A stretch of 64,000 bases of DNA from Hyphomicrobium sp. (GTDB taxonomy: Bacteria; Pseudomonadota; Alphaproteobacteria; Rhizobiales; Hyphomicrobiaceae). The stretch is taken from contig JALHOF010000004.1 of the NCBI GenBank assembly GCA_022843145.1, forward strand, positions 1 to 64,000, written 5' to 3'. Positions within the stretch are counted from its first letter, which is position 1. Every line of letters starts with the position of its first letter. This document shows positions 1 through 64,000 of the stretch, piece after piece. Position numbers and translations under genes: made by a program. The notes under the pieces were generated by a model, which saw only the letters and a program-made list of their open reading frames with translations, was not told the origin of the DNA and did no database searches.

Positions 1-244
1 GCACTGGCGTAGCGACATCACTATGGTCGTCAATATGGTCGTATCGATCGCGCGCCATACCCCACAATCTCAGCCCGTCGTCAGACCGGCAACGTGGGGT
101 CGGGACATCGCTTACGATGGCGTGCTCGAAGCGGTAATGTAGCTCGATGCCGGTATCGTCATCGCGGGTACTCACCGGCTCGTCAAAGGCAAGACGAGCC
201 AGCGTGTTCTGGCTAAAGACCTGGCGGACGAGGATGCGGCTCAC
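1..244 (-). CDS. Unrecognised protein, N-terminal part (runs off left edge)
   Basis: An open frame without stops runs from a GTG at 244 off the left edge, giving at least 81 codons. The GTG overlaps the TGA stop of the upstream gene (GTGA), the usual sign of translational coupling. The product begins VSRILVRQVFSQNTLARLAF and is rich in Asp and Arg; I see no recognisable motif, signal peptide or membrane segment. It sits with the next gene in what looks like an integrated element, so an accessory role is likely, but no function can be given. Confidence 0.5.
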   Translation of the reverse strand, partial: MSRILVRQVFSQNTLARLAFDEPVSTRDDDTGIELHYRFEHAIVSDVPTPRCRSDDGLRLWGMARDRYDHIDDHSDVATPV

Positions 245-795
245 GCGGGGCGAGAAGCCGGCTTACCTGCTGCTCTACTCTTGCGTGCTGCGGGCGGCGC
301 GTCTTCAATGACTTCCGATCCTGCCGCTGCAGCCTGTGGCTGATACTGCTTGATGCGGCTGCCGCCATAGGCCAACTCGTGGCGTGATGGGACGACATTG
401 CCTGCGAGATGCAGGCTCTCGCTGACCGACGGGCTCGCGACCACGGTCCATAGACCCTCGTGATTCCAGACCTCGCCCACGAGCGTATCTGCGTTCTTGT
501 CGGTGCGCTTGGCTGTCGGGATGCGGTTGAGCTTCACGCGCAATGGCTCGACGTTGGAGTCGGCGTGGAAATACTCCGGCCGGAGGCCGTCACGGTTGAA
601 GCGATCTTTCAGCGTCGTGTCGGCGGTCACATGGTCCTTGTGCTCGGCGCGCAGGTAGCCCTCGTACCAATGCTCGCCGTCGACCTCGGTGGACGGATGC
701 TGTCGGAGCTTGCCACGATATTCGGCACCGGATGGCGTGCGCAGGATGCAATTGAGATCTGGGAATACGGCGAATGGTGGGTAATTGGCAGTCAT
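241..795 (-). CDS. Unrecognised 184-residue accessory protein
   Basis: The start at 795 (MTANYPPFAVFPDL) is chosen because GGAGG lies five bases upstream; an open frame continues to 864 but lacks a comparable site. The product is soluble, with a folded-looking N-terminal 140 residues and a C-terminal Ala/Lys/Arg-rich tail (AARKSRAAGKPASRPA). I do not recognise the family. It is coupled to the partial downstream gene by a GTGA overlap and lies in the accessory segment left of the tRNA-fMet fragment, so plasmid or island origin is likely. Confidence 0.6.
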   Translation of the reverse strand: MTANYPPFAVFPDLNCILRTPSGAEYRGKLRQHPSTEVDGEHWYEGYLRAEHKDHVTADTTLKDRFNRDGLRPEYFHADSNVEPLRVKLNRIPTAKRTDKNADTLVGEVWNHEGLWTVVASPSVSESLHLAGNVVPSRHELAYGGSRIKQYQPQAAAAGSEVIEDAPPAARKSRAAGKPASRPA

Positions 796-962
796 GAAAG
801 CCTCCATAAAAAGGGTTTGGTCAAAATGACAAACCCAACAGAGCACTCTCAGGAATTGCGACAAGCCAATCGCTGCAAACGATGCACAACATGTCGTGCG
901 GCAGTGCAGCGTTCATCAGCAGCGAAGTTCACATAAGCGCCAGTAGGCCGTACTGCCGGCGG

Positions 963-999
963 CCAGAGTGGCAACGCGCCGAAGTTCAGCGCGAAGGAC
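963..999. repeat. 37-bp imperfect repeat, left copy flanking hipBA
   Basis: This copy begins ccagagtggcaacgcgcc. It matches 2822-2858 in the same orientation at 31 of 37 positions, and all six differences are transitions. The two copies bracket the hipB-hipA pair. Confidence 0.6.
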
Positions 1000-1013
1000 G
1001 GCTGAGGATCTGT

Positions 1014-2396
1014 TCAGCGTTTCTTGCGTGCCTTGGCGGCCTTCTTTGGGGCAGCCTTCTTCTTAGCTGGACCTTTGCTCTTCTCAGACGGCGATGTCTT
1101 GGCCTTGGTTGCATTCGTCTTGGCGGTTTGGGGCTTCGCTGTTTGCGTCTTGGTGGCCGGCTTCTTCGGGGGCGGTGGCGCAATCCTGTCACCGATGAGT
1201 TTGGCAGCCTTCTTGGTGAGGCCTGCGGCATTGGCATGGTGGTGCCATTGCGCTACGGCGCCCATCACCTCATCCAGAATGGCTTCGGCGTTTTTCAGGT
1301 CGTGCTTGCGCGCTAGCGCGCGCAGCTGCTCTGGCCCTGGTGATCGCCCCTCCCCCATCACGGTCATGCTTTGCTCGCCGCCTGGGCCTGAGGAGAAGGT
1401 CAGATCGTACGCCGGGGCGAGCGTCCACTGTCCCGTCGCATCATCGAGAAGAAACGAGATATTCTTGGCGTGGTCATCGCGATTGCGCGCGAGGACATTG
1501 AAACAGGCAAGTCGGAAGGCACGCTCGACCTCGGTTACGTCCTTGGTCAGGATCTGCGTTGCCTTCAGGAAGCCGTCATAGTCGAGCGATGCCGTCCGGT
1601 GATCGGCGTGCAGCAGGCCCGAGAGCGAGTGCATGTGGATGCGGCGGTTGCCATCGCGGTCGAAGCGCTTGATTCCGAAATACCGGTTCTTCTTGGCGGT
1701 GAAAAGATGAGTGTCGGGCATGGCTACGCCCGCCGCACGGGCCATCAGGCTATAGGCATACTCGACGGCCCCGATATTGGCCTCATCGTTGGTCGAGGGG
1801 AACTTGATCATCCAGTGGGCATAGCCGTCAGCGAGGGCGGCGGGTCCATGGACAATGCGCTTGCGGTCGGCACTGACCTGCGCCACGATTTTGGGTCGGG
1901 CACCGGCAGAGGCGCCATTGAGCTTCAAGAGTTCATCGATGATGGGCCCCCGCTCACCCTTCAGGACCGTGGCTGCATCACGGGCGATGGCGTCGAGCGC
2001 GAGTACGGCGGGCACGTTGTCGCTTGCACTCAGATCAGGCTCGTAGCTGAGCGCGCCCATACCGAGCAGGCCCACATGCGCGAGACGATCGAGCGGTGTC
2101 AAGTCCTGGCGGGCAATGCCAAGACGCTCGACGGCGCGGTCGAGCAGCAGCCGTCCCCAGCCATCCGGCAGACTGTCATTGAACACGCCGAACAGACCAT
2201 CGAAGACCTGCGAGTCCTCGATCATGACGCCCGAGCGGGTGGGGAGGTGAAAGGGAGAGATATGAAGGCCCGTCGCAAGGAAGGCGGAATCGTATTCGAA
2301 CAGGATGCGGCGGCCCTGCACGGCCAGTCGCCCGACCTTGCGGCGCGAGCGCCCGACGAGGAACACGTTGAGGAGCGTGGCCGGCTGGTGGCTCAT
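1014..2396 (-). CDS. hipA: HipA-family serine/threonine kinase toxin with basic C-terminal tail
   Basis: This is the toxin half of a type II HipBA module; HipA kinases phosphorylate a translation component (GltX in the Escherichia coli prototype). The N-terminal HipA domain is followed by kinase motifs: KFPSTND (ATP-site region), FGIKRFDRDG, the catalytic NRDDHAKNISF and the metal-binding LAPAYDLTF. All key residues look intact, so the kinase is probably active. The last 55 residues are an added Lys/Ala/Pro-rich tail resembling histone H1, unusual for the family's roughly 440 residues. The start overlaps the hipB stop by four bases (ATGA), so the pair is co-translated. The cellular target cannot be read from sequence. 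Confidence 0.9.
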   Translation of the reverse strand: MSHQPATLLNVFLVGRSRRKVGRLAVQGRRILFEYDSAFLATGLHISPFHLPTRSGVMIEDSQVFDGLFGVFNDSLPDGWGRLLLDRAVERLGIARQDLTPLDRLAHVGLLGMGALSYEPDLSASDNVPAVLALDAIARDAATVLKGERGPIIDELLKLNGASAGARPKIVAQVSADRKRIVHGPAALADGYAHWMIKFPSTNDEANIGAVEYAYSLMARAAGVAMPDTHLFTAKKNRYFGIKRFDRDGNRRIHMHSLSGLLHADHRTASLDYDGFLKATQILTKDVTEVERAFRLACFNVLARNRDDHAKNISFLLDDATGQWTLAPAYDLTFSSGPGGEQSMTVMGEGRSPGPEQLRALARKHDLKNAEAILDEVMGAVAQWHHHANAAGLTKKAAKLIGDRIAPPPPKKPATKTQTAKPQTAKTNATKAKTSPSEKSKGPAKKKAAPKKAAKARKKR

Positions 2397-2704
2397 TTGA
2401 GGCGACCCTTCTTACGGGGCAGTCCTGCGGCCAGCACCTCGTCAAGGGAGCGGGTGGCCAGCGATCGGTCGTCGTCCACGGCAAGCCTGTCGAAGTCGGC
2501 AAGGCAATCGAGCACGAGGGCAATCTTGAGAAGCGAATCGAATGCGATGAGGCCTGTTGTCTCGAACCGCTTCAAAGAGCCCAAGGTGACACCGGAGCGC
2601 TTGGCGAGACCGGCCTGTGTTAGGCTCATGGCCAGCCTGCGCCGCTTGAAGCGGTCGCGGACCTCAGCTAAGACATCGGACGGTGACTTGAGCGATAGAG
2701 CCAA
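2393..2704 (-). CDS. hipB: HipB-like HTH antitoxin
   Basis: A 103-residue Xre/Cro-type helix-turn-helix protein (SLTQAGLAKRSGVTLGSLKRFE at about residues 27-48) directly upstream of, and overlapping, hipA. In this family the antitoxin binds both the kinase and operator palindromes, repressing its own operon. The start is a TTG at 2704 with AAGGGA eight bases upstream; the first in-frame ATG lies inside the DNA-binding region. A palindrome ideal as its operator lies 35-52 bases upstream of the start. Confidence 0.88.
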   Translation of the reverse strand: MALSLKSPSDVLAEVRDRFKRRRLAMSLTQAGLAKRSGVTLGSLKRFETTGLIAFDSLLKIALVLDCLADFDRLAVDDDRSLATRSLDEVLAAGLPRKKGRLK

Positions 2705-2738
2705 TATGTTATCCCTTCTGGCCTCGTATCGGCCTTTA

Positions 2739-2756
2739 TAGATAATATATTAGCTA
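2739..2756 (-). promoter_or_regulatory. Probable HipB operator / promoter
   Basis: The 18-bp near-palindrome TAGATAATATATTAGCTA has one mismatched pair and a perfect TAATATATTA core. It lies just upstream of hipB in an AT-rich pocket and could include the -10 region. Autoregulation by the HipBA complex is inferred from the family. Confidence 0.55.
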
Positions 2757-3017
2757 CACCGAAAAGGCAAGCACAGACTGGAATCTCCTCGGCCTTGGCC
2801 AGAAGGCGGTGCTGCGAGTTCCCAGAGTGGCAGCGTGCCGAAGCTCAGCGCAAGGGATCAAAGCCCGATAGGGCCGAGACCCGCTGCGATCATCACGCTA
2901 AGCGGGGCTCGGCTTCGCGCGAGCCCGGGCCGATGGCACTGCCAACGGCTGCGCCCGACACATCGAAATCTACAGCGCGATAAGAAGAAGGTACCAAGAC
3001 CCCGTCGCGGCACGCAG
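2757..3017. other. Non-coding stretch between hipB promoter and tail-fibre fragment
   Basis: No convincing gene is seen. It contains the right copy of the 37-bp repeat (2822-2858) and GC-rich partly self-complementary sequence around 2900-2935. Short open frames here lack ribosome-binding sites. Confidence 0.4.
2822..2858. repeat. 37-bp imperfect repeat, right copy flanking hipBA
   Basis: This is the direct-orientation partner of 963-999, differing by six transitions. The pair encloses about 1.8 kb containing only hipBA and its promoter. Confidence 0.6.
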
Positions 3018-3834
3018 CTATTGAGGGTACGCGGTTATATTGAGCGTCAGTATTGAATAATCTTGCCCATGAATAGCACAGTTAGAAGCCGACGCGCCTG
3101 CAGGATTACTGCGCCCTTGCACCTTTATTGTATGCGACCCGGCAGCGAGTGAAAACCATCTCGATCGCGAAACAGATCTCCACCAAGATGTCGCGAGACT
3201 TCCCATATAGATTAAGTCACCATAAGTTGCGCTACCTTGAAGAGCTCCGTCTACGACGAACCCTAACGAACAATGTACGTTAGCCTCTCCGGCATAGCCC
3301 GAGCCATCAAATTGCGCAAAAACATTCGCAGCGACGGGAAGGTTGAACGTAATGGAATTGCCGGGAATATCCGTCCACGTTGCGGTCGCAAAATCGACTC
3401 CTGCGGTTCCTCTCGCACTCCATCGCCACGGGTAATCCGTACCATAAGCCGAAATCTTACCGGACACGTCAAGCTTTGTAGCCGGGCTGGCCGTCCCGAT
3501 GCCGACGTTGCCGGCGTTAGTGACACGAATTCTCTCCGTCCAACTTGCCGAATCAGCTCTTGATTGAAACGTTAAGGGCGTGCTGCCTGAGCCTTCGTCG
3601 GGATTGGTGATTCTCCAGCCGAACCCGTTAGAAAAAGACGAGGCCTTAAATTCCATGCCTCCAGCAGTAGAAGTGGAACCGCCTCCACTCGAAATCTGTA
3701 ATTGACCCTTGTATGTGGCCTCCGCCGTACCAGTGGCTAGGCTTCCTAGAGACAAAGCGGCTTGAGGATTCGTCGTTCCAATGCCGACCTTCCCGCTCGC
3801 GCGCCAGACATCCGTGCCGTTGGATGACCAATAG
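3018..3834 (-). pseudogene. Phage tail-fibre-like protein, 5' end lost at an IS boundary
   Basis: The readable frame contains two VGIGT repeats (GKVGIGTTNPQAAL and GNVGIGTASPATKLDVSGKI) typical of phage tail fibres and related surface proteins, then a C-terminal beta-rich domain ending LTLNITAYPQ. The frame stays open upstream of any plausible start as far as 3834 (YWSSNGTDVWRASGKVG). There it meets a TGA contributed by the end of an IS21-family element. The original start and N-terminal part are therefore missing, and I read this as a truncated remnant. It supports a phage or mobile-element origin for the left segment. Confidence 0.7.
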
Positions 3835-3986
3835 TGTCAATCGGCGTCGAACTTTGACCCCTGTTCGGGGGTGATCGGACTGCAATTTTGACCCCACCCC
3901 CTGGTTTCGGATTATGGCCCTGAGTGCGTGCGTCGGCACGAAGGGCGGACGGGGGATGATCACGGTGGACACGATCGGGCGAGTTA
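3835..3986 (+). mobile_element. IS21-family element remnant: terminal repeat and first codons of istA
   Basis: The segment begins TGTCAATCGGCGTCGAACTT and carries repeated TTTGACCCC motifs (about 3853-3861 and 3893-3901), the organisation of IS21-family ends. At 3956 an ATG opens the frame MITVDTIGRV, matching the usual start of the IstA transposase (MxTVDTIRK-like). It is lost after about ten codons, when the sequence changes to ACGCCAAAATAA and then a tRNA fragment. Only one end is present, so the element cannot move. It marks two breakpoints: one against the tail-fibre gene and one against the tRNA fragment. Confidence 0.72.
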
Positions 3987-3998
3987 CGCCAAAATAAA

Positions 3999-4045
3999 GG
4001 CTCATAACCTGAAGGTCGTTGGTTCAAATCCTGCCCCCGCAACCA
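3999..4045 (+). other. 3' portion of tRNA-fMet(CAT): attachment-site-like duplicate
   Basis: The sequence reads from the anticodon arm (GGCTCATAACC, anticodon CAT) through the variable loop (GAAGGTCG), the T-loop TTCAAAT and acceptor strand CCCCGC to an encoded ACCA, as in initiator tRNA. The 5' half is absent, the preceding bases being IS21 sequence. The T-stem (GTTGG/CCTGC) has a mismatched pair, so it is not functional. Elements that insert at tRNA 3' ends leave this kind of partial copy at their distal end. The orientation places the element to the left and the intact tRNA gene outside the window. Confidence 0.75.
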
Positions 4046-4568
4046 AGCCTATCTCATTGTCATAAATCAGAATTTCATATTTTTTGGATTTGGTGGCACG
4101 GAGTGTAGACGCGCCTCCGTGGACCGGCCGTGGGCCAAAGTAGCGAAATCGAAGTGTGCCTCGACAGGATCAAGGCTTCCACGAGCGCTTTGACGAAATC
4201 TCAATATCGCGATCTTCCAGGGCGGGAGACGGGGTTCCCTGTGTTGGCGAGTTATCGAGCATTCGGTCGGCTTCGGGCGATGTGGCGAAGTTCCTCGACG
4301 GTCCCTTGAGCGCGCTCGCTGTGAACGCATCGAGCGATCGATCTCAATTCGCCCGTAAGGATCGGCAAGTTTAGCTTCTTCACTTCTACACTGTTGGTGT
4401 CTTGCTTTGCGTCAGCCACGACATCAGGGGGGTACGACACGAAAGTACCATCATCCCAACATCAGAAGTGGCATCTTGAGGGCTCGATCCGAAGCACTGG
4501 CGAATGCAGGTATCGCGGTCTTACACTTGATCGAAGCAATCAACGTTGGCGCTCGCCAGGAGCATGCC
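4046..4568. other. Stretch without a convincing gene right of the island boundary
   Basis: This region is less GC-rich than the rest and includes a T-run near 4080. A 62-codon minus frame at 4252-4440 (MSYPPDVVADAKQDTNSVEV...) has a protein-like composition but no clear ribosome-binding site, and I do not call it. The promoter of the downstream transpeptidase gene should lie here. Confidence 0.4.
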
Positions 4569-6092
4569 TTGATAAACCCCATGATGACGCACTCAACTCT
4601 GAGACGATCGAGGCTTGCCGGCCTTGTGACCATAGCGGCCATTGCTGCGCTGCCGGCGGTAGCCTTTGGCGCCAATGCGAAGACGCGCTCAGGCGCCCCC
4701 GCCGCAATGACAGCGCCTCGCGATGCCGGAGAACCGGTCAAGGCAATCGTGTCGATCAAGACGCAGCGAATCGTTGTTTACGACGCCGACGGTTGGATCA
4801 CGAGCGCGCCGGTATCAACCGGTACCAAGGGACGCGAGACACCAGCCGGTGTCTTTGCCGTTGTCCAGAAGAACGCAGAGCACCGCTCGAATCTCTATGA
4901 CGATGCCTGGATGCCGCATATGCAGCGCCTCACCTGGAACGGCATCGCGCTGCACGGTGGTCCGTTGCCAGGGTATGCCGCCTCAAAGGGCTGCGTGCGG
5001 ATGCCATTCGGCTTCGCGGAAGAACTGTTCGACAAGACGAAGATCGGAATGCGGGTGATCGTGTCACCGAACGACGCAACCCCCGTGCCGTTTGCGCACG
5101 CGGCACTGTTGATGCCTGACCCGAAGGCCATCGCTGCCGCGCCGACGCGTGCTGAGGCACTATCACGCGAGGCAGCGGAGGCCGCAAGACTGGCCGACGA
5201 GGCGAAGAAGTCTGCCGCTGCAGCGGGCCGCGAAGCGGCATCTTCCAAGGCGGCACTGCGCAAGTTGGAGGGGCTCAAGTCGAAAGCCGACGCCGAGCTT
5301 GCCTCTGCCGAAAAGGCGCTTGCCGTTGCAAAGGCGGACGAGGCCAGGGCGCGTGCCGAGGAGCGGAAACTTAAGTCAGTTTCAAAAGCCGCGGCGCTGG
5401 AATCGCAACTCGATACTGCCCGAGCCGATGCGAAGTCGAAGTTCGACGCTGCAGAGCGTGCAAAGGAAACCGCCAAGGTCGCTGCCGACAGAAGGGCTGC
5501 CACCCTCAAAGTGGCCAACGAGGCAAAGCTCGCTCTTGAGCCTGTCTCGGTTTACATCAGCCGCAACACACAGAAGCTCTACGTGCGACGGAACACCCGT
5601 AAGCCCTGGGCGGACGGCGGCGAGGTATTCGACTCGACCATCGAAGTGCCGGTCACGATCATTGATCCTGACAAGCCGATCGGCACGCACGTCTTCACGG
5701 CAATGGCTCACAGCGGTTCTGGCCTTCGCTGGTCCGCTGTCACGATCGACAAAGGAGACAACGCCCAGAATGCGCTCGACCGCATCGTTATCCCTCAGGA
5801 CGTGCTCGATCGCATCGCGCCGACCGCACTGCCGCGATCTTCGATCGTCGTCTCAGATGAACCACTGAGCCGCGAGACCAACTATCGCACTGAGTTCGTC
5901 GCGGTTCTGAGCAGCCAACCACAGGGTGGCTTCGTGACCCGCAAGCCTACGATCGTCGCCCCGCCGCCACGGGTAAGGCAATGGCAGGACGACGGCTTCT
6001 TCGGGCTCTTCAGCCAGTCGAGCCCGTACCAGCAACCTGCCAACACCCGACCGCGCAGATATCGTCCAGTGCAATCGGGCTGGTGGGACTAA
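4569..6092 (+). CDS. Exported L,D-transpeptidase with coiled coil and second, non-catalytic domain
   Basis: The YkuD-type catalytic domain (about residues 55-175) ends in HGGPLPGYAASKGCVRMP, with the active-site Cys and His of enzymes that cross-link peptidoglycan 3-3 or attach proteins to it. A hydrophobic signal sequence precedes it. A long Ala/Lys/Glu-rich coiled coil (about 180-320) leads to a second domain (VSVYISRNTQKLYVRR ... DKPIGTHVFTAM) resembling the first half of an L,D-transpeptidase but without the Cys motif. I chose TTG at 4569 because AGGAG sits six bases upstream; ATG at 4581 or 4584 is the alternative. It is the first chromosomal gene beyond the island boundary. It probably acts in the periplasm on the cell wall. 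Confidence 0.85.
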   Translation: MINPMMTHSTLRRSRLAGLVTIAAIAALPAVAFGANAKTRSGAPAAMTAPRDAGEPVKAIVSIKTQRIVVYDADGWITSAPVSTGTKGRETPAGVFAVVQKNAEHRSNLYDDAWMPHMQRLTWNGIALHGGPLPGYAASKGCVRMPFGFAEELFDKTKIGMRVIVSPNDATPVPFAHAALLMPDPKAIAAAPTRAEALSREAAEAARLADEAKKSAAAAGREAASSKAALRKLEGLKSKADAELASAEKALAVAKADEARARAEERKLKSVSKAAALESQLDTARADAKSKFDAAERAKETAKVAADRRAATLKVANEAKLALEPVSVYISRNTQKLYVRRNTRKPWADGGEVFDSTIEVPVTIIDPDKPIGTHVFTAMAHSGSGLRWSAVTIDKGDNAQNALDRIVIPQDVLDRIAPTALPRSSIVVSDEPLSRETNYRTEFVAVLSSQPQGGFVTRKPTIVAPPPRVRQWQDDGFFGLFSQSSPYQQPANTRPRRYRPVQSGWWD

Positions 6093-6243
6093 ACGGGCCG
6101 CAGGCATTCGACGCTCGGATACTTGAGCCCGGTTGCCTTCGAGGAACGAATGCGACCAGCATGACCCAGTGTCCACGGAACCGGGGAGAGCTCAAAGATA
6201 CCACTCCAGCAATCGGCCGGATTGTTGCCTGCCGAGGCGATGG

Positions 6244-6277
6244 CGCCATTTCAGAGCACCCGCCATTTCAGAGCACC
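6244..6277. repeat. Exact 17-bp tandem duplication
   Basis: The unit CGCCATTTCAGAGCACC occurs twice head to tail at 6244-6260 and 6261-6277, just before the acetyltransferase start. It may be a replication-slippage product or affect the leader; no regulator can be named. Confidence 0.7.
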
Positions 6278-6288
6278 AAGGGGAATTG

Positions 6289-6774
6289 ATGTCCGGCTCA
6301 CAGCCTGTCTCGCTACGACCACTCACTCCGAAGCTCGCTGAGCGTGTCGCGCTCCTCGAAGTTTCGCCGGGACAAGCCTCGTTCGTCGCGAGTAACGCGG
6401 AGTCCCTCAGCGATTGGAGCGAAGATCCCGACTTAAAGCCGCTCGCGATCTACGTCGGCGAGACCGTCGTCGGCTTCGCAATGTACGAAGAGTGCACCGA
6501 CGACGACGGGACGATCGAGTACAATATTTTTCGACTTATGATCGACCGCCGTCACCAGGGACAAGGATATGGCCGAAAGGCATTGGAAGCGCTGATTGCG
6601 ACGTTATGCGCCGATCCGAGACCGTTACGCATCACGACGTGTTTCGTGCCGCATAATACCAGCGCGCGCTCCATGTATGCGAAGTTTGGCTTTGTCGAAA
6701 TCGACGTCGACGAGGATGGAGAGATCATCGCCGAGCTGCGACGCCCGTCGGCGAGCCGAACGGTGCAAGACTAG
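6289..6774 (+). CDS. GNAT-family N-acetyltransferase (BltD/PaiA-like)
   Basis: A 161-residue single-domain GNAT protein. The acetyl-CoA-binding motif IDRRHQGQGYGRKALEALI is intact, preceded by a beta-strand run (TVVGFAMYEECTDDDGTIEY) and followed by NTSARSMYAKFGF, the usual motif B. The closest general resemblance is to diamine or amino-acid acetyltransferases, but the substrate is not determinable. The start ATG at 6289 follows an AAGGGGAA element; a longer open frame upstream is not protein-like. It converges with the exported protein gene on the other strand. Confidence 0.85.
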   Translation: MSGSQPVSLRPLTPKLAERVALLEVSPGQASFVASNAESLSDWSEDPDLKPLAIYVGETVVGFAMYEECTDDDGTIEYNIFRLMIDRRHQGQGYGRKALEALIATLCADPRPLRITTCFVPHNTSARSMYAKFGFVEIDVDEDGEIIAELRRPSASRTVQD

Positions 6775-6819
6775 CCGGCTACCAAAATCTGGCGACACAT
6801 GCGTCGAAGCGTCATTGCC

Positions 6820-8718
6820 TTACTGCATGAGAAGTGAAGCGACATCGATGTCTGGCGCCTCGTCCTCCCCCACGTCGGAGTCCTCTCGCGCCTGTCGACG
6901 CAGGTCTTCGAGCGTGAAGTCCATCCGGTCACCGATCGTACGGACCAGCTGATTGCGCAGCCGCTGCTGCGCCTCGTACCAGGAGGCCTTTGTCTTGTCC
7001 TCGCGGCAGGACGCGAGCTCCTGCGGTTCGGTTGCTCCCCATCGACGCTCCGGACAGTGGTGGGGATCGAACGACATGAGAAACAGCCGGCGCTTGATCT
7101 CGGCGAAGCCGAGTTCGACCGTCGCACCGTCCGACTTCGTATAACTGATCCGGCAAGCCTCCGCCTCCGCGCCGTAGGTCCGCAGGAGATCTGCCCGCAT
7201 ATCGGTGCCGTCGTAGCGGATGAACCTGCTTCCGGACGGACCGAGCGTCTTGAAGCGCGCGATGTCCTCGCGGACCGCGCGGAACATGCTCTTCAGTTGT
7301 GCATCCCGCGACGGCGTCGAATATGTTTCCCAATCGCCTTCCGTCACATAGATGTTTCGCGGCAGGCGTGGCGGCTGTGGTCGCTTGTGGATGCCCGCCC
7401 GCACCGCGACATCGACGGCAGCCACCCTCTGTTCGAGCTCGCGGCAAATGTTGCGGATGCGCTGGCGCGTCTCCTCGAGGGGGTCGAACTTGTAGCCGGC
7501 CGGTGCAAGGCGAAGCCGGATAAAGGCATGATAGTCGACCTCGTCGTCGCCGATCAGGAAGCGGGCAGACTGCCAGTTCGCGCTGCGACCAGAAGCGGTC
7601 CCAAGATACTGCTCGTCCGACCAGTCGGACAGATGAACGTCCTTGGTCAGCACCAACCGCCCTCCCGAAAGGGCACCTTTGGGCCCTCTGTTGGCACCGA
7701 TAAGCGTCTGCGGCCGCCAGCGCTTGAAGCCCGCACCGCTGTCGGGCCCTGCCCGCTCGATCTCGCTGTCATAGACGCCGCGCGTCAGTGAGTTGTCGGG
7801 ATGCGCGTCAATAAAATGCACGCGGCCATGCTCATCGACTTTGTAGACGACGGCGATATGCCCGAGCGGGTCGAAGATGACGGTCCCCGCTCGGATACTC
7901 TCGCGTGTGATGGCGACCGGATAGTGGTCGGGAAGCATCCGTCCCTGGTATCTCGCAGGGTGGCGGAAATGCGCGGTCGACACCCGGGCCACTTCCGGCA
8001 TGGCGAGCCGCGGATCGGGACCAGGCGGCACGATGTGGTAGCGGCCGACGATCTGGAAGGCCGGGGACGCGTCTTTCTGGATCGGGGTGCCAGGATGGAG
8101 GCCGACCGCCGTCGAGAACGAGAACGGAAGCCCATTGTGCCAAGCAAAATAGGCTCGGAGGTAGAACGGGAGGTCCGCGCAGTCGGCGAAAAACGGCATG
8201 CCAGGGGGATTGGTGCCGCTAAAGCGCGGGTTGGCTTTCGGTGAGGTCAGGCATTCATGTGTGGTCTTGCAGTCGCTCTCGCCAATGTGCCGGATAAACT
8301 CGCTGAACCGGTCCTCGTCCTCGCCGGTCCACGCCGCACGGGTGATCTTCCACTGCCAGCGACCCGATACCGTAGGAGCGAAATGATCGCCGATAAGTGC
8401 TGCAGGACGTTTGTCTGCCTCCTCGGCCGCGGTCGTCTTAGTGCGTTTCGATGCCGCGAAGTCGCTTTGCTCATCGGGAGCCGTCACCGGCTTCCACTGC
8501 CAGTTCTTCTCCGACTGGGCAGTCGCTCCAGGGCCGCGGGCTGTCGAGCGTTGCCGTTTGGATTGGGACGACGATGGAGCAGGCTCGGTCGATGGCTGCC
8601 AGAATGGCGTGTCCGCCCGTGCAGCAGTGGAGCAAACAATCGCAGCGGCAAGCTGAAGCGCCGCCAGCAGCGCAACTGTAGCGGGCAACGGCGATCGTTG
8701 TAACGCAGCACACGTCAT
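6820..8718 (-). CDS. Exported NlpC/P60-like protein of unknown role
   Basis: The product has a signal peptide (LPATVALLAALQLAAAIVCS) ending near ARA-DT, a low-complexity Ser/Pro/Gln-rich linker, then a central domain. That domain has DCADLPFYLRAYFAWHNGLP followed about 150 residues later by GHIAVVYKVDEHGRVHFIDA. A nucleophilic Cys after Asp and a downstream Gly-His in a beta strand are the layout of NlpC/P60 cysteine peptidases. The C-terminal third is helical and unrecognised. I use ATG at 8718, giving 632 residues; a GTG at 8769 with GAGGCG upstream is an alternative that puts 17 residues before the signal sequence. A cell-wall amidase or peptidase role is inference only. Confidence 0.7.
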   Translation of the reverse strand: MTCAALQRSPLPATVALLAALQLAAAIVCSTAARADTPFWQPSTEPAPSSSQSKRQRSTARGPGATAQSEKNWQWKPVTAPDEQSDFAASKRTKTTAAEEADKRPAALIGDHFAPTVSGRWQWKITRAAWTGEDEDRFSEFIRHIGESDCKTTHECLTSPKANPRFSGTNPPGMPFFADCADLPFYLRAYFAWHNGLPFSFSTAVGLHPGTPIQKDASPAFQIVGRYHIVPPGPDPRLAMPEVARVSTAHFRHPARYQGRMLPDHYPVAITRESIRAGTVIFDPLGHIAVVYKVDEHGRVHFIDAHPDNSLTRGVYDSEIERAGPDSGAGFKRWRPQTLIGANRGPKGALSGGRLVLTKDVHLSDWSDEQYLGTASGRSANWQSARFLIGDDEVDYHAFIRLRLAPAGYKFDPLEETRQRIRNICRELEQRVAAVDVAVRAGIHKRPQPPRLPRNIYVTEGDWETYSTPSRDAQLKSMFRAVREDIARFKTLGPSGSRFIRYDGTDMRADLLRTYGAEAEACRISYTKSDGATVELGFAEIKRRLFLMSFDPHHCPERRWGATEPQELASCREDKTKASWYEAQQRLRNQLVRTIGDRMDFTLEDLRRQAREDSDVGEDEAPDIDVASLLMQ

Positions 8719-8994
8719 GGATCGCACGCACGCCTCTTTCACAAGGAACTCTTGTCGGCACAGTTCCACCGCTTGCGCCTCAATTCAAGCGCAGGTGTGC
8801 TCCAACTGAACAGTTGATGCACTTCGATCACACTGTCTTAACGGCGTCACCCAAGTGTTGTTTTCAGTGGCGTTGGTCGTTGGCCTTCAAGTCGCGCTTC
8901 TATACGGTGTTCTCCGTCGCTGGTCTCACGACGAGCAGGCGAACCGGTCGAGACGGCGGCGAGACGATGTGAGTGGCGTTCGGGGGCATGAAGC

Positions 8995-10317
8995 ATGGCT
9001 TCGTATGACGAGCGGGCGATCTTCGAGACGTGCGAGTCAGCTATCCGAAGCTACTGCCGCAACTTCCCCGCCGTGTTCACCAGCGCCAAGGGCGCTAGCC
9101 TTACCGACACCTCGGGCCGCCGCTACATCGATTTCCTCTCCGGGGCCGGAACGCTCAACTACGGCCACAACCATCCGGCAATCAAACAGCGTGTGCTCGA
9201 CTATCTCGCGTCCGACGGCATCGTCCACTCCCTCGATCTGCACACGACCGCCAAGCAGCGGTTCATCGAGGAGCTGATCAGCACGATCCTGCGCCCACGC
9301 GGCCTTGACTACCGCATTGCGTTCTCGGGTCCGACCGGAGCCAACTCGGTAGAACTCGCGCTGAAATTCGCCCGCTGCGCCACCAGGCGCCATAATGTCG
9401 TGGCCTTCACGAATGCCTATCACGGCATGAGCCAGGGTGCGCTCGCCGTGTCGGGGACACGAAGCAAGCGCGAAGGCGCTGGAATGCCGCTCGCCGGCGT
9501 CACGAGGCTGCCCTACGACGGTTACCTCGGCGATGCCGATACCGCAGATCTCCTCGAGAAGATGCTCGACGATCACGGCAGCGGGCTCGACCTGCCCGCC
9601 GCGATCATCCTCGAGACTGTACAAGGCGAGGGCGGTCTCAACACGGCCAGCGGCCCCTGGCTGAGGCGGGTCCGCCAGATCGCCTCGCGCCACGACATCG
9701 TCCTCATCGTCGACGATATCCAGGCCGGCTGCGGTCGCACGGGCACGTTCTTCAGCTTTGAGACGATGGGGTTCACGCCCGACATCATCTGCCTTTCGAA
9801 GGCGCTCGGCGGCATGGGTATGCCGCTGTCCGTCGTCCTGCTGAGGCCTGACCTCGACGTGCTGGCCCCTGGGCAGCACAACGGCACGTTCCGCGGCAAT
9901 AACCTTGCGTTTGTCGCCGGGACAGCCGCACTCGAGATGTGGCGCAAGACGTCGTTCGAGGCCAGCATCCAGGATGTTGCCGCGCGCGTTCGCGGCAAGC
10001 TCGCCGACATCGTGGAACTGCATCCGGGGCATGGCGCGCATGTTCGCGGCCGGGGCCTCCTGAGCGGGATCGGCTGGACCAACGCCGCCATAGCGGGACG
10101 CGTCTCCAAGGAAGCGTACGCCCGCGGCCTCATCGTCGAGACGTCGGGCGCCGAGGGGCAGGTGCTCAAACTGATGCCGCCCTTGACGATCTCCCCGCAG
10201 GAACTCGAGGCCGGCCTCGCTATCGTGGAGGAAGTCGTCGCCGCGGTGGTGGTCGCCGACGTGCCGCACAACCGTCACGCCGTCCTGGAGGACGCCACTG
10301 CGAATGCTTCGATGTGA
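8995..10317 (+). CDS. Diaminobutyrate-2-oxoglutarate aminotransferase (EctB family, class III PLP)
   Basis: This 440-residue fold-type I aminotransferase follows the EctB pattern closely: GRRYIDFLSGAGTLNYGHNHP, FSGPTGANSVELALK, LPYDGYLGD, ETVQGEGG, VDDIQAGCGRTGTFFSFE, the PLP lysine in CLSKALGG, and NGTFRGNN. EctB enzymes convert L-aspartate semialdehyde plus glutamate to L-2,4-diaminobutyrate. No ectA or ectC is adjacent. Instead the last codons overlap the start of a poly-amino-acid synthetase, so the gene most likely supplies diaminobutyrate as its monomer. The start ATG follows a GGGGG element. The C-terminal tail (about residues 420-440) is not conserved in EctB. Confidence 0.9.
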   Translation: MASYDERAIFETCESAIRSYCRNFPAVFTSAKGASLTDTSGRRYIDFLSGAGTLNYGHNHPAIKQRVLDYLASDGIVHSLDLHTTAKQRFIEELISTILRPRGLDYRIAFSGPTGANSVELALKFARCATRRHNVVAFTNAYHGMSQGALAVSGTRSKREGAGMPLAGVTRLPYDGYLGDADTADLLEKMLDDHGSGLDLPAAIILETVQGEGGLNTASGPWLRRVRQIASRHDIVLIVDDIQAGCGRTGTFFSFETMGFTPDIICLSKALGGMGMPLSVVLLRPDLDVLAPGQHNGTFRGNNLAFVAGTAALEMWRKTSFEASIQDVAARVRGKLADIVELHPGHGAHVRGRGLLSGIGWTNAAIAGRVSKEAYARGLIVETSGAEGQVLKLMPPLTISPQELEAGLAIVEEVVAAVVVADVPHNRHAVLEDATANASM

Positions 10318-13300
10318 CGGGGCGGACCATGCCATCCGGTGGCGGGCCGGGGAGAGGCTCAATCATCTCTTCGAGGAGACGTGCGACCGACTTGCTGCAG
10401 CCGGCCGGCACGATCACGTTGCCATTTTCACGACGGCTGAGGTCATCACCTTCGCAGAACTCGACCAGCGGGCCAATCGGCTGGCGCACCGTCTCATCGC
10501 GGACGGCGTCGGGCCAGGGCGCTGCGTGGCGCTTCTTCTGGATAAATCAATCAATTCATATGCCGTTCTGCTTGCCATCCTGAAGACCGGCGCGACGTTC
10601 GTGCCGCTCGATGCGAGTTTTCCGCCGGACAGGATCGCCTACATCGCCGCGGATGCCGGGGCGACACATGTCCTGACTGTTGCCGAACACCATAGCCGCT
10701 GCGATGCCGTCGACCGGCCGCGCATCGTCGTGGAGACGGCCGTGGCCGAGGCTCGGGACCTCTCGCCGCTCCGGCTGGACGAGACCTCGCTCGGTGCCAC
10801 GCCGGATGGCGTGTCGTACATCGTCTACACGTCTGGCTCGACGGGGCGGCCGAAGGGCGTCGCGATCGCCCACTCGAGCATCTGCAATTTCGTGCGCGTG
10901 GCAGGTGAGGTCTACGGGATATTCGAGAGTGACCGGATCTACCAGGGGATGACGTTGGCCTTCGATTTCTCGATCGAGGAGCTATGGGTTCCGCTCATTG
11001 CTGGAGCGGCGATCGTGCCCGGACGGTCGGAGGCGACACTCGTCGGACGCGAACTCGCCACTTACCTCGCCGAGCGGCGCGTGACCGGGATTTGCTGTGT
11101 GCCAACGCTGCTGGCGACCATCAACGATGATCTGCCGGAATTGCGCTTCCTGCTCGTATCTGGCGAAGCCTGTCCGCAGGACCTCGTCGCGCGCTGGCAT
11201 CGGCCGTGGCGGCGCATGCTCAACGCCTACGGACCGACCGAGGCCACGGTCACGGCAAGCTGGACCGTACTCGAGCCCGGCAAGGCGGTCACGATCGGCC
11301 AACCGCTGCCAACGTACGCCATGGTGATTCTCGGCGAGGACGTACGCTCCCTTGCCCTGCCCGGCGCGGTGGGCGAGATCGGTATCTCCGGTCCCGGGCT
11401 CGCGCTCGGGTACGTCAACCGGCCCGACCTCACGGGTCAGAGTTTCATCGAGGACTTCGCCGGGCTGCCGGACAACCCATCGAGACGCATTTACCGCACC
11501 GGTGATCTCGGCCGGATCAATGCAGACAGGGAGGTCGAGTATCTCGGCCGCATCGATACACAGGTGAAGGTGCGCGGTTACCGGATCGAGCTCACCGAGA
11601 TCGAATCCGCGCTGCTCGAGCACCCCGCAGTCGCCCAAGCCGTCGTGGCGATGGTGGGCGGTGACGGTGGTCTAAAGGAGCTCGCGGCCTATGTCACCGC
11701 GCGCGACAACGTAAGCGCGATCGATGTCGGAGAGGTGGCGCGGCACCTGAAGTCGCGCCTGCCGGGGTTCATGGTTCCGGCATACATCGTGGAACTCGAC
11801 GAGATCCCGATGCTTCCAAGCAACAAGGCGGACCGCAAGCGCCTGCCGGCGCCGACGGGACCGAGGGTCAACAGCAGCTCGGCCGAGCACGTCGCGCCCC
11901 GCACGCCATTGGAGACGGCAATGGCCCAGGTGCTCGCCGAGGTGCTGGGTCTCGAAGCCGTATCGGTCGCCGATCACGTGTTCGATGATCTCGGTGGAGA
12001 CTCGCTCCGCATGACGGAGTTCGTGTTCGCCCTCGACGAGCGGCTTCCCGGCGCTGGCGTCTCCATTCGCGACGTCTATCTCCACCCGACCGTCGAGCAG
12101 CTCGCCCGCGAGGTCGAGGCGCGTGGCGTCTCGCGCCCGCCTGAGCCGATCGTGGCCGCCAAGCGCGCGGCGGTTGTGCCATCCCGCTTCCAGCATGTGC
12201 TTTGCGGCGCGCTGCAGTTCCTGCACTACACCGTCCTCGCCACGTTCTGGATCGTGGTCGGCGTCGAGGTCGTTCGATGGGAGGCGGCCGCCGTCACGAT
12301 TGTGGATGGCTACTTTCGCCTCGTGGCGGCCACCACCCTGCTTCTTGCGCTCTCGGTCCTGGTGCCGGTGGTAGCCAAGTGGGCCCTGGTTGGACGATTT
12401 CGAGAGGAGCGCATACCGCTTTGGTCGCTCCGCTATGTCCGCTTTTGGATCGTTCGGCAATTGATTCAGACGTGTCCGCTGGTGATGTTCCGCGGCCAGC
12501 CCATCTACAATTTCTACCTTCGTCTGTTGGGTGCCAGGATCGGCGGCGGCGCGTCGATCAACACGCGCTTCCCGCCTGCCTGTCCCGACCTGTTCGAAGT
12601 CGGAGCGGGCGCTGTGCTCGCCAAGGACTGTCTCGTCCAGACCTACCGGGCCGAACGGGGTGAGATCGTGACCGGACGGGTGAATGTTGGCTCCCATGCC
12701 TACGTCGGCGAGGGCTCCGTTCTGGATATCGGTGCTTCGATCGGCGAGCGCGGGCAACTCGCCCATGCTTCGTCTCTGCAGGAAGGCCAGACGATCCCGG
12801 ACGGCGGCCGTGCGTGGGGCTCTCCAGCGGTACCGACCGAGGAGAACTTCGCCCCGCTCGATGAGTGGGCGGCGGGTGGCTGGCGACCGGCGGTGTATAC
12901 CGCATCGGTGTTCGCCGTACTTGTGCTCGCGGTCGTTCCCCTCGTCGAGGTGCTGGCCATCGCGCTAAGCTACGCCTTCGATCCGCGTCTGCCCGACTTC
13001 GCCGCCATGTCGTCGTGGCAAGCCTTAGCCGGCGTCGCCGGCCTTTCCTTCGTCGTCTACGTGACCGGCCTCGTGCTTGGCCTCATCGTCGTCGGGCCGA
13101 TACCCCGGGGTCTTGTGTTGATGTTGCGCTCTGACACCGTCTACCCGCTCTACGGGTTCCACTATGCAGTGGCCTGCCTCGTCTCCTGGCTTAGCAATTC
13201 CTACGCTTACAACGTCATCTTCGGCGACAGCTCGTTCATCATCCACTATCTGCGCTTCATAGGATTCGATCTCGGCGTCGTTCGCCAGTCCGGCTCGAAC

Positions 13301-14314
13301 TTCGGCAGCCACCAGCGCCACGATATCCCGACGCTTTGCCGCGTCGGCAGCGGGACTATGGTTTCCGACGGGCTGTCGATGATCAACATCCGACAGTCGA
13401 GCACCGCCTTCGTGTTGGCGAAGGCCGCGATCGGCGATGGTTCCTTTCTCGGCAACCACGTCATCTTTCTCGCTGATGCGCGGCTCGGTGAAAACAATCT
13501 GATTGCGACGAAGGCCATGGTGCCTACGTCGGGACCGATGTTGTCGGACCGGGGCATCCTCGGCTCGCCACCGTTCGAGATCCCGCGACGGGTCGTTGCT
13601 GCGCAGGCCTTCGACCCGCTGGCGCCAACGCCCGAGCGTGCCCGGCGGCTCGGAGCCAAGAACCAGCACAACGCCGTCACGCTCGTGCTCTACCAGTTGC
13701 TGATGTGGGGCGCAGCGCTCGTCGCCATCGGCTCGACCTTCGCGTTCTATGGGGCCTATGTCGAATTCGGCGCCTTGGGCATCTGGGTGATGTCCGCGAT
13801 CACCGCGGTGCTTCTGCCCGCCTTTTTCGTGCTTATGGAGGTCCGAGGCCCGGGCCGCATGAAGCTCGAGCCGAAGGCCTGCACGATCCACGATCACCAC
13901 TTTTTCCGCGTCGAGCGGTATTGGAAAATGGGTGAAACACCGTTGAAGTTCCTGTTCAAGGGTACGCCGTTCCGGCCTTGGATTTACCGGCTCCTCGGCG
14001 TGCGCATGGGGCGCATGGTGTTTGACGACGGCTGCGCAATCACGGAAAAAGAGCTGGTCGAGATCGGCGACCACTGCTGTCTCAACGAGTCCACGTCCTT
14101 GCAGAGCCATTCGCTGGAGGACGGACTGTTCAAGTCTGACCACATCAAGCTCGCCAATCGCTGCACGCTGGGGCCCGGATCTTTCGTGAACTATGGCGTG
14201 CGGATATCATCCGACGCGACTTTGCTTGCGGATTCGTTTCTCATGAAGGGTTCGGTGGTTGGACGCGGTCAGAGCTGGAGCGGCAACCCTGCCCGTGCGG
14301 GTACGCAGCGATAA
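10304..14314 (+). CDS. Pls/PosA-type single-module NRPS: probable poly-diaminobutyrate synthetase
   Basis: Domain order: adenylation (about residues 20-520; YTSGSTGRPKG near 173, FDFSIEELW near 219, NAYGPTE near 306), carrier domain (GGDSLRMTE, Ser near 566), then six membrane helices in pairs (about 634-700, 862-942, 1129-1182). Each pair is followed by a soluble hexapeptide-repeat-like domain (about 745-845, 992-1085, 1229-1332). This A-T-TM2-C-TM2-C-TM2-C plan and 1336-residue length are those of epsilon-poly-L-lysine synthetase and relatives, which make cationic homopolymers without a condensation or thioesterase domain. It overlaps the diaminobutyrate aminotransferase gene by 14 bases; GGAGG lies twelve bases before the ATG. 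From that context I infer polymerisation of 2,4-diaminobutyrate. The monomer is not proven, and lysine or ornithine remain possible. Confidence 0.85.
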   Translation: MLRCDGADHAIRWRAGERLNHLFEETCDRLAAAGRHDHVAIFTTAEVITFAELDQRANRLAHRLIADGVGPGRCVALLLDKSINSYAVLLAILKTGATFVPLDASFPPDRIAYIAADAGATHVLTVAEHHSRCDAVDRPRIVVETAVAEARDLSPLRLDETSLGATPDGVSYIVYTSGSTGRPKGVAIAHSSICNFVRVAGEVYGIFESDRIYQGMTLAFDFSIEELWVPLIAGAAIVPGRSEATLVGRELATYLAERRVTGICCVPTLLATINDDLPELRFLLVSGEACPQDLVARWHRPWRRMLNAYGPTEATVTASWTVLEPGKAVTIGQPLPTYAMVILGEDVRSLALPGAVGEIGISGPGLALGYVNRPDLTGQSFIEDFAGLPDNPSRRIYRTGDLGRINADREVEYLGRIDTQVKVRGYRIELTEIESALLEHPAVAQAVVAMVGGDGGLKELAAYVTARDNVSAIDVGEVARHLKSRLPGFMVPAYIVELDEIPMLPSNKADRKRLPAPTGPRVNSSSAEHVAPRTPLETAMAQVLAEVLGLEAVSVADHVFDDLGGDSLRMTEFVFALDERLPGAGVSIRDVYLHPTVEQLAREVEARGVSRPPEPIVAAKRAAVVPSRFQHVLCGALQFLHYTVLATFWIVVGVEVVRWEAAAVTIVDGYFRLVAATTLLLALSVLVPVVAKWALVGRFREERIPLWSLRYVRFWIVRQLIQTCPLVMFRGQPIYNFYLRLLGARIGGGASINTRFPPACPDLFEVGAGAVLAKDCLVQTYRAERGEIVTGRVNVGSHAYVGEGSVLDIGASIGERGQLAHASSLQEGQTIPDGGRAWGSPAVPTEENFAPLDEWAAGGWRPAVYTASVFAVLVLAVVPLVEVLAIALSYAFDPRLPDFAAMSSWQALAGVAGLSFVVYVTGLVLGLIVVGPIPRGLVLMLRSDTVYPLYGFHYAVACLVSWLSNSYAYNVIFGDSSFIIHYLRFIGFDLGVVRQSGSNFGSHQRHDIPTLCRVGSGTMVSDGLSMINIRQSSTAFVLAKAAIGDGSFLGNHVIFLADARLGENNLIATKAMVPTSGPMLSDRGILGSPPFEIPRRVVAAQAFDPLAPTPERARRLGAKNQHNAVTLVLYQLLMWGAALVAIGSTFAFYGAYVEFGALGIWVMSAITAVLLPAFFVLMEVRGPGRMKLEPKACTIHDHHFFRVERYWKMGETPLKFLFKGTPFRPWIYRLLGVRMGRMVFDDGCAITEKELVEIGDHCCLNESTSLQSHSLEDGLFKSDHIKLANRCTLGPGSFVNYGVRISSDATLLADSFLMKGSVVGRGQSWSGNPARAGTQR

Positions 14315-14519
14315 CCGGTCTGGGTCCCTGCACGCGTTGGGGGGCGGTGTCGATCATCTCCGTTTATCCCTCGGTAGCTGCCAGTCCGGGTGTGGATCGA
14401 GATCGCCGAGGTGATGCGATCAGGCGAGGCTGAGCTCAATGCGGCGGCTACGACGCCGGCACACGACCATTGTCCAGCCACAGTCTGAGCGGCACTCGTA
14501 GTGTGGCAACCGGCGGTGA

Positions 14520-15083
14520 ATGGCTTTGAGATCGAGCGCTCAGCACCCGGCCTTGATCCTCGCCGCCCTTGGCGCGACGTCGGGCACACTTGGAACGTTT
14601 GCACTGGGCGTCGGCTTCGGCGAAGCACCGCACCTCGGGCTCTACATGGTTCTGACAGGGCTGTGGTTTGGGTCCGTTGTCGCATTCGGCGTCTGGCGTT
14701 GGGGAAACCCATCGTGGGTCGCGGCTGCGACCGCGCTGATCGCGACTTGGTTCGGATGGGAGTTTGCCGTCAATCTAGCCATGCAATTGTCGGAGAATTG
14801 GCTGAAGGCAACCGCGCTTTCCGCAACGCTTAGGACCTGCGTTGGCGGGTTTGCCGCCGGTGCCGTCGGCGCCCTGTTGACCTGGGCTGGCGCAGCGGCC
14901 TCGGTGTCGGCACTCCGGCAATTTCCGATGCTCGTAAAATTCCTCGCCACGGGTGCGCTGTTCGGTCTGCTTCTGCAGATGACAAACCAATTCGATAGCC
15001 CTGCCATTCTACTTGTGCCTTGGCAGGTCGCAGTCGCCACTGTTCTGGGTGTAGGTCTTGCTCCGCGACCATCACGGACTTGA
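14520..15083 (+). CDS. Unrecognised multi-helix membrane protein
   Basis: The 187-residue product has about five or six hydrophobic helices (for example LILAALGATSGTLGTFALGV, LYMVLTGLWFGSVVAFGVW, LVPWQVAVATVLGVGLA) joined by very short loops. No family motif is recognised. It lies 205 bases after the synthetase gene on the same strand, so co-transcription is possible but not evident; the ribosome-binding site is weak. A role in export of, or tolerance to, the polymer would be speculation. Confidence 0.55.
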   Translation: MALRSSAQHPALILAALGATSGTLGTFALGVGFGEAPHLGLYMVLTGLWFGSVVAFGVWRWGNPSWVAAATALIATWFGWEFAVNLAMQLSENWLKATALSATLRTCVGGFAAGAVGALLTWAGAAASVSALRQFPMLVKFLATGALFGLLLQMTNQFDSPAILLVPWQVAVATVLGVGLAPRPSRT

Positions 15084-15116
15084 CGACAGGAAGATCGATG
15101 CCGCACAAGCCGAGTC

Positions 15117-15722
15117 ATGAAAGACGACGCCCGTAAATTTGCTCCCGCTGCCACCCGCAACCGCGCCGCCATTCTCGACGTGCTCGGGCCGTGGTTGCCA
15201 TCGCGCGGCCGGCTCCTTGAAATCGCAAGCGGCAGCGGCGAACACACGATGCATTTCGCTGCCGCTCATCCCGCCGTGACGTTTCAGCCGAGCGATCCGG
15301 ACCCGACGAACCGTGCGAGCATCGATGCCTGGGCTTCGCATCTTGGTCTCGCCAACGTCAAACGCGCGCTCGACATCGACGCGACCACGACGTTCGCCCC
15401 AGTGACGGCGGCCGATGTCGTGGTCTCGATCAACATGATCCATATCGCGCCGTGGGACGCGACGGTTGGGCTCGTCCGCAACGCAGCCACGGTTCTGACA
15501 GCCGGCGGTTTCCTCTTGCTCTACGGCCCCTACCGCTGGAACGGCGCACACACCGCGCCGAGCAACGAGGCCTTCGATCAGAGCCTCAAGGCAAGTGATC
15601 CCGCGTGGGGCGTGCGCGATCTGGAAGCTGTCATCGCGCTTGCCGGGGATGCCGGCTTCGGCACGCCTGACGTCGTCGAAATGCCAGCGAACAATCTGTC
15701 GGTGATTTTCAGGCGCGCTTGA
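15117..15722 (+). CDS. DUF938-family SAM-dependent methyltransferase-like protein
   Basis: This 201-residue protein matches the DUF938 pattern: APAATRNRAAILDVL at the start, the SAM-binding LLEIASGSGEHTMHFA, the acidic strand-2 region PSDPDP, SINMIHIAPW, and LLYGPYRWNGAHT. The fold is a class I methyltransferase; the family's substrate is not established. It begins 33 bases after the membrane protein gene, suggesting one transcript. The length is normal for the family and all core motifs are present. Confidence 0.85.
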   Translation: MKDDARKFAPAATRNRAAILDVLGPWLPSRGRLLEIASGSGEHTMHFAAAHPAVTFQPSDPDPTNRASIDAWASHLGLANVKRALDIDATTTFAPVTAADVVVSINMIHIAPWDATVGLVRNAATVLTAGGFLLLYGPYRWNGAHTAPSNEAFDQSLKASDPAWGVRDLEAVIALAGDAGFGTPDVVEMPANNLSVIFRRA

Positions 15723-15765
15723 GCTTGGTGCGCACCTGTGTTCGGCGCAGTGCTCGGCAACCCGC

Positions 15766-16311
15766 CTACTTGGCCTCGTCGAGCAGGTAGTTCTTCATCA
15801 GGTAGTTGAGCGACGCGTGCCAACCTTCGTCCGTGTTGCCGCGGAGATCGACGCTCTTGACGAACGTGAGCTTACCGCTTTCGACATCTCCCCAATAGAT
15901 GTTGAGATTGAGGATCAAGTTCGAGACTTTTTGCAGCTCGCCGTATGTCAACCGCTGGGCGCCGAGACGCCGGGCGAAATCAAGCTCGCAACCGTTGCAC
16001 TCACCGATGTTCGGACCCGTCGCGATTTCGGATCGCATGGCTGCATCGGGACGGACGACGACGAATTTTCCCGCGCCGTCGATGCGTTCGACGAACTGGC
16101 GTTCGGTCTTGCTGATCCGAGCCGTTTCGTCCGGCCGCGTCGGTTCCATGGATGTATTGTTGAAGCGAATGCCGAAGAAGGCGACCTTGATCGGGTCGGC
16201 GGTCGCATGGGGCGTCGTGGCTAGCCCCAGGTCCGAGCCCAAGCCCAAGCTCGAGCCCAGGGCAAGCACTGCAATCGCTGCCCCTGCGTAACGTCGTCTG
16301 AGGAACATCAT
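15766..16311 (-). CDS. Exported DUF2380/DUF3280-like protein
   Basis: A signal peptide (AGAAIAVLALGSSLGLGS...) is followed by a domain starting PIKVAFFGIRFNNTS and including RTERQFVERIDGAGKFVVV-like and LGAQRLTYGELQKVSNLILNLNIYWGDVESG segments. This resembles small exported proteins of unknown function labelled DUF2380 or DUF3280. A Cys pair (GECNGCEL) may form a disulfide or bind metal. The signal region contains a short Gly-Leu/Ser repeat encoded by GC-rich tandem sequence. The start is one of two adjacent ATGs preceded by GAGACGAG. The function is unknown. Confidence 0.7.
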   Translation of the reverse strand: MMFLRRRYAGAAIAVLALGSSLGLGSDLGLATTPHATADPIKVAFFGIRFNNTSMEPTRPDETARISKTERQFVERIDGAGKFVVVRPDAAMRSEIATGPNIGECNGCELDFARRLGAQRLTYGELQKVSNLILNLNIYWGDVESGKLTFVKSVDLRGNTDEGWHASLNYLMKNYLLDEAK

Positions 16312-16693
16312 CTCGTCTCTGATTGACAGGTGGGGTGGCTCGTATCGCGGTGCAATCGGCGAAGCGCGAACGCGTAGAATTGGGTAAGACCGTGGAGAGC
16401 GATAAAGTTGCGGGGGCAGCTCTCACGTTGCGGTGATGCGCCTGCGACCAGCCACAGCCGCAACACGTCACGCGAGCCGCACAGGTCGGACGGTCGCAAA
16501 ACGGTGGTGGTTCATGCAGTGGTCGCGCCGAGCACCACCGTTGGCGCCAGCGTGTGCGGACGCGAACTGGCGACCGCTGGGTTTGCGCCGACCTCGATGA
16601 CCTGAGCACCCCCGGCGCAAGCTTCGACGACGAGGGCATGCAACTTGGCGTGTTCTGGCGAGCGCATCGATCGGCTCACGCACGGCTTCGTCA
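16312..16693. other. Intergenic stretch, no firm gene
   Basis: It should hold the promoter of the exported protein ending at 16311. A minus-strand frame within 16512-16694 (MRSPEHAKLHALVVEACAGG...) has fairly GC-rich third positions and could be a 50-residue gene, but without a clear ribosome-binding site or known family it is not called. Confidence 0.35.
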
Positions 16694-18373
16694 CTAAGCC
16701 GTCACCTCAAGCAGGAGATGACCGACGTCGATCCTGCCGTATTCGTCGAGGGAGCGGACGCGGACGCGGTGTGCGCCCGGAGCGAGGCCAGCGGGTAGCG
16801 GCGCGGTCCAGATGTGGGAAGACGGAGTGGCAGATACCCAGGGCTTGCAAGTATCTGGATGCGACGCGAAGAGCTCGGCGACGTAAGGATCGCGCACGGC
16901 ATCGCGTAACATCTCGCTGCAGCCTGAGCGTCCCTCGATCTCCAGAGTCACGCGGGTCCGAGGCCCGCCGTCGAAAACGTTGACCAGGAGGCGCGCCGTC
17001 TCGCATTCGATGCGGCTGAGCTGACAGCCGCCGCCACGAGACGCCGACGGTGCGAGCAGGGCGTCCGTCCGGTCGCAGCCGATCATCACGCGCATCGCAC
17101 GAGCTCCGTGGTCCTCGGCGGCGACGAAGCGCGTTTCGTAGCGGTTGCCGTCGATCGACAGCACGTGAAAGCCCTTCGGGCTGCCGTCGCGGCTGTCGGA
17201 GTGCGGAATGCCACGTCGATCCTTGGGCCCGCTCCACCAGCTGCCGGATGCCGCAGTGAGCACATGGTGGTGATGTGGGTAGGAACGGACGAAGCCCTCG
17301 CTCCGTCCAAGGTAATGATGCTCGGTCGTGTGCGAGTGACCGGCGAAGCTCACGCAGTGCGGGCGCTCCGACAGCAGCTCGAGCAGCCGATGCCGGTCAC
17401 CGGTCGTATCGGCCGGATTGGTCGGATCCTCATAGCCGACGAGCGGGATGTGCATCGACACGACGACAAGGTGATCGCGTGGCACGTGGCGCAGCACGTT
17501 CTCGACGAACGCGAGCTGCCGATCACCGATGTGACCGCGATAGCCACGGCCCGCGAAGCCCGGTTCGAGCCGCTCGACGTTGTTGAGCAGGATGAATGTC
17601 ACGGTGCCATGCTGGAACGCATAGGCGGTTGGTCCGAACACGCGCTTCCAGGTCTCGAACGCTAGGCTCGATGCGCCGCTATCGAGGTTCATATCGTGGT
17701 TGCCCGGGCAATGATGCCAGGGGATACCGGTCGCCACAAGAAGGCTCAGGTATCGTCCGAGAAGCGAGAGGTCGTCGCCCATGACGTCGCCATGGTGGAT
17801 TGCGAAGAGAGCGCCCGTCGACGGTACCAGCGACAGAATGGAATCCCGAACATAGGACAACTCTTCCGCGCTTCCGGGCTGCGTATCCGCAACCAGCAAG
17901 ACATCGAAGCGCGTCTGTTCGTCCGCTGCGCGGCGGAGTGGAAAGTCGATGCTCGGTGGAAGCGGCCCGGTCGGAGCGACGCCAGCGAATTGAGACGCAT
18001 AACGCGCCGGAGTGCCCTCCGGTTGATGGAGGTAGGAGAATGCCGGCAACCCGTCAGCGCCCCTCGGTGTGCTCCAGCCAGGCGGCTTAATGACGAAAAC
18101 GCTGTCGCCGCTCTCGACCGGGAGTTGCCATCTACCGTCTCTATCGGTGAGCACGACGTCACGGCCGTTCGACACCATGACACCGGCAACGCCTGCGCTT
18201 GTAGGGCCACGCGCACCACGCCCGCCGGTATCGTCGAAGACGTATCCGCGCGCCACCTCACGCCCCGCATCCGCGCGGCCGAGCGAAATGCTGCCGCCTG
18301 CGACGACGGCTGCAAGACCCGCAACCACCTCGCGGCGCGACGGATCGTGGAATGACGGCCTGAATGGCGGCAT
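16694..18373 (-). CDS. Tat-exported calcineurin-like phosphoesterase
   Basis: The 559-residue protein starts with a twin-arginine signal (SRREVVAGLAAVVAGG). It has an N-terminal beta-sandwich domain (about 40-150), then a metallophosphoesterase core with VLLVADTQ, IHHGDVMGDD, CPGNHDMN, VSMHIPLVG and FAGHSHTTEHH, so the dinuclear metal ligands are all present. A C-terminal beta domain completes the architecture of the calcineurin-like N/C-terminal-domain family. It is expected in the periplasm. Substrate unknown; phosphodiesters or phosphomonoesters are typical. It stands alone, 226 bases from the glk gene on the same strand. Confidence 0.87.
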   Translation of the reverse strand: MPPFRPSFHDPSRREVVAGLAAVVAGGSISLGRADAGREVARGYVFDDTGGRGARGPTSAGVAGVMVSNGRDVVLTDRDGRWQLPVESGDSVFVIKPPGWSTPRGADGLPAFSYLHQPEGTPARYASQFAGVAPTGPLPPSIDFPLRRAADEQTRFDVLLVADTQPGSAEELSYVRDSILSLVPSTGALFAIHHGDVMGDDLSLLGRYLSLLVATGIPWHHCPGNHDMNLDSGASSLAFETWKRVFGPTAYAFQHGTVTFILLNNVERLEPGFAGRGYRGHIGDRQLAFVENVLRHVPRDHLVVVSMHIPLVGYEDPTNPADTTGDRHRLLELLSERPHCVSFAGHSHTTEHHYLGRSEGFVRSYPHHHHVLTAASGSWWSGPKDRRGIPHSDSRDGSPKGFHVLSIDGNRYETRFVAAEDHGARAMRVMIGCDRTDALLAPSASRGGGCQLSRIECETARLLVNVFDGGPRTRVTLEIEGRSGCSEMLRDAVRDPYVAELFASHPDTCKPWVSATPSSHIWTAPLPAGLAPGAHRVRVRSLDEYGRIDVGHLLLEVTA

Positions 18374-18572
18374 GCGCGTCCCGCTCCGTTTGTTTGCGGA
18401 CCCACGTCGCCTTCTAGGGATGATTCACGACAGCCGAAGAACGGATCGCCGACACTTCCGTGACAGTGTTGTCAGTTCGCCGACAGGACCTGTCGGACAG
18501 ATAGAGCTGATTGCGGAGGGGAGTGTTTCCGGCTCATCGGAAAGCGTTACGCCAACTGCTTCGATAGCGTAG

Positions 18573-18601
18573 ACGAGGACCGCTGCGGGGCCCTCGTTTT
18601 T
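18573..18601 (+). terminator. Hairpin with T-run beside glk 3' end
   Basis: ACGAGG (18573-18578) pairs with CCTCGT (18592-18597), followed on the plus strand by TTTTT. No plus-strand gene feeds it, so its use is uncertain. On the minus strand it is a hairpin starting just past the glk stop and preceded by an A-run, which could stabilise or end that transcript. Confidence 0.35.
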
Positions 18602-19551
18602 CAGGTCTGGTCGAGCGTGGCCAGTCCGAGCATGGCCAGCCCGAGCATGGCCGCGTCCTCGCGCTCGATGATACAGGCCGCAACCGTTCGCATGCGCTCG
18701 CTCATGGCGCCTTTGCGCTCGAACGCGTCGCGGAAAGCTGCTGTGTCGGCAACGCGCGCCCAGCCCTTCGCGACACTGCCGGCAAAGTAGACACCGCCCC
18801 AGGCGGCGGTCGCCAGTACGAGGTCGCCGGACACACGGCCGATCAAATCGGAAATTATCGCCACTGTTTCCCTGGCGGCCTCGTCCTCGCCCACGCGGGC
18901 GAAAACCTCCGCCGCGTCGCGCGCAAGCGGCGCGACAGAACCAGACCTGCCAGCCAAGTTCTCGTAAAGCCTGACGACGCCGTCGCCGGACAGCACTGAT
19001 TCCACCGTTGCCCCCGGCGAAATACGGCTGTTCAGCGATATGTTGTCGACTGCAAGCGACATGTGCCCGGCCTCGCTCGGGACCGTCCGCCATGTGCCTC
19101 CGCAGGGCAGGGCGGTCGCTGCGCCGCAGCCGGTGCCGATGTTGAAGGCGAGCATCCTGCGAGGAGGCGCACGGACCGGCTCCGGCCCAGCGAGCCGGCT
19201 CCGATCGTTGACCGACAGGTAGGGTAACGCAGCCGCAACAGCCTCGAGATCATTGACAAGGGCGACCGGCATGCCGCCGAGCTGACCGGCCGCTTTACTG
19301 CGCTCGACCGTCCAACCGGCGTTCGTGAGGTGGACGCAGCCATCGTCGACCGGCCCCGCGGCTGCAATCGCGCACGAGGTCAAGCCGTCGCGCACATCCG
19401 GCCGTGACAGATAGGCGGACAGCGCGTCCTCGAACGTGGCGAAGGATGCGGTCGGGAAACGCGCGAGCTGATCGAGTTCGCCTGTTCCGCTGGCGCACGC
19501 GAAGCGCACATTCGTACCGCCGATATCGATAACGAGGCGTGAGGTTTTCAT
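18601..19551 (-). CDS. glk: Glucokinase (Glk family)
   Basis: ATP-dependent phosphorylation of glucose to glucose-6-phosphate in the cytoplasm. The phosphate-1 loop DIGGTNVRFA opens the protein, AAAGPVDDG and LVNDLEAVAAAL follow, and the adenosine-site motif FNIGTGCGAA with the glucose-binding SEAGHMSL lies near the middle. The length of 316 residues is normal. The C-terminus contains a small internal duplication (AAMLGLAMLGLATLD). It is last in the otsB-GH15-otsA-glk operon, 24 bases after otsA. That fits re-phosphorylation of glucose released from trehalose by the GH15 enzyme. Confidence 0.9.
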   Translation of the reverse strand: MKTSRLVIDIGGTNVRFACASGTGELDQLARFPTASFATFEDALSAYLSRPDVRDGLTSCAIAAAGPVDDGCVHLTNAGWTVERSKAAGQLGGMPVALVNDLEAVAAALPYLSVNDRSRLAGPEPVRAPPRRMLAFNIGTGCGAATALPCGGTWRTVPSEAGHMSLAVDNISLNSRISPGATVESVLSGDGVVRLYENLAGRSGSVAPLARDAAEVFARVGEDEAARETVAIISDLIGRVSGDLVLATAAWGGVYFAGSVAKGWARVADTAAFRDAFERKGAMSERMRTVAACIIEREDAAMLGLAMLGLATLDQT

Positions 19552-19575
19552 GATGCAGCCTGCTCAGTGGCAACC

Positions 19576-21879
19576 TTATTCAGCCGCAGATGCAGCGCGA
19601 GTTGCGCTCGCCACGGTGATCTGCTCGCGCCGCCGCAACCGCGCCGCATCGAGCAGCATCTGCGCCGCCCAGCGGTAGACGTTGCGCTGGCGCACGAGAT
19701 CGCGCATCAGGCGCATCCGCTGGCGCTGCTCGTCGGCCGGCATGCCGAGCGCGACTGCGAGCGCCTCGGCCATGCCGTGCGTGTCATAGGGATTGACGAT
19801 CAAGGCTTCGGAGAGTTCGCGCGAGGCACCGGCAAAGCTCGACAGCATGAGGATGCCCTGTTCGTCGTCGCGGGCAGCGACGAATTCCTTGGCGACGAGG
19901 TTCATGCCGTCGTGAAGGCTCGAGACGATGCAGATATCGGCGGCGCGGAACAACTCGTAGACTTCCGACGGCTCGTGATGGCGGATAACGAGCTGGATCG
20001 GCTGCAAGCCATTGCGGCTGTGCCGCGCATTGACCTCACCTGCGAGCTGCATCGCTTCCGCTTGCAGAGTGCTGTAGCTGTCGAGCTTGCTACGCGTCGG
20101 TGCTGCGGCCTGGATGAATACGAGCTTGCCGCACCACGTCGGCTGGCGCGTCAGCAGATCGTCGATCGCCCTAATGCGGTCGAGGATGCCCTTGGTGTAG
20201 TCGAAGCGCTCGATGCCGACGGCGATACGAACGTCGGCGGGCAGTGAAAAACGCTGCCTCACTGCATCGCGGCATTCGTGCACCGGAGCTTGGTCGGCGA
20301 GTGCGGCCGGCGGCCATTCGATCGAGATCGGATAGGGGCGGATGAGCGTCTCGTGGCCGCCGAGCGTGACGGAGGCGTGCTCGCGATCAATGCGGCTCTC
20401 CATGAAGCGATCTGCGGATTCGAGAAAATTGTTGCAGTGGAACTGCGTGTGAAATCCCAGAATGGTGCTGCCCAACAGGCCATCTACAATTTCCTTCCGC
20501 CACGGGCAGATGCTGAAGGTCTCCGCGTTCGGCCAGGGGATGTGCCAGAAGGTTATGATGGTGGCCTTCGGCAGGCGATTGCGGATCATGCGCGGCAACA
20601 ATGCGAAGTGATAATCCTGCACGAGCACGATCGGCGCGTCGGTGGCGGCTTCCTCGACGATCGCATCCGCGAAGCGCTCGTTGATCATGACGTAGTACGC
20701 CCAATCGCGTTCGCGGAACACCGGTCGAACGAAGGCGATGTGACAAAGCGGCCAGAGCCCTTCGTTGGCGAGCCCATAATAATAGCCGTCCTGCTCCTCG
20801 TCGGTGAGCCAGATGCGCCGCAGAGTATAGGCCGGACTCGCCGGCGGCACGCGCAGGCGATCGTGCCGATCGACGGCCTCGCGGTCGGCGCTGCCCGATC
20901 CGTGAGCGATCCAGGTTCCGCCGCAGGCGCGCATGACCGGCTCCAGAGCGGCGACGAGGCCACTCGCGGGGATCTGGAGTTTGACCGCACCGTCGACATG
21001 GTTGTGGATGTAGGGCTCACGGTTCGAGACGACCAGAACCTCCGCGCCGGGAAGCTCATCCTTGAGAAGCCGGTGGAGCGTTTTTGGCGACCACTCGACA
21101 TGGATTCCTTCGGCGAACCGGCGCTCGAACTGCATCTCGGCGAGTGCGGCGTGCACCTCACGGCTGATCGGAAAATCGCTGCGCTTGAGGCTTGCGGACT
21201 GGCCGCTTCCGGCCTGCGCGTCGAGAATTGCGCTGCGGATGGAGCGGGCCCACGCCCGCATGAGGCCGAGAACGATCGCGGATGCGAGCAGGCCCAGCCC
21301 CATTGCAACGCCGACAAGAGCCAGGACCGAGTAGAACTGTGCCTCCCGGGCCCGATCGTCGATGTAGGAGAGGTCATGCAAGACCAGGAGATGGCCGGTC
21401 GAGGAACCAGCCGTAATCGGAAACGAGCTTACGTGGATGCGCTTCCCTGCATCGGCGACGGTCACGAAGGCATCGCTCTTGTCACGTTTTACGGACTGGC
21501 ACGTGACGGCCTTGGGAAGAAGTTTGGTCGCATAGCGCAACTGACCTTGGGCGGTGCAGAAGCCGAGAGACTGGATGCGCTCGTCTTCCGCCAGGCGATC
21601 GAAAAAGGGGACCAGGTCGAACTCGGGCTTCACGGCAATACCCACGGCAACCTGGTCGCGGATCGAGCGGAATACCAGGCGGGCCCGCAATTCGATGTCG
21701 CGCTGCGACCAACCCTCGACCATGACCGAGGTCAGTGGGGCCAAAGCGGCGATCATGATGAGTGCGGCCGCCAGCGCGAGCGCGGCATAGCGTGTCAGCG
21801 CGTTGTGCCAGACGCGGCTACCTCGGATGCGCCGTGCCAGCACAAGCCATGTCCTGCGGAGACGATCCATCGTCGTCAT
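19576..21879 (-). CDS. otsA: Trehalose-6-phosphate synthase with membrane-anchored N-terminal domain
   Basis: The C-terminal 520 residues are a GT20 synthase joining UDP- (or ADP-) glucose to glucose-6-phosphate. Visible motifs are [60 protein letters not shown] and [13 protein letters not shown]. The first 245 residues are unusual: a membrane helix ([20 protein letters not shown]), an extracytoplasmic-looking domain of about 120 residues, a second helix ([22 protein letters not shown]) and a linker, the layout of a sensor-kinase input module. The start at 21879 overlaps the GH15 stop by four bases; an ATG nine bases later is possible. Known OtsA enzymes are soluble, so this fusion may tie activity to an external or membrane signal. 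Confidence 0.92.
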
Positions 21880-23678
21880 CGTGCGTTCTCCCAGCCCTTG
21901 GAAAGCCGCATGGCCGCAACAATGATTCCGACCATGGAGTAGGTCTGCGGAAAATTCCCCCAAAGCTCTCCGGAGCCGGGCGCGATGTCCTCCGACAGCA
22001 GGCCGACCTGATTGCGCCGCGCAAGAAGCTCTTCAAAGATCTGTCGCGCCTCGTCGCGCCGGCCAATGGCCGCCAAGGCATCGACATACCAAAAAGTACA
22101 GATGGTGAATGCGACAGACGGCTTGCCGAAATCATCAGGGGCCTCGTATCGCAACAGATGACCATTCCGCATCAGGCGGCGGCCAATGGTCTCGACGGTC
22201 GCGACGAAGCGCGGGTCGTCGGCGGGGACGAGCCCGAACTCGGCCAGCAACAGCACGCTGGCGTCGATCTCGTCGGTGTCCAGGCTGCCGGTGAAGCACA
22301 TCTCGGCCTTGTTCCAGGCACGCTCCAGGATGGTGTCGCGCAGCCCCTCAGCCGAAGTTCGCCACCACTCGGCACGCTCCTGCAGGCCGAGCGATTTTGC
22401 GATGCGGGCAAGTCGGTCGCAAGCGACCCAGCACATCGCCGCCGAATGGGTGTGAATGCGCGCACGACCACGATACTCCCAGATGCCGGCGTCTGGCGTC
22501 AAGGCGCGGCTGAGTGCGTGCTGGCCGAGCGGCTCGAGCAGGTCGAACAAAGCCTTGTCGCCCTTCTTCGGCAGCCGCTCGTCGACGAACATCTGAGAGG
22601 CTGCGAGGATGACGCTGCCGTAAACGTCGTGCTGGACCTGATCGACAGCGGCGTTGCCGATGCGCACGGGCCCATGGCCTCGATACCCCCGGAGTGCTGC
22701 AGCTTCATGCTCGACCAGCGTCTTCTCGGGAATGATCGCATAGACAGGCTTCAAAGCCGGCCCGGACCGCGGGGCCCCACGCTCCTGGGCGATGACGTTG
22801 GTGATGTAGTCGATAAAGCGCTCCATGGTGCGGGTGGCGCCGACCCGGTTCAAGGCGTGTACCGTGAAATAGGCATCCCTGATCCAGCAATAGCGGTAGT
22901 CCCAATTGCGGCCCGAACCCGGATCCTCCGGGATGGAGGTCGTGAGCGCCGCGACAATGGCGCCGGTCTCGTGGAAGCTGCACAACTGCAGCGTGATTGC
23001 CGCACGGATGACGGCCTCCTGCCACTCGAACGGCAGGTTGAGGTTGCGCACCCAGTCCTTCCAATAGTCGCGCGTCTGGTCCTCGAACTCCCGACCGATC
23101 CGAGAGATGGAGTCGGTGAAGCTTTCGTCGGAGTGCAGGATGAACGTGAGCGGCTGAGAGAGCACAAAGGCGCTCTCTTCGGAGATGTAGTTGACGGGCG
23201 CATCGGTGGAGAGGCGGATCGCGCCCGCCTCCGTGACATAGCGAATGTGGTTGCTTCCGGGAATTGCCGTCGCGCGACATCTGCCATAGTCCATGCGCGG
23301 GCGAACGCGGACGCGGATGCGGCACAACCCCGTGAGTGGCTCGATGCGACGGATCAGCATCGATGGCCGATATGTTCGGCCATGCTGGCGAAAGCGCGGA
23401 GCAAAATCCGTGATGGCGAACGACGCGCCGGACGCCGCCCTCACGATTGTTCGGACGATGGCCGTGTTTCGGACGTAGGCTTGGGCCGACGTCGCGTCTT
23501 CGTCGAAACCGATCGAGAAAAAGCCAGCGTCCGGCTCGTGGCCATCGACGAGCGCGCAGAAGATCGGGTCACCGTCGATGCGCGGCCAACAACTCCAGAC
23601 GATCGTGCCCTTCGTATCGAGCAATGCGGCGATGTTGCTGTTGCCGACGACCGCAAGGTCGAGGGATGGCGTCGTCAT
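21876..23678 (-). CDS. Glycoside hydrolase family 15 protein (probable trehalase-type)
   Basis: A 600-residue GH15 protein with an N-terminal beta domain (VVGNSNIAALLDTKGTIVWSCWPRIDGDPIFCALVDG) and an alpha/alpha barrel marked by PGSGRNWDYRYCWIRDAYFTVHAL and GVQER/AEWW-like helices. GH15 contains glucoamylases and bacterial trehalases. Lying between otsB and otsA, with four-base ATGA overlaps at both ends, it most likely acts on trehalose, though maltose- or oligosaccharide-active relatives exist. No signal peptide is seen, so it should be cytoplasmic. The start at 23678 has AAAGGA upstream; a longer open frame to 23714 lies within otsB. Confidence 0.88.
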   Translation of the reverse strand: MTTPSLDLAVVGNSNIAALLDTKGTIVWSCWPRIDGDPIFCALVDGHEPDAGFFSIGFDEDATSAQAYVRNTAIVRTIVRAASGASFAITDFAPRFRQHGRTYRPSMLIRRIEPLTGLCRIRVRVRPRMDYGRCRATAIPGSNHIRYVTEAGAIRLSTDAPVNYISEESAFVLSQPLTFILHSDESFTDSISRIGREFEDQTRDYWKDWVRNLNLPFEWQEAVIRAAITLQLCSFHETGAIVAALTTSIPEDPGSGRNWDYRYCWIRDAYFTVHALNRVGATRTMERFIDYITNVIAQERGAPRSGPALKPVYAIIPEKTLVEHEAAALRGYRGHGPVRIGNAAVDQVQHDVYGSVILAASQMFVDERLPKKGDKALFDLLEPLGQHALSRALTPDAGIWEYRGRARIHTHSAAMCWVACDRLARIAKSLGLQERAEWWRTSAEGLRDTILERAWNKAEMCFTGSLDTDEIDASVLLLAEFGLVPADDPRFVATVETIGRRLMRNGHLLRYEAPDDFGKPSVAFTICTFWYVDALAAIGRRDEARQIFEELLARRNQVGLLSEDIAPGSGELWGNFPQTYSMVGIIVAAMRLSKGWENAR

Positions 23679-24412
23679 GATCGTGTGATCCTTTCTGCCA
23701 TGGCCGCGAGCCAACCTCGCACCGCGGCCGGTCCGGCGAAGTCCGCCTCGGCTGGGGAGAACAACTCGCCCGCGACCTTGAAGCCGACGCCGCCCAAACG
23801 GGTTGCCGCTGCGAATGCCGACAGATCGGTGACGTCGTCGCCGATCATGATCGGCCGCCGGCCGCGAAAAGCGGGCAGCGAAAGCAGTGTCTCGAGCGCC
23901 GCCCCTTTTGAGATGTGCCTCGGTACGATCTCAAGCACCTTGCGTCCCCGGCACAGGATCAGATGGTCAGGCCGAGCCTCGATGATGCGTCGCAGGGCCG
24001 CCTCGATACGCGGCTCGGCAGCGGGCGCGAGGCGGTAGTGAACGGCGATCGAGGCGCGCTTGATCTCAACGGTGATGCCGGCTTGGGCCTTGGCCAGCTT
24101 TTTCACGGCGTCAACGACGGCGTCTGCGATCGGCTCGGCCGTGTGCTCGATCTCGCCGTTGCGCGCCGTTCTGAACTCGGCTCCGTGCACGCCCGCCACC
24201 ACGGGCGCCAGCGGGGCGAGAAAGCGGTCGATGTCCGCGATCGGGCGTCCAGTCACGATCGCCAGTGCGCCATCGAGCCCCTGTGTCAGCTTATCCAGCA
24301 GGGCGACGAGACCATCCGGAATGGTCACGCCGTCCGGCATCGGCGCGATATCGATCAACGTCCCGTCGAGATCGAGGAACAGGGCGCACGCTGTTGGATC
24401 TTCAAGCTGCAT
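23675..24412 (-). CDS. otsB: Trehalose-6-phosphate phosphatase
   Basis: A HAD-superfamily phosphatase of 245 residues. The nucleophile motif FLDLDGTLID is at about residues 12-21, the second motif VTGRP near 54, GVHGAEFR near 75, and the metal-binding IMIGDDVTD near 195. It removes phosphate from trehalose-6-phosphate made by OtsA. It is the first gene of the four-gene operon, so the promoter must lie in the 447 bases upstream. Its stop overlaps the GH15 start by four bases. Length and motifs are standard for OtsB. Confidence 0.93.
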   Translation of the reverse strand: MQLEDPTACALFLDLDGTLIDIAPMPDGVTIPDGLVALLDKLTQGLDGALAIVTGRPIADIDRFLAPLAPVVAGVHGAEFRTARNGEIEHTAEPIADAVVDAVKKLAKAQAGITVEIKRASIAVHYRLAPAAEPRIEAALRRIIEARPDHLILCRGRKVLEIVPRHISKGAALETLLSLPAFRGRRPIMIGDDVTDLSAFAAATRLGGVGFKVAGELFSPAEADFAGPAAVRGWLAAMAERITRS

Positions 24413-24859
24413 ACTCGTTCATGCCTCGCGCGATACTTGCCAAGAAACAATGTGTGCATCCGTTCACAAGACGCACATCCACGTGCTCGGCGATAAACCG
24501 CGAGACAGGGCATTCACCCGTGCGCGACGACCACACCAATATTGCGTACGCGCTACGTCGCACCGCAAGTCCAAGCTGGGTCCACTCCCACCGTCCTCCT
24601 ATCATCCCGAACTACTAATACCCTACCAACGACCGCACAAACCGCAAGCCGAGCCTCGGCGAGCGCGTGACGGCAGTTGTTGGCCCTGAGCCGAAGCTGG
24701 AGCATCGGAAGCTGCTGAACGTATTGCGCCTGCGGTCGTAATCCAGGACTGCCAGCTTCTGTCACCACGAAGCTAGGCTGCGCGGCGGCAGATTGATGAA
24801 GGGCCGCATGAATGCTCAGCGTTTCACCGCTGCGCTCGCCCGGCCGGCTCACGTTACGG
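24413..24859. other. Upstream region of the ots operon
   Basis: This 447-base stretch contains no convincing gene and is locally AT-richer around 24430-24620. The otsB promoter is expected here on the minus strand; I see no clear sigma-70 or stress-sigma motif that I would defend. Confidence 0.4.
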
Positions 24860-27391
24860 CTACTGCAGCACGGGTGGAACGGGCGAAAGCGCTGGCGCAA
24901 CGCCGTCCGCAGCCAAGGCGTCGAACAGCGCGCAGTGGTTTGCGTGCAGCTTGCCGAACATCACGAAAATCGCCGGCACAGCGTCGGGGTCGTCCGGCCC
25001 GGACGAGGCGGCGGCAGGCCCGACGGGAGCGCGGCCGGCATCGGCGGCCACGAGCTGCAGCCCCCGCACGATTTTACCCAGCATCAGGATTGTATCGGTG
25101 AGGTCGTCATTTTCGGTGCGGACGCATTGCATGGGATCGCCGATCTGCGCGGCGATGATCTCCTGAACCTGCTTCGAGAGCTGCCAGCCGAGTGGCAGCT
25201 CATAGAGTTTGTGGCTGAGATGGATCGTGATAGCGGGGATGATCGTGGGGCCGCTCGGGTATCCGGGCCGCAGGCCTTTCTGGCGCGACACCGCGAGGTC
25301 GCCGCGGGCGACGCGCGTGTTGAGGCTCGCGCGCAGCGGGGACAACAGCTCGTTGAGGCCGGCCGAGCTGCGCCGCGGCCCGCTGCCCTCGATCGCACGT
25401 CCCACGGCGTCGAACTCGGTGAGCACGATGGTTCGAAAGGCCAGCATCGGCCGATCCTTGGCGGAGCTCTTGCAGTGGGAAAAGTGCATCGTGTCGCCTG
25501 GACAGTAGCCGAGGGCGAGCCGCTCGACGACGAAGCGTGCGGTTTCGACACCGGAGTTCTCGAAATAGCCGCCGTCGACAAGGTGGACCGATTGCGCTTT
25601 GGTCGCGACGAGGCCGGCCGGCATGACGAGCGGGAATCGCGCACTGAGACTCATGGCCGTACTGAGCGGCACGTCGCGCGTTTCGTCGAGGCCGGCGCTC
25701 TCGTGCAACGTCGTCAAGTCGAACACAACCGACCGCCCGGCATGGCGGAACTTCACCGGCGCCACCACGACCGGGTAGCCGGTGCCGGCGACAGTCGTGT
25801 TGAGGAACAGCATCGGCGCCGCACCGTCGGGGCGCCAGTGATTACCGAACGGCTCGGCCAACCGATTGACGCGAGACCCCGTGACCGACAGCCAGGTCCG
25901 CTCGAGCCCGGCCTCGAATGCGCGGGCGCGGTCGAAGGCCATGATCGGGAACGGAATGAACCGCTGCAGGAGATCGGGGAAGAGGAGACTCGCGGCGACC
26001 GGAGCCAGGAAATCCGCCTGCAGCAGAGCCGCCATCTTGGCCTCCAGCGGCCCCGTGCCGCCGTGCGAAGGCTCGATGCCGCAATGGTTCGAGGTGTGCC
26101 ACGGGCCGTCCTCGGCAAGGAGCGCGGCGAGGTAGCCGGCGCCGACACTGCCGCCGGAGACGCCGCTGACCGCGAACAGGTGATGGCGGATCGCCGGGCA
26201 AAGGTCATAGAGCCGGGCGAGCGTCAACCCGCTCAGGTTTGCCGCATACATGCCGCCGCCCTGCGCGGCGACGACGTAGACGGGGTAGGATTTTCCCGCG
26301 AACGCCTTCACGTAGTCCGCCGGCCTCGCCTTTAGCCAGCTCTCGAATGCGCCGCGCAACAGCGGCAAGCGTGATTGCGCGTCGCTGCCGCCTGTCTCTC
26401 GTTCGACGAGGCGCACATGATGATTGTCATTGAGGTTCAGTGCCGAGATGGCGAGTGCGGATACGAAGAGCAGCGACAAAATCGGGATGCGGCTGCGATC
26501 CGCCCAGTGGGTCAAAAGGCTGGTCGCGAAGACCACGCCGACGAGCGAAACGTTGAGCAGCGCCAATCCGCCTATGGCGCGCGGGATGCGGGTGAAGTCG
26601 AAGCCGTCGGTGCTGCCCGCGTTCCAGTTCTGCGCGGCAAACAGTGCGGTCAGCGCCAGGAACAGCGCGCTGATGGCCCACGTTACGGCGGGATGGAACA
26701 CCCAACGGGTCGGCGAGAGAAAGCCATGCGGCCGCCAGCGGAGGAAGTAGACCGCGACGAAGCCGGCCAGCGCGACGGAAAGCAACATGCCGACGTTGAT
26801 CGAAGCCGCCAGCGCGTCGGCGCTGTCGGGCAGCGCGCGGATCGGCGGCGCGAACGTGATCTCGAGCCGGTCGTTGATCTGCTTGAACTTGATTTCTTCG
26901 AGCGTCGGAACCTTTTCTCCTGCCGGCATCACCTTCAGCAGCGCCGCCGTCACCTGTTCCTCCGACTTCAGCGCGCGCATGATCTCGACGGTCGACTGGG
27001 CCGCCTCGGTCAGTGTGCTATCGAGCGCGCGCCTAAGTCCGAGTGTCGCGCCGAGTGGCGGCAGTACGCCGAGCAGCACCGGCATGTGCCAGAGTATCGG
27101 ATTGCGGGTCGCTGCGGGTGCGTCGGCGTGTTCGCCCGACGAGCGGGCCAAGGCTCGGCCAGCGTAGGCGATGAATATGGCCAATGCCAGCAGCGACAAC
27201 ACCGCCGCCGCGATTTGCGGCCAGGAATCGGGTCGCCCGCGCGCCAGAATGAGATACAGTTCCAACACCTGCGTGGGCGAGGACAGCGCGAAGAAGGATA
27301 GAAGCGAAATCAAGAGCGGCGCGCGCAGAACCCTCACCGCTTGAAAAAACCGCTGCAGCGAAAGAACGCCGCTTTCGACGATCGCGAGCAT
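24860..27391 (-). CDS. Large membrane protein with patatin-like phospholipase domain
   Basis: The N-terminal 350 residues contain several membrane helices (LLISLLSFFALSS, AAVLSLLALAIFIAYAG, MLLSVALAGFVAVYFL, ISALFLALTALFAA). The C-terminal part is a patatin-type acyl hydrolase: oxyanion loop AAQGGGMYAA, nucleophile elbow GVSGGSVGAGY, and the dyad Asp in LVDGGYFENSG. Both members of the Ser-Asp dyad are present, so lipase or phospholipase activity at the membrane is likely. Start at 27391 is supported by GAGG six bases upstream; an open frame continues to 27472 without one. It stands alone on the minus strand, so the physiological substrate is unknown. Confidence 0.83.
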   Translation of the reverse strand: MLAIVESGVLSLQRFFQAVRVLRAPLLISLLSFFALSSPTQVLELYLILARGRPDSWPQIAAAVLSLLALAIFIAYAGRALARSSGEHADAPAATRNPILWHMPVLLGVLPPLGATLGLRRALDSTLTEAAQSTVEIMRALKSEEQVTAALLKVMPAGEKVPTLEEIKFKQINDRLEITFAPPIRALPDSADALAASINVGMLLSVALAGFVAVYFLRWRPHGFLSPTRWVFHPAVTWAISALFLALTALFAAQNWNAGSTDGFDFTRIPRAIGGLALLNVSLVGVVFATSLLTHWADRSRIPILSLLFVSALAISALNLNDNHHVRLVERETGGSDAQSRLPLLRGAFESWLKARPADYVKAFAGKSYPVYVVAAQGGGMYAANLSGLTLARLYDLCPAIRHHLFAVSGVSGGSVGAGYLAALLAEDGPWHTSNHCGIEPSHGGTGPLEAKMAALLQADFLAPVAASLLFPDLLQRFIPFPIMAFDRARAFEAGLERTWLSVTGSRVNRLAEPFGNHWRPDGAAPMLFLNTTVAGTGYPVVVAPVKFRHAGRSVVFDLTTLHESAGLDETRDVPLSTAMSLSARFPLVMPAGLVATKAQSVHLVDGGYFENSGVETARFVVERLALGYCPGDTMHFSHCKSSAKDRPMLAFRTIVLTEFDAVGRAIEGSGPRRSSAGLNELLSPLRASLNTRVARGDLAVSRQKGLRPGYPSGPTIIPAITIHLSHKLYELPLGWQLSKQVQEIIAAQIGDPMQCVRTENDDLTDTILMLGKIVRGLQLVAADAGRAPVGPAAASSGPDDPDAVPAIFVMFGKLHANHCALFDALAADGVAPALSPVPPVLQ

Positions 27392-27637
27392 AGCGGACCT
27401 CGAAATATTGCAAGAAGTCAATGCACAGAAGCTACTCGCGAATGCTCCTCTCGGACAATCAATTCCTGCCAACTCATTGCCGATGGCTGCCGGTCAATGC
27501 CGGATCAAGACCAATACGCGAGTTGACGGCCACTCTGTTCAACATCCAGCCAGCCATTGGCGCCACCGAGCGTAAACGGTGACGCCGCCCCGGTCATAGG
27601 CGCAGGGCCTGCGGTAACTTTCCTTCATTGTGGCCGC

Positions 27638-28297
27638 TCAGGTTTCGACGGGCAAACCCGCCGCGCGCCACTCAGGCATGCCGTCCTCGAGCCGGCGGGC
27701 CGTGAAACCTTTTTTGCGCAGGATAGCGACGGTCTCGAACGACAGCACGCAGTAGGGGCCGCGGCAGTAGGCGACGATCTCAACCGCCGGGTCGAGCGAC
27801 GAAAGTCGCTTCTTCAGTTGGTCGAGTGGCATGTTGATCGCGCCGGGAAGATGACCCATCGCGAACTCGTCCGCCGGCCGCACGTCGAGCACCTGCACGA
27901 GCCCGGCCTTCATGCGCGCCTTGAGCTCCGTTCGCGACACCGGCTCCATCCTGTCGCGGGCGTCGAAATAGGTACGCACGATCTGGCTCACCTCGGCCAC
28001 ATTCCGCTCGCCGATCCGCGTCAGCGACGCGACGAGATCGAGTACGGTGTCATCGGTGATGCGATGAAAAATGTACTTGCCTTCGCGGCGCGCTTCGATG
28101 AGGCCGGCGCGGCGCATCTGCTGGAGGTGGTGCGAGGCGTTGGCCAGCGACAGGCCGGTGCGCTCGGCCAGAACCTCAACACTGCGCTCGCCCTGCGCCA
28201 TTGCCTCCAGCAGCTCAAGACGATGCTCGTGTGCGACCGCCTTCGCGATCGCAGCGAATTGACGGAACAACAGTCGTTTCGGGCTGACGCTTGACAT
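27638..28297 (-). CDS. ArsR-type regulator fused to a rhodanese domain
   Basis: Residues 10-100 form a winged helix of the ArsR/SmtB class (GERSVEVLAERTGLSLANASHHLQQMRRAGLI). Residues 125-219 form a rhodanese domain with VQVLDVRPADEFAMGHLPGAI and the active-site loop CRGPYCVLS, whose first Cys is the usual persulfide carrier. No classical ArsR metal-site CVC is present. The second Cys in the loop is suggestive of a thiol- or sulfane-sulfur-responsive switch, which is inference. It is divergent from a group including TlpA-like and DsrE-like proteins, and a strong palindrome lies in the shared promoter region. Confidence 0.9.
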   Translation of the reverse strand: MSSVSPKRLLFRQFAAIAKAVAHEHRLELLEAMAQGERSVEVLAERTGLSLANASHHLQQMRRAGLIEARREGKYIFHRITDDTVLDLVASLTRIGERNVAEVSQIVRTYFDARDRMEPVSRTELKARMKAGLVQVLDVRPADEFAMGHLPGAINMPLDQLKKRLSSLDPAVEIVAYCRGPYCVLSFETVAILRKKGFTARRLEDGMPEWRAAGLPVET

Positions 28298-28321
28298 GCT
28301 GAAGTCCGAGGTTTAAGTCAA

Positions 28322-28337
28322 TCAAACAACTGTTTGA
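28322..28337. promoter_or_regulatory. Palindrome in the ArsR-rhodanese divergent promoter
   Basis: TCAAACAACTGTTTGA has perfect seven-base arms around a two-base centre. It lies 25 bases upstream of the regulator start and about 80 bases before the SHOCT-domain gene on the other strand. This is the size and position expected of an ArsR-family operator controlling both directions. Confidence 0.6.
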
Positions 28338-28417
28338 GTGATGTTCGAGACGTTGTCAAGCAACCGCTATGCACGCGATCGGGTTCCGCGATCAGTTTGA
28401 AAGTTGCGAGGCGGATC

Positions 28418-28741
28418 ATGAAGCAGCAACGACTTGCTATCGCCGGTGTCGTGTTCGCCGCGCCCCAACTGGCGCTCGCGCAACAAGATATGGGCTCATG
28501 GCGGATGCACGATTGGGGCTGGGGATGGGGCGGCATGTGGCTTGGTCCCCTGTTCATGCTGGTCCTGCTCGGGCTGGTCGTCGCGCTGTTCTTCTGGCTC
28601 GTCCAGTGGGTGAGCGGGGGCCAGAGCGGTGCGCGAACCGAGCAGCCAACCGCGCGCGAACTCCTCGATGCGCGCTATGCGCGGGGCGAGATCGACCGAG
28701 TCGAGTATCTCAAGCGCAGGCAGGACATCTCGGACGGCTGA
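28418..28741 (+). CDS. Small exported/membrane SHOCT-domain protein
   Basis: The 107-residue protein has a signal-like N-terminus (LAIAGVVFAAPQLALAQ), a Trp/Gly-rich segment (HDWGWGWGGMW), one strong membrane helix (LFMLVLLGLVVALFFWLVQWV) and a C-terminal SHOCT motif (ARELLDARYARGEIDRVEYLKRR). SHOCT motifs are short oligomerisation modules. The start at 28418 is backed by GAGGCGG. It is the first gene after the ArsR-rhodanese regulator on the opposite strand, so it is probably under its control. Function unknown. Confidence 0.8.
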   Translation: MKQQRLAIAGVVFAAPQLALAQQDMGSWRMHDWGWGWGGMWLGPLFMLVLLGLVVALFFWLVQWVSGGQSGARTEQPTARELLDARYARGEIDRVEYLKRRQDISDG

Positions 28742-28783
28742 GCGCCAGTTGCTCCAACGAAATCAAGCGGAGGTTTAGGACAC

Positions 28784-29626
28784 ATGCTCGAAACGGCCTT
28801 CACCTTTGAGACGCAAGTCCGTCTCGCGGCGTTCGCGAGCGTTTTCGCGGTCATGGCGGCATGGGAGGTGTTGGCGCCGCGCCGGCCTCAGGCCATCGGC
28901 CGTGGCGCCCGCTGGCCGAGCAATCTCGGGATCGTTGCGCTCGATACGTTGATCGTGCGCGTTCTGTTTCCGACGGGCGCCGTCGCTCTGGCGATGCTCG
29001 CCGAAAGCAAGGGGTGGGGCGTCCTCAACGCTTGGGCGGTGCCGGCGTGGCTCGCGGTGCCGTTCGCCGTGATCGTCCTCGATCTCGTCATCTACCTCCA
29101 GCACGTTCTGTTCCATGCCGTGCCCGCGTTGTGGCGGTTGCACAGGATGCACCATGCCGATCTCGAATTCGACGTGACGACCGGCGCGCGGTTTCACCCG
29201 ATCGAGATCGCGCTTTCGATGCTGATCAAGCTGACCGTCGTGGCAGCACTTGGCGCGCCACCTGTGGCGGTGCTGATCTTCGAAGTGCTGCTGAATGCGA
29301 CGGCGATGTTCAACCATTCCAACGCACGGCTTCCCCTCGCGGTCGACCGGGTGCTGCGTTGGTTCGTGGTGACGCCGGACATGCATCGTGTCCATCATTC
29401 CATCGTGCGGCGCGAGACAAATTCCAATTTCGGCTTTAGCCTGCCGTGGTGGGACCGGCTGTTCGGAACCTATCGCGATCAACCGGCAGCGGGGCACGAC
29501 GGCATGGCGATTGGCGTGGAGGACTTGCGCGATCCGGCCGAGCAGCGGCTCGACCGGATGCTGACGCAGCCGTTCCGCAAAGGCGATGGCGGATATCCGC
29601 TGGGACGGCGCGAGGCGGCGGAATGA
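28784..29626 (+). CDS. Fatty acid hydroxylase / sterol desaturase family membrane protein
   Basis: A 280-residue integral membrane protein with the eight-histidine di-iron signature: HVLFH near residue 105, HRMHH near 117, FNHSN near 170 and HRVHHS near 204. It belongs to the superfamily that hydroxylates or desaturates lipids or cleaves ether lipids; the substrate is not predictable here. GCGGAGG lies upstream of the ATG. Its stop overlaps the next start (ATGA), placing it in an operon with a small exported protein and a TlpA-like thioredoxin. Confidence 0.87.
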   Translation: MLETAFTFETQVRLAAFASVFAVMAAWEVLAPRRPQAIGRGARWPSNLGIVALDTLIVRVLFPTGAVALAMLAESKGWGVLNAWAVPAWLAVPFAVIVLDLVIYLQHVLFHAVPALWRLHRMHHADLEFDVTTGARFHPIEIALSMLIKLTVVAALGAPPVAVLIFEVLLNATAMFNHSNARLPLAVDRVLRWFVVTPDMHRVHHSIVRRETNSNFGFSLPWWDRLFGTYRDQPAAGHDGMAIGVEDLRDPAEQRLDRMLTQPFRKGDGGYPLGRREAAE

Positions 29627-30174
29627 TACGCAGGATTCTGACGGCCACGTTGGTGCTGTCGTGCACGTTCCAAGTCACGCTGGCGCAGGAGCCAGCCGCT
29701 CGAAAGCTCGAACGCGATGGACTGAAGCTCGAAACCGCGCCGCTGGCCCCCGATCAGGTGCGTGCGTTCTTTCTCGCGCGCGGTTTCTCGGCCGCCGACA
29801 CAGAGCACATCGTCTCCGCGGGATGCGTGTTCCGCTCGGCGATCGGCAGCGCCCACGCCAAGGCGGACGCACCCGCCGTGACGGTTGCCCTCGGCGAGTG
29901 GAACGTGACGCCCGCAGGTGGCGGCGTGTCGGCCCCGCGCACCCGCGAGCAATGGGAGGCGGAGTGGACGAAGCGCACGGTCAGCGAGGACGCGGCGACC
30001 GCGTTCCATTGGTCGCTGTTCCCGACCGAGCAGACGTTCTCGGCGACGGACTATAATTGGGGCTTCCTGACCTTTGGCCTCGCGCCCGGGACACGGTTCA
30101 CGCTCGACCTTGCGTGGCGCAATGGCGGGCAGATGCACACCGCCCGCATGGAGGGGCTCGAATGCGGAAAGTAG
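29623..30174 (+). CDS. Small exported protein of unknown function
   Basis: The 183-residue product has a signal peptide (RRILTATLVLSCTFQVTLAQ) and a soluble domain containing PDQVRAFFLARGF, AGCVFRSAIGS, EWNVTPAG and ATAFHWSLFPTEQTFSATDYNWG. I do not recognise a named family. It overlaps the preceding gene by four bases and the TlpA-like gene by 13, so it is translationally coupled to both. Periplasmic function linked to the thioredoxin is plausible; its Cys residues (AGCVF, GLECGK) could be substrates, which is inference. Confidence 0.7.
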   Translation: MIRRILTATLVLSCTFQVTLAQEPAARKLERDGLKLETAPLAPDQVRAFFLARGFSAADTEHIVSAGCVFRSAIGSAHAKADAPAVTVALGEWNVTPAGGGVSAPRTREQWEAEWTKRTVSEDAATAFHWSLFPTEQTFSATDYNWGFLTFGLAPGTRFTLDLAWRNGGQMHTARMEGLECGK

Positions 30175-30728
30175 ATCGAACCGCCGGCCTGTCTCGCCGA
30201 ACCATGATAGCCGGTGGCGGGGCGCTCAGTGCGGCAGCGATGCTGGATGGCGGGTCTCGAGGAGCATACGCCGCCAGTCCAGGCGCGATGCTGCTGCAGC
30301 AGGTGCCGGGAATGCCTGCCGCGCCCGACTTCACCCTGCCCGATCTCGACGGCAAGGATGTCCGCTTCTCCGATCACAAGGGCAAGGTGGTGCTCGTCAA
30401 CTTCTGGGCGACGTGGTGCCCGCCCTGCCGCGAGGAGATTCCCTCGATGGAGCGCGCGTGGGCGAAACTGAAAGAAGGTCGCGTCGCCATGCTCGCGGTT
30501 CACGTCGGCGGCGACAGCGACAAGATCTGGTCGTTCCTGACCGAGTTCAACGTCACGTTCCCGGTCTTGATCGACAAATCGTCGGGTGTATCGAAGGCCT
30601 GGCAGACGGTCGGATTGCCGACCACCTACGTCGCCGACGGCCAGGGCCGCAAGGCGTTGCGTGCGATCGGCGGCCGGGAGTGGGACCACCCGGATCTCGT
30701 TGCCAGCATTCTCGCACTCAAGAGCTAG
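30162..30728 (+). CDS. TlpA-family periplasmic thiol-disulfide protein
   Basis: A thioredoxin-fold protein of 188 residues with a twin-arginine signal (LSRRTMIAGGGALSAA) and the redox motif FWATWCPPCREEIPSME, the AhpC-TSA/TlpA form. VLIDKSSGVSKAWQTVGLPTTYV contains the conserved cis-Pro (GLPTT). It acts in the periplasm as a thiol reductant or oxidant. The start at 30162, inside the previous gene, has GGAGGGG upstream. Co-occurrence with DsrE and rhodanese proteins suggests sulfur handling rather than generic cytochrome maturation. Confidence 0.88.
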   Translation: MRKVDRTAGLSRRTMIAGGGALSAAAMLDGGSRGAYAASPGAMLLQQVPGMPAAPDFTLPDLDGKDVRFSDHKGKVVLVNFWATWCPPCREEIPSMERAWAKLKEGRVAMLAVHVGGDSDKIWSFLTEFNVTFPVLIDKSSGVSKAWQTVGLPTTYVADGQGRKALRAIGGREWDHPDLVASILALKS

Positions 30729-30762
30729 TCCTTTGCCATCGACTCCGTCGAGGAGGTGATCC

Positions 30763-31116
30763 TTGCGAACGCTCATCGTCATCAACGACCCGCCTTACGG
30801 CACCGAGCGGGTCTATAACGCGCTCCGTCTCGCGCAGGCCCTGTCGAAAAACGACCGCGATGCGGCGAATACGGTGTTCCTGATGGCCGACGCGGTATTG
30901 TCGGCAAAGGCAGGTCAAAAGACGCCCGATGGGTTCTATAATGTCGAGCGGATGCTGAAGCGTGTGAGCGCGGGCGGGGGCAAGGTGCTGCTCTGCGGGA
31001 CATGCATGGATGCGCGCGGCGTTACAGATGCCGAGATCGTGGATGGTGCGCGGCGCAGCACGATGGACGAGTTGGCCGCCGAGACCATCGCCGCAGACAA
31101 GGTGTTGGTGTTCTGA
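30763..31116 (+). CDS. DsrE-family protein
   Basis: A 117-residue DsrE/DsrF-like protein: TLIVINDPPYGTERVYNALRLAQAL at the start, NTVFLMADAVLSAK in the middle, and CGTCMDARGV carrying the two family cysteines. Proteins of this family bind or transfer sulfane sulfur. It starts with TTG preceded by GGAGGTGATCC, an almost ideal anti-ribosomal sequence, which decides the start despite the rare codon. It is cytoplasmic. It lies 34 bases after the TlpA-like gene. Confidence 0.87.
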   Translation: MRTLIVINDPPYGTERVYNALRLAQALSKNDRDAANTVFLMADAVLSAKAGQKTPDGFYNVERMLKRVSAGGGKVLLCGTCMDARGVTDAEIVDGARRSTMDELAAETIAADKVLVF

Positions 31117-31159
31117 AGCGACCGGCATCGCAGATCTCGACGAGAGCCGCAGAGGGACC

Positions 31160-31981
31160 ATGGACGCGCCACCGCCGATTCTGACGCAAAAGCATTTTGG
31201 CGAGGCGTCCGCGTTCGCGCCGGAAAACCTGCTGCGCGAGGCACGGCGGCAGAAGGGCCTTGGCGGCGGTGCGGTTCCAGATGTCTGCGTGCTCGATCCG
31301 GATGGCGATATCGTGCGGCAGGCTAGAGCCGCCGGCCTGGCGCGGCGTGATCCGGACTGGGCATGCTACCACACAGAGCTATGGCGGATGTCTCACGACG
31401 GGTTGGACCTGGGCGTCGTGCCGTGCGCCGTCGGGGCTTCGTTTGCGGTGCTCGTCGCCGAGCAATTGTTCGCGGCCGGTTGCCGGCTGCTGGTGAGCGT
31501 GACGTCGTCCGGTCAGCTCGTCGAGCTTCGTCCGCCGCCGTATTTCATTCTCATCGGCAAGGCGCTGCGCGACGAGGGCACGAGCTATCACTACCTGCCG
31601 CCATCCGAGTTCTCGGTCCTTGCCCCCGGCCTGGCGCAGGCGATGGATGGTGCCTTCGACGGGCTGCGGGTCCCTGTCGAACGAGGTGCGACGTGGACCA
31701 CCGATGCGCCATTCCGCGAGACGCCAAGCGCTATCGCCGCAATGAAGGCCAAGGGCCTGCTCGCGGTCGAGATGGAAGCGGCGGCGCTCTATGCCTTCGC
31801 CGGAGCGCGGCAGAAGCCTGTCATCTGCTTCGCGCACGTCACCAACCAGATGGCTCAGATCGAAGGCGATTTCGAGAAAGGCGAGGGCGATGGGTCTGTC
31901 GATGCACTCACGGTTATTGCGGCGGCGGCGCATGCGGTCACGAAAGCGGTCGTGACGTCGAAGGCCGATTTGATCTCTTGA
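31160..31981 (+). CDS. Nucleoside phosphorylase family protein
   Basis: A 273-residue PNP/UDP-phosphorylase-type protein. Family signs are VVPCAVGASFAVLVAEQLFAAG, LVSVTSSGQL, and the purine/pyrimidine-site motif AVEMEAAALYAFA with the ribose-binding Glu. It cleaves a nucleoside with phosphate, the base being unknown. The start at 31160 is preceded by GAGGG. It is the last gene of the group downstream of the ArsR-rhodanese regulator; its link to sulfur genes is not obvious. Confidence 0.82.
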   Translation: MDAPPPILTQKHFGEASAFAPENLLREARRQKGLGGGAVPDVCVLDPDGDIVRQARAAGLARRDPDWACYHTELWRMSHDGLDLGVVPCAVGASFAVLVAEQLFAAGCRLLVSVTSSGQLVELRPPPYFILIGKALRDEGTSYHYLPPSEFSVLAPGLAQAMDGAFDGLRVPVERGATWTTDAPFRETPSAIAAMKAKGLLAVEMEAAALYAFAGARQKPVICFAHVTNQMAQIEGDFEKGEGDGSVDALTVIAAAAHAVTKAVVTSKADLIS

Positions 31982-32203
31982 CAGACTTGGCGGTCTTCCG
32001 GAACGAGAACGCCAATATGCGCCGCGCGGGATGTCACATTGGAAGACATGCGGGCGACTGGCGGGGTCGTGCACGCTGTTCAACGAAGCGGGGCGGCGTG
32101 CTATCGTGGCGCCGGGATGAGGGCTGTTCGGGGTGGCGAGGAACCGTTATCTGGCGCCGCTATCGATAATTTGTCGGCCCATCGCAAGTCTTGGAGAACC
32201 GTG

Positions 32204-32911
32204 ATGGCCACCGGCTCAGACCTAGAAACGGCACGCTCGACGGTTCTGTTCTCGAGTTTGCCCGGTCCGTTGGCGGACACGATACTCAAGCAGTCCGCGA
32301 CGAAAACATTTCAGCGCGGAGAAACGATTTTCATCCAGGGCGAGGCGGCGGAAAACATCTACATCGTGCTGCACGGTTGGGTGAAACTGTTCAGGATCAC
32401 GCCAACCGGCGCGGAGGCCGTGGTCGGCGTTTTTACCAAAGGCCGCAGCTTCGGCGAGGCCGTCGCCTTCGAGGATGTGCCGTTCCCGGTGACGGCGGAA
32501 GCGGTGACGGACAGCCGGCTTCTGCTGGTGCGCGCCAGTCTCCTGGCGACCTTGATGCGCGAGCGGCCGGAGATCGCAATGGCGATCGTCTCGTCCACGT
32601 TCCGTCACTTGCAGGCGCTCGTGGCGCAGGTCGAGCAGCTCAAGGCGCATACGGGCGCGCAACGTGTCGCCGAGTTCCTACTGGAGCTGTGCGAATGCGG
32701 CACCGGCTCCTGCACGATCACTTTGCCCTACGACAAGTCGTTGATCGCCGGCCGTCTCGGGATGCAGCCGCCGAGCCTGTCACGGGCTTTCAACAGGCTG
32801 GAAGAGCATGGCGTCCAGATCTCGCACAATCTGGCGACGATCTCCGATATTGCGCACCTGCGGGAGTATGTTCTGGAGGACCGCAGTGCGCCCTGGCGCA
32901 AGGCGGAGTAG
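32204..32911 (+). CDS. Crp/Fnr-family regulator, Dnr/NnrR type
   Basis: A 235-residue protein with an N-terminal cyclic-nucleotide-like beta domain (GETIFIQGEAAENIYIVLHGWVK), a dimerisation helix and a C-terminal winged helix (YDKSLIAGRLGMQPPSLSRAFNRLEEHGV). The N-terminal cysteines that hold the Fe-S cluster of Fnr are absent, as in the Dnr and NnrR regulators that respond to nitric oxide. It is convergent with the nor operon, whose control it probably shares with nir. The start at 32204 has TTGGAG upstream. The 221 bases before it hold no other gene. Confidence 0.85.
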   Translation: MATGSDLETARSTVLFSSLPGPLADTILKQSATKTFQRGETIFIQGEAAENIYIVLHGWVKLFRITPTGAEAVVGVFTKGRSFGEAVAFEDVPFPVTAEAVTDSRLLLVRASLLATLMRERPEIAMAIVSSTFRHLQALVAQVEQLKAHTGAQRVAEFLLELCECGTGSCTITLPYDKSLIAGRLGMQPPSLSRAFNRLEEHGVQISHNLATISDIAHLREYVLEDRSAPWRKAE

Positions 32912-32919
32912 TGACAAAT

Positions 32920-33171
32920 TCAGCCGCCGTCCGCAATTCCCTCGTGAATTTTGCGTGCCATCCAGCGGGCGGGCACAATGCCTAACACGGCTCCGATCGC
33001 GGCGGCGGCGTAAAGTGCCGCGTAGCCATACGGCGCCAAGGCCGGAATGCTGATCGCGACGAATGTGCCGTTGATCGCACACGCCGGCACCATCAACGCA
33101 TGGCAGAACAGCGACAGCCAGATCGATGGCTGGCTCGTGTGCGGCGTTTGCCGGTTCGGTTGATGCGTCAT
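32920..33171 (-). CDS. Small membrane protein at the end of the nor operon
   Basis: The 83-residue product has two hydrophobic segments (LFCHALMVPACAINGTFVAI and YAALYAAAAIGAVLGIVPA). It overlaps norF by four bases (ATGA), so it is translated with the nor operon. I do not recognise the family. A structural or assembly role for NorCB is suggested only by position. Confidence 0.65.
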   Translation of the reverse strand: MTHQPNRQTPHTSQPSIWLSLFCHALMVPACAINGTFVAISIPALAPYGYAALYAAAAIGAVLGIVPARWMARKIHEGIADGG

Positions 33172-33437
33172 GCGGTTCTCCCGGCGAGATAGAGGCCGAA
33201 GGCGAGAATGAGAAAGCCGCCGATGACGAGGTCGAACGTCCGCATCCAGAAGCGCGATGTGTGGAGGCCGAGATATCGCGACAGGATCACGCGCGCCTTG
33301 AGACCCGCGAGCAGGAGGACAGCGGCCGCGGTGAATGTGCGGGCTTCAATCCCGGCGGGTTGCACCGTCAGCAGAGTGGTTGCTGTGCTCAGGATGGCGA
33401 GCGTGACCCAAGCCTGCGAAAGTCCGCGCGTAGGCAT
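33168..33437 (-). CDS. norF: NorF, cytochrome c oxidase subunit IV-like protein
   Basis: An 89-residue protein with three hydrophobic helices (AWVTLAILSTATTLLT, AAAVLLLAGLKARVILS, VIGGFLILAFGLYLAG), matching the NorF/COX IV small-subunit profile. The KARVI segment after the second helix is characteristic. In Paracoccus-type operons norE and norF are not catalytic but improve nitric oxide reductase activity. It lies four bases after norE and overlaps the last small gene. Confidence 0.8.
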   Translation of the reverse strand: MPTRGLSQAWVTLAILSTATTLLTVQPAGIEARTFTAAAVLLLAGLKARVILSRYLGLHTSRFWMRTFDLVIGGFLILAFGLYLAGRTA

Positions 33438-33441
33438 GTCG

Positions 33442-34017
33442 CTACCCCAACAGATAGATGATCGGGAACAGCAGAACCCAGATCAGATCAACCATGTGCC
33501 AGAACGATGCCGCGATCTCGATGTTGCGCTCGCCGTCGAACCGCGCGACGGCGCCGAGGATGGCGATCCCGGCGACGACGTGGAGCGCATGAAAGCCGGT
33601 GACGAGATAGTAGAAGGTGAAGAACGGGCTCGTTTCGATGCCGATGCCGAGCTGGGCCTTGCTCCAGTATTCGGCGGATTTGACGATCAGGAATACGCAA
33701 CCGAGCGCCATCGCGCCGTAAAGCCAAAAGCGCGCTGTGTCGCGGCGGTCCACGTTGCGGGCAGCGGAGGCCATGGCGGCGCAATATCCGCTCGTGACGA
33801 GGACGATGGTATTGACGGCGCCTGCCGTCTGGTCGAGCAGCGCCTGATCGGCCGCGAAGGCGGCGGTGTCGCCGGCGCGGACCGCGAGAAAAGCGAGGAG
33901 TGCGCCGCCGAAGACAAGGAGCTCGCTGACGATCAAGACCCACATCATGAGGTCGCCCGGTAATTCGCCGAGCACCCCCCAGCCGTCGTCCGCCGCGCTA
34001 TCGGGGTCGCCGCTCAT
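33442..34017 (-). CDS. norE: NorE, cytochrome c oxidase subunit III-like protein
   Basis: A 191-residue membrane protein with five helices and the subunit III hallmarks LPGDLMMWVLIVSELLVFGG, FFTFYYLVTGFHALHVVAG and AASFWHMVDLIWVLLFPIIYLL. It is the accessory NorE of the norCBQDEF operon. The start at 34017 overlaps the norD stop by four bases; a longer open frame upstream lies inside norD and is not protein-like. Confidence 0.88.
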   Translation of the reverse strand: MSGDPDSAADDGWGVLGELPGDLMMWVLIVSELLVFGGALLAFLAVRAGDTAAFAADQALLDQTAGAVNTIVLVTSGYCAAMASAARNVDRRDTARFWLYGAMALGCVFLIVKSAEYWSKAQLGIGIETSPFFTFYYLVTGFHALHVVAGIAILGAVARFDGERNIEIAASFWHMVDLIWVLLFPIIYLLG

Positions 34018-35963
34018 GCGCCGGCCAGATGTCGATAGAGTTGCGGCAGCGCGGCGGTGAGCTTTTCGGGGTCCGGTATGACGACGAAGCCATGCGGGCC
34101 GAAGATCCGGCTGAAGGCCGCTTGCGATTTGATGTCGATGGTGACGCCGAACACGGACTGCCCGCTGCGGCGGGCCTCGTGCACCGCCATGTGCGTGTCC
34201 TCGATGCCGTGGCGCCCTTCGTAGTGGTCGAGGTCGTTGGGCTTGCCGTCGGTGAGGACCAGCAACAGCCGGCGTTGCCGGGTGCGCGCGGCCAGGCCGG
34301 CGGAGGCATGACGGAGCGCGGTGCCGAGGCGCGTGTAGTGCCCAGGTGTGAGCCCGGCGATGCGGCCTTCGATGGCTTCGCCCATCGGTTCGTCGAAGGC
34401 CTTGCAGGTTTGGAAGAAGACGCGATCCCGGCGCAGCGAAGAGAATGCAGCGATGGCGGTCTCGTCGCCGCAAGCGGCGAGCCCCCAAGCCAGCGCGATC
34501 AGCGCCTCACGCGCGATGTCGATGACCTGCCGCCCGCCGACGTAGCTTTCGGTCGAGCGCGACGCATCGAGCAGGATCGAGACCGCGAGGTCGCGCTCCT
34601 GACTGCGGGTGGCGCGGTAGACCCGGTCGGAATGCTCACCGGTCGCGGCGAACGCGACGCGCGCGTCGATGGCGGCTTCGAGATCGATCTCTTCGCCGTC
34701 GATCTGGCGTGTCAGCGGAACGCGGCGCGGACGCAGTGCCTCGAACTGGCGGCGGACGCTTCGGATGCGGCGCTGGGCAGCTGGGGAGGAGAGGCTTTCC
34801 GGCAATTCCCCGGCCGCGACGGCGGGGCCCTCGAGAACCCGGCAATAATCGGGCGTGTAGGTTCGCGCGCGATGATCCCACTCGGGATAGACATGCTTCC
34901 CGGAGACGCGCTCGAAGTCCGCTTCGGCGGGGGAGAGGTCGAGATGCAGACGAAGCCGGGCACGCGCCTTCTGCGGCACGCGGACCAGACTGATCTCGTC
35001 CTGGTCGTCGGCGGCCTTCCGGGCGTTGTCCTCGTCGTCGTCTTCGACGCGGCGGTTGATGTCGAGAAATTCGGCCCACGACAGGATGGATTCGAATTTG
35101 TGCAGGATGAGGCTGTCGCTGCGCGCGGCCTGTTCGGCGGTCTTGCGTGTCGCCCTGAAGGCCTTCTCTTCCTGCTCCGAGGGATCAGATCCGCTGGCGC
35201 CGGGCTCGTCGTCGCGATCGGCCTTGATGCGCGCGGGCAGCGGGCGGGCGTCGAGCCAGAGCGCGACGGGGGCGAAAGGCTTGTAGCCGCGCGGCGCGGT
35301 GAATGCGGATAGGTCGGCGGCGCGCTTGCGCACGGCTGCTGCGATCTGAAGTGCGAGCGGTCCCTGTGGCGCGGGCCCCGCCAGCAGATGACGGATCGCG
35401 GATTCCATCGCAGCTTCGACCGGCGGAAGGGCTTGATCCGATCTGAGGTCGCGCGTGAGGGCGACGAGAGCTGCGTAGGTCGCGCGCAAGCCGCGGCAAG
35501 CCGCCAAGGTGTGGAGCGTCATGTCGTAGGCCTGCTGCAAGGCGCGAATGTCGGCGCGCAACGGATCGGCCTCGGGCTCGACGGGTTTCGCATAGGCGGC
35601 ACTCGCGGCGAGCCACAGATACAGGGCCATGTTGGCTTCGCGCGCGGGGAACACCGCGATGCGGCCGGGCAGCCTCAGCGCCTCGCCGTCGAAGCTCGGG
35701 GTGGCCAGCCGTTCGAAGCTGTGGCCGAGCGCGCGGCGCCAGGACAGGCGATGCGCTTGCTGCTCGGCGGTCGCGGTCTTGAGCTCGACGTCGCGGGCGC
35801 CGCCGAGCCCTCGGAACAGCACACCGATGCGGCCGCGCATCTCGTCGAGCGTGGCGGCGTGGCCCTCATGCCGCGCGGGGGCATCGAGGCCGCTGACATA
35901 GGAATGCCACAGCTTGCCGACGCTCTCCTCGGGCTCCCATGGCTCAAATTCGCGCCCGGACAT
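34014..35963 (-). CDS. norD: NorD, vWA-domain nitric oxide reductase activation protein
   Basis: A 649-residue soluble protein whose C-terminal 200 residues are a von Willebrand A domain: the MIDAS motif in SILLDASRSTES, then TRLGTALRHA, and VLTDGKPNDLDHYEGRHGIEDT. Together with the MoxR-type ATPase NorQ it inserts the non-haem iron or otherwise activates NorCB. The acidic middle region (EDDDEDNARKAADDQDE) is typical. It follows norQ after eight bases and is coupled to norE. Confidence 0.93.
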   Translation of the reverse strand: MSGREFEPWEPEESVGKLWHSYVSGLDAPARHEGHAATLDEMRGRIGVLFRGLGGARDVELKTATAEQQAHRLSWRRALGHSFERLATPSFDGEALRLPGRIAVFPAREANMALYLWLAASAAYAKPVEPEADPLRADIRALQQAYDMTLHTLAACRGLRATYAALVALTRDLRSDQALPPVEAAMESAIRHLLAGPAPQGPLALQIAAAVRKRAADLSAFTAPRGYKPFAPVALWLDARPLPARIKADRDDEPGASGSDPSEQEEKAFRATRKTAEQAARSDSLILHKFESILSWAEFLDINRRVEDDDEDNARKAADDQDEISLVRVPQKARARLRLHLDLSPAEADFERVSGKHVYPEWDHRARTYTPDYCRVLEGPAVAAGELPESLSSPAAQRRIRSVRRQFEALRPRRVPLTRQIDGEEIDLEAAIDARVAFAATGEHSDRVYRATRSQERDLAVSILLDASRSTESYVGGRQVIDIAREALIALAWGLAACGDETAIAAFSSLRRDRVFFQTCKAFDEPMGEAIEGRIAGLTPGHYTRLGTALRHASAGLAARTRQRRLLLVLTDGKPNDLDHYEGRHGIEDTHMAVHEARRSGQSVFGVTIDIKSQAAFSRIFGPHGFVVIPDPEKLTAALPQLYRHLAGA

Positions 35964-35971
35964 GACGCCTC

Positions 35972-36793
35972 TCAGCCGTAGACGGTGGCCACGAGGTCGA
36001 GAAGACCGCGCTTGATGTCGGGATCGTCGGTCAGCGGCTCGATCATTGCGGCGCGAACCGCCCGTTCTATGGGCATGCCTCCCTGAACGAGGCTCGCACA
36101 GTAGACCAGAAGCCGTGTCGACACGCCTTCCTCGAGGTCTTGGCCTTTGAGGGCGCGTAGCTTCCCTGCGAGACGGACGAGCGCCGCTGCCCGCTCTTTC
36201 GAGAGCCCGGTTTCCACCGACACGATGTCGATCTCGCGCTGCGCTGGAGGGAAGTCGAATTCAATCGCCAGGAAGCGCTGCCGCGTCGACGGCTTCAGCG
36301 TTTTGAGGATGTTCTGATAGCCGGGGTTGTAGGATGCGACGAGCATGAACTGCGGTCCGGCGGCGAGCACTTCACCCGTGCGCTCGATCGGCAGAATGCG
36401 TCGGTCATCGGTCAGCGGATGCAGAACGACGGTCACGTCCTTGCGCGCTTCCACGATCTCGTCGAGATAGCAGATCGCGCCCTCGCGAACAGCGCGCGTC
36501 AGAGGACCGTCGATCCATTCCGTTTCCCCGCCCTTGAGCAGGTAGCGGCCGATGAGGTCGGCGGCCGAGAGATCGTCGTGGCAGGCGACGGTGTAAAGCG
36601 GGCGGCCGAGCCGGGCCGCCATGTGCGCGACGAATCGGGTCTTGCCACACCCGGTCGGACCCTTGAGCAGAAGCGGCATCCGGTTCTGGAACGCCGCTTC
36701 GAAGATCTCGCATTCGTCGGTATGGGGGAGGTAGAAGGGGGGTGTTTCCCCCTTCTTGGCATTGGATGCGTGCATGACGGGTGCTGACTGCAT
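35972..36793 (-). CDS. norQ: NorQ, MoxR/CbbQ-type AAA+ ATPase
   Basis: A 273-residue AAA+ protein of the CbbQ/NirQ/NorQ group. Walker A is LLKGPTGCGKTRFV, Walker B AICYLDEIVEAR, with sensor 1 LVASYNPGYQ and the arginine-rich STRQRFLAIEFDF region. It partners NorD in activating nitric oxide reductase. The start at 36793 has GGAG nine bases upstream; MHASNAKKG seven codons later is possible. It lies five bases after norB. Confidence 0.93.
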   Translation of the reverse strand: MQSAPVMHASNAKKGETPPFYLPHTDECEIFEAAFQNRMPLLLKGPTGCGKTRFVAHMAARLGRPLYTVACHDDLSAADLIGRYLLKGGETEWIDGPLTRAVREGAICYLDEIVEARKDVTVVLHPLTDDRRILPIERTGEVLAAGPQFMLVASYNPGYQNILKTLKPSTRQRFLAIEFDFPPAQREIDIVSVETGLSKERAAALVRLAGKLRALKGQDLEEGVSTRLLVYCASLVQGGMPIERAVRAAMIEPLTDDPDIKRGLLDLVATVYG

Positions 36794-36798
36794 GGCCG

Positions 36799-38172
36799 TT
36801 ACTCCGCGGGGCTCAACACGTCGCGCTTGCCAGGTTCGATGGCTTCACGCTGCGGCACAAGGATCGCATAGACGAACAGGATCGCGCCGAGCACGACGGC
36901 GATGCCGGCGCCGAACCGCATATAGTAGAACAGCACGAGCTGGTCCTGCACCTCCATGTAGTTCTGCCCCATGACGCGCTGTAGATGCGTCTGGATCGTG
37001 CCGGCGAACGTGAGCACGAACGTCATGAACGCCATGCCCCCGGACATCAGCCAGAAGCTCGCCATGTTGAGCACCTGATTGTAGGGATCTCGGTTGCGCA
37101 TGATCGGGAACGCGTAGGTGAAGATCGCGAGATTCAGCGAGACGTAGGCGCCGAAGAACGCGAGGTGCCCGTGCGCGGCGGTGATCTGCGTGCCGTGCGT
37201 GTAGTAGTTGACGCCGTGCAGGGTATGCAGGAAGCCCCACACGCCGGCGCCGAAGAAGGCGAGCGTCGTCGTGCCGAGCGACCACAGCAGCGCGGCCTTG
37301 TTCGGATGGTCGCGCCGCCCTTTCCAGACCATGACGAAGCTGAAAACCATCATTAGGAAGAAGGGGACGATCTCGAGCGTCGAGAAGATAGAGCCGATCC
37401 ACTGCCAGTAGCCGGGCGCGCCGATCCAGTAGTAGTGGTGGCCGGTGCCGAGGATGCCGGTGAAGAGCGATGTGCCGACGATGACGTAGAGCCACTTCTC
37501 CACCACCTCGCGATCGACGCCGGTCAGCTTGAGCATGAGGTAGGCGAGGATCGCCGCCATCACCAGCTCCCACACGCCCTCGACCCAGAGATGGACGACG
37601 TACCACCAGTACATCTTGTCGAGGGAGAGGTTCGCGGGATTGTAGAATGCGAACAGGAACAGCAGCGCGATGCCCCAGAGGCCGATGAGCAGCACGTTGG
37701 TGATCGCGGTCTTCTTGCCGGCGAGCACGGTCATCGAAACATTGTAGAGGAACATGAGGGCCGCGACGACGATGCCAATTTTGACCCACAACGGCTGCTC
37801 GAGAAACTCGCGGCCATCCTTGCCGAGCAGGAAATTGCCCTGGAACAGATCGAACACGTAGGTGACGACCACGCCGAGGGTGCCGAGAACGAGGATCGCC
37901 AGCTGATAGTAGGCGATCGCGGGTGAGTGGATCTCGCGGCCAGATTCCTCCGGGATCAGGAAGTAGGCGGCACCGAAGAACCCAAGCAGCAGCCACACGA
38001 TGAGAGAGTTCGTGTGCAGCATGCGCACGACGTTGAACGGCAGCACTTCGGACAGTGTGTTCGGCGCAACGTAGATCCATCCGGCGAGCAGCCCGCCGGA
38101 GACCTGGACGACGAACAGGATCATGGCCGCCAGGAAGTAGGCGTAGGCGATCTTTTGACTTTCGTATTTCAT
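36799..38172 (-). CDS. norB: NorB, nitric oxide reductase catalytic subunit
   Basis: A 457-residue haem-copper-oxidase-family protein with twelve helices that reduces two NO to N2O at a haem b3/non-haem iron site, using electrons from NorC. Metal ligands are visible in VHLWVEGVWELV, GTGHHYYWIGAPG and TAAHGHLAFFGAY, and the conserved Glu residues of cNOR are in the first of these. The short length without an N-terminal quinol domain identifies the cytochrome c-dependent type. It is the second gene of the operon, 23 bases after norC. Confidence 0.96.
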   Translation of the reverse strand: MKYESQKIAYAYFLAAMILFVVQVSGGLLAGWIYVAPNTLSEVLPFNVVRMLHTNSLIVWLLLGFFGAAYFLIPEESGREIHSPAIAYYQLAILVLGTLGVVVTYVFDLFQGNFLLGKDGREFLEQPLWVKIGIVVAALMFLYNVSMTVLAGKKTAITNVLLIGLWGIALLFLFAFYNPANLSLDKMYWWYVVHLWVEGVWELVMAAILAYLMLKLTGVDREVVEKWLYVIVGTSLFTGILGTGHHYYWIGAPGYWQWIGSIFSTLEIVPFFLMMVFSFVMVWKGRRDHPNKAALLWSLGTTTLAFFGAGVWGFLHTLHGVNYYTHGTQITAAHGHLAFFGAYVSLNLAIFTYAFPIMRNRDPYNQVLNMASFWLMSGGMAFMTFVLTFAGTIQTHLQRVMGQNYMEVQDQLVLFYYMRFGAGIAVVLGAILFVYAILVPQREAIEPGKRDVLSPAE

Positions 38173-38195
38173 GGCTTCGTCCCCTGTGCTTGTCG

Positions 38196-38648
38196 TCAGC
38201 CGGCGTTGTTCGGCGGCCAGCCCTTGGTGTCGGTTTTGTCAGCCCAGATCAGGAAGTTCGAAAGATCGCGGATCTGCTCGTCGGTGAGCTTGTAGCCGGG
38301 CATCTGGCGCCGGCCGGGAATCCTCGACGGCTGCGCTTCCATCCAGCCCTTCAAGGTTTCGAAGGCCTCCTTGGGCTTGTCGATCACGCCCCATCGCGTC
38401 ATCACGTTGCCGACCTCGGGTGCGAAGTAGGCGCCTTCGCCGTGCAGCGAGTGGCAATTGACGCAGGCGTGTTCTTCCCAGATGCGCTTGCCGCGAACGA
38501 CCGATTCGGTGAGCGGCATCGATGCGGTCGAGGTGTTCACGATGTAGATGTGGCTGTGCACCGAAAGGCCGAGAAATATCAGGACGAAGAAAATCGACCC
38601 GCCGTAGAAGATGTTTCGGGCCATCGATGTCGTCATCACTTCGCGCAT
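38196..38648 (-). CDS. norC: NorC, nitric oxide reductase cytochrome c subunit
   Basis: A 150-residue protein anchored by one N-terminal helix (IFYGGSIFFVLIFLGLSV). The haem c motif CVNCH is at residues 62-66 and the axial Met lies in the GRRQMPGYKLT segment. It passes electrons from periplasmic donors to NorB. The ATG at 38648 is preceded by GGAGGG. It heads norCBQDEF, and an imperfect Fnr/Dnr box lies 67-80 bases upstream. Confidence 0.95.
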   Translation of the reverse strand: MREVMTTSMARNIFYGGSIFFVLIFLGLSVHSHIYIVNTSTASMPLTESVVRGKRIWEEHACVNCHSLHGEGAYFAPEVGNVMTRWGVIDKPKEAFETLKGWMEAQPSRIPGRRQMPGYKLTDEQIRDLSNFLIWADKTDTKGWPPNNAG

Positions 38649-38714
38649 GGGCTGATCCCTCCTCGAGACGCGGCGTCCGGTACCGCATCATTGGCCGGGC
38701 GAAGTCGTCAGCCC

Positions 38715-38728
38715 TTAACGAAAGGCAA
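38715..38728 (-). promoter_or_regulatory. Candidate Fnr/Dnr box upstream of norC
   Basis: The plus strand reads TTAACGAAAGGCAA, two mismatches from TTGAC-N4-GTCAA. Its centre is about 73 bases before the norC start, close to the arrangement at nirS. On its own it is weak; the matching site at nirS and the nearby regulator gene raise its credibility. Confidence 0.4.
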
Positions 38729-38790
38729 GCCGCCGACGATTACGCGCTTGGACATTCGGAGGAGCGAGCCGAACACGGGGGCGCTCTGGA

Positions 38791-40005
38791 CTAGCCGGGA
38801 TTGGCGGTTCGCGGTGCGAGCAGGATCGGGGCGTAGACGAAGCAGAACAGCAGGAATGCTGCGATCCACAGTCCGCCCGCGAGGAACATCACGGCGTAGT
38901 AGTGGTTCGGGAATACGGCGAGGCCCAGCGAACGGACGAGTGCCGCCGCGCCGACGAGGGCATAGGCCCAGGCGATTGCCGGCGACACGACGAGCGGACG
39001 TCCGGTGTGTCCGAGTGCGGCGCGCGACATGACCGCCAGTGTCATGCCGCCGATGGCGCCGATGGCCAGGAGGTGGAGAGCGGCCGTCTGCCCGATGGGC
39101 CCGCCTGCCCAATGCACGGCGAGGGCCGCGTAGCCGGCCGCTAGCATTGCGAAGCCGAGGTGCAGGCTCCAGACGATCGGACGATCGAGGATGGCGTTCG
39201 TGCGCCAGCCAGCAAGGCGTCCAGCGTTCGCAATCGCCGCGATTGCGGCGATAACGGAAAGGCCGATCCCGCCGGTGACGAACGGCGCGGCCAGAGCAAG
39301 GATGAATGCGGATGCGATGCCGAGCGCATCCAGCCTGTCGCGTACGATGGGCAGATGCGTCTTCTCCCCGCCAGCCGTCAGCGCGTTGCGCGTGAACATC
39401 GGCGTGACGCGACCGCCGAACGCGGCGATCATCGCCGCGAGAGTGAGGACGCCGAGCTTGGCGCCGATCTCAGCGCCGTTCGAGCTGAAGCCGAGCCACG
39501 CGAGATGGATCGCGGTGTTTCCCGCAATCATCACGACGAGCAACGACACGATCACGATGTCGCGCGGCTTAGGCCGCTTCAGGATGAGCGGGAAAACGGT
39601 CGCCGCGAGCGCGGGCATGAGAGCGAGATCGGCGACCGCGACGACGGCAGCCGGCAATGACGTCGAGAACAGCATCGCGAGACGGCCAGCCGCCCAGACG
39701 GCGGCGAGCAGGGTCACACGGCCGGCGGCGAACGGTCCGCTTCCAGACCAGTTCGGCACGGCGGTCAGGAAGAATCCTGCCAGGACCGCGCCGCCATAGC
39801 CGTAGATCATTTCGTGCGCGTGCCATTGGTGCGGCGGCTGGACGAACGGAACGTAGAGCAGAACGCCGCCAGCGGCGTGGATGCCAAGCCAGCCGAGCCA
39901 CACCGTCATCGCCACGACGCTGAAAACGCCGGCGGCCAGGAAGAAGAAGCGGAATCCTTCACTGGTCGCGAGCCCCCAGACCGGCATGGGCTTTTCGAGG
40001 TTCAT
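38791..40005 (-). CDS. nnrS: NnrS family membrane protein
   Basis: A 404-residue polytopic protein with about twelve helices. The family motifs FRFFFLAAGVFSVVAM, QWHAHEMIYGYGGAVLAGFFLTAVPNW and RVTPMFTRNAL are present, the His-rich one probably binding haem and copper. NnrS proteins accompany denitrification genes and protect against nitrosative stress. The start at 40005 (MNLEKPMPV) overlaps the nirX stop by four bases. It ends 142 bases before norC, so nirI-nirX-nnrS and nor may be separate transcripts. Confidence 0.9.
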   Translation of the reverse strand: MNLEKPMPVWGLATSEGFRFFFLAAGVFSVVAMTVWLGWLGIHAAGGVLLYVPFVQPPHQWHAHEMIYGYGGAVLAGFFLTAVPNWSGSGPFAAGRVTLLAAVWAAGRLAMLFSTSLPAAVVAVADLALMPALAATVFPLILKRPKPRDIVIVSLLVVMIAGNTAIHLAWLGFSSNGAEIGAKLGVLTLAAMIAAFGGRVTPMFTRNALTAGGEKTHLPIVRDRLDALGIASAFILALAAPFVTGGIGLSVIAAIAAIANAGRLAGWRTNAILDRPIVWSLHLGFAMLAAGYAALAVHWAGGPIGQTAALHLLAIGAIGGMTLAVMSRAALGHTGRPLVVSPAIAWAYALVGAAALVRSLGLAVFPNHYYAVMFLAGGLWIAAFLLFCFVYAPILLAPRTANPG

Positions 40006-40955
40006 GAAACGGCCTCGCCACGCCCTGTCATCGATGCGTCGCCATAGCGCCGGACGCGGCCCTTCCAGTCGGCGCCGATGACCGCGACGTCGGTGATCGA
40101 GGCCGCGAGGTCGGCGACGGCGTCGTGCGGAAGAATGGCAAATGCCGTGGACAATGCGTCGGCCGTCTCGGCGGTCGGCGCGAAGACGGAAATGCTCTGC
40201 CAATGACGCGGGCTGTCACCTGTTCGCGGGTCGATGAGGTGATGGCGGAATCCGCGGGGATCGAGGACGAGAGATTTCGGCTCGCTGGTGGCGATCGCCA
40301 CCTCGGCCACGGAGACGGCGGCCTTGGCTGCGGGGATGCCGACGGCGCGGCGCGTGCGGCCGGGCAGACGCAGCTCGCCGGCATCGACGACGATGTCGAT
40401 GAAGCCGTGGCGGGCCAGGAGCTCGGTCACGCGATCAGTGATGCGGCCCTGTGCGATGCCATTGAAGGTCAGGGCGCAACCCGGCGCGAGCGCAATCCGC
40501 GACGGCGTGATCGCGACCGGGGTGCCGGCGCGTGCGCAGATGTCGGCGGTTGCAGGCTTGCCGGCGGCGGCGGCGAGCCAGACCGGCTGGATGGTCGGGT
40601 CGAACGATCCGCCCGTGCGTTCGCGCCAGCCGATCGCGGCCGTGGCGACCTCGACGAGATCGCGCGAGGGGGCGTCGAGCGCGCCGTCTCGATTGAGCCG
40701 CGATAGCTCGGATGTAGCGCGATGGAGCGAAAAGACCTGCTCGAGACGCTCGATCTCGGCCACGACCTCAGCAAGCGCGGCACGTGCGGCGTCGTGGTCC
40801 GGCCCGTAAAGCGAGATCCGCGCCTCCCCGCCAAGAGCCGCACCGCGCCAAACGAAGGCCGGCTGCTGCTCACGAGTGCCGATGAGAAGTCCAATGCCAC
40901 CGGCAAAGCCTGCGGCCATTGCAGTCATGATGAAGCGTCGCCTCGATTGCGGCAT
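40002..40955 (-). CDS. nirX: NirX, ApbE-type FAD:protein FMN transferase
   Basis: A 317-residue ApbE-family protein with an N-terminal signal (RRRFIMTAMAAGFAGGIGLLIG). The conserved LTFNGIAQGRITDRV and HHLIDPRTGDSPR are present. ApbE enzymes attach FMN covalently to a Thr or Ser of flavin-binding domains in the periplasm. The likely target is NirI, encoded 17 bases upstream, which carries such a domain. In Paracoccus the equivalent gene beside nirI is nirX; in nos clusters the equivalent is nosX. The nir context decides the name. Confidence 0.88.
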   Translation of the reverse strand: MPQSRRRFIMTAMAAGFAGGIGLLIGTREQQPAFVWRGAALGGEARISLYGPDHDAARAALAEVVAEIERLEQVFSLHRATSELSRLNRDGALDAPSRDLVEVATAAIGWRERTGGSFDPTIQPVWLAAAAGKPATADICARAGTPVAITPSRIALAPGCALTFNGIAQGRITDRVTELLARHGFIDIVVDAGELRLPGRTRRAVGIPAAKAAVSVAEVAIATSEPKSLVLDPRGFRHHLIDPRTGDSPRHWQSISVFAPTAETADALSTAFAILPHDAVADLAASITDVAVIGADWKGRVRRYGDASMTGRGEAVS

Positions 40956-40972
40956 GGTCGAGTCTCCGGGAG

Positions 40973-43108
40973 CTAGATGCTCGGGTTGAGTTCAGGCCGG
41001 CGGCCGGCGCGGCGCTTGAGGACGACGCATTGCGCTTCGTCGTTCATGATCACCTGACAGCGCAGACAGAGAATGCATTCGTTGGGATTGATGCGGCCGA
41101 GCGTGTCGATCGCGCCGACGGTGCATTGCGTCTCGCAGAAGCGGCACTCGCGGCCGCACTGCGGACGGCGATGCAGCCAGTCGAACAGCTTGAGCTTCGC
41201 CGGGATGGCGAGAGCCGCGCCGAGCGGGCAGAGGTAACGGCAGTAGAAGCGCTCGATGAAGAGCCCGGCGATCAGCAGCGCCAGCGCAAAGGCGACGAAC
41301 GGCCATTCGCGCAGGAACGACATCGAGATCGCGGTCTTGAACGGCTCTGCCTCGGCTAAGACGATGGCGCGATCCATCGAATAGAATGACAGACCGAGGA
41401 TCGCGACGAAGAGCGCGTACTTGATCGCCCATAGCCGCTCCTGCAATGCGAACGGCACCTCGACCTGACGGACGCCGAGACGCTTGGCCGCTTCGTTCAG
41501 GAGTTCCTGCAAGGCGCCGAACGGGCACAGCCAACCACAATAGACGCCGCGTCCCCAGAACAGGAGACCGAGCGCCAGGAACGCCCAGAGCATGAAGATG
41601 ACCGGTTCGATGAGAAACGTTTCCCAGTGAAAGCCGTTGAGGAGCGCGTGCAGGAAGGCGACCACCTGGATCACCGAAAGCTGTCCCTTGGCGATCCAGC
41701 CCAGGAAGACCAACGTCACCGCGAGGAAGGCGAGCCGGCCATTGAGCCAAAGTGCGGGCCGGCTCACGAAGAACTCCTGCACGAAGAACGCGCCCGCGAC
41801 CCAGGCGATCATCGTGGCGACGGCGGCAATGGTGAAGGGCTTGCGCTGCCAGGCGGCGACCCATATCGGCTGCGGTTCGCCGTCGGACACGGCGGCAGCA
41901 AAGTAGGATTTCGGCAGGGCATAAGTCGCAGCGGAGCGCAGCGTGGCTATGGTTCCGTCCTTTCGTGTCCGCTCAGCCGAGATCTCGATGCGGAAGGGAG
42001 CGGTTGCAACGAACCCCGTGGACGAGGGGATACGAAAGACGCTGATTTCCTTGAAGCGCGGAGCGTCGTCGAGCGCGAGCTTGTCGATGCGGAGATAATC
42101 CGCCTTGCGCAGCTTGATGGTGCGCTCGCTCTGGATCAGCTCGAGACGGTCGAACACGCCGCTGTCGAGGTAGGCGGTGCCGCGATGAGAATGAAAGCCC
42201 GTTCCGGCGATCAGGATCGAGGTATCGCCCGGACCGACGCTCGCGACGATATTCGAGAAGGCGGCGTGTCCAAGAAGCGAACGGCCGATCGACGGCGGAT
42301 CGAGGACCGCGATCCAGGCCTCGATGAACGGCATCCCGGCTTCCGGCAGAGGATCGTCGATCTCACCGAAGCGGCGACGCGCTTCGTCGAGGCTCATGGC
42401 CGCGTGTGCGACCGAGCCGTCGGCGACAAGGTCTGACCATGCACGCTGGCTGAAGGTAACGCGGTCGATCACGCCGCCGGCAGGCCTGATGTAGCCTTCG
42501 CTGACAGCAACCGTTCGTGCGGTTCGCAGGATTGCGTCCCGGATAACGCCAGTGGACACGGTGGCGCCGGCGATGATGGGCGGCAGGTGCGAGCTGTCGG
42601 CGAAGGCTTCGACGCGGGGCGCGGTGAGATCGAATCCGGAGAAGCCGCCGACGTATCGCGCAATGTCGGCTGTCGAGATGCCGAGCGTGAGGATCGGCTC
42701 ATTGTGTCGTCTGAGTTCCGCCCCACTGATGCGCGCGCCGGGCGTGATGCCAACGAGAATGTCGATGGGTTGGCCGGAATAGCCCGCGGACTGGGCGACG
42801 TCCCAAGTCGAGGCAATGACGCCGGACGGTCCGCCGGGGGCATCGACCTGCCACAGCGGGGGCGTCCCTTCCCGGCGCACGATGGAGAGGGGCGCCGTGA
42901 CGCCGGGAAACAGACGCGCGGCCAATGCGGGATCGGGCGCGACCGGTGGTGCGGCAGGCTGAGCGCCGCGCGTGGCGGCGCTGGCGGAGAATGCAGTCGT
43001 CATCAACGCGGCAGCGGCGATGAGCAGCAGGCGGTGCACGATGGGGAGGATCTCGACCAGTCCCAGGGCAGGGTGCCGAGCTGTCGTTCGTGCTTCTCCT
43101 GCGCCCAT
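40973..43108 (-). CDS. nirI: NirI, NosR/NirI-family flavo-iron-sulfur membrane protein
   Basis: A 711-residue protein: signal/helix near the start, a periplasmic FMN-binding domain with flavinylation motif AGATVST (about residues 175-181), several membrane helices, two CP motifs (YCGWLCPFGA and YCRYLCPLGA) and a C-terminal pair of [4Fe-4S] sites (CRFCETQCTVG and CILCLRCQVI). NirI is needed for nirS expression or nitrite reductase electron supply in Paracoccus. NosR is the close paralogue, but divergence from nirS favours NirI. The start at 43108 is chosen as the first Met near the signal; upstream frame to 43339 overlaps nirS. Confidence 0.88.
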   Translation of the reverse strand: MGAGEARTTARHPALGLVEILPIVHRLLLIAAAALMTTAFSASAATRGAQPAAPPVAPDPALAARLFPGVTAPLSIVRREGTPPLWQVDAPGGPSGVIASTWDVAQSAGYSGQPIDILVGITPGARISGAELRRHNEPILTLGISTADIARYVGGFSGFDLTAPRVEAFADSSHLPPIIAGATVSTGVIRDAILRTARTVAVSEGYIRPAGGVIDRVTFSQRAWSDLVADGSVAHAAMSLDEARRRFGEIDDPLPEAGMPFIEAWIAVLDPPSIGRSLLGHAAFSNIVASVGPGDTSILIAGTGFHSHRGTAYLDSGVFDRLELIQSERTIKLRKADYLRIDKLALDDAPRFKEISVFRIPSSTGFVATAPFRIEISAERTRKDGTIATLRSAATYALPKSYFAAAVSDGEPQPIWVAAWQRKPFTIAAVATMIAWVAGAFFVQEFFVSRPALWLNGRLAFLAVTLVFLGWIAKGQLSVIQVVAFLHALLNGFHWETFLIEPVIFMLWAFLALGLLFWGRGVYCGWLCPFGALQELLNEAAKRLGVRQVEVPFALQERLWAIKYALFVAILGLSFYSMDRAIVLAEAEPFKTAISMSFLREWPFVAFALALLIAGLFIERFYCRYLCPLGAALAIPAKLKLFDWLHRRPQCGRECRFCETQCTVGAIDTLGRINPNECILCLRCQVIMNDEAQCVVLKRRAGRRPELNPSI

Positions 43109-43163
43109 CTCCGTTCCCCGCTGATGACGAAACGCAGTGTCGTCGCATCCTTCGGGAGTAGCC

Positions 43164-43177
43164 TTCACAAAAGTCAA
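43164..43177 (+). promoter_or_regulatory. Candidate Fnr/Dnr/NnrR box between nirI and nirS
   Basis: TTCACAAAAGTCAA differs from the consensus TTGAC-N4-GTCAA at one base. Its centre is about 70 bases before the nirS ATG and 62 bases before the nirI start. It could serve both divergent promoters, as in other nirS loci controlled by Crp/Fnr-type regulators. Confidence 0.6.
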
Positions 43178-43197
43178 AGTGTCGCCTGCCGCTTTGA

Positions 43198-45000
<1,803 letters not shown>

Positions 45001-45007
45001 CGCTGAC

Positions 45008-45038
45008 GTGCGCGGGAGCGGCGACGTCTCCCGCGCAC
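45008..45038 (+). terminator. Strong hairpin between nirS and nirE
   Basis: GTGCGCGGGAG (45008-45018) pairs perfectly with CTCCCGCGCAC (45028-45038) around a nine-base loop, followed by a short T-rich run (ACTTTGATTT). It begins eight bases past the nirS stop. It probably stops or stabilises most nirS message, so the d1-haem genes are read at lower level. Confidence 0.7.
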
Positions 45039-45089
45039 ACTTTGATTTCAAGATCTTCGACCGATGCAAGTGCCATATCGGGGACCAAT

Positions 45090-45893
45090 ATGATCTTGCC
45101 AGGACGCGTCTATCTCGTCGGAGCCGGACCGGGCGACCCGGATCTGATGACGGTCAAGGCCCAGCGGCTACTCGCCGAGGCCGAGGTCGTCGTCTTCGAC
45201 CGGCTGGTGTCGCGCGAGATCATGCGGCTCGCCAATCCACTGGCGGTGCAGATTTCCGTGGGCAAAGAGCCACGCCATCATCTGGTGCCGCAGAGCGAGA
45301 TCAATCGCATACTCGTGCGGCAGGCATTGGCGGGCCGCATGACCGTTCGCCTCAAGGGCGGCGATCCGTTCGTGTTCGGACGCGGGTCAGAAGAGGCAAT
45401 CGCGCTACGCGCCGCCGGCATCGCATGCGAGGTCGTGCCCGGCATCACGGCGGCGCAGGGATGCGCCGCAAGCACGGGCGTGCCGCTGACGCATCGCGGG
45501 CTGGCGACGAGCGTTCGCTTCATAACGGGGCATTGCCGCCAGGACGAGCCGCTCGATTTCGATTGGCGCGGTCTCGCCGATCCCGATACGACGCTCGTCG
45601 TCTACATGGGCGCGGCGAGCATCGCGTCGATTGCGCACCGTCTCGTCTCCGAGGGACTGCCGGCCTCGACGCCGGTGCTCGCGGTCAACAACGGCACGAC
45701 GACCCGCGAGCGGCGGTTGCTGTCGGTGCTCGGCTCCGTTGCGGGCGCGGCCGACGCGGCGCTGTTCGAAGGCCCGGTTCTTTTCATCGTCGGCGCCGTT
45801 GTCACGCTCTACGACGGCGCACCCCTTTGCCCGATCCTGCGCGAAGTCACCTCGCTCGAACGCGTCATGGCGGAGGAGGCTGTTCATGCCTAG
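45090..45893 (+). CDS. nirE: NirE, uroporphyrinogen-III C-methyltransferase
   Basis: A 267-residue SUMT: GRVYLVGAGPGDPDLMTVKA, the KGGDPFVFGRGSEE loop, EVVPGITAAQGCAA and LTHRGLATSVRFITGH are all standard. It uses two SAM to make precorrin-2, the entry to haem d1 (and sirohaem). Placement after nirS and before nirC/nirF assigns it to d1 synthesis rather than cobalamin. The start at 45090 is preceded by GGGGA. It overlaps nirC by eight bases. Confidence 0.94.
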   Translation: MILPGRVYLVGAGPGDPDLMTVKAQRLLAEAEVVVFDRLVSREIMRLANPLAVQISVGKEPRHHLVPQSEINRILVRQALAGRMTVRLKGGDPFVFGRGSEEAIALRAAGIACEVVPGITAAQGCAASTGVPLTHRGLATSVRFITGHCRQDEPLDFDWRGLADPDTTLVVYMGAASIASIAHRLVSEGLPASTPVLAVNNGTTTRERRLLSVLGSVAGAADAALFEGPVLFIVGAVVTLYDGAPLCPILREVTSLERVMAEEAVHA

Positions 45894-46212
45894 CGCCATC
45901 GTCATCTTGGCCGCGATACTGCTGGTCTCGACGACGCGGACTGTCCATGCCGATGCGGTGACGCCGAAGCGTGCGGTCGAGCTCGAGCGATTGATCCGGC
46001 ACGATTGCGGCTCATGCCACGGCATGTCGCTCAAGGGCGGGCTCGGCCCCGACCTGAGCAGCAGAAAATTCAACGGTACTCCACCGCCCGCGATTGCCGC
46101 CGTGATTCTCGACGGCATTCCAGGGACGGCAATGCCCCCGTGGCGGCCGCTGCTGAGCGAGGCCGAGGCGCATTGGATCGCAGCGTATCTGGCGAAGGGA
46201 TCGGCACCATGA
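45886..46212 (+). CDS. nirC: NirC, small periplasmic cytochrome c
   Basis: A 108-residue class I cytochrome c with a signal peptide (AIVILAAILLVSTTRTVHA), haem motif CGSCH near residue 42 and a Met ligand in GTAMPPWRPLL. NirC donates electrons to cd1 nitrite reductase or takes part in d1 haem maturation with NirN. Its start lies within the end of nirE and its stop overlaps nirF (ATGA). Confidence 0.9.
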   Translation: MPSAIVILAAILLVSTTRTVHADAVTPKRAVELERLIRHDCGSCHGMSLKGGLGPDLSSRKFNGTPPPAIAAVILDGIPGTAMPPWRPLLSEAEAHWIAAYLAKGSAP

Positions 46213-47417
46213 CGCGATGGCTTGCGGTGTTGATGATGATCGGAGGCGCGTGCGCCGCATTCCAGCAGCCGATGGCGAGGGCGACGGGCGTTGCCGATCG
46301 AGGGCATCCAGAGATCAGGGGCACCGGCGATCTCGGCATCGTCGTCGAGCGCGCCAGCGGCTCTCTCGTGGTGTTCGACGCCAGCCGCCGCATACCGATC
46401 GGGCGCATCGAGGGCCTTGGAGATCTGTCTCACGCCTCCGCCGTGATGACACCCGATGCACGCTATGCGTTCGTGTTCGGTCGAGACGGCGGGCTGACCA
46501 AGGTCGACCTGCTGACGTCGTCGATCGTCAAGCGCATCATGCAGGCGGGAAACTCGATCGGGGGCGCGATATCCGACGATGGTACGCTCGTCGCCGTCGC
46601 AAATTACGAGCCGGGTGGCGTGCGGGTGTTCGATGCCGCGACGCTGGACACGGTCGCCGACATTCCAGCCACATGGAGCGGAGGCCGCTCGAAGGTTGTC
46701 GGCCTCGAGGATGCGCCGGGACGCCGCTTCGTCTTCTCGCTATGGGACGCGGGCGAGACTTGGGTGGCCGATTTCTCGGCTGGATCCAATCCTTCGGTGA
46801 CGCGCCTCTATGGAACCGGCGACCGTCCCTATGACGCGCTGATCACGCCCGATGGCCGCTATTACATCGCCGGACTGTTCGGCGAGGACGGACTGACGAC
46901 GATCGACATGTGGGGCGACACGCTCGCGCCGCGCAGGGTTCTCCAGGGCTACGGCAACGGCGAAGCGAAGCTGCCGGTCTACAAGATGCCGCATCTCGAA
47001 GGCTGGGCGCATGCAGGCGACCGGCTGGCGCTGCCGGCGGTCGGCCGGTCGGAGGTGCTGTGGATCGACTCGCGCACGTTCGAGGAGGTGGGCCGCAGCA
47101 AGGTTCATGGCCAGCCCGTGTTTGCCGTTGCACGTCCGGATGGCCGGCACGTCTGGGTAAACTTCGCGCATCCGAAGAACGACACGGTCCAGGTGCTCGA
47201 TTCGCTGAGCGGCGCGGTGATCAAGGAATTCAAGCCCGGTCCGGCGGTGCTGCACATGGAGTTCACGCCGCGCGGGCACGAGGTGTGGATCTCGGTGCGC
47301 GATGCGAACGCGGTCCACGTCTACGACACGCGAACCTTCGAGAAGAAGGCGGAGTTCACCGCCGCGAGCCCGAGCGGGATTTTTCTCACGTCGCGCGCCT
47401 ACCGGACGGGGTTCTGA
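46209..47417 (+). CDS. nirF: NirF, haem d1 biosynthesis protein
   Basis: A 402-residue exported beta-propeller related to the d1 domain of NirS. It has a signal-like N-terminus (LAVLMMIGGACAAF) and repeated blade strands such as GSLVVFDASRRIPIGRIEGLG, RYAFVFGRDGGLTKVDLL and AVHVYDTRTFEKKAEF. NirF binds a d1 precursor late in the pathway. It is coupled to nirC by a four-base overlap and followed by nirDL after two bases. Confidence 0.93.
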   Translation: MTRWLAVLMMIGGACAAFQQPMARATGVADRGHPEIRGTGDLGIVVERASGSLVVFDASRRIPIGRIEGLGDLSHASAVMTPDARYAFVFGRDGGLTKVDLLTSSIVKRIMQAGNSIGGAISDDGTLVAVANYEPGGVRVFDAATLDTVADIPATWSGGRSKVVGLEDAPGRRFVFSLWDAGETWVADFSAGSNPSVTRLYGTGDRPYDALITPDGRYYIAGLFGEDGLTTIDMWGDTLAPRRVLQGYGNGEAKLPVYKMPHLEGWAHAGDRLALPAVGRSEVLWIDSRTFEEVGRSKVHGQPVFAVARPDGRHVWVNFAHPKNDTVQVLDSLSGAVIKEFKPGPAVLHMEFTPRGHEVWISVRDANAVHVYDTRTFEKKAEFTAASPSGIFLTSRAYRTGF

Positions 47418-47419
47418 CC

Positions 47420-48427
47420 ATGACCGCGCACAGGAACGACGACCTTCGGTCGAATTTAATCGATGATTGGCAGCGCGATCTGCCGCTGGTCTCGCGGCCC
47501 TTCGCGGTGATCGCGAAGCGGCTCGGCGTGTCCGAGGCTTGCGTCATCAAGGAACTGAAGCGGCTCAGGGCATCGGGTGTGATCTCCCGCGTCGGTGGTG
47601 TCGTCCGGCCTAATACGCTCGGCGCGAGCACGCTGGCCGCCGTTGCAGCCCCCGAGTTCCGGACCGAGGACATTGCCGCGCTCTTGTCGCGCGAGCCGGG
47701 CGTCAATCACGTCTACCTGCGTGAGAACGACTACAACATCTGGTTCGTGGTGACCGGACCGGATCGCGCCTACGTCGATGCCGCTTTGACACGCGTGGCG
47801 CACGCGACCGGACTGCGCGTCCTCGATCTCCGTCTCGAGAAGGCCTATCACATCGATCTTGGATTCGCGCTATCGGGGCATACCGTGCCGACGCGTGCCG
47901 CCGCGCCGGCGCATCCGATACCGAACGATGGCTTTGCGATCGAGCTCGCTGACCGTCCGTTGGTGCAGGCGTTGACCGATGGCCTGCCGATCGCCGCCAC
48001 GCCGTTTCGCGAACTGGCAGAGCAGCTCGGTCGAAGCGAGGCCGATGTGATCGAGCGCCTCCGCTGTCTCGTTGCAAACGGGATCGTTCCGCGGATCGGC
48101 GTCATCGTGCGTCACCGCGCGATCGGCTGGCGGTCCAATGCGATGGTCGTTTGGGACGTCGATGCGCGCGAGGTCGATCGCATCGGCGCAGCGTTGGCGA
48201 GCAGCGCGGGGATCAATCTCTGCTACAGGCGCACGCGGTACGCCCGTGAGTGGCCCTACAATCTCTATTGCATGGTCCACGCGCGAACGCGGGACGAGGC
48301 GCTGTCCCTCCTCGAGAATGCGTCGCAGGCGGCAGGCCTAGTCGGTGTGCCGAGGCAGATCCTGTTCTCGCTCCGATGTTTCAAACAGACCGGCGCGCTG
48401 GTCACCACACCCAGGGTGGCGGCATGA
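47420..48427 (+). CDS. nirD: NirDL fusion, sirohaem decarboxylase subunit
   Basis: A 335-residue protein composed of two Lrp/AsnC-like halves: residues 1-155 (NirD-like, HTH in RPFAVIAKRLGVSEACVIKELKRL) and 170-335 (NirL-like, TPFRELAEQLGRSEADVIERL, ending RRTRYAREWPYNLYCMVHA). These proteins do not regulate transcription but decarboxylate sirohaem to didecarboxysirohaem on the way to haem d1. The fused form is known from Paracoccus; Pseudomonas has separate genes. Its stop overlaps nirG. Confidence 0.92.
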   Translation: MTAHRNDDLRSNLIDDWQRDLPLVSRPFAVIAKRLGVSEACVIKELKRLRASGVISRVGGVVRPNTLGASTLAAVAAPEFRTEDIAALLSREPGVNHVYLRENDYNIWFVVTGPDRAYVDAALTRVAHATGLRVLDLRLEKAYHIDLGFALSGHTVPTRAAAPAHPIPNDGFAIELADRPLVQALTDGLPIAATPFRELAEQLGRSEADVIERLRCLVANGIVPRIGVIVRHRAIGWRSNAMVVWDVDAREVDRIGAALASSAGINLCYRRTRYAREWPYNLYCMVHARTRDEALSLLENASQAAGLVGVPRQILFSLRCFKQTGALVTTPRVAA

Positions 48428-48903
48428 GAGCGCGAAGCGCATCGGCCGAGCGGGTCACACTCGATGCCGTCGACCGGATCATCGTGAACAGGTTGCAAGA
48501 CGGCATCCCATTGGTCCCGCTTCCGTTCGACGCCGTGGCGAAAGAGATCGGCCGCAACCCGGAGGATGTGATCGCGCGCACCGCGCGGCTCATCGAAGCC
48601 GGCGTGCTGACGCGCTTTGGTCCGTTCTTCGATGCGGCGGCGATGGGCGGCGCGTTTTGTCTGTGTGCGATGGCGGTGCCGCGGGACCAGTTCGAGGCCG
48701 TCGCAGATTTGGTCAACGGCTTCGACGAGGTCGCGCACAACTACGAACGCGAGCACGCGTTGAACATGTGGTTCGTATTGGCGACGGAGAGACCTGAAGG
48801 AATTGCGATGGCCGCCGATGAGATCGCACGCGCGACAGGTTGCGACGTTCTAATGTTTCCCAAGCTCGAAGAATACTTCATCGGATTCAAGGTGGCGGCA
48901 TGA
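48424..48903 (+). CDS. nirG: NirG, sirohaem decarboxylase subunit
   Basis: A 159-residue Lrp-like protein with LDAVDRIIVNRLQDGIPLVPLPFDAVAKEIG at the start and GVLTRFGPFFDAAAMGGAFCLCAMAV in the core, followed by HNYEREHALNMWFVLAT. It works with NirDL and NirH in the oxidative-independent removal of propionate carboxyls from sirohaem. Four-base overlaps join it to nirDL and nirH, so all three should be made in similar amounts. Confidence 0.92.
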   Translation: MRARSASAERVTLDAVDRIIVNRLQDGIPLVPLPFDAVAKEIGRNPEDVIARTARLIEAGVLTRFGPFFDAAAMGGAFCLCAMAVPRDQFEAVADLVNGFDEVAHNYEREHALNMWFVLATERPEGIAMAADEIARATGCDVLMFPKLEEYFIGFKVAA

Positions 48904-49391
48904 GCGGCATCGATGCCATCGACCGTAAGATCGTGACGGCAACCCAGTGTGGCTTGCCTGTCGTCCGGCAGCCGTTCGCAAGGATCGCAACAGAGATCGG
49001 GTGCAGCGAAGCGGACGTCATCGCACGGCTAGCGGTCATGGCCGCGCGCGGCGTCGTGCGGCGGGTCGCGGCGGCGCCCAATCACTATGCCCTTGGCATG
49101 GTGGCGAACGGAATGTCGGTTTGGGATGTCGACGATACGCAGGTGAGTGCGCTCGGCGCGGAGATTGGAGCGTTGCCCTACGTCACACATTGCTACCGGC
49201 GGCCGCGTGCCCTGCCGGCGTGGCCTTACAATCTGTTTGCGATGGTACATGGCGCGACGCGGGCAGAGGTCGAGACGAAGCGCGCGGAGATCGCGGTGCG
49301 GCTTGGGTCCGCCTGCCGCGCGTCGGACATACTTTATTCGACACGGATCCTGAAGAAGACCGGGCTCCGACTTGCCCGCAGCGGAGGCTAG
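48900..49391 (+). CDS. nirH: NirH, sirohaem decarboxylase subunit
   Basis: A 163-residue Lrp-like protein. [32 protein letters not shown] opens it, and the conserved [21 protein letters not shown], with the active-site His/Arg residues of the family, lies at about 98-118. It completes the D-L-G-H set needed for didecarboxysirohaem. It is coupled to nirG by ATGA and is followed within five bases by nirJ. Confidence 0.92.
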
Positions 49392-49395
49392 CCAG

Positions 49396-50619
49396 ATGTT
49401 CCGGCTCTCGCACTATATGAAGCAACTCGTCGCGCCGACGCCGGTGCGGAGCCGGAAAGGGCCCGTGCGGCCGGTCGTCATCTGGAACTTGACGCGCCGC
49501 TGCAATCTCAAGTGCCGGCATTGCTATGCGGTCGCCGCCGATCATTACTTTCCGGGCGAACTCACGACGTCCGAGGCGGAGGCGGTGCTCGATGATCTCG
49601 CGGCGTTCCGCATCCCCGCGCTGATCCTGTCCGGTGGCGAGCCGCTGTCGCGGGCCGACACACTCGATCTTGCACGCCGCGCCAAGTCGCACGGGCTTTA
49701 TACGGCGCTCTCGACCAACGGCACGCCCATCGCCGGTAAGATCGCCGATGACGTCGCGTCGATCGGCTTCGATTACGTCGGCATCAGTCTCGACGGCATT
49801 GGCGCCACGAACGACTGGTTTCGTGGACTCGACGGAGCGTTCGACGCCGCGTTGTCGGGCGTGCGGGAGTGCGTGGCGCGCGGCATCAAGGTCGGGCTGC
49901 GCTTTACGATGACAAGCGATAACGCGCGGCAATTGCCGGAGTTGCTCGCGCTGGCCGACCGCGAGGGCGTCGCGAAATTCTATCTCTCGCATCTCGTCTA
50001 TGCCGGTCGCGGCAACAAGCATCGCGGCGACGATACGCGCGGCTCCGAGACCCGTTCCGGTCTCGATCTGTTGCTCGAACGGGCTTGGCGAGCGGTCGCG
50101 GACGGTGACGACTTCGAGGTCGTCACGGGAAACAACGATGCCGACGCCGTGTATTTCCTGCAGTGGGCGGCCGAGCGCTTTCCCGCCGATCGCGTCGCCC
50201 ACGTCCGCGCGCACCTCGAGGCCTGGGGCGGAAATTCGTCAGGCCTCGGCGTCGCCAACATCGATACGCAGGGCATCGTGCATCCCGATACCTATTGGTC
50301 GGGATACGCCGCCGGCAATGTTCGCGAGCGGCCGTTCAGCGCGATCTGGCAGGACACGAGCGAGCCGATGCTGGCGGCGCTGCGGACCCGTCCCCGCCCG
50401 CTCAAGGGACGGTGCGGAGCGTGTGCGCACAAATCCGTCTGTGGCGGCAACACGCGGATCCGCGCGCTGCAACTGACGGGCGATCCATGGGCTGCCGATC
50501 CGGCCTGCTATCTGAGCGATGCCGAGGTCGGACTGAACGTGTCCATGGCGATCGACGGTCGCGCCGAAGTCACACCATTCCGGGGTATCAGCCATGATCC
50601 TGCGCATCGCTATCTTTAG
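49396..50619 (+). CDS. nirJ: NirJ, radical SAM haem d1 biosynthesis protein
   Basis: A 407-residue radical SAM enzyme with cluster motif CNLKCRHC (residues 35-42), [14 protein letters not shown] and a C-terminal SPASM-like set of cysteines ([13 protein letters not shown] ... ACYL). NirJ replaces propionate side chains with oxo groups on the porphyrin. The start at 49396 has GGAGG eight bases upstream; eight codons of open frame before it overlap nirH. It overlaps nirN by 26 bases. Confidence 0.95.
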
Positions 50620-52165
50620 TGCGGTTTGGTGCGGGTTCGCCGCTTCCACCGGGTTCGCCGTCGCAGAGGACGCGTCCACGCCGCAGCGGCTCTATGAGCA
50701 GCAATGCGCGAGCTGCCATGGCCGCGGCCGGCTCGGCGGCACGGGTCCGGCGCTGATCCCCGAGACGTTGTCGCGCATGCACGGTCCGGCCATCGCGAAA
50801 GTCGTCGCGGATGGACGTGTAGCGACACAGATGCCGGCATTCGGCGCGTCGCTGACATCGGCCCAGATCGCCGGGCTCGCCGAGTACATCAAGACGCCAC
50901 TCGCTGAAGTTCCGGCGTGGACGGCCACCGACATCGCCGCGAGCCGCAGCATGTCCGCACGCTACGTTGCGGCAACGGGGCCGGTGTTCAAGGCCGATCC
51001 GCTCAACCTGTTCGTGGTGGTCGAAACCGGCGACCACCACGTGTCGGTGCTCGACGGCGACAGCTACGAGCGCCTCGACCGTTTCGCCACGCCGTTCGCG
51101 GTGCATGGCGGTCCGAAGTTCACACCAGACGGGCGATACGTGTTCATCATGTCGCGCGACGGCTGGGTGCAGAAGTACGACCTCTGGTCGCTGCAAGAGG
51201 TGGGCCGCGTGCGGGCGGGGCTCAACGCGCGCAATATCGCGATCTCGAAGGATGGCCGCTGGCTGGCGGTCGCCAACTACCTGCCACGCACGCTGACGAT
51301 CCTCTCGGCCGAGGATCTATCGGTCGCGCGCATCTTCGATGTCGCGGATAAGTCGGGCGTGCCGTCGCGCGTGTCCGCAGTCTATCAGGCTCCGACACGC
51401 GATAGCTTTATTCTGGCGTTGAAAGACGTTTCGGAGATTTGGGAGATCGCCACCGATCCCAACGCCGAGCCGGTGTTCGAAGGCTTCGTGCACAGCCACG
51501 AGAAGGGCATGGAGGAGGCCTTGCCGAGTTCGCGCGGGCTGTTCGCGCGGCGGCGGATCAAGGTTTCACAACCGCTCGACGACTTTTTCTTCGACCCTCA
51601 ATACCGTCATCTGGTCGGCGCGGCGCGGGAGGGCGGCAAGGCCGTGGTCGTAAATCTGATCGTCGGCAGGGAAATCGCCGAGTTGCCATTGCCGGGCATG
51701 CCGCATCTCGGTTCGGGGATCAGTTGGATGCGGGATGGGCGGCGGGTCATGGCGACGCCGCATCTGAAGGAGGGACGGCTCAGCATCATCGGCGTCGACG
51801 ACTGGTCGATCGTGTCGACGGTCGCCACGGATGGCCCCGGATTCTTCCTCCGTTCGCACGAGTCGACGCCCTATGTTTGGGCCGACGTGTTCTTTGGTCC
51901 CAACAAGGACCGGATGCACATCATCGACAAGCAGAGCCTCGCCATCGTCAAGACGCTGCGGCCGGTGCCAGGCTCGACGGCGGCGCACGTCGAGTTCGAC
52001 CGCCACGGCCGGCATGCGCTGGTTTCGATCTGGGAGGATGACGGCGCGCTCATCGTCTACGACGCGCGCACGTTGGAGGAGGTCCGCCGCATTCCCATGC
52101 GCAAGCCTTCGGGCAAATACAACGTCTGGAACAAAATCACGTTCTCGGAGGGGACCAGTCATTGA
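50594..52165 (+). CDS. nirN: NirN, cd1-type dehydrogenase for haem d1 maturation
   Basis: A 523-residue paralogue of NirS: signal peptide ([21 protein letters not shown]), haem c site CASCHG near residue 38, then a propeller ([54 protein letters not shown]). NirN oxidises dihydro-d1 to haem d1 and hands it to NirS. It is the last gene of the operon; a triple GC-rich repeat begins five bases after its stop. Confidence 0.93.
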
Positions 52166-52465
52166 AGTGCATGGCGCGCCTTGCATGGCGCGCCTTGCGT
52201 GGCGCGCCGCAAGACTGTTTGCGCGGCGGGTCTCGCGTGCGGTTTGGCTTGGGCTCGACACGGCATGGTTTCTAGAGTGCTCGTCGATGACAGCGCACAA
52301 GCAATCTCCTAGAGTAGGTCCCACATCGCCCGATCAGGATCGTGCCGCTTACGCTGACAGTTGCGGGATGGAGAAGCGGTCAGGCGGCGCAAGATCAGGA
52401 ATGGGTCGAGCGCTCACTGCGCGATAGCGGCTGAGGTTTGCCCGAAAGCCACCGACAGGCCGAAA
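52166..52465. other. Intergenic region after nirN
   Basis: It holds the tandem repeat at 52170-52208 and, presumably, the promoter of the binding-protein/kinase/regulator operon. No further gene or clear promoter motif is seen. Confidence 0.4.
52170..52208. repeat. Three tandem copies of a 14-bp GC-rich unit
   Basis: The unit CATGGCGCGCCTTG occurs at 52170-52183 and 52184-52197, then a third partial copy with one change at 52198-52208. Each contains the palindrome GGCGCGCC, so copies can pair in several ways. Its place directly after nirN suggests an effect on transcript ends. Confidence 0.7.
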
Positions 52466-53278
52466 ATGACCGCTAAGGCCAACATCGAGATGACGGAACG
52501 AGTGACGCGCCGGTCGTTGCTACAAGCACTGACAGGTGCAGCGGCTGTGGCATGCGCGGGGCGCTCGACGCGCGCGGCGACCCGTCCGACGCTGCGATTG
52601 AGCACCGCCTTTGGCCCGCCCATCTTTTCGGCGGACGGTTCGGGATATTTCAACCGGCTGATCGGCGAGGCGGCGGCCCGGATCGGTTATGCGGTGGAGA
52701 TCGACGCGCCACCGGCCGAGCGCGCCCTCGTCAACGCCAATGCTGGGATCGTCGACGGCGATGGACCACGGATCCACGACCTCGCCGAGATCGGCGCGTA
52801 TCCAAACTTGATGCGCGTTCCACTGCCGCTGATCTTCGTCGATTTTGTCGCGTTCTCGCGCAATTCCGCGATCGATGTGCACGGCTGGTCGAGCCTTCAA
52901 CCCCACAACGTCGGGATCGTGCGCGGCTGGAAGGTGCTGGAGCAGAACATCACCGGCACGCGTTCGCTCGTACGGACAAAAACCGTGGCACTGCTGTTCG
53001 GGCTCTTGCGCGACAACCGGATCGACGTGGCGGTGATCGACCGCCTGAGCGGACTGGCTACGGCGCGCGCGATGGACATCGCGGATATTCGCGTCTCGCA
53101 GGAGCCTCTGGTCCGGCGACCGATGTACTTGCACCTCCACAATCGCCATGCGTCACTCGTCGAGCCGCTCGCCGCCGCGCTCGCGGCGATGAAGGCGGAC
53201 GGTACATTCAACCAGATCGAAACGGCCACACTCGGCGCGTATCTCGGTGATCGTCCCATCGGCGACGGGGGGCGCTGA
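52466..53278 (+). CDS. Tat-exported periplasmic binding protein, probable sensor partner
   Basis: A 270-residue type 2 periplasmic-binding-fold protein with a twin-arginine signal (TRRSLLQALTGAAAVACAG). The core resembles phosphonate- or amino-acid-type binding proteins (RLSTAFGPPIFSADGSGYFNRLIGEAAARIG, VGIVRGWKVLEQ, ALLFGLLRDNRIDVAVID). No transport genes are attached; instead a histidine kinase starts three bases later. It may present a ligand to that kinase. The start at 52466 follows GACAGGC; the true site is weak. Confidence 0.75.
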   Translation: MTAKANIEMTERVTRRSLLQALTGAAAVACAGRSTRAATRPTLRLSTAFGPPIFSADGSGYFNRLIGEAAARIGYAVEIDAPPAERALVNANAGIVDGDGPRIHDLAEIGAYPNLMRVPLPLIFVDFVAFSRNSAIDVHGWSSLQPHNVGIVRGWKVLEQNITGTRSLVRTKTVALLFGLLRDNRIDVAVIDRLSGLATARAMDIADIRVSQEPLVRRPMYLHLHNRHASLVEPLAAALAAMKADGTFNQIETATLGAYLGDRPIGDGGR

Positions 53279-53281
53279 GAG

Positions 53282-54682
53282 ATGGCCGCGTTGAAATGGC
53301 AGAGCGTCTCGGCCCGACTGATCGTCTCGACGCTGTTCTTCAGTTCGATCGTGACGCTGGCCGCGACGTCGCTGCAGCTTTATATCGACTACGCGCGCGA
53401 CGTGGATCTCATCCATGACCGTATGCGCCAGATCCGCGACAGCTACGTCGAGAGCATCAGCGCCAGTCTATGGGCGCTCGACAGGGAACAGCTTCTGGTC
53501 CAGGTCGAAGGCATCCGCAATCTGCCGGATATGCAGCGGGTCGAAGTGGTCGTCGATGGCGCGGCGTTCGTCTCCGCCGGCCGTGTCGAGAGTTCGAATC
53601 TCATCGAGCGCACGTTTCCGCTGGTCCGCAGCTATAAGGACCGGAACGTGACACTCGGCGCGTTGAAGGCCACCGCGAGTCTGGACGGCGTCTACAGTCG
53701 ATTGCTGGACAAGGTCTTCGTCATACTCGGAACGCAGGCGATCAAGACGTTTCTGGTTTCCGCGTTCATCTTTCTGCTCTTCCAGTATCTCGTCACGCGC
53801 CACCTCATGCGCATGTCGGCCTATGCCCGCGCGCTCGCTCCGGGAACGCTCGGCACGCCCTTGCTACTCGAACGGGGTGCGCACGGCCGCGGCGCGCCCG
53901 ACGAGCTCGACGACGTAGTGCACGCGATCAACGAAATGCGTGACAATCTTCGCCAGTCCTGGTCGGAGCTCGAGACCGAGCACGACCGTCGGGTCGAGGC
54001 GGAAAAACTGGCGAGCATCGGGCAGTTCTCGGCGAGCATCGCGCACGAGATCCGCAATCCGCTGGCCAGCATCATCAACGGCGCGGAGTTGCTCGGGCGC
54101 GAAACCATCTCGGCGGAGAACAAGGCCGAGGTCATTGCATTGGTCAACGCGGAGTCGCAGCGGCTGAAGCGTATCCTCGACGATTTTCTGCGTTTTTCCC
54201 GCCAGCGGACCAGCGAACCCGAACCCAATGATCTGGGGCAGGTCATTCGCCGCGTGGCGGAGACGGTTCGCCTGGGGCTCACCGAAGACCGGCGCATCGA
54301 CATCGCGACCGAGACGGAGCCCGATCTCGGACTTGCCCTCTTCGATCGCGAGCAGATCGAGCAGGTCTTGTGGAACCTTATCCTCAATGGCGTTCAAGCA
54401 ATGCCGGAGGGTGGACGCCTCGTTGTCTCGGCGACCCGTGACGGCCAACGCTGCCGCGTACGCGTGACCGATGCCGGCGTCGGAATGTCGCCGGAATTCA
54501 GCGCCCGGGCGTCGCGGCCGTTCACCTCCGGCCGCCCGCAAGGAACAGGGCTTGGCCTTTCCATCGTTGAGCGTATTCTTGCCGACCACGGCACGGCGCT
54601 ATCGATCGAGAGCGTACCGGGCGCCGGGACCACCGTCGCGTTCGTCCTCGAGACAGTCGACACGCCATGCGCAAAATCCTGA
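53282..54682 (+). CDS. Membrane sensor histidine kinase
   Basis: A 466-residue kinase: helix near residues 10-32, a periplasmic region of about 120 residues, second helix (IKTFLVSAFIFLLFQYLVT), HAMP-like linker, HisKA with phospho-acceptor His255 (SIAHEIRNPLAS), and an ATPase domain (LWNLILNGVQAMPEGG, TDAGVGMSP, GTGLGLSIVERI). It is the NtrB/ZraS-like type that pairs with NtrC-class regulators, encoded here by the next gene, which it overlaps by 16 bases. The periplasmic binding protein just upstream is the likely source of its signal. Confidence 0.92.
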   Translation: MAALKWQSVSARLIVSTLFFSSIVTLAATSLQLYIDYARDVDLIHDRMRQIRDSYVESISASLWALDREQLLVQVEGIRNLPDMQRVEVVVDGAAFVSAGRVESSNLIERTFPLVRSYKDRNVTLGALKATASLDGVYSRLLDKVFVILGTQAIKTFLVSAFIFLLFQYLVTRHLMRMSAYARALAPGTLGTPLLLERGAHGRGAPDELDDVVHAINEMRDNLRQSWSELETEHDRRVEAEKLASIGQFSASIAHEIRNPLASIINGAELLGRETISAENKAEVIALVNAESQRLKRILDDFLRFSRQRTSEPEPNDLGQVIRRVAETVRLGLTEDRRIDIATETEPDLGLALFDREQIEQVLWNLILNGVQAMPEGGRLVVSATRDGQRCRVRVTDAGVGMSPEFSARASRPFTSGRPQGTGLGLSIVERILADHGTALSIESVPGAGTTVAFVLETVDTPCAKS

Positions 54683-56022
54683 TCGTCGACGACGAACACG
54701 CCATTCGACGGACGCTGTGTCTGTTGCTCGAGTCCGAGGGTTATAAGGTCCTCACGGCAGCCACGGCGGACGCCGCGCGTGCGCACCTGGCGGAAGAAGG
54801 CATCGACCTCGTCATTCTCGATCTGCGGCTCGGCGACGACAACGGCATCGATCTGCTGATGCGGATCCGTGAAACGAACACGGATGCCGAGTGCATCATC
54901 ATGACGGCGTTCGGCTCGATCGAGAACGCGGTCGAGTCGATGCGGCTCGGCGCCTACGACTACCTGACCAAACCGATCAATCCGGAAGAATTGATCCTCC
55001 GCGTCAAGCGCGTGTTCGAGAAGAAGCAGCTCGCCGAAGAGGTGACCCGGTTGCGCGACGAGCTGTCGAACAGCTCGCGGCACGACGGGATGGTTGCCGC
55101 AAGCCCCGCAATGCGCGGGATTCTCAACGTGATTCAGCGGATCGGCTCGCAGGATATTCCGGTGTTGGTCCGCGGCGAGACCGGAACAGGCAAGGAACTG
55201 ATCGCCCGCGCGATCCATTTCGCCAGCCATCGCTCACAACGGTTGTTCCTGCCGATCAATTGCTGCGCGCTGCCCGAGGAGTTGCTCGACAGCGAGTTGT
55301 TCGGTCACGTGAAGGGCGCGTTTACAGGCGCGACCGCATCGACGCGGGGACTGTTTCAGCAGGCACACGGCGGCACGCTGTTTCTCGACGAGATCGGCGA
55401 CATCAGTCCGCGTCTGCAAACAAAGTTGCTACGCGTGCTTCAGGAAAAAACCATCCGGCAGGTCGGAGGCGAGCGCCAGATCGAGGTCGATGTGCGGATC
55501 ATCGCGGCGACCAATCGGGATCTCGAGACGGCCGTGCGCAGCGGGGCCTTCCGCAGTGATCTCTTTTTCCGGCTGAATGTCTTGCCACTCCACGTCCCGC
55601 CCATTCGCGAGCGGATCGAGGATCTGACGCCGTTGATCGATCTCTTCGTCGAACGCATCCGGAGGCGGACGGGGCGCAAGCGGCTGGCGGTGACACCGGA
55701 AGCGCGCGCCCGGCTTCACGCCTACCATTGGCCGGGCAACGCAAGGCAACTCGAAAACATCATCGAGCGCGGGTTTGCGTTGTCGAGCACCGACACGATC
55801 GACGTCCCGCAGTTGATGTTCGACGCATCGCCGTTGTTCGAGGTCAAAGGCGCGGCAGCGGACACTCACGAATCCGATCGGGTGTTGCCGACGCTCGAGG
55901 AGCAGACGTTGAAGCACATTCGCGACGCCCTTGCGGCTCACGACGGCAACCAAGTCGCGGCGGCGCGCGCGTTGGGGATCAGCCGCACGACGCTGCGAAG
56001 GCGGCTCGGCTTAGGGCCTTGA
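54667..56022 (+). CDS. NtrC-family sigma-54-dependent response regulator
   Basis: A 451-residue three-domain activator. The receiver domain has phospho-acceptor Asp52 (LVILDLRLGDDNG) and the KPINPEEL lysine. The AAA+ domain has RGETGTGKELIARAIH and the sigma-54-contacting KGAFTGATAS, with DEIGDISPRLQTKLLRVLQE. The Fis-type helix-turn-helix is [21 protein letters not shown]. All residues for phosphorylation, ATP use and sigma-54 contact are intact. The sigma-54 promoter 150 bases downstream, with two palindromic sites between, is its obvious target. Confidence 0.94.
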   Translation: MRKILIVDDEHAIRRTLCLLLESEGYKVLTAATADAARAHLAEEGIDLVILDLRLGDDNGIDLLMRIRETNTDAECIIMTAFGSIENAVESMRLGAYDYLTKPINPEELILRVKRVFEKKQLAEEVTRLRDELSNSSRHDGMVAASPAMRGILNVIQRIGSQDIPVLVRGETGTGKELIARAIHFASHRSQRLFLPINCCALPEELLDSELFGHVKGAFTGATASTRGLFQQAHGGTLFLDEIGDISPRLQTKLLRVLQEKTIRQVGGERQIEVDVRIIAATNRDLETAVRSGAFRSDLFFRLNVLPLHVPPIRERIEDLTPLIDLFVERIRRRTGRKRLAVTPEARARLHAYHWPGNARQLENIIERGFALSSTDTIDVPQLMFDASPLFEVKGAAADTHESDRVLPTLEEQTLKHIRDALAAHDGNQVAAARALGISRTTLRRRLGLGP

Positions 56023-56057
56023 GGGTCCGCGTGCTGGCCTGTTTCGGTGGTCTGGTT

Positions 56058-56085
56058 CTGTACAGGCAGCAGTGAAACTGTACAG
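56058..56085 (+). promoter_or_regulatory. Paired palindromes, probable activator (UAS) sites
   Basis: CTGTACAG occurs at 56058-56065 and again at 56078-56085, 20 bases start to start, about two helical turns. Both lie 89-116 bases upstream of the sigma-54 -24 element. This is the classic arrangement for NtrC-type dimers acting at an adjacent promoter. Confidence 0.65.
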
Positions 56086-56173
56086 GCCCGTTGCAGGGAC
56101 GCCTCCGCCGCAAGGGCCGGCAACCAGCTGACATATATGCGCAAATGCAGAAGTTCGCATATCTGCGGCGCAT

Positions 56174-56189
56174 TGGCACACCCGTTGCA
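56174..56189 (+). promoter_or_regulatory. Sigma-54 (-24/-12) promoter
   Basis: TGGCACACCCGTTGCA matches the consensus TGGCACG-N4-TTGCA except for one weakly conserved base, with correct GG to GC spacing. Transcription should start near 56200, giving a leader of about 120 bases before the ABC substrate-binding protein gene. An inverted pair ATATGCG/CGCATAT (56135-56162) just upstream could mark a bending or operator site. Confidence 0.85.
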
Positions 56190-56322
56190 ATGGTGGTTAA
56201 CAAGAGCCGACCGGTCGAGACGCCCTGCCCGCATCCCGGGTGCGGGCCGCTTTCCTCCTGAAGTCGGCCACTGACAGGGGCCCACGCAGAGCGGTGCGGG
56301 CCTGCAACCGGGAGGATGCAAC

Positions 56323-57411
56323 GTGCTCAAGCGATACCTCTGCCATGCCTTTGCCGCGGCCGTTCTGGCCGCAGGCGCCACATCGGCCGGAGCGGCCGGA
56401 CCCGTCGACATCACCTACGGCTACCACCCCTATTGGACCGGCGGCTGGAACGGCGTGATCATCAAGCACAAGGAGTTCTGGAAGAAGCATCTGCCCGCCG
56501 GCAGCACGGTCAAGTTCGAGGCCCACCTGACGGGCCCGCCGATGGTGAATGCGCTCATCGCCGACAAGATGCAGATCGGTACGATGGGCGATATGCCGTC
56601 TCTGGTCGCCACGACCAAACGCGAGCAGGCCGACATCCGTCTCGTCTCGGTGCCGATGTTTTCGAATGGCCAGAACTGCAACAAGATCCTGGTCGGAAAA
56701 TCGGCTCCGGACTTCAAGACACACGCCGAGGCGATGGCGTGGCTCGAAGGCAAGGCCTTCGCCGTGCATCGCGGAACCTGCGCCAACCGGTTCGTACTCG
56801 CGGCGATCGCAAAAGGCGGCTTCAAGCCGAAGGAAGTTCTCAACATGCCGATCGAGGTGATCGCCTCGAACTTCGAGGCCGGCAAGCTCGCGGCCGGCGC
56901 GATGTGGGAACCGCATGCCCGCCGCGCCGTCGAGAACGGTCACGCGAAGTACATCTCGACCGGCGCGCCGTGGAAAGAGGTCGACGCCAACTTCACGCTG
57001 ATGCGCCAGGACTTTATCGAGAAGCACCCGGAAGCCGCGGTCGGCTGGATGAAGGCGGAGATCGAAGCCGTCAAGTTCATGATCGAGAATCCCGAGGAGA
57101 CGGCGCGGCTGATCGCCAAGGAGACGATCGGATACACGCCGCAGATCGCCTGGTCGGCGCTCTATGAGACCAATCCGGAGCTGATCGGCGGCGATCCGGT
57201 GAACTACGTCGGCAAGATGATCTTCGATGACGAAGTCCTTGCCGCGATGAAGACGGGCTACACGTTCCTGCATTCCGCAAAGGTGCTCGTCGCGCCGGAA
57301 ATGCCGGCAAACGCGTACAACGATGCGCCTCTCAAAGAGGCGCTGAAGCAGCTGGGCCTCACCGCGCCGGTCGGCGTGATCAAGGGCCAGCCCAGAAAAG
57401 TCGTCCAATAA
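56323..57411 (+). CDS. ABC transporter substrate-binding protein (NrtA/SsuA type)
   Basis: A 362-residue exported protein with signal peptide (HAFAAAVLAAGATSAGAAG) and the two-lobed fold of nitrate/sulfonate/taurine binding proteins: DITYGYHPYWTGGWNGVIIKH, TGPPMVNALIADKMQIGTMGD, FAVHRGTCANRFV and AGAMWEPHARRAVENG. It is the first gene after the sigma-54 promoter. The ligand is unknown. Context with methanethiol oxidase favours an organosulfur compound, but a metal-chelator or other small anion is possible. Confidence 0.87.
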   Translation: MLKRYLCHAFAAAVLAAGATSAGAAGPVDITYGYHPYWTGGWNGVIIKHKEFWKKHLPAGSTVKFEAHLTGPPMVNALIADKMQIGTMGDMPSLVATTKREQADIRLVSVPMFSNGQNCNKILVGKSAPDFKTHAEAMAWLEGKAFAVHRGTCANRFVLAAIAKGGFKPKEVLNMPIEVIASNFEAGKLAAGAMWEPHARRAVENGHAKYISTGAPWKEVDANFTLMRQDFIEKHPEAAVGWMKAEIEAVKFMIENPEETARLIAKETIGYTPQIAWSALYETNPELIGGDPVNYVGKMIFDDEVLAAMKTGYTFLHSAKVLVAPEMPANAYNDAPLKEALKQLGLTAPVGVIKGQPRKVVQ

Positions 57412-57522
57412 GCTTGCCACGTGCCTTGCGGGGGCACGAGACGCAACGCGCGCGCGTTGCGCAGCGTGTCCCCGATTTTCTCAGTGGCGGGCACCACGGT
57501 TATCGCAGCCCAGGATCAGAAC

Positions 57523-58053
57523 ATGGAACGCGTCATGGCGAAGAAGCACGCGAGCAGCAGCGGCGACAGCGGCGGGCACAGCGTAGCGGATGGACCTCCA
57601 GTATCGACCGAGGCGGTGCACGCTGCGGATGCCGCCCCGGCTCCGGCAGCCATCGAACCGGCCGGCTCGTGTGCGTGGACGCCCAGCAAGGGCTATGCGT
57701 CGTGGACCAAGTACGGCGAGGTCAAGATGTTCGACGACGGCGGGCATCGCGCGGTCGAACTCATGCTGCTGGCCGCCGCCGCCTGCCTGAATTATTTCCT
57801 CGTCGAATACGTCAAGAGCCGCAACCTGCCGGTCACCAGCATCCGCGTCACCTGCGACGGCGAACCCGTGAAGCGTCCCGACCGGCTAGCGAAGATCGTC
57901 ACCCGCGTCGTCATCGAAGGCAACATCACCGACGAGGAGCGCCGGCGCATGCTCCACGTCTGCGAGCGGTCCTGCAAGGTGATGAACACGCTCCGCAATC
58001 AACCCGAGTGCGAGACCCTGCTGCTGTCGCCCAGCGGCAAGGAGATCGCGTAA
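57523..58053 (+). CDS. OsmC-family protein
   Basis: A 176-residue protein. After an Ala/Ser-rich N-terminal 60 residues comes an OsmC/Ohr-like domain with AVELMLLAAAACLNYFLVEYV and VCERSCKVMNTLRNQP, giving the two conserved cysteines of the thiol-dependent fold. Most relatives reduce organic hydroperoxides, but several carry other thiol or sulfur chemistry. It lies between the binding protein and a lipoyl-carrier gene, suggesting work with sulfur. ATG at 57523 has AGGA upstream; 57535 is an alternative. Confidence 0.8.
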   Translation: MERVMAKKHASSSGDSGGHSVADGPPVSTEAVHAADAAPAPAAIEPAGSCAWTPSKGYASWTKYGEVKMFDDGGHRAVELMLLAAAACLNYFLVEYVKSRNLPVTSIRVTCDGEPVKRPDRLAKIVTRVVIEGNITDEERRRMLHVCERSCKVMNTLRNQPECETLLLSPSGKEIA

Positions 58054-58112
58054 CCGCCGCCGAACCGGCCGCGTCGCACATCGGCCCACGCACAACATCG
58101 AGGTCGTTCCGC

Positions 58113-58490
58113 ATGAAGTTTCCCGACGACTGCCGCTATCACCCCGAGCACATGTGGATCCGCCAGAACGGCGGCATCGGTACGCTCGGCGTCTCGGATT
58201 TCGCACAGAACGCGCTCGGTGACGTGAGCCTCGTCAGCGTGCCGCAGCCAGGTAACCGCATCACGCTCGGCAGCGTGTTCGGCACGATCGAGTCGGCCAA
58301 GGTCGCGTCCGATCTTTTCGCGCCGATCAGCGGAGAGATCGTCGAGATCAATCCCAAGCTTACGAGCGAGCCTTGGCTCGTCAACGACGATGCGTACGGC
58401 GACGGGTGGATCGTTCGCGTCCGCATCGCAGACCCCGGCGAAGCCGAGACGCTGCTGACCGCGGCTGACTACCAGAGCCGGATCGCGTAG
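58113..58490 (+). CDS. GcvH-like lipoyl carrier protein (LbpA-type candidate)
   Basis: A 125-residue protein with the glycine-cleavage H fold: HPEHMWIRQNGGIGTLGVSDFAQNALGDV, then the lipoylation site GTIESAKVASDLFAPISGEIVE with Lys63, and the usual NDDAYGDGWIVRV end. No genes for the other glycine cleavage proteins are near. Stand-alone GcvH-like LbpA proteins serve sulfur oxidation in Hyphomicrobium and relatives; here the neighbours are OsmC, an ABC importer and methanethiol oxidase. A role as a sulfur-carrying lipoyl arm is therefore a reasonable inference. Confidence 0.87.
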   Translation: MKFPDDCRYHPEHMWIRQNGGIGTLGVSDFAQNALGDVSLVSVPQPGNRITLGSVFGTIESAKVASDLFAPISGEIVEINPKLTSEPWLVNDDAYGDGWIVRVRIADPGEAETLLTAADYQSRIA

Positions 58491-58505
58491 CACCAGGAGA
58501 CGCAC

Positions 58506-59342
58506 ATGGCCGACGCGACAACGCCGACGATCACGCGCCGTAATCCATTCGCGAATGAGGGGTTCTGGCTGGCCATGCTCGGCCTCGGTAGCTTCCTGCT
58601 GCTTTGGTACGCGGCCGTAAAGTGGACGCCGATCCAGGCGTTCAATCGCCTCCCCGATCCGCTCACCGTCGTCCGCGAATGGCTGAGCCCGACACCGTCC
58701 TACGGCATTTCGATCTTCACAGCCGACTACTACGTCCACATTCTCTATTCGACCTATCGTGCACTCGCCGCGTTCACGCTCGCAATCCTCTTGGGTGTGC
58801 CGCTCGGCATTTTCATGGGCTGGAAGCGGAGTGTGCACCAGTATGCCTACTCGCTGTTCAGCCTGCTGCGGCCGGTGCCGCCGCTGGCGTGGGTCCCGAT
58901 CGCGATCCTGTTGTTTCCCGGTGTCGAGCCGGCGGTGATCTTCGTGACGTTCCTGGTCGCGTTCTTCGCGATGACGATGAACACCTACGTCGGCGTCAAA
59001 GCGATCCCCGAAGACTATTTCCGCGCGTCAGCCTGTCTCGGCGGCACCAACACCGACATTCTGTGGGATGTCATCATCCCCGGCGCGATGCCGAGCATCT
59101 TCACGGGCTTGCAGATCGCGATGGGCGCGGCGTGGTTCTCGCTCGCCGCAGGCGAGATGATCGCCGCGCAGTACGGCCTCGGCTTCCTGATCTGGGAATC
59201 CTACAACCTCATCCAATACCCCACCATCATCATCGGAATGGCCACGCTCGGCCTGGTTGGATACCTGTCCAGCGCCGCCGTGCGCATGGTCGGCAACCGG
59301 CTGATGGCGTGGCGCGAGCAACGACTTGGAACCGGAGGCTGA
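58506..59342 (+). CDS. ABC transporter permease (first)
   Basis: A 278-residue SsuC/TauC-type permease with about six helices. The ATPase-docking EAA loop is DYFRASACLGGTNTDILWDVIIPGAMPSIFTGLQIAMG. A long N-terminal cytoplasmic/periplasmic stretch (about residues 40-80) precedes the core. AGGAG lies before the ATG at 58506. It is three bases before the first ATPase gene, with which it should pair. Confidence 0.9.
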   Translation: MADATTPTITRRNPFANEGFWLAMLGLGSFLLLWYAAVKWTPIQAFNRLPDPLTVVREWLSPTPSYGISIFTADYYVHILYSTYRALAAFTLAILLGVPLGIFMGWKRSVHQYAYSLFSLLRPVPPLAWVPIAILLFPGVEPAVIFVTFLVAFFAMTMNTYVGVKAIPEDYFRASACLGGTNTDILWDVIIPGAMPSIFTGLQIAMGAAWFSLAAGEMIAAQYGLGFLIWESYNLIQYPTIIIGMATLGLVGYLSSAAVRMVGNRLMAWREQRLGTGG

Positions 59343-59345
59343 AAC

Positions 59346-60218
59346 ATGCGTGACATGCTCGACCTCAATTCCGCGGCGGCGGCCGGCAAGCCTGCCGCCG
59401 CAGGCAAGGTCTCCATCCGCAATGTATCGAAGATCTATGATCCTGAAGGCGCGCGGGTCGTCGCGCTCGACAATTTCAGCGTCGACTTCGCACCCGGCGA
59501 TTTCCTCGCCATCGTCGGACCGTCCGGTTGCGGCAAGAGCACGCTGCTCAATATCCTGGCCGGATTCGATACGCTGACCAGCGGCGAGGTTTATCTCGAC
59601 GACAAGCTGCTCGCCAGCGTGGATCGCCCGCTGGCGCCCGGCCCGGATAGGGTCGTCGTGTTCCAGCAGGGGGCATTGTTCCCGTGGAAAACCGTGCTCG
59701 ACAATGTCACCTACGGTCTCATGAAGCAGGGCCGCACGCCCAGGGCGGAAGCGGAGGCGCGCGGCATCGAAATGCTCAAGGCGTCGGGCGGTCTCGACCG
59801 CATCGCGAAGTCGTTTCCTTCGCAGCTCTCGTCGGGAATGCAGCGACGCGTCGAGATCATCCGCGCGCTCATCAACGATCCGAAAGTGCTTCTGCTCGAC
59901 GAGCCGTTCCGCGCCATGGACACCGTCAACAAGGTGACGATGCACCGGCATCTGCTCGACATCTTCAGGATCAGCCAGAAGACGATCATGTTCATCACGC
60001 ACGACCTCGAGGAGGCGCTGTTCCTCGCGGACCGGGTGATCGTCATGACCACGCGGCCCGGCACCGTGAAGCTCGACATCAAGGTCGATCTGCCGCGTCC
60101 CCGAACGCGCGAGATGATGGCCAGCGACGCCTACATCGCGCTCAAGGAGCGGACCGTGATGGCGGTGCGCGAAGAGGCGCAGAAAGCCTTCGAGCGCGGT
60201 GAGAAGGAGATGGCTTGA
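59346..60218 (+). CDS. ABC transporter ATPase (first)
   Basis: A 290-residue SsuB/TauB-type ATPase. Walker A is GPSGCGKSTLL, the Q-loop VFQQGALFPW, signature LSSGMQRRVEI (Ser for the usual first Gly), Walker B VLLLDEPFRAMD and the switch His in FITHDLEEA. The N-terminal 25 residues are an added Ala-rich stretch. Its stop shares bases with the second permease start (TGATG), so both are co-translated. Confidence 0.92.
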   Translation: MRDMLDLNSAAAAGKPAAAGKVSIRNVSKIYDPEGARVVALDNFSVDFAPGDFLAIVGPSGCGKSTLLNILAGFDTLTSGEVYLDDKLLASVDRPLAPGPDRVVVFQQGALFPWKTVLDNVTYGLMKQGRTPRAEAEARGIEMLKASGGLDRIAKSFPSQLSSGMQRRVEIIRALINDPKVLLLDEPFRAMDTVNKVTMHRHLLDIFRISQKTIMFITHDLEEALFLADRVIVMTTRPGTVKLDIKVDLPRPRTREMMASDAYIALKERTVMAVREEAQKAFERGEKEMA

Positions 60219-61081
60219 TGTCAGACCGATCAATCATCATCGCCACGCACGATGCTGGACCAAGCGCGGCTGCGTCCACCGCGCCCGGCGCCGCCAAACC
60301 GCCTATTCGGCCGCGACGACGCGCATGGCCCACGTTCAACTGGCGCGGTCTCGTCGCGGTCGTCATGTTTTTCCTGGCGTGGCAGCTTGCCGTGACGTTC
60401 AAGGCGCCCGGGTTCCACGAAATTCCAGGCCCGATCACCGTGGTGCAGACGCTTGTTTCCGATTTCCTGTTCACGCGCAGCTATTGGGAATCGTGGCTGA
60501 TCAGTTTCAAACGCGTGTTGCTGGGCTTTCTGTTCGCACAGCTCCTCGGTGTACCGCTCGGCCTCGTTCTGGGATCGAGCCGCCGCTTCAACCGGATCGT
60601 CTTTCCGGTGTTCGAGATGATGCGTCCGATCCCGCCGCTGGCGTGGGTGCCGCTGTCGATCCTGTTCTGGCCGACCAACGAAGCCAGCATCATCTTCATC
60701 ACCTTCATCGGCGCGTTTTTCATCATCACGATCAACGTCTACGACGGCGTAAGATCGATCAAGCAGGAGCACCTGTGGCTCGCCCACTCGCTCGGCGCTT
60801 CACAGCTCACCATCTTCCGCCGCATCGTCATTCCCGCTGTGATTCCGTCGATCGCCGTCGGCATGACGCTCGGCATCGCCGTGACGTGGAATGTCGTGAT
60901 CGCGGCGGAGATGATCGCCAGCGACAGCGGGCTCGGGCGGCTCACATGGGAAGGCTACGTGTCGAGCACGCCGCCCGTGGTTTTCGTCGGGATGGTCAGC
61001 ATCGGTATCGCCGGTGCCCTTTCGACACTGCTCGTCGATGTCATCGAACGCCGCATGATGCCTTGGAAGCGCAAGCGCTGA
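60218..61081 (+). CDS. ABC transporter permease (second)
   Basis: A 287-residue permease, also SsuC/TauC type. A Pro/Arg-rich N-terminal 35 residues leads to about six helices, with EAA loop EHLWLAHSLGASQLTIFRRIVIPAVIPSIAVGMTLG. It is clearly diverged from the first permease, so this may be a heteromeric channel or a second transporter sharing one binding protein. AAGGAG lies before ATG 60218; TTG 60215 is also in frame. Confidence 0.9.
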   Translation: MSDRSIIIATHDAGPSAAASTAPGAAKPPIRPRRRAWPTFNWRGLVAVVMFFLAWQLAVTFKAPGFHEIPGPITVVQTLVSDFLFTRSYWESWLISFKRVLLGFLFAQLLGVPLGLVLGSSRRFNRIVFPVFEMMRPIPPLAWVPLSILFWPTNEASIIFITFIGAFFIITINVYDGVRSIKQEHLWLAHSLGASQLTIFRRIVIPAVIPSIAVGMTLGIAVTWNVVIAAEMIASDSGLGRLTWEGYVSSTPPVVFVGMVSIGIAGALSTLLVDVIERRMMPWKRKR

Positions 61082-61116
61082 CGGCGCGTGCCACGCCATT
61101 TTTTTGGAGATCTGAG

Positions 61117-61911
61117 ATGGGCGATACCACAGGCGAGTTTGTCGGCACGGGTCTCTACAAGTCCTACGCGGGTGCTGGCGCTGACACGCCCGCCGCGCCG
61201 GTGCTCGCGGATTGCTCGTTCCATTTCGAGGCCGGCAAGCTCAACGTCGTGATGGGGACATCGGGTTGCGGGAAGTCGACGCTCGCCTATCTGCTCGCGG
61301 GCTATCAGACGCCCGACCGGGGGACACTGCTGATCGACGGCGAGCCCGTGACTGGCGCAGGATCGGATCGGCTTCTCGTGTTCCAGGAGACCGCGCTGTG
61401 GCCGTGGATGACGGTCGAGGAGAATGTGCTGTTCGGTCCGGTTTCGCGCGGACAGTCGCGGCAGTCGGCGCGGCCGAAAGCCAATGCACTGCTGGACCGT
61501 TTCGGATTGGCTGATTTCAAGGACAAGTATCCGAGCCAGCTTTCAGGCGGGATGATGCGGCGCGCCGAACTCGCACAGGCGCTCGTCAACAACCCCAAGG
61601 TGATGATCCTCGACGAGCCGTTCCGGGGGCTCGACGTGATGACCCGCGAGCTGATGCAGGAATACTATCTCAAGCTATTCGAGGACACGCGGCTCTCGAC
61701 GGTGTTCATTACGGCCGAGCTCGAAGAGGCGCTGTTTCTCGCCGACCGCATCTACATCATGTCCGATGCGCCGAGCCGCATCGTCAAGATCATCGACGTC
61801 GATCTGCCAAGGCCGCGCGAGATCTCGTGCACGGCGACGCGGCGCTATGCGGAACTCGAGCAGGAAGCTCTCACCGCTCTCTACGAGGGCCGCGAACTCG
61901 AAGCGCTGTGA
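61117..61911 (+). CDS. ABC transporter ATPase (second)
   Basis: A 264-residue ATPase of the same class. Walker A is GTSGCGKSTLAYLL, Q-loop VFQETALWPW, signature LSGGMMRRAEL, Walker B VMILDEPFRGLD. The switch position reads FITAELEEALF, with Ala-Glu where His-Asp normally stands. Loss of the switch His, present in the first ATPase, suggests an asymmetric ATPase pair with one weakened site. GGAG precedes the ATG. Confidence 0.92.
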   Translation: MGDTTGEFVGTGLYKSYAGAGADTPAAPVLADCSFHFEAGKLNVVMGTSGCGKSTLAYLLAGYQTPDRGTLLIDGEPVTGAGSDRLLVFQETALWPWMTVEENVLFGPVSRGQSRQSARPKANALLDRFGLADFKDKYPSQLSGGMMRRAELAQALVNNPKVMILDEPFRGLDVMTRELMQEYYLKLFEDTRLSTVFITAELEEALFLADRIYIMSDAPSRIVKIIDVDLPRPREISCTATRRYAELEQEALTALYEGRELEAL

Positions 61912-61956
61912 CCGATACGTTCATCAATCCCGACAACCAACACAAGGAGAGGCATC

Positions 61957-63297
61957 ATGACCGAGAATCGTTGGCGTCCCGATCGACGGCAGGTGATCGC
62001 CGGCCCGGCTGCAGCACTTGCGCTCGGCGCAACGGGAGGGCTTGTTCCGGCGTGGGCGGACGAGACGTGCCAATCGCCCTACATGCCGATGATCACCGGG
62101 CAGGAGGAATACATCTATCTCTGGACGCTGGGGATGGAAGGAGTCGGCGATGGATCGGATAAGGTCGTGACGATCAACGTCCGCCCCGGCTCGAGTACGT
62201 TCGGCAAGGCGGTCGCGTCGGTTTCGGTCGGCGGACGCAACGAGGCGCATCACGCCGGCTTCAACGCGGATCGGCGGTTCATGTGGACGGGCGGCCTCGA
62301 CACCAATCGCATCTTTATCTTCGACGTCGCGTCCGACCCCGGCAAGCCGAAGCTGTCGAAGACCATCGACACGTTCGTCAAGGATTCAGGCGGCGCAGTC
62401 GGCCCGCACACGTTCTACGCGCTGCCCGGCCGCATGCTGATCTCGGCGCTGTCCAACGACAAGGACCACGGTGGCCGGACCGCGCTCGTCGAGTACACCG
62501 ACGAGGGCAAATTCGTCGCCACGCATTGGATTCCGACCAAGGAAGACCCGCGCGGTGCGACGCTCGTCGACGGCTTCGCCGACGGCTACGGCTATGACGT
62601 GCGCGCCCTGATCCGCAAGAACGTGATGCTGACGTCCTCGTTCACCGGCTGGTCGAACTACATGATGGATTTCGGCAAGATGCTGCAGGACAAGGAGGCC
62701 ATGACGCGCTTCGGCCAGACCGTCGTGCAGTGGGATCTCCACACCCGCAAGCCGCGCAAGGTGTTCAAGGTGCCGGGCGCGCCGCTCGAGATCCGCTTCG
62801 GCTGGGGCCCGGCGAGCAATTGGGCCTTCACATCGACGGCGCTGACCTCGAAGTTGTGGCTGATCCACGAGGACGAGAAGGGCGAGTGGCAGGCAAAGGA
62901 AGTCGCCGACATCGGCGATCCGTCGAAGATCCCGCTGCCGGTCGACATCTCCATCGCGTCCGACGACAAGTCGCTGTGGGTGAATACCTTCATGGACGGC
63001 AAAACGCGGCTGTTCGACATCTCCAATCCGATGAAGCCGAAGCAGGTCTACGAGAAACGGATCGGCGCGCAGGTGAACATGGTCTCGCAGAGCTGGGACG
63101 GCAAGCGCGTGTACTTCACGACGTCGCTGCTCGCCAACTGGGACAAGAAGGGCGCGGACAACGAGCAGTTCATCAAAGGCTTCGCGTGGGACGGCAAGGA
63201 GCTGAAGGAAACGTTCAACGTCGACTTCCTGAAGGAAGGCTACGGCCGCGCGCATCTGATGCTGTTCGGCTCGAGCAAGCTCTACAGCAGCACTTGA
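61957..63297 (+). CDS. mtoX: Methanethiol oxidase (SBP56 family), Tat-exported
   Basis: A 446-residue beta-propeller of the selenium-binding-protein-56 family with a twin-arginine signal (RRQVIAGPAAALALG). Family segments include QEEYIYLWTLG, VSVGGRNEAHHAGFNADRRFMWTGGLDTNRIFIFDV, GPHTFYALPGRMLISALSND, GYGYDVRALIRKNVMLTSSFTGW and NMVSQSWDGKRVYFTTSLLANWD, with several His residues suited to copper. Bacterial members oxidise methanethiol to formaldehyde, sulfide and hydrogen peroxide in the periplasm. AAGGAG lies before the ATG. A SCO-type copper protein follows, the arrangement known for mtoX in Hyphomicrobium. Confidence 0.92.
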   Translation: MTENRWRPDRRQVIAGPAAALALGATGGLVPAWADETCQSPYMPMITGQEEYIYLWTLGMEGVGDGSDKVVTINVRPGSSTFGKAVASVSVGGRNEAHHAGFNADRRFMWTGGLDTNRIFIFDVASDPGKPKLSKTIDTFVKDSGGAVGPHTFYALPGRMLISALSNDKDHGGRTALVEYTDEGKFVATHWIPTKEDPRGATLVDGFADGYGYDVRALIRKNVMLTSSFTGWSNYMMDFGKMLQDKEAMTRFGQTVVQWDLHTRKPRKVFKVPGAPLEIRFGWGPASNWAFTSTALTSKLWLIHEDEKGEWQAKEVADIGDPSKIPLPVDISIASDDKSLWVNTFMDGKTRLFDISNPMKPKQVYEKRIGAQVNMVSQSWDGKRVYFTTSLLANWDKKGADNEQFIKGFAWDGKELKETFNVDFLKEGYGRAHLMLFGSSKLYSST

Positions 63298-63414
63298 GAC
63301 GACGGCGCGCGGGCAATCTGCGGAGTGATCCAGGCCTCCCCCGCGCGTCGAAGACTGCCGCCGCGCTCGTGGCGGCGGAACGGCCTTTCAGCGCGGAGTT
63401 CTTCGGACCGAACG

Positions 63415-64000
63415 ATGATGATATCGCCTCGATCCTTGAGCGCGTTGCTTGCAGCCGCCGCTGCAGCGGTGATGCTGGCCGTTGCATGCGACATCCTGCG
63501 CTCGTCTTCTCCGCCAGTGCGTCCGGCAGGATTACGGGTCGACGCGCAAAATCTTGGTGCGACGGCGGGCGGGATGGCGCAGCGTGCGGCGATCATCTCC
63601 CTGCCCGCTGCGTTCCCGCGCACGGAGGCTTTCGATTTTGCGGCGCCGGTGCCGGGAAGCTATACGCTGCCGTCCATCAAGGCGGCGCCGGCCGCATCGC
63701 TCCTCGATCATAACGGCACGGCGACCGAACTGAGCGGGCTCTGGCCCGGACGGATCGCGCTCGTCAGCTTCGTCTATCTCACCTGTACCGACGAAAACGG
63801 CTGCCCTCTGGCCATGTCGGTGCTCTATGACATCGAATTCGCGAGCCGCACGAACGCGGTCCTTCGCGACCAAGTTCAGCTCGTGACTGTAAGTTTCGAT
63901 CCCGTCCGCGATCCGCCTGCGGCATTGGCTGCACTCGTCGCACCGAAGGCGCAAGACATCGCCGAGCGCCGCGTGTTGCCGTGGCGATTTCTGACGGGGA
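63415..64000 (+). CDS. SCO1/SenC-family copper protein (cut by right edge)
   Basis: The open frame continues to the window end (195 codons). A signal or lipoprotein-like leader (LLAAAAAAVMLAVACDILRS) is followed by a thioredoxin-fold domain with GRIALVSFVYLTCTDENGCP and VQLVTVSFDPVRDPP. SCO proteins deliver copper to oxidases. Here the recipient is probably the copper-dependent methanethiol oxidase just upstream. The metal-site cysteines are spaced CX5C (CTDENGC) rather than the usual CX3C. The start is the first of two adjacent ATGs; the ribosome-binding site is weak. Confidence 0.85.
   Translation, partial: MMISPRSLSALLAAAAAAVMLAVACDILRSSSPPVRPAGLRVDAQNLGATAGGMAQRAAIISLPAAFPRTEAFDFAAPVPGSYTLPSIKAAPAASLLDHNGTATELSGLWPGRIALVSFVYLTCTDENGCPLAMSVLYDIEFASRTNAVLRDQVQLVTVSFDPVRDPPAALAALVAPKAQDIAERRVLPWRFLTG

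Follow-up and report, generated by a model that had tools for sequence, protein, structure and literature searches.

Methanethiol holds a central place among the intermediates of the organic sulfur cycle, and the present locus raises the question of how the gene for its oxidase, mtoX, is switched on. In the window, by which we mean the whole stretch of 64,000 nucleotides of Hyphomicrobium sp. DNA analysed here, a preliminary description had noticed a complete sigma-54 control element between an NtrC-type regulator gene and an mtoX locus, and all parts of this element were found in place (Table 1). A sigma-54 two-component switch that recurs across several lineages together with a dedicated importer would be a directly testable regulator, and would offer a handle on both the environmental signal and the compound that is imported before methanethiol is formed.

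The sensor, the promoter and the operon of the window

The regulator gene is intact, its product having a receiver domain with D52, a Walker A motif, GAFTGA and a Fis-type helix-turn-helix (HTH), and it ends 35 bases before the first palindrome, as had been described. The kinase and binding-protein genes preceding it were absent from that description, and ligand sensing through the binding protein and the CHASE5 kinase is plausible from their sequences. The sensor binding protein gave no Pfam match and showed weak profile matches to class II amino-acid binding proteins, which is a distant likeness. Its gene was rejected as a marker of the system because related binding protein-kinase pairs are common without ABC genes. 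The organism is apparently a denitrifier, and elsewhere in its genome there is a pufL-like photosynthesis gene (L115).

Table 1. Features of the sensor, control region and operon, with positions in the window
Feature	Position	Strand	Remarks
Periplasmic binding protein, apparent Tat-type signal	~52445-53278	+	Proposed signal receptor; start approximate
Sensor histidine kinase (CHASE5 periplasmic domain, HAMP, HisKA, HATPase)	53282-54682	+	Pfam
NtrC-type response regulator (receiver, sigma-54 AAA+ with GAFTGA, Fis HTH)	54667-56022	+	Pfam, NCBIfam
CTGTACAG palindrome 1	56058-56065	.	Proposed upstream activator site
CTGTACAG palindrome 2	56078-56085	.	Proposed upstream activator site; about two helical turns from palindrome 1
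Sigma-54 -24/-12 promoter TTGGCACACCCGTTGCA	56173-56189	+	Top-scoring in the window; position and strand matched in L007 and L015
SsuA/NMT1-type substrate-binding protein	56323-57411	+	Two strictly conserved cysteines, C119 and C153
OsmC-family protein, conserved cysteines	57523-58053	+	Start probable; frame open from 57421
GcvH-like lipoyl carrier	58113-58490	+	Lipoyl lysine motif ESAKVASD
ABC permease 1	58506-59342	+	Profile matches
ABC ATPase 1	59346-60218	+	Sequence; 61-73% identical orthologues in most of 20 fetched loci
ABC permease 2	60218-61081	+	Profile match
ABC ATPase 2	61117-61911	+	Profile match
Methanethiol oxidase MtoX	61957-63297	+	NCBIfam NF052453, 751 bits against a cut-off of 650
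SCO1/SenC-like copper chaperone	63415-64000	+	Extends beyond the window end

When both strands of the window were scored with a graded -24/-12 matrix, which was built from general consensus frequencies and not from a fitted training set, TTGGCACACCCGTTGCA ranked first of approximately 128,000 positions. It contains the GG of the -24 element and the GC of the -12 element at the correct spacing. The exact consensus alone, TGGCACACCCGTTGCA at 56174-56189, is unremarkable, being one of six such sites genome-wide, and one-mismatch matches were frequent in shuffled sequence. The genome encodes a single rpoN (one PF04552 match, 236 bits). No sigma-70-like promoter was found by a search of positions 55900 to 64000. 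The regulator-to-operon interval gave no terminator-like site, and read-through from upstream genes could therefore add expression. A GC-rich hairpin, GCCCGCATCC/GGGTGCGGGC at 56227-56247, is located in the expected untranslated leader, and a search of the leader for known RNA elements gave no Rfam match.

Taurine, sulfonate and nitrate binding proteins are the nearest matches of the importer's binding protein. Both of its conserved cysteines are kept in every aligned relative, including versions that are 34-43% identical, which suggests that they form a structural disulfide or that the ligand is soft and sulfur-loving, and the pair may mark the ligand site of the protein. The OsmC-family protein showed distant similarity only to known families. 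Within the sigma-54 operon, the mtoX gene begins 45 bp after the ABC ATPase 2 gene and lacks a separate sigma-54 site; the distances between the genes, among which no obvious terminator was seen, would allow a single transcript to reach mtoX. The gene following SCO1 is mauG (L054:1207-2409). Two further cassettes of a binding protein and a double ABC set, about 40% identical, were observed in the genome (L055 in G000:C3 and L056 in G000:C23), and no mtoX was found beside either of them.

Recurrence of the promoter in other lineages

For comparison, 20 loci were retrieved by the ABC binding protein at 61-80% identity, and these came from scattered lineages, whereas the genomes sampled from the genus, family and order of the window organism carried versions that were only approximately 36-43% identical. 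The module is thus patchy in its distribution, and the ABC/OsmC genes have probably been exchanged between lineages. Neither a wider sample of the phylum nor a plasmid search yielded another close orthologue of the ABC binding protein, so that the comparison comprised these 20 loci.

In two of the loci, from Thiotrichales (L007) and Thiogranum (L015), the whole sensor, consisting of the binding protein, the CHASE5 kinase and the NtrC-type regulator, is located directly upstream of the ABC/OsmC module. In these loci, the proteins encoded ahead of the kinase are 43-44% identical to the sensor binding protein of the window, and the orthologous regulators are 54-55% identical to that of the window, with a recognition helix that is almost unchanged. 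In each of the two, the highest-scoring sigma-54 site was again in the gap between the regulator and the ABC genes on the coding strand (CTGGCATGGCCCCTGCA in L007 and CTGGCATAACTCCTGCA in L015), and the joint chance that the best sites of the window and both relatives all fall in that gap on the correct strand is approximately 1.8 × 10^-7.

In L018 and L019, the genes near the ABC set include different sigma-54 activators, with AAA+ domains that are about 46% identical, and the sigma-54 sites of these loci score 17.3 and 14.3, respectively. A site is therefore present in all the five cassettes with a nearby activator gene (scores 14.3-18.2), while the score was 11.7 or below in the 11 loci that have enough upstream DNA and no such gene nearby. 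The chance of this perfect split is 1 in 4368, a figure that covers activator genes on the retrieved DNA, so that one located elsewhere in a genome would escape. In L017, the binding-protein gene adjoins mtoX without a sigma-54 site, indicating that the linkage does not require sigma-54 control. In a Nitrospirae MAG (L011:316-918, minus strand), a strong sigma-54 site, ATGGCACAAACTTTGCT, was observed just upstream of an OsmC-like gene that is divergent from the same ABC cassette.

These comparisons bear on two other explanations of the locus. The number of exact-consensus sites in the genome and the frequent one-mismatch matches in shuffles would be expected if the -24/-12 match and the palindromes were a functionless chance resemblance and a housekeeping promoter drove the operon, but the position and strand of the site are shared by three lineages, its co-occurrence with activator genes is perfect and no sigma-70-like site was found near the operon, making this explanation very improbable. 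It is also improbable, if somewhat less so, that the main targets of the sensor are the nitrite-reductase (nir) genes next to it, with the ABC/mtoX operon transcribed by read-through. The nirJ- and nirN-like genes (49372-52165) do end just before the sensor binding-protein gene on the same strand, and the terminator-free interval after the regulator suits read-through, but the sensor adjoins ABC/mtoX genes in both relatives, neither L007 nor L015 gave a match to a nir-like gene, and the conserved promoter comes after the regulator and not before it.

Control of the operon by the sigma-54 promoter is further addressed by mtoX in other genomes. In those of Thiotrichales and Thiogranum, mtoX-SCO1-mauG shares a contig with the sensor, approximately 4 kb upstream of it in the same direction in the former and approximately 11 kb from it in the opposite direction in the latter. 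Where mtoX forms a separate unit, a sigma-54 site of its own precedes the start by 147-158 bp in three genomes, namely those of Thiotrichales (TTGGCACTTTTGTTGCA, score 19.1), Thiogranum (GTGGCATAGGTATTGCT, 15.6) and BWSM_72, the genome of L018 (GTGGCCCGAATCTTGCT, 15.1). The background rate of sites scoring at least 14 is approximately 0.02 per kb per strand, and no site reaching this score was found upstream of mtoX in eight other genomes. In L101 (144-788, minus strand, and about 1408), a sigma-54 activator gene is located upstream of mtoX, and the region upstream of this mtoX gave no recognisable -24/-12 site, which weighs against the proposed control. The layout of the window, with mtoX inside the operon, and that of the relatives, with mtoX as a separate unit, would lead to the same outcome, mtoX and the ABC module under sigma-54, and this is the strongest support for the idea of the preliminary description.

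The palindrome pair upstream of the promoter

The two identical copies of CTGTACAG, an 8-bp palindrome, have a start-to-start spacing of 20 bp and begin 116 and 96 bases before the -24 element, in agreement with the earlier reading of two palindromes 20 bases apart and about 100 bases upstream of the promoter. Their centres are approximately 118 and 138 bp before the expected transcript start. These two are the only copies in the 64-kb window, where 0.15 are expected and none of 100 shuffles contained two. The 3.93-Mb genome contains five copies including this pair, and the chance probability that two of the five are this close is approximately 10^-4. When the paired pattern was searched for in the whole genome allowing up to three mismatches, no second occurrence was found, and the reverse control gave more matches than the pattern itself (12 versus 1 paired and 48 versus 5 single), indicating that CTGTACAG is rare in the genome and not enriched. 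No link to the sensor/ABC/mtoX system was found for the other three copies, at least one of which is inside an efflux-pump gene.

Exact copies or pairs of CTGTACAG were absent at the promoters of L007 and L015. In L007, CTGTCCAG matches CTGTACAG at seven of eight positions, 103 bp before the promoter and thus at a similar distance (P approximately 0.04), and nothing resembling CTGTACAG above chance was found at the L015 and mtoX promoters. A common activator site was sought across seven promoters and not found. The palindromes are thus not clearly conserved where the regulator is, judging from these promoter sequences. It may be that the regulator recognises a degenerate motif, with CTGTACAG as a strong local form of it, or that the palindromes serve a different factor.

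The latter would mean that the regulator drives the sigma-54 promoter from another nearby site, and that the CTGTACAG pair is the operator of, for example, a repressor. This is suggested by the weak conservation of CTGTACAG despite the nearly identical recognition helix, and an alternative dyad, CATATATGCG-14-CGCATATCTG at 56132-56165, lies between the palindromes and the -24 element, just upstream of the latter, and is possibly a further protein site. However, the spacing of the pair and its distance from the promoter are typical of enhancer sites, L007 carries CTGTCCAG at a comparable distance, and no other regulator gene adjoins the pair, so that we regard a separate operator as rather unlikely, though deserving weight.

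Proposed regulon and relation to known systems

Our preferred explanation is that the regulator acts through the palindromes. The periplasmic binding protein and the CHASE5 kinase would respond to a compound outside the cell and pass phosphate to the NtrC-type regulator, which would bind the paired CTGTACAG sites and activate RpoN polymerase at TTGGCACACCCGTTGCA. Transcription from there would supply the sulfonate/taurine-type double ABC importer, the OsmC thiol protein, the lipoyl carrier, and MtoX along with the products of its maturation genes. Taken as this whole mechanism, the element is probably the promoter of a sigma-54-dependent organosulfur regulon. Its basis is the anatomy of the locus, the recurrence of the promoter with an activator across lineages and the mtoX sigma-54 sites in three other genomes, and we infer the binding to the palindromes, the phosphorylation, the single transcript and the organosulfur signal. 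The earlier proposal that the regulator drives the ABC/OsmC/GcvH-like/mtoX operon therefore stands in part, sigma-54 control by the neighbouring activator being supported because of the recurrence in other lineages, the single rpoN and the lack of a prior description in the open-access literature.

The OsmC and GcvH-like genes of the window (57523-58490) are joined by a lipoamide dehydrogenase gene in L007 and L015, and the cluster of these relatives (L007:11187-13384; L015:96-1989 and 11087-11506) resembles a complete lipoate-driven Ohr-type redox set. The products of MtoX are hydrogen peroxide, sulfide and formaldehyde. In one report, sulfane sulfur, rather than sulfide, is argued to be the product (PMC10936201). 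OsmC-type Ohr proteins are reduced by lipoylated proteins, with lipoamide dehydrogenase in the assay (PMC5962072), and by analogy the OsmC protein and the GcvH-like carrier, with the dehydrogenase in the relatives, may form an Ohr-like redox unit. It is a reasonable proposal that such a lipoate-driven thiol unit would deal with MtoX products, for example peroxide, or with mixed disulfides. The likeness to the Ohr system consists of an OsmC-superfamily thiol protein grouped with lipoyl carrier and dehydrogenase genes; the OsmC protein of the window differs in being only distantly similar to known families.

A wider reading, which is possible and which we offer tentatively, is that the locus represents an undescribed sigma-54 organosulfur regulon passed as a module between proteobacterial lineages, in which the three-part sensor controls the importer with its two-cysteine binding protein, the lipoate-driven OsmC unit and methanethiol oxidase. 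The inducer would then be the imported substrate, a new organosulfur compound feeding methanethiol formation.

In the open-access literature, to which the search was confined with subscription papers outside its scope, no paper joined methanethiol oxidase with rpoN and none on mtoX mentioned sigma-54, consistent with the preliminary description, whose author was aware of no such control. One IclR-type case was the only regulator of methanethiol oxidation found described there. As far as the accessible text of that paper goes, the mtoX operon of Ruegeria pomeroyi has the IclR-family regulator SPOA0268, is induced by methanethiol and its precursors and has the same gene order, mtoX-SCO1-mauG, while a two-component system, a sigma-54 site or an ABC cassette is not reported in that text (PMC5739008). 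The IclR layout does not apply to the window, where the gene 45 bp before mtoX is for an ABC ATPase and not for an IclR protein. In Hyphomicrobium denitrificans, the response of mtoX to thiosulfate is outside the two studied repressor regulons.

To our knowledge SfnR, which serves sulfur scavenging and is itself subordinate to CysB, has neither a receiver domain nor a kinase, and its targets are sfnFG/msu and not mtoX. What it has in common with the present system is organosulfur metabolism under sigma-54, SfnR being the sigma-54 activator for dimethyl sulfone use in Pseudomonas according to the passage citing it in PMC13352529.

The sigma-54 switching of mtoX thus appears, from the sequences compared here, to be real, built from known parts and apparently undescribed. 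Some of the aio clusters for arsenite oxidase also have a periplasmic binding protein, AioX; a PhnD-like arsenite-binding protein would be expected in such a system, and the sensor binding protein of the window shows a weak likeness to amino-acid binding proteins. Arsenite oxidase is under the control of AoxRS (AioSR) and RpoN, and its sigma-54 promoter is confined to cases in which the genes for the regulators are found as well (PMC2848651). The two systems are alike in having a kinase and an NtrC-type regulator beside an operon with a sigma-54 promoter, and in a promoter that tracks the regulator genes; they differ in the target, which is arsenite oxidase in the one and the ABC importer, OsmC, GcvH-like and mtoX operon in the other.
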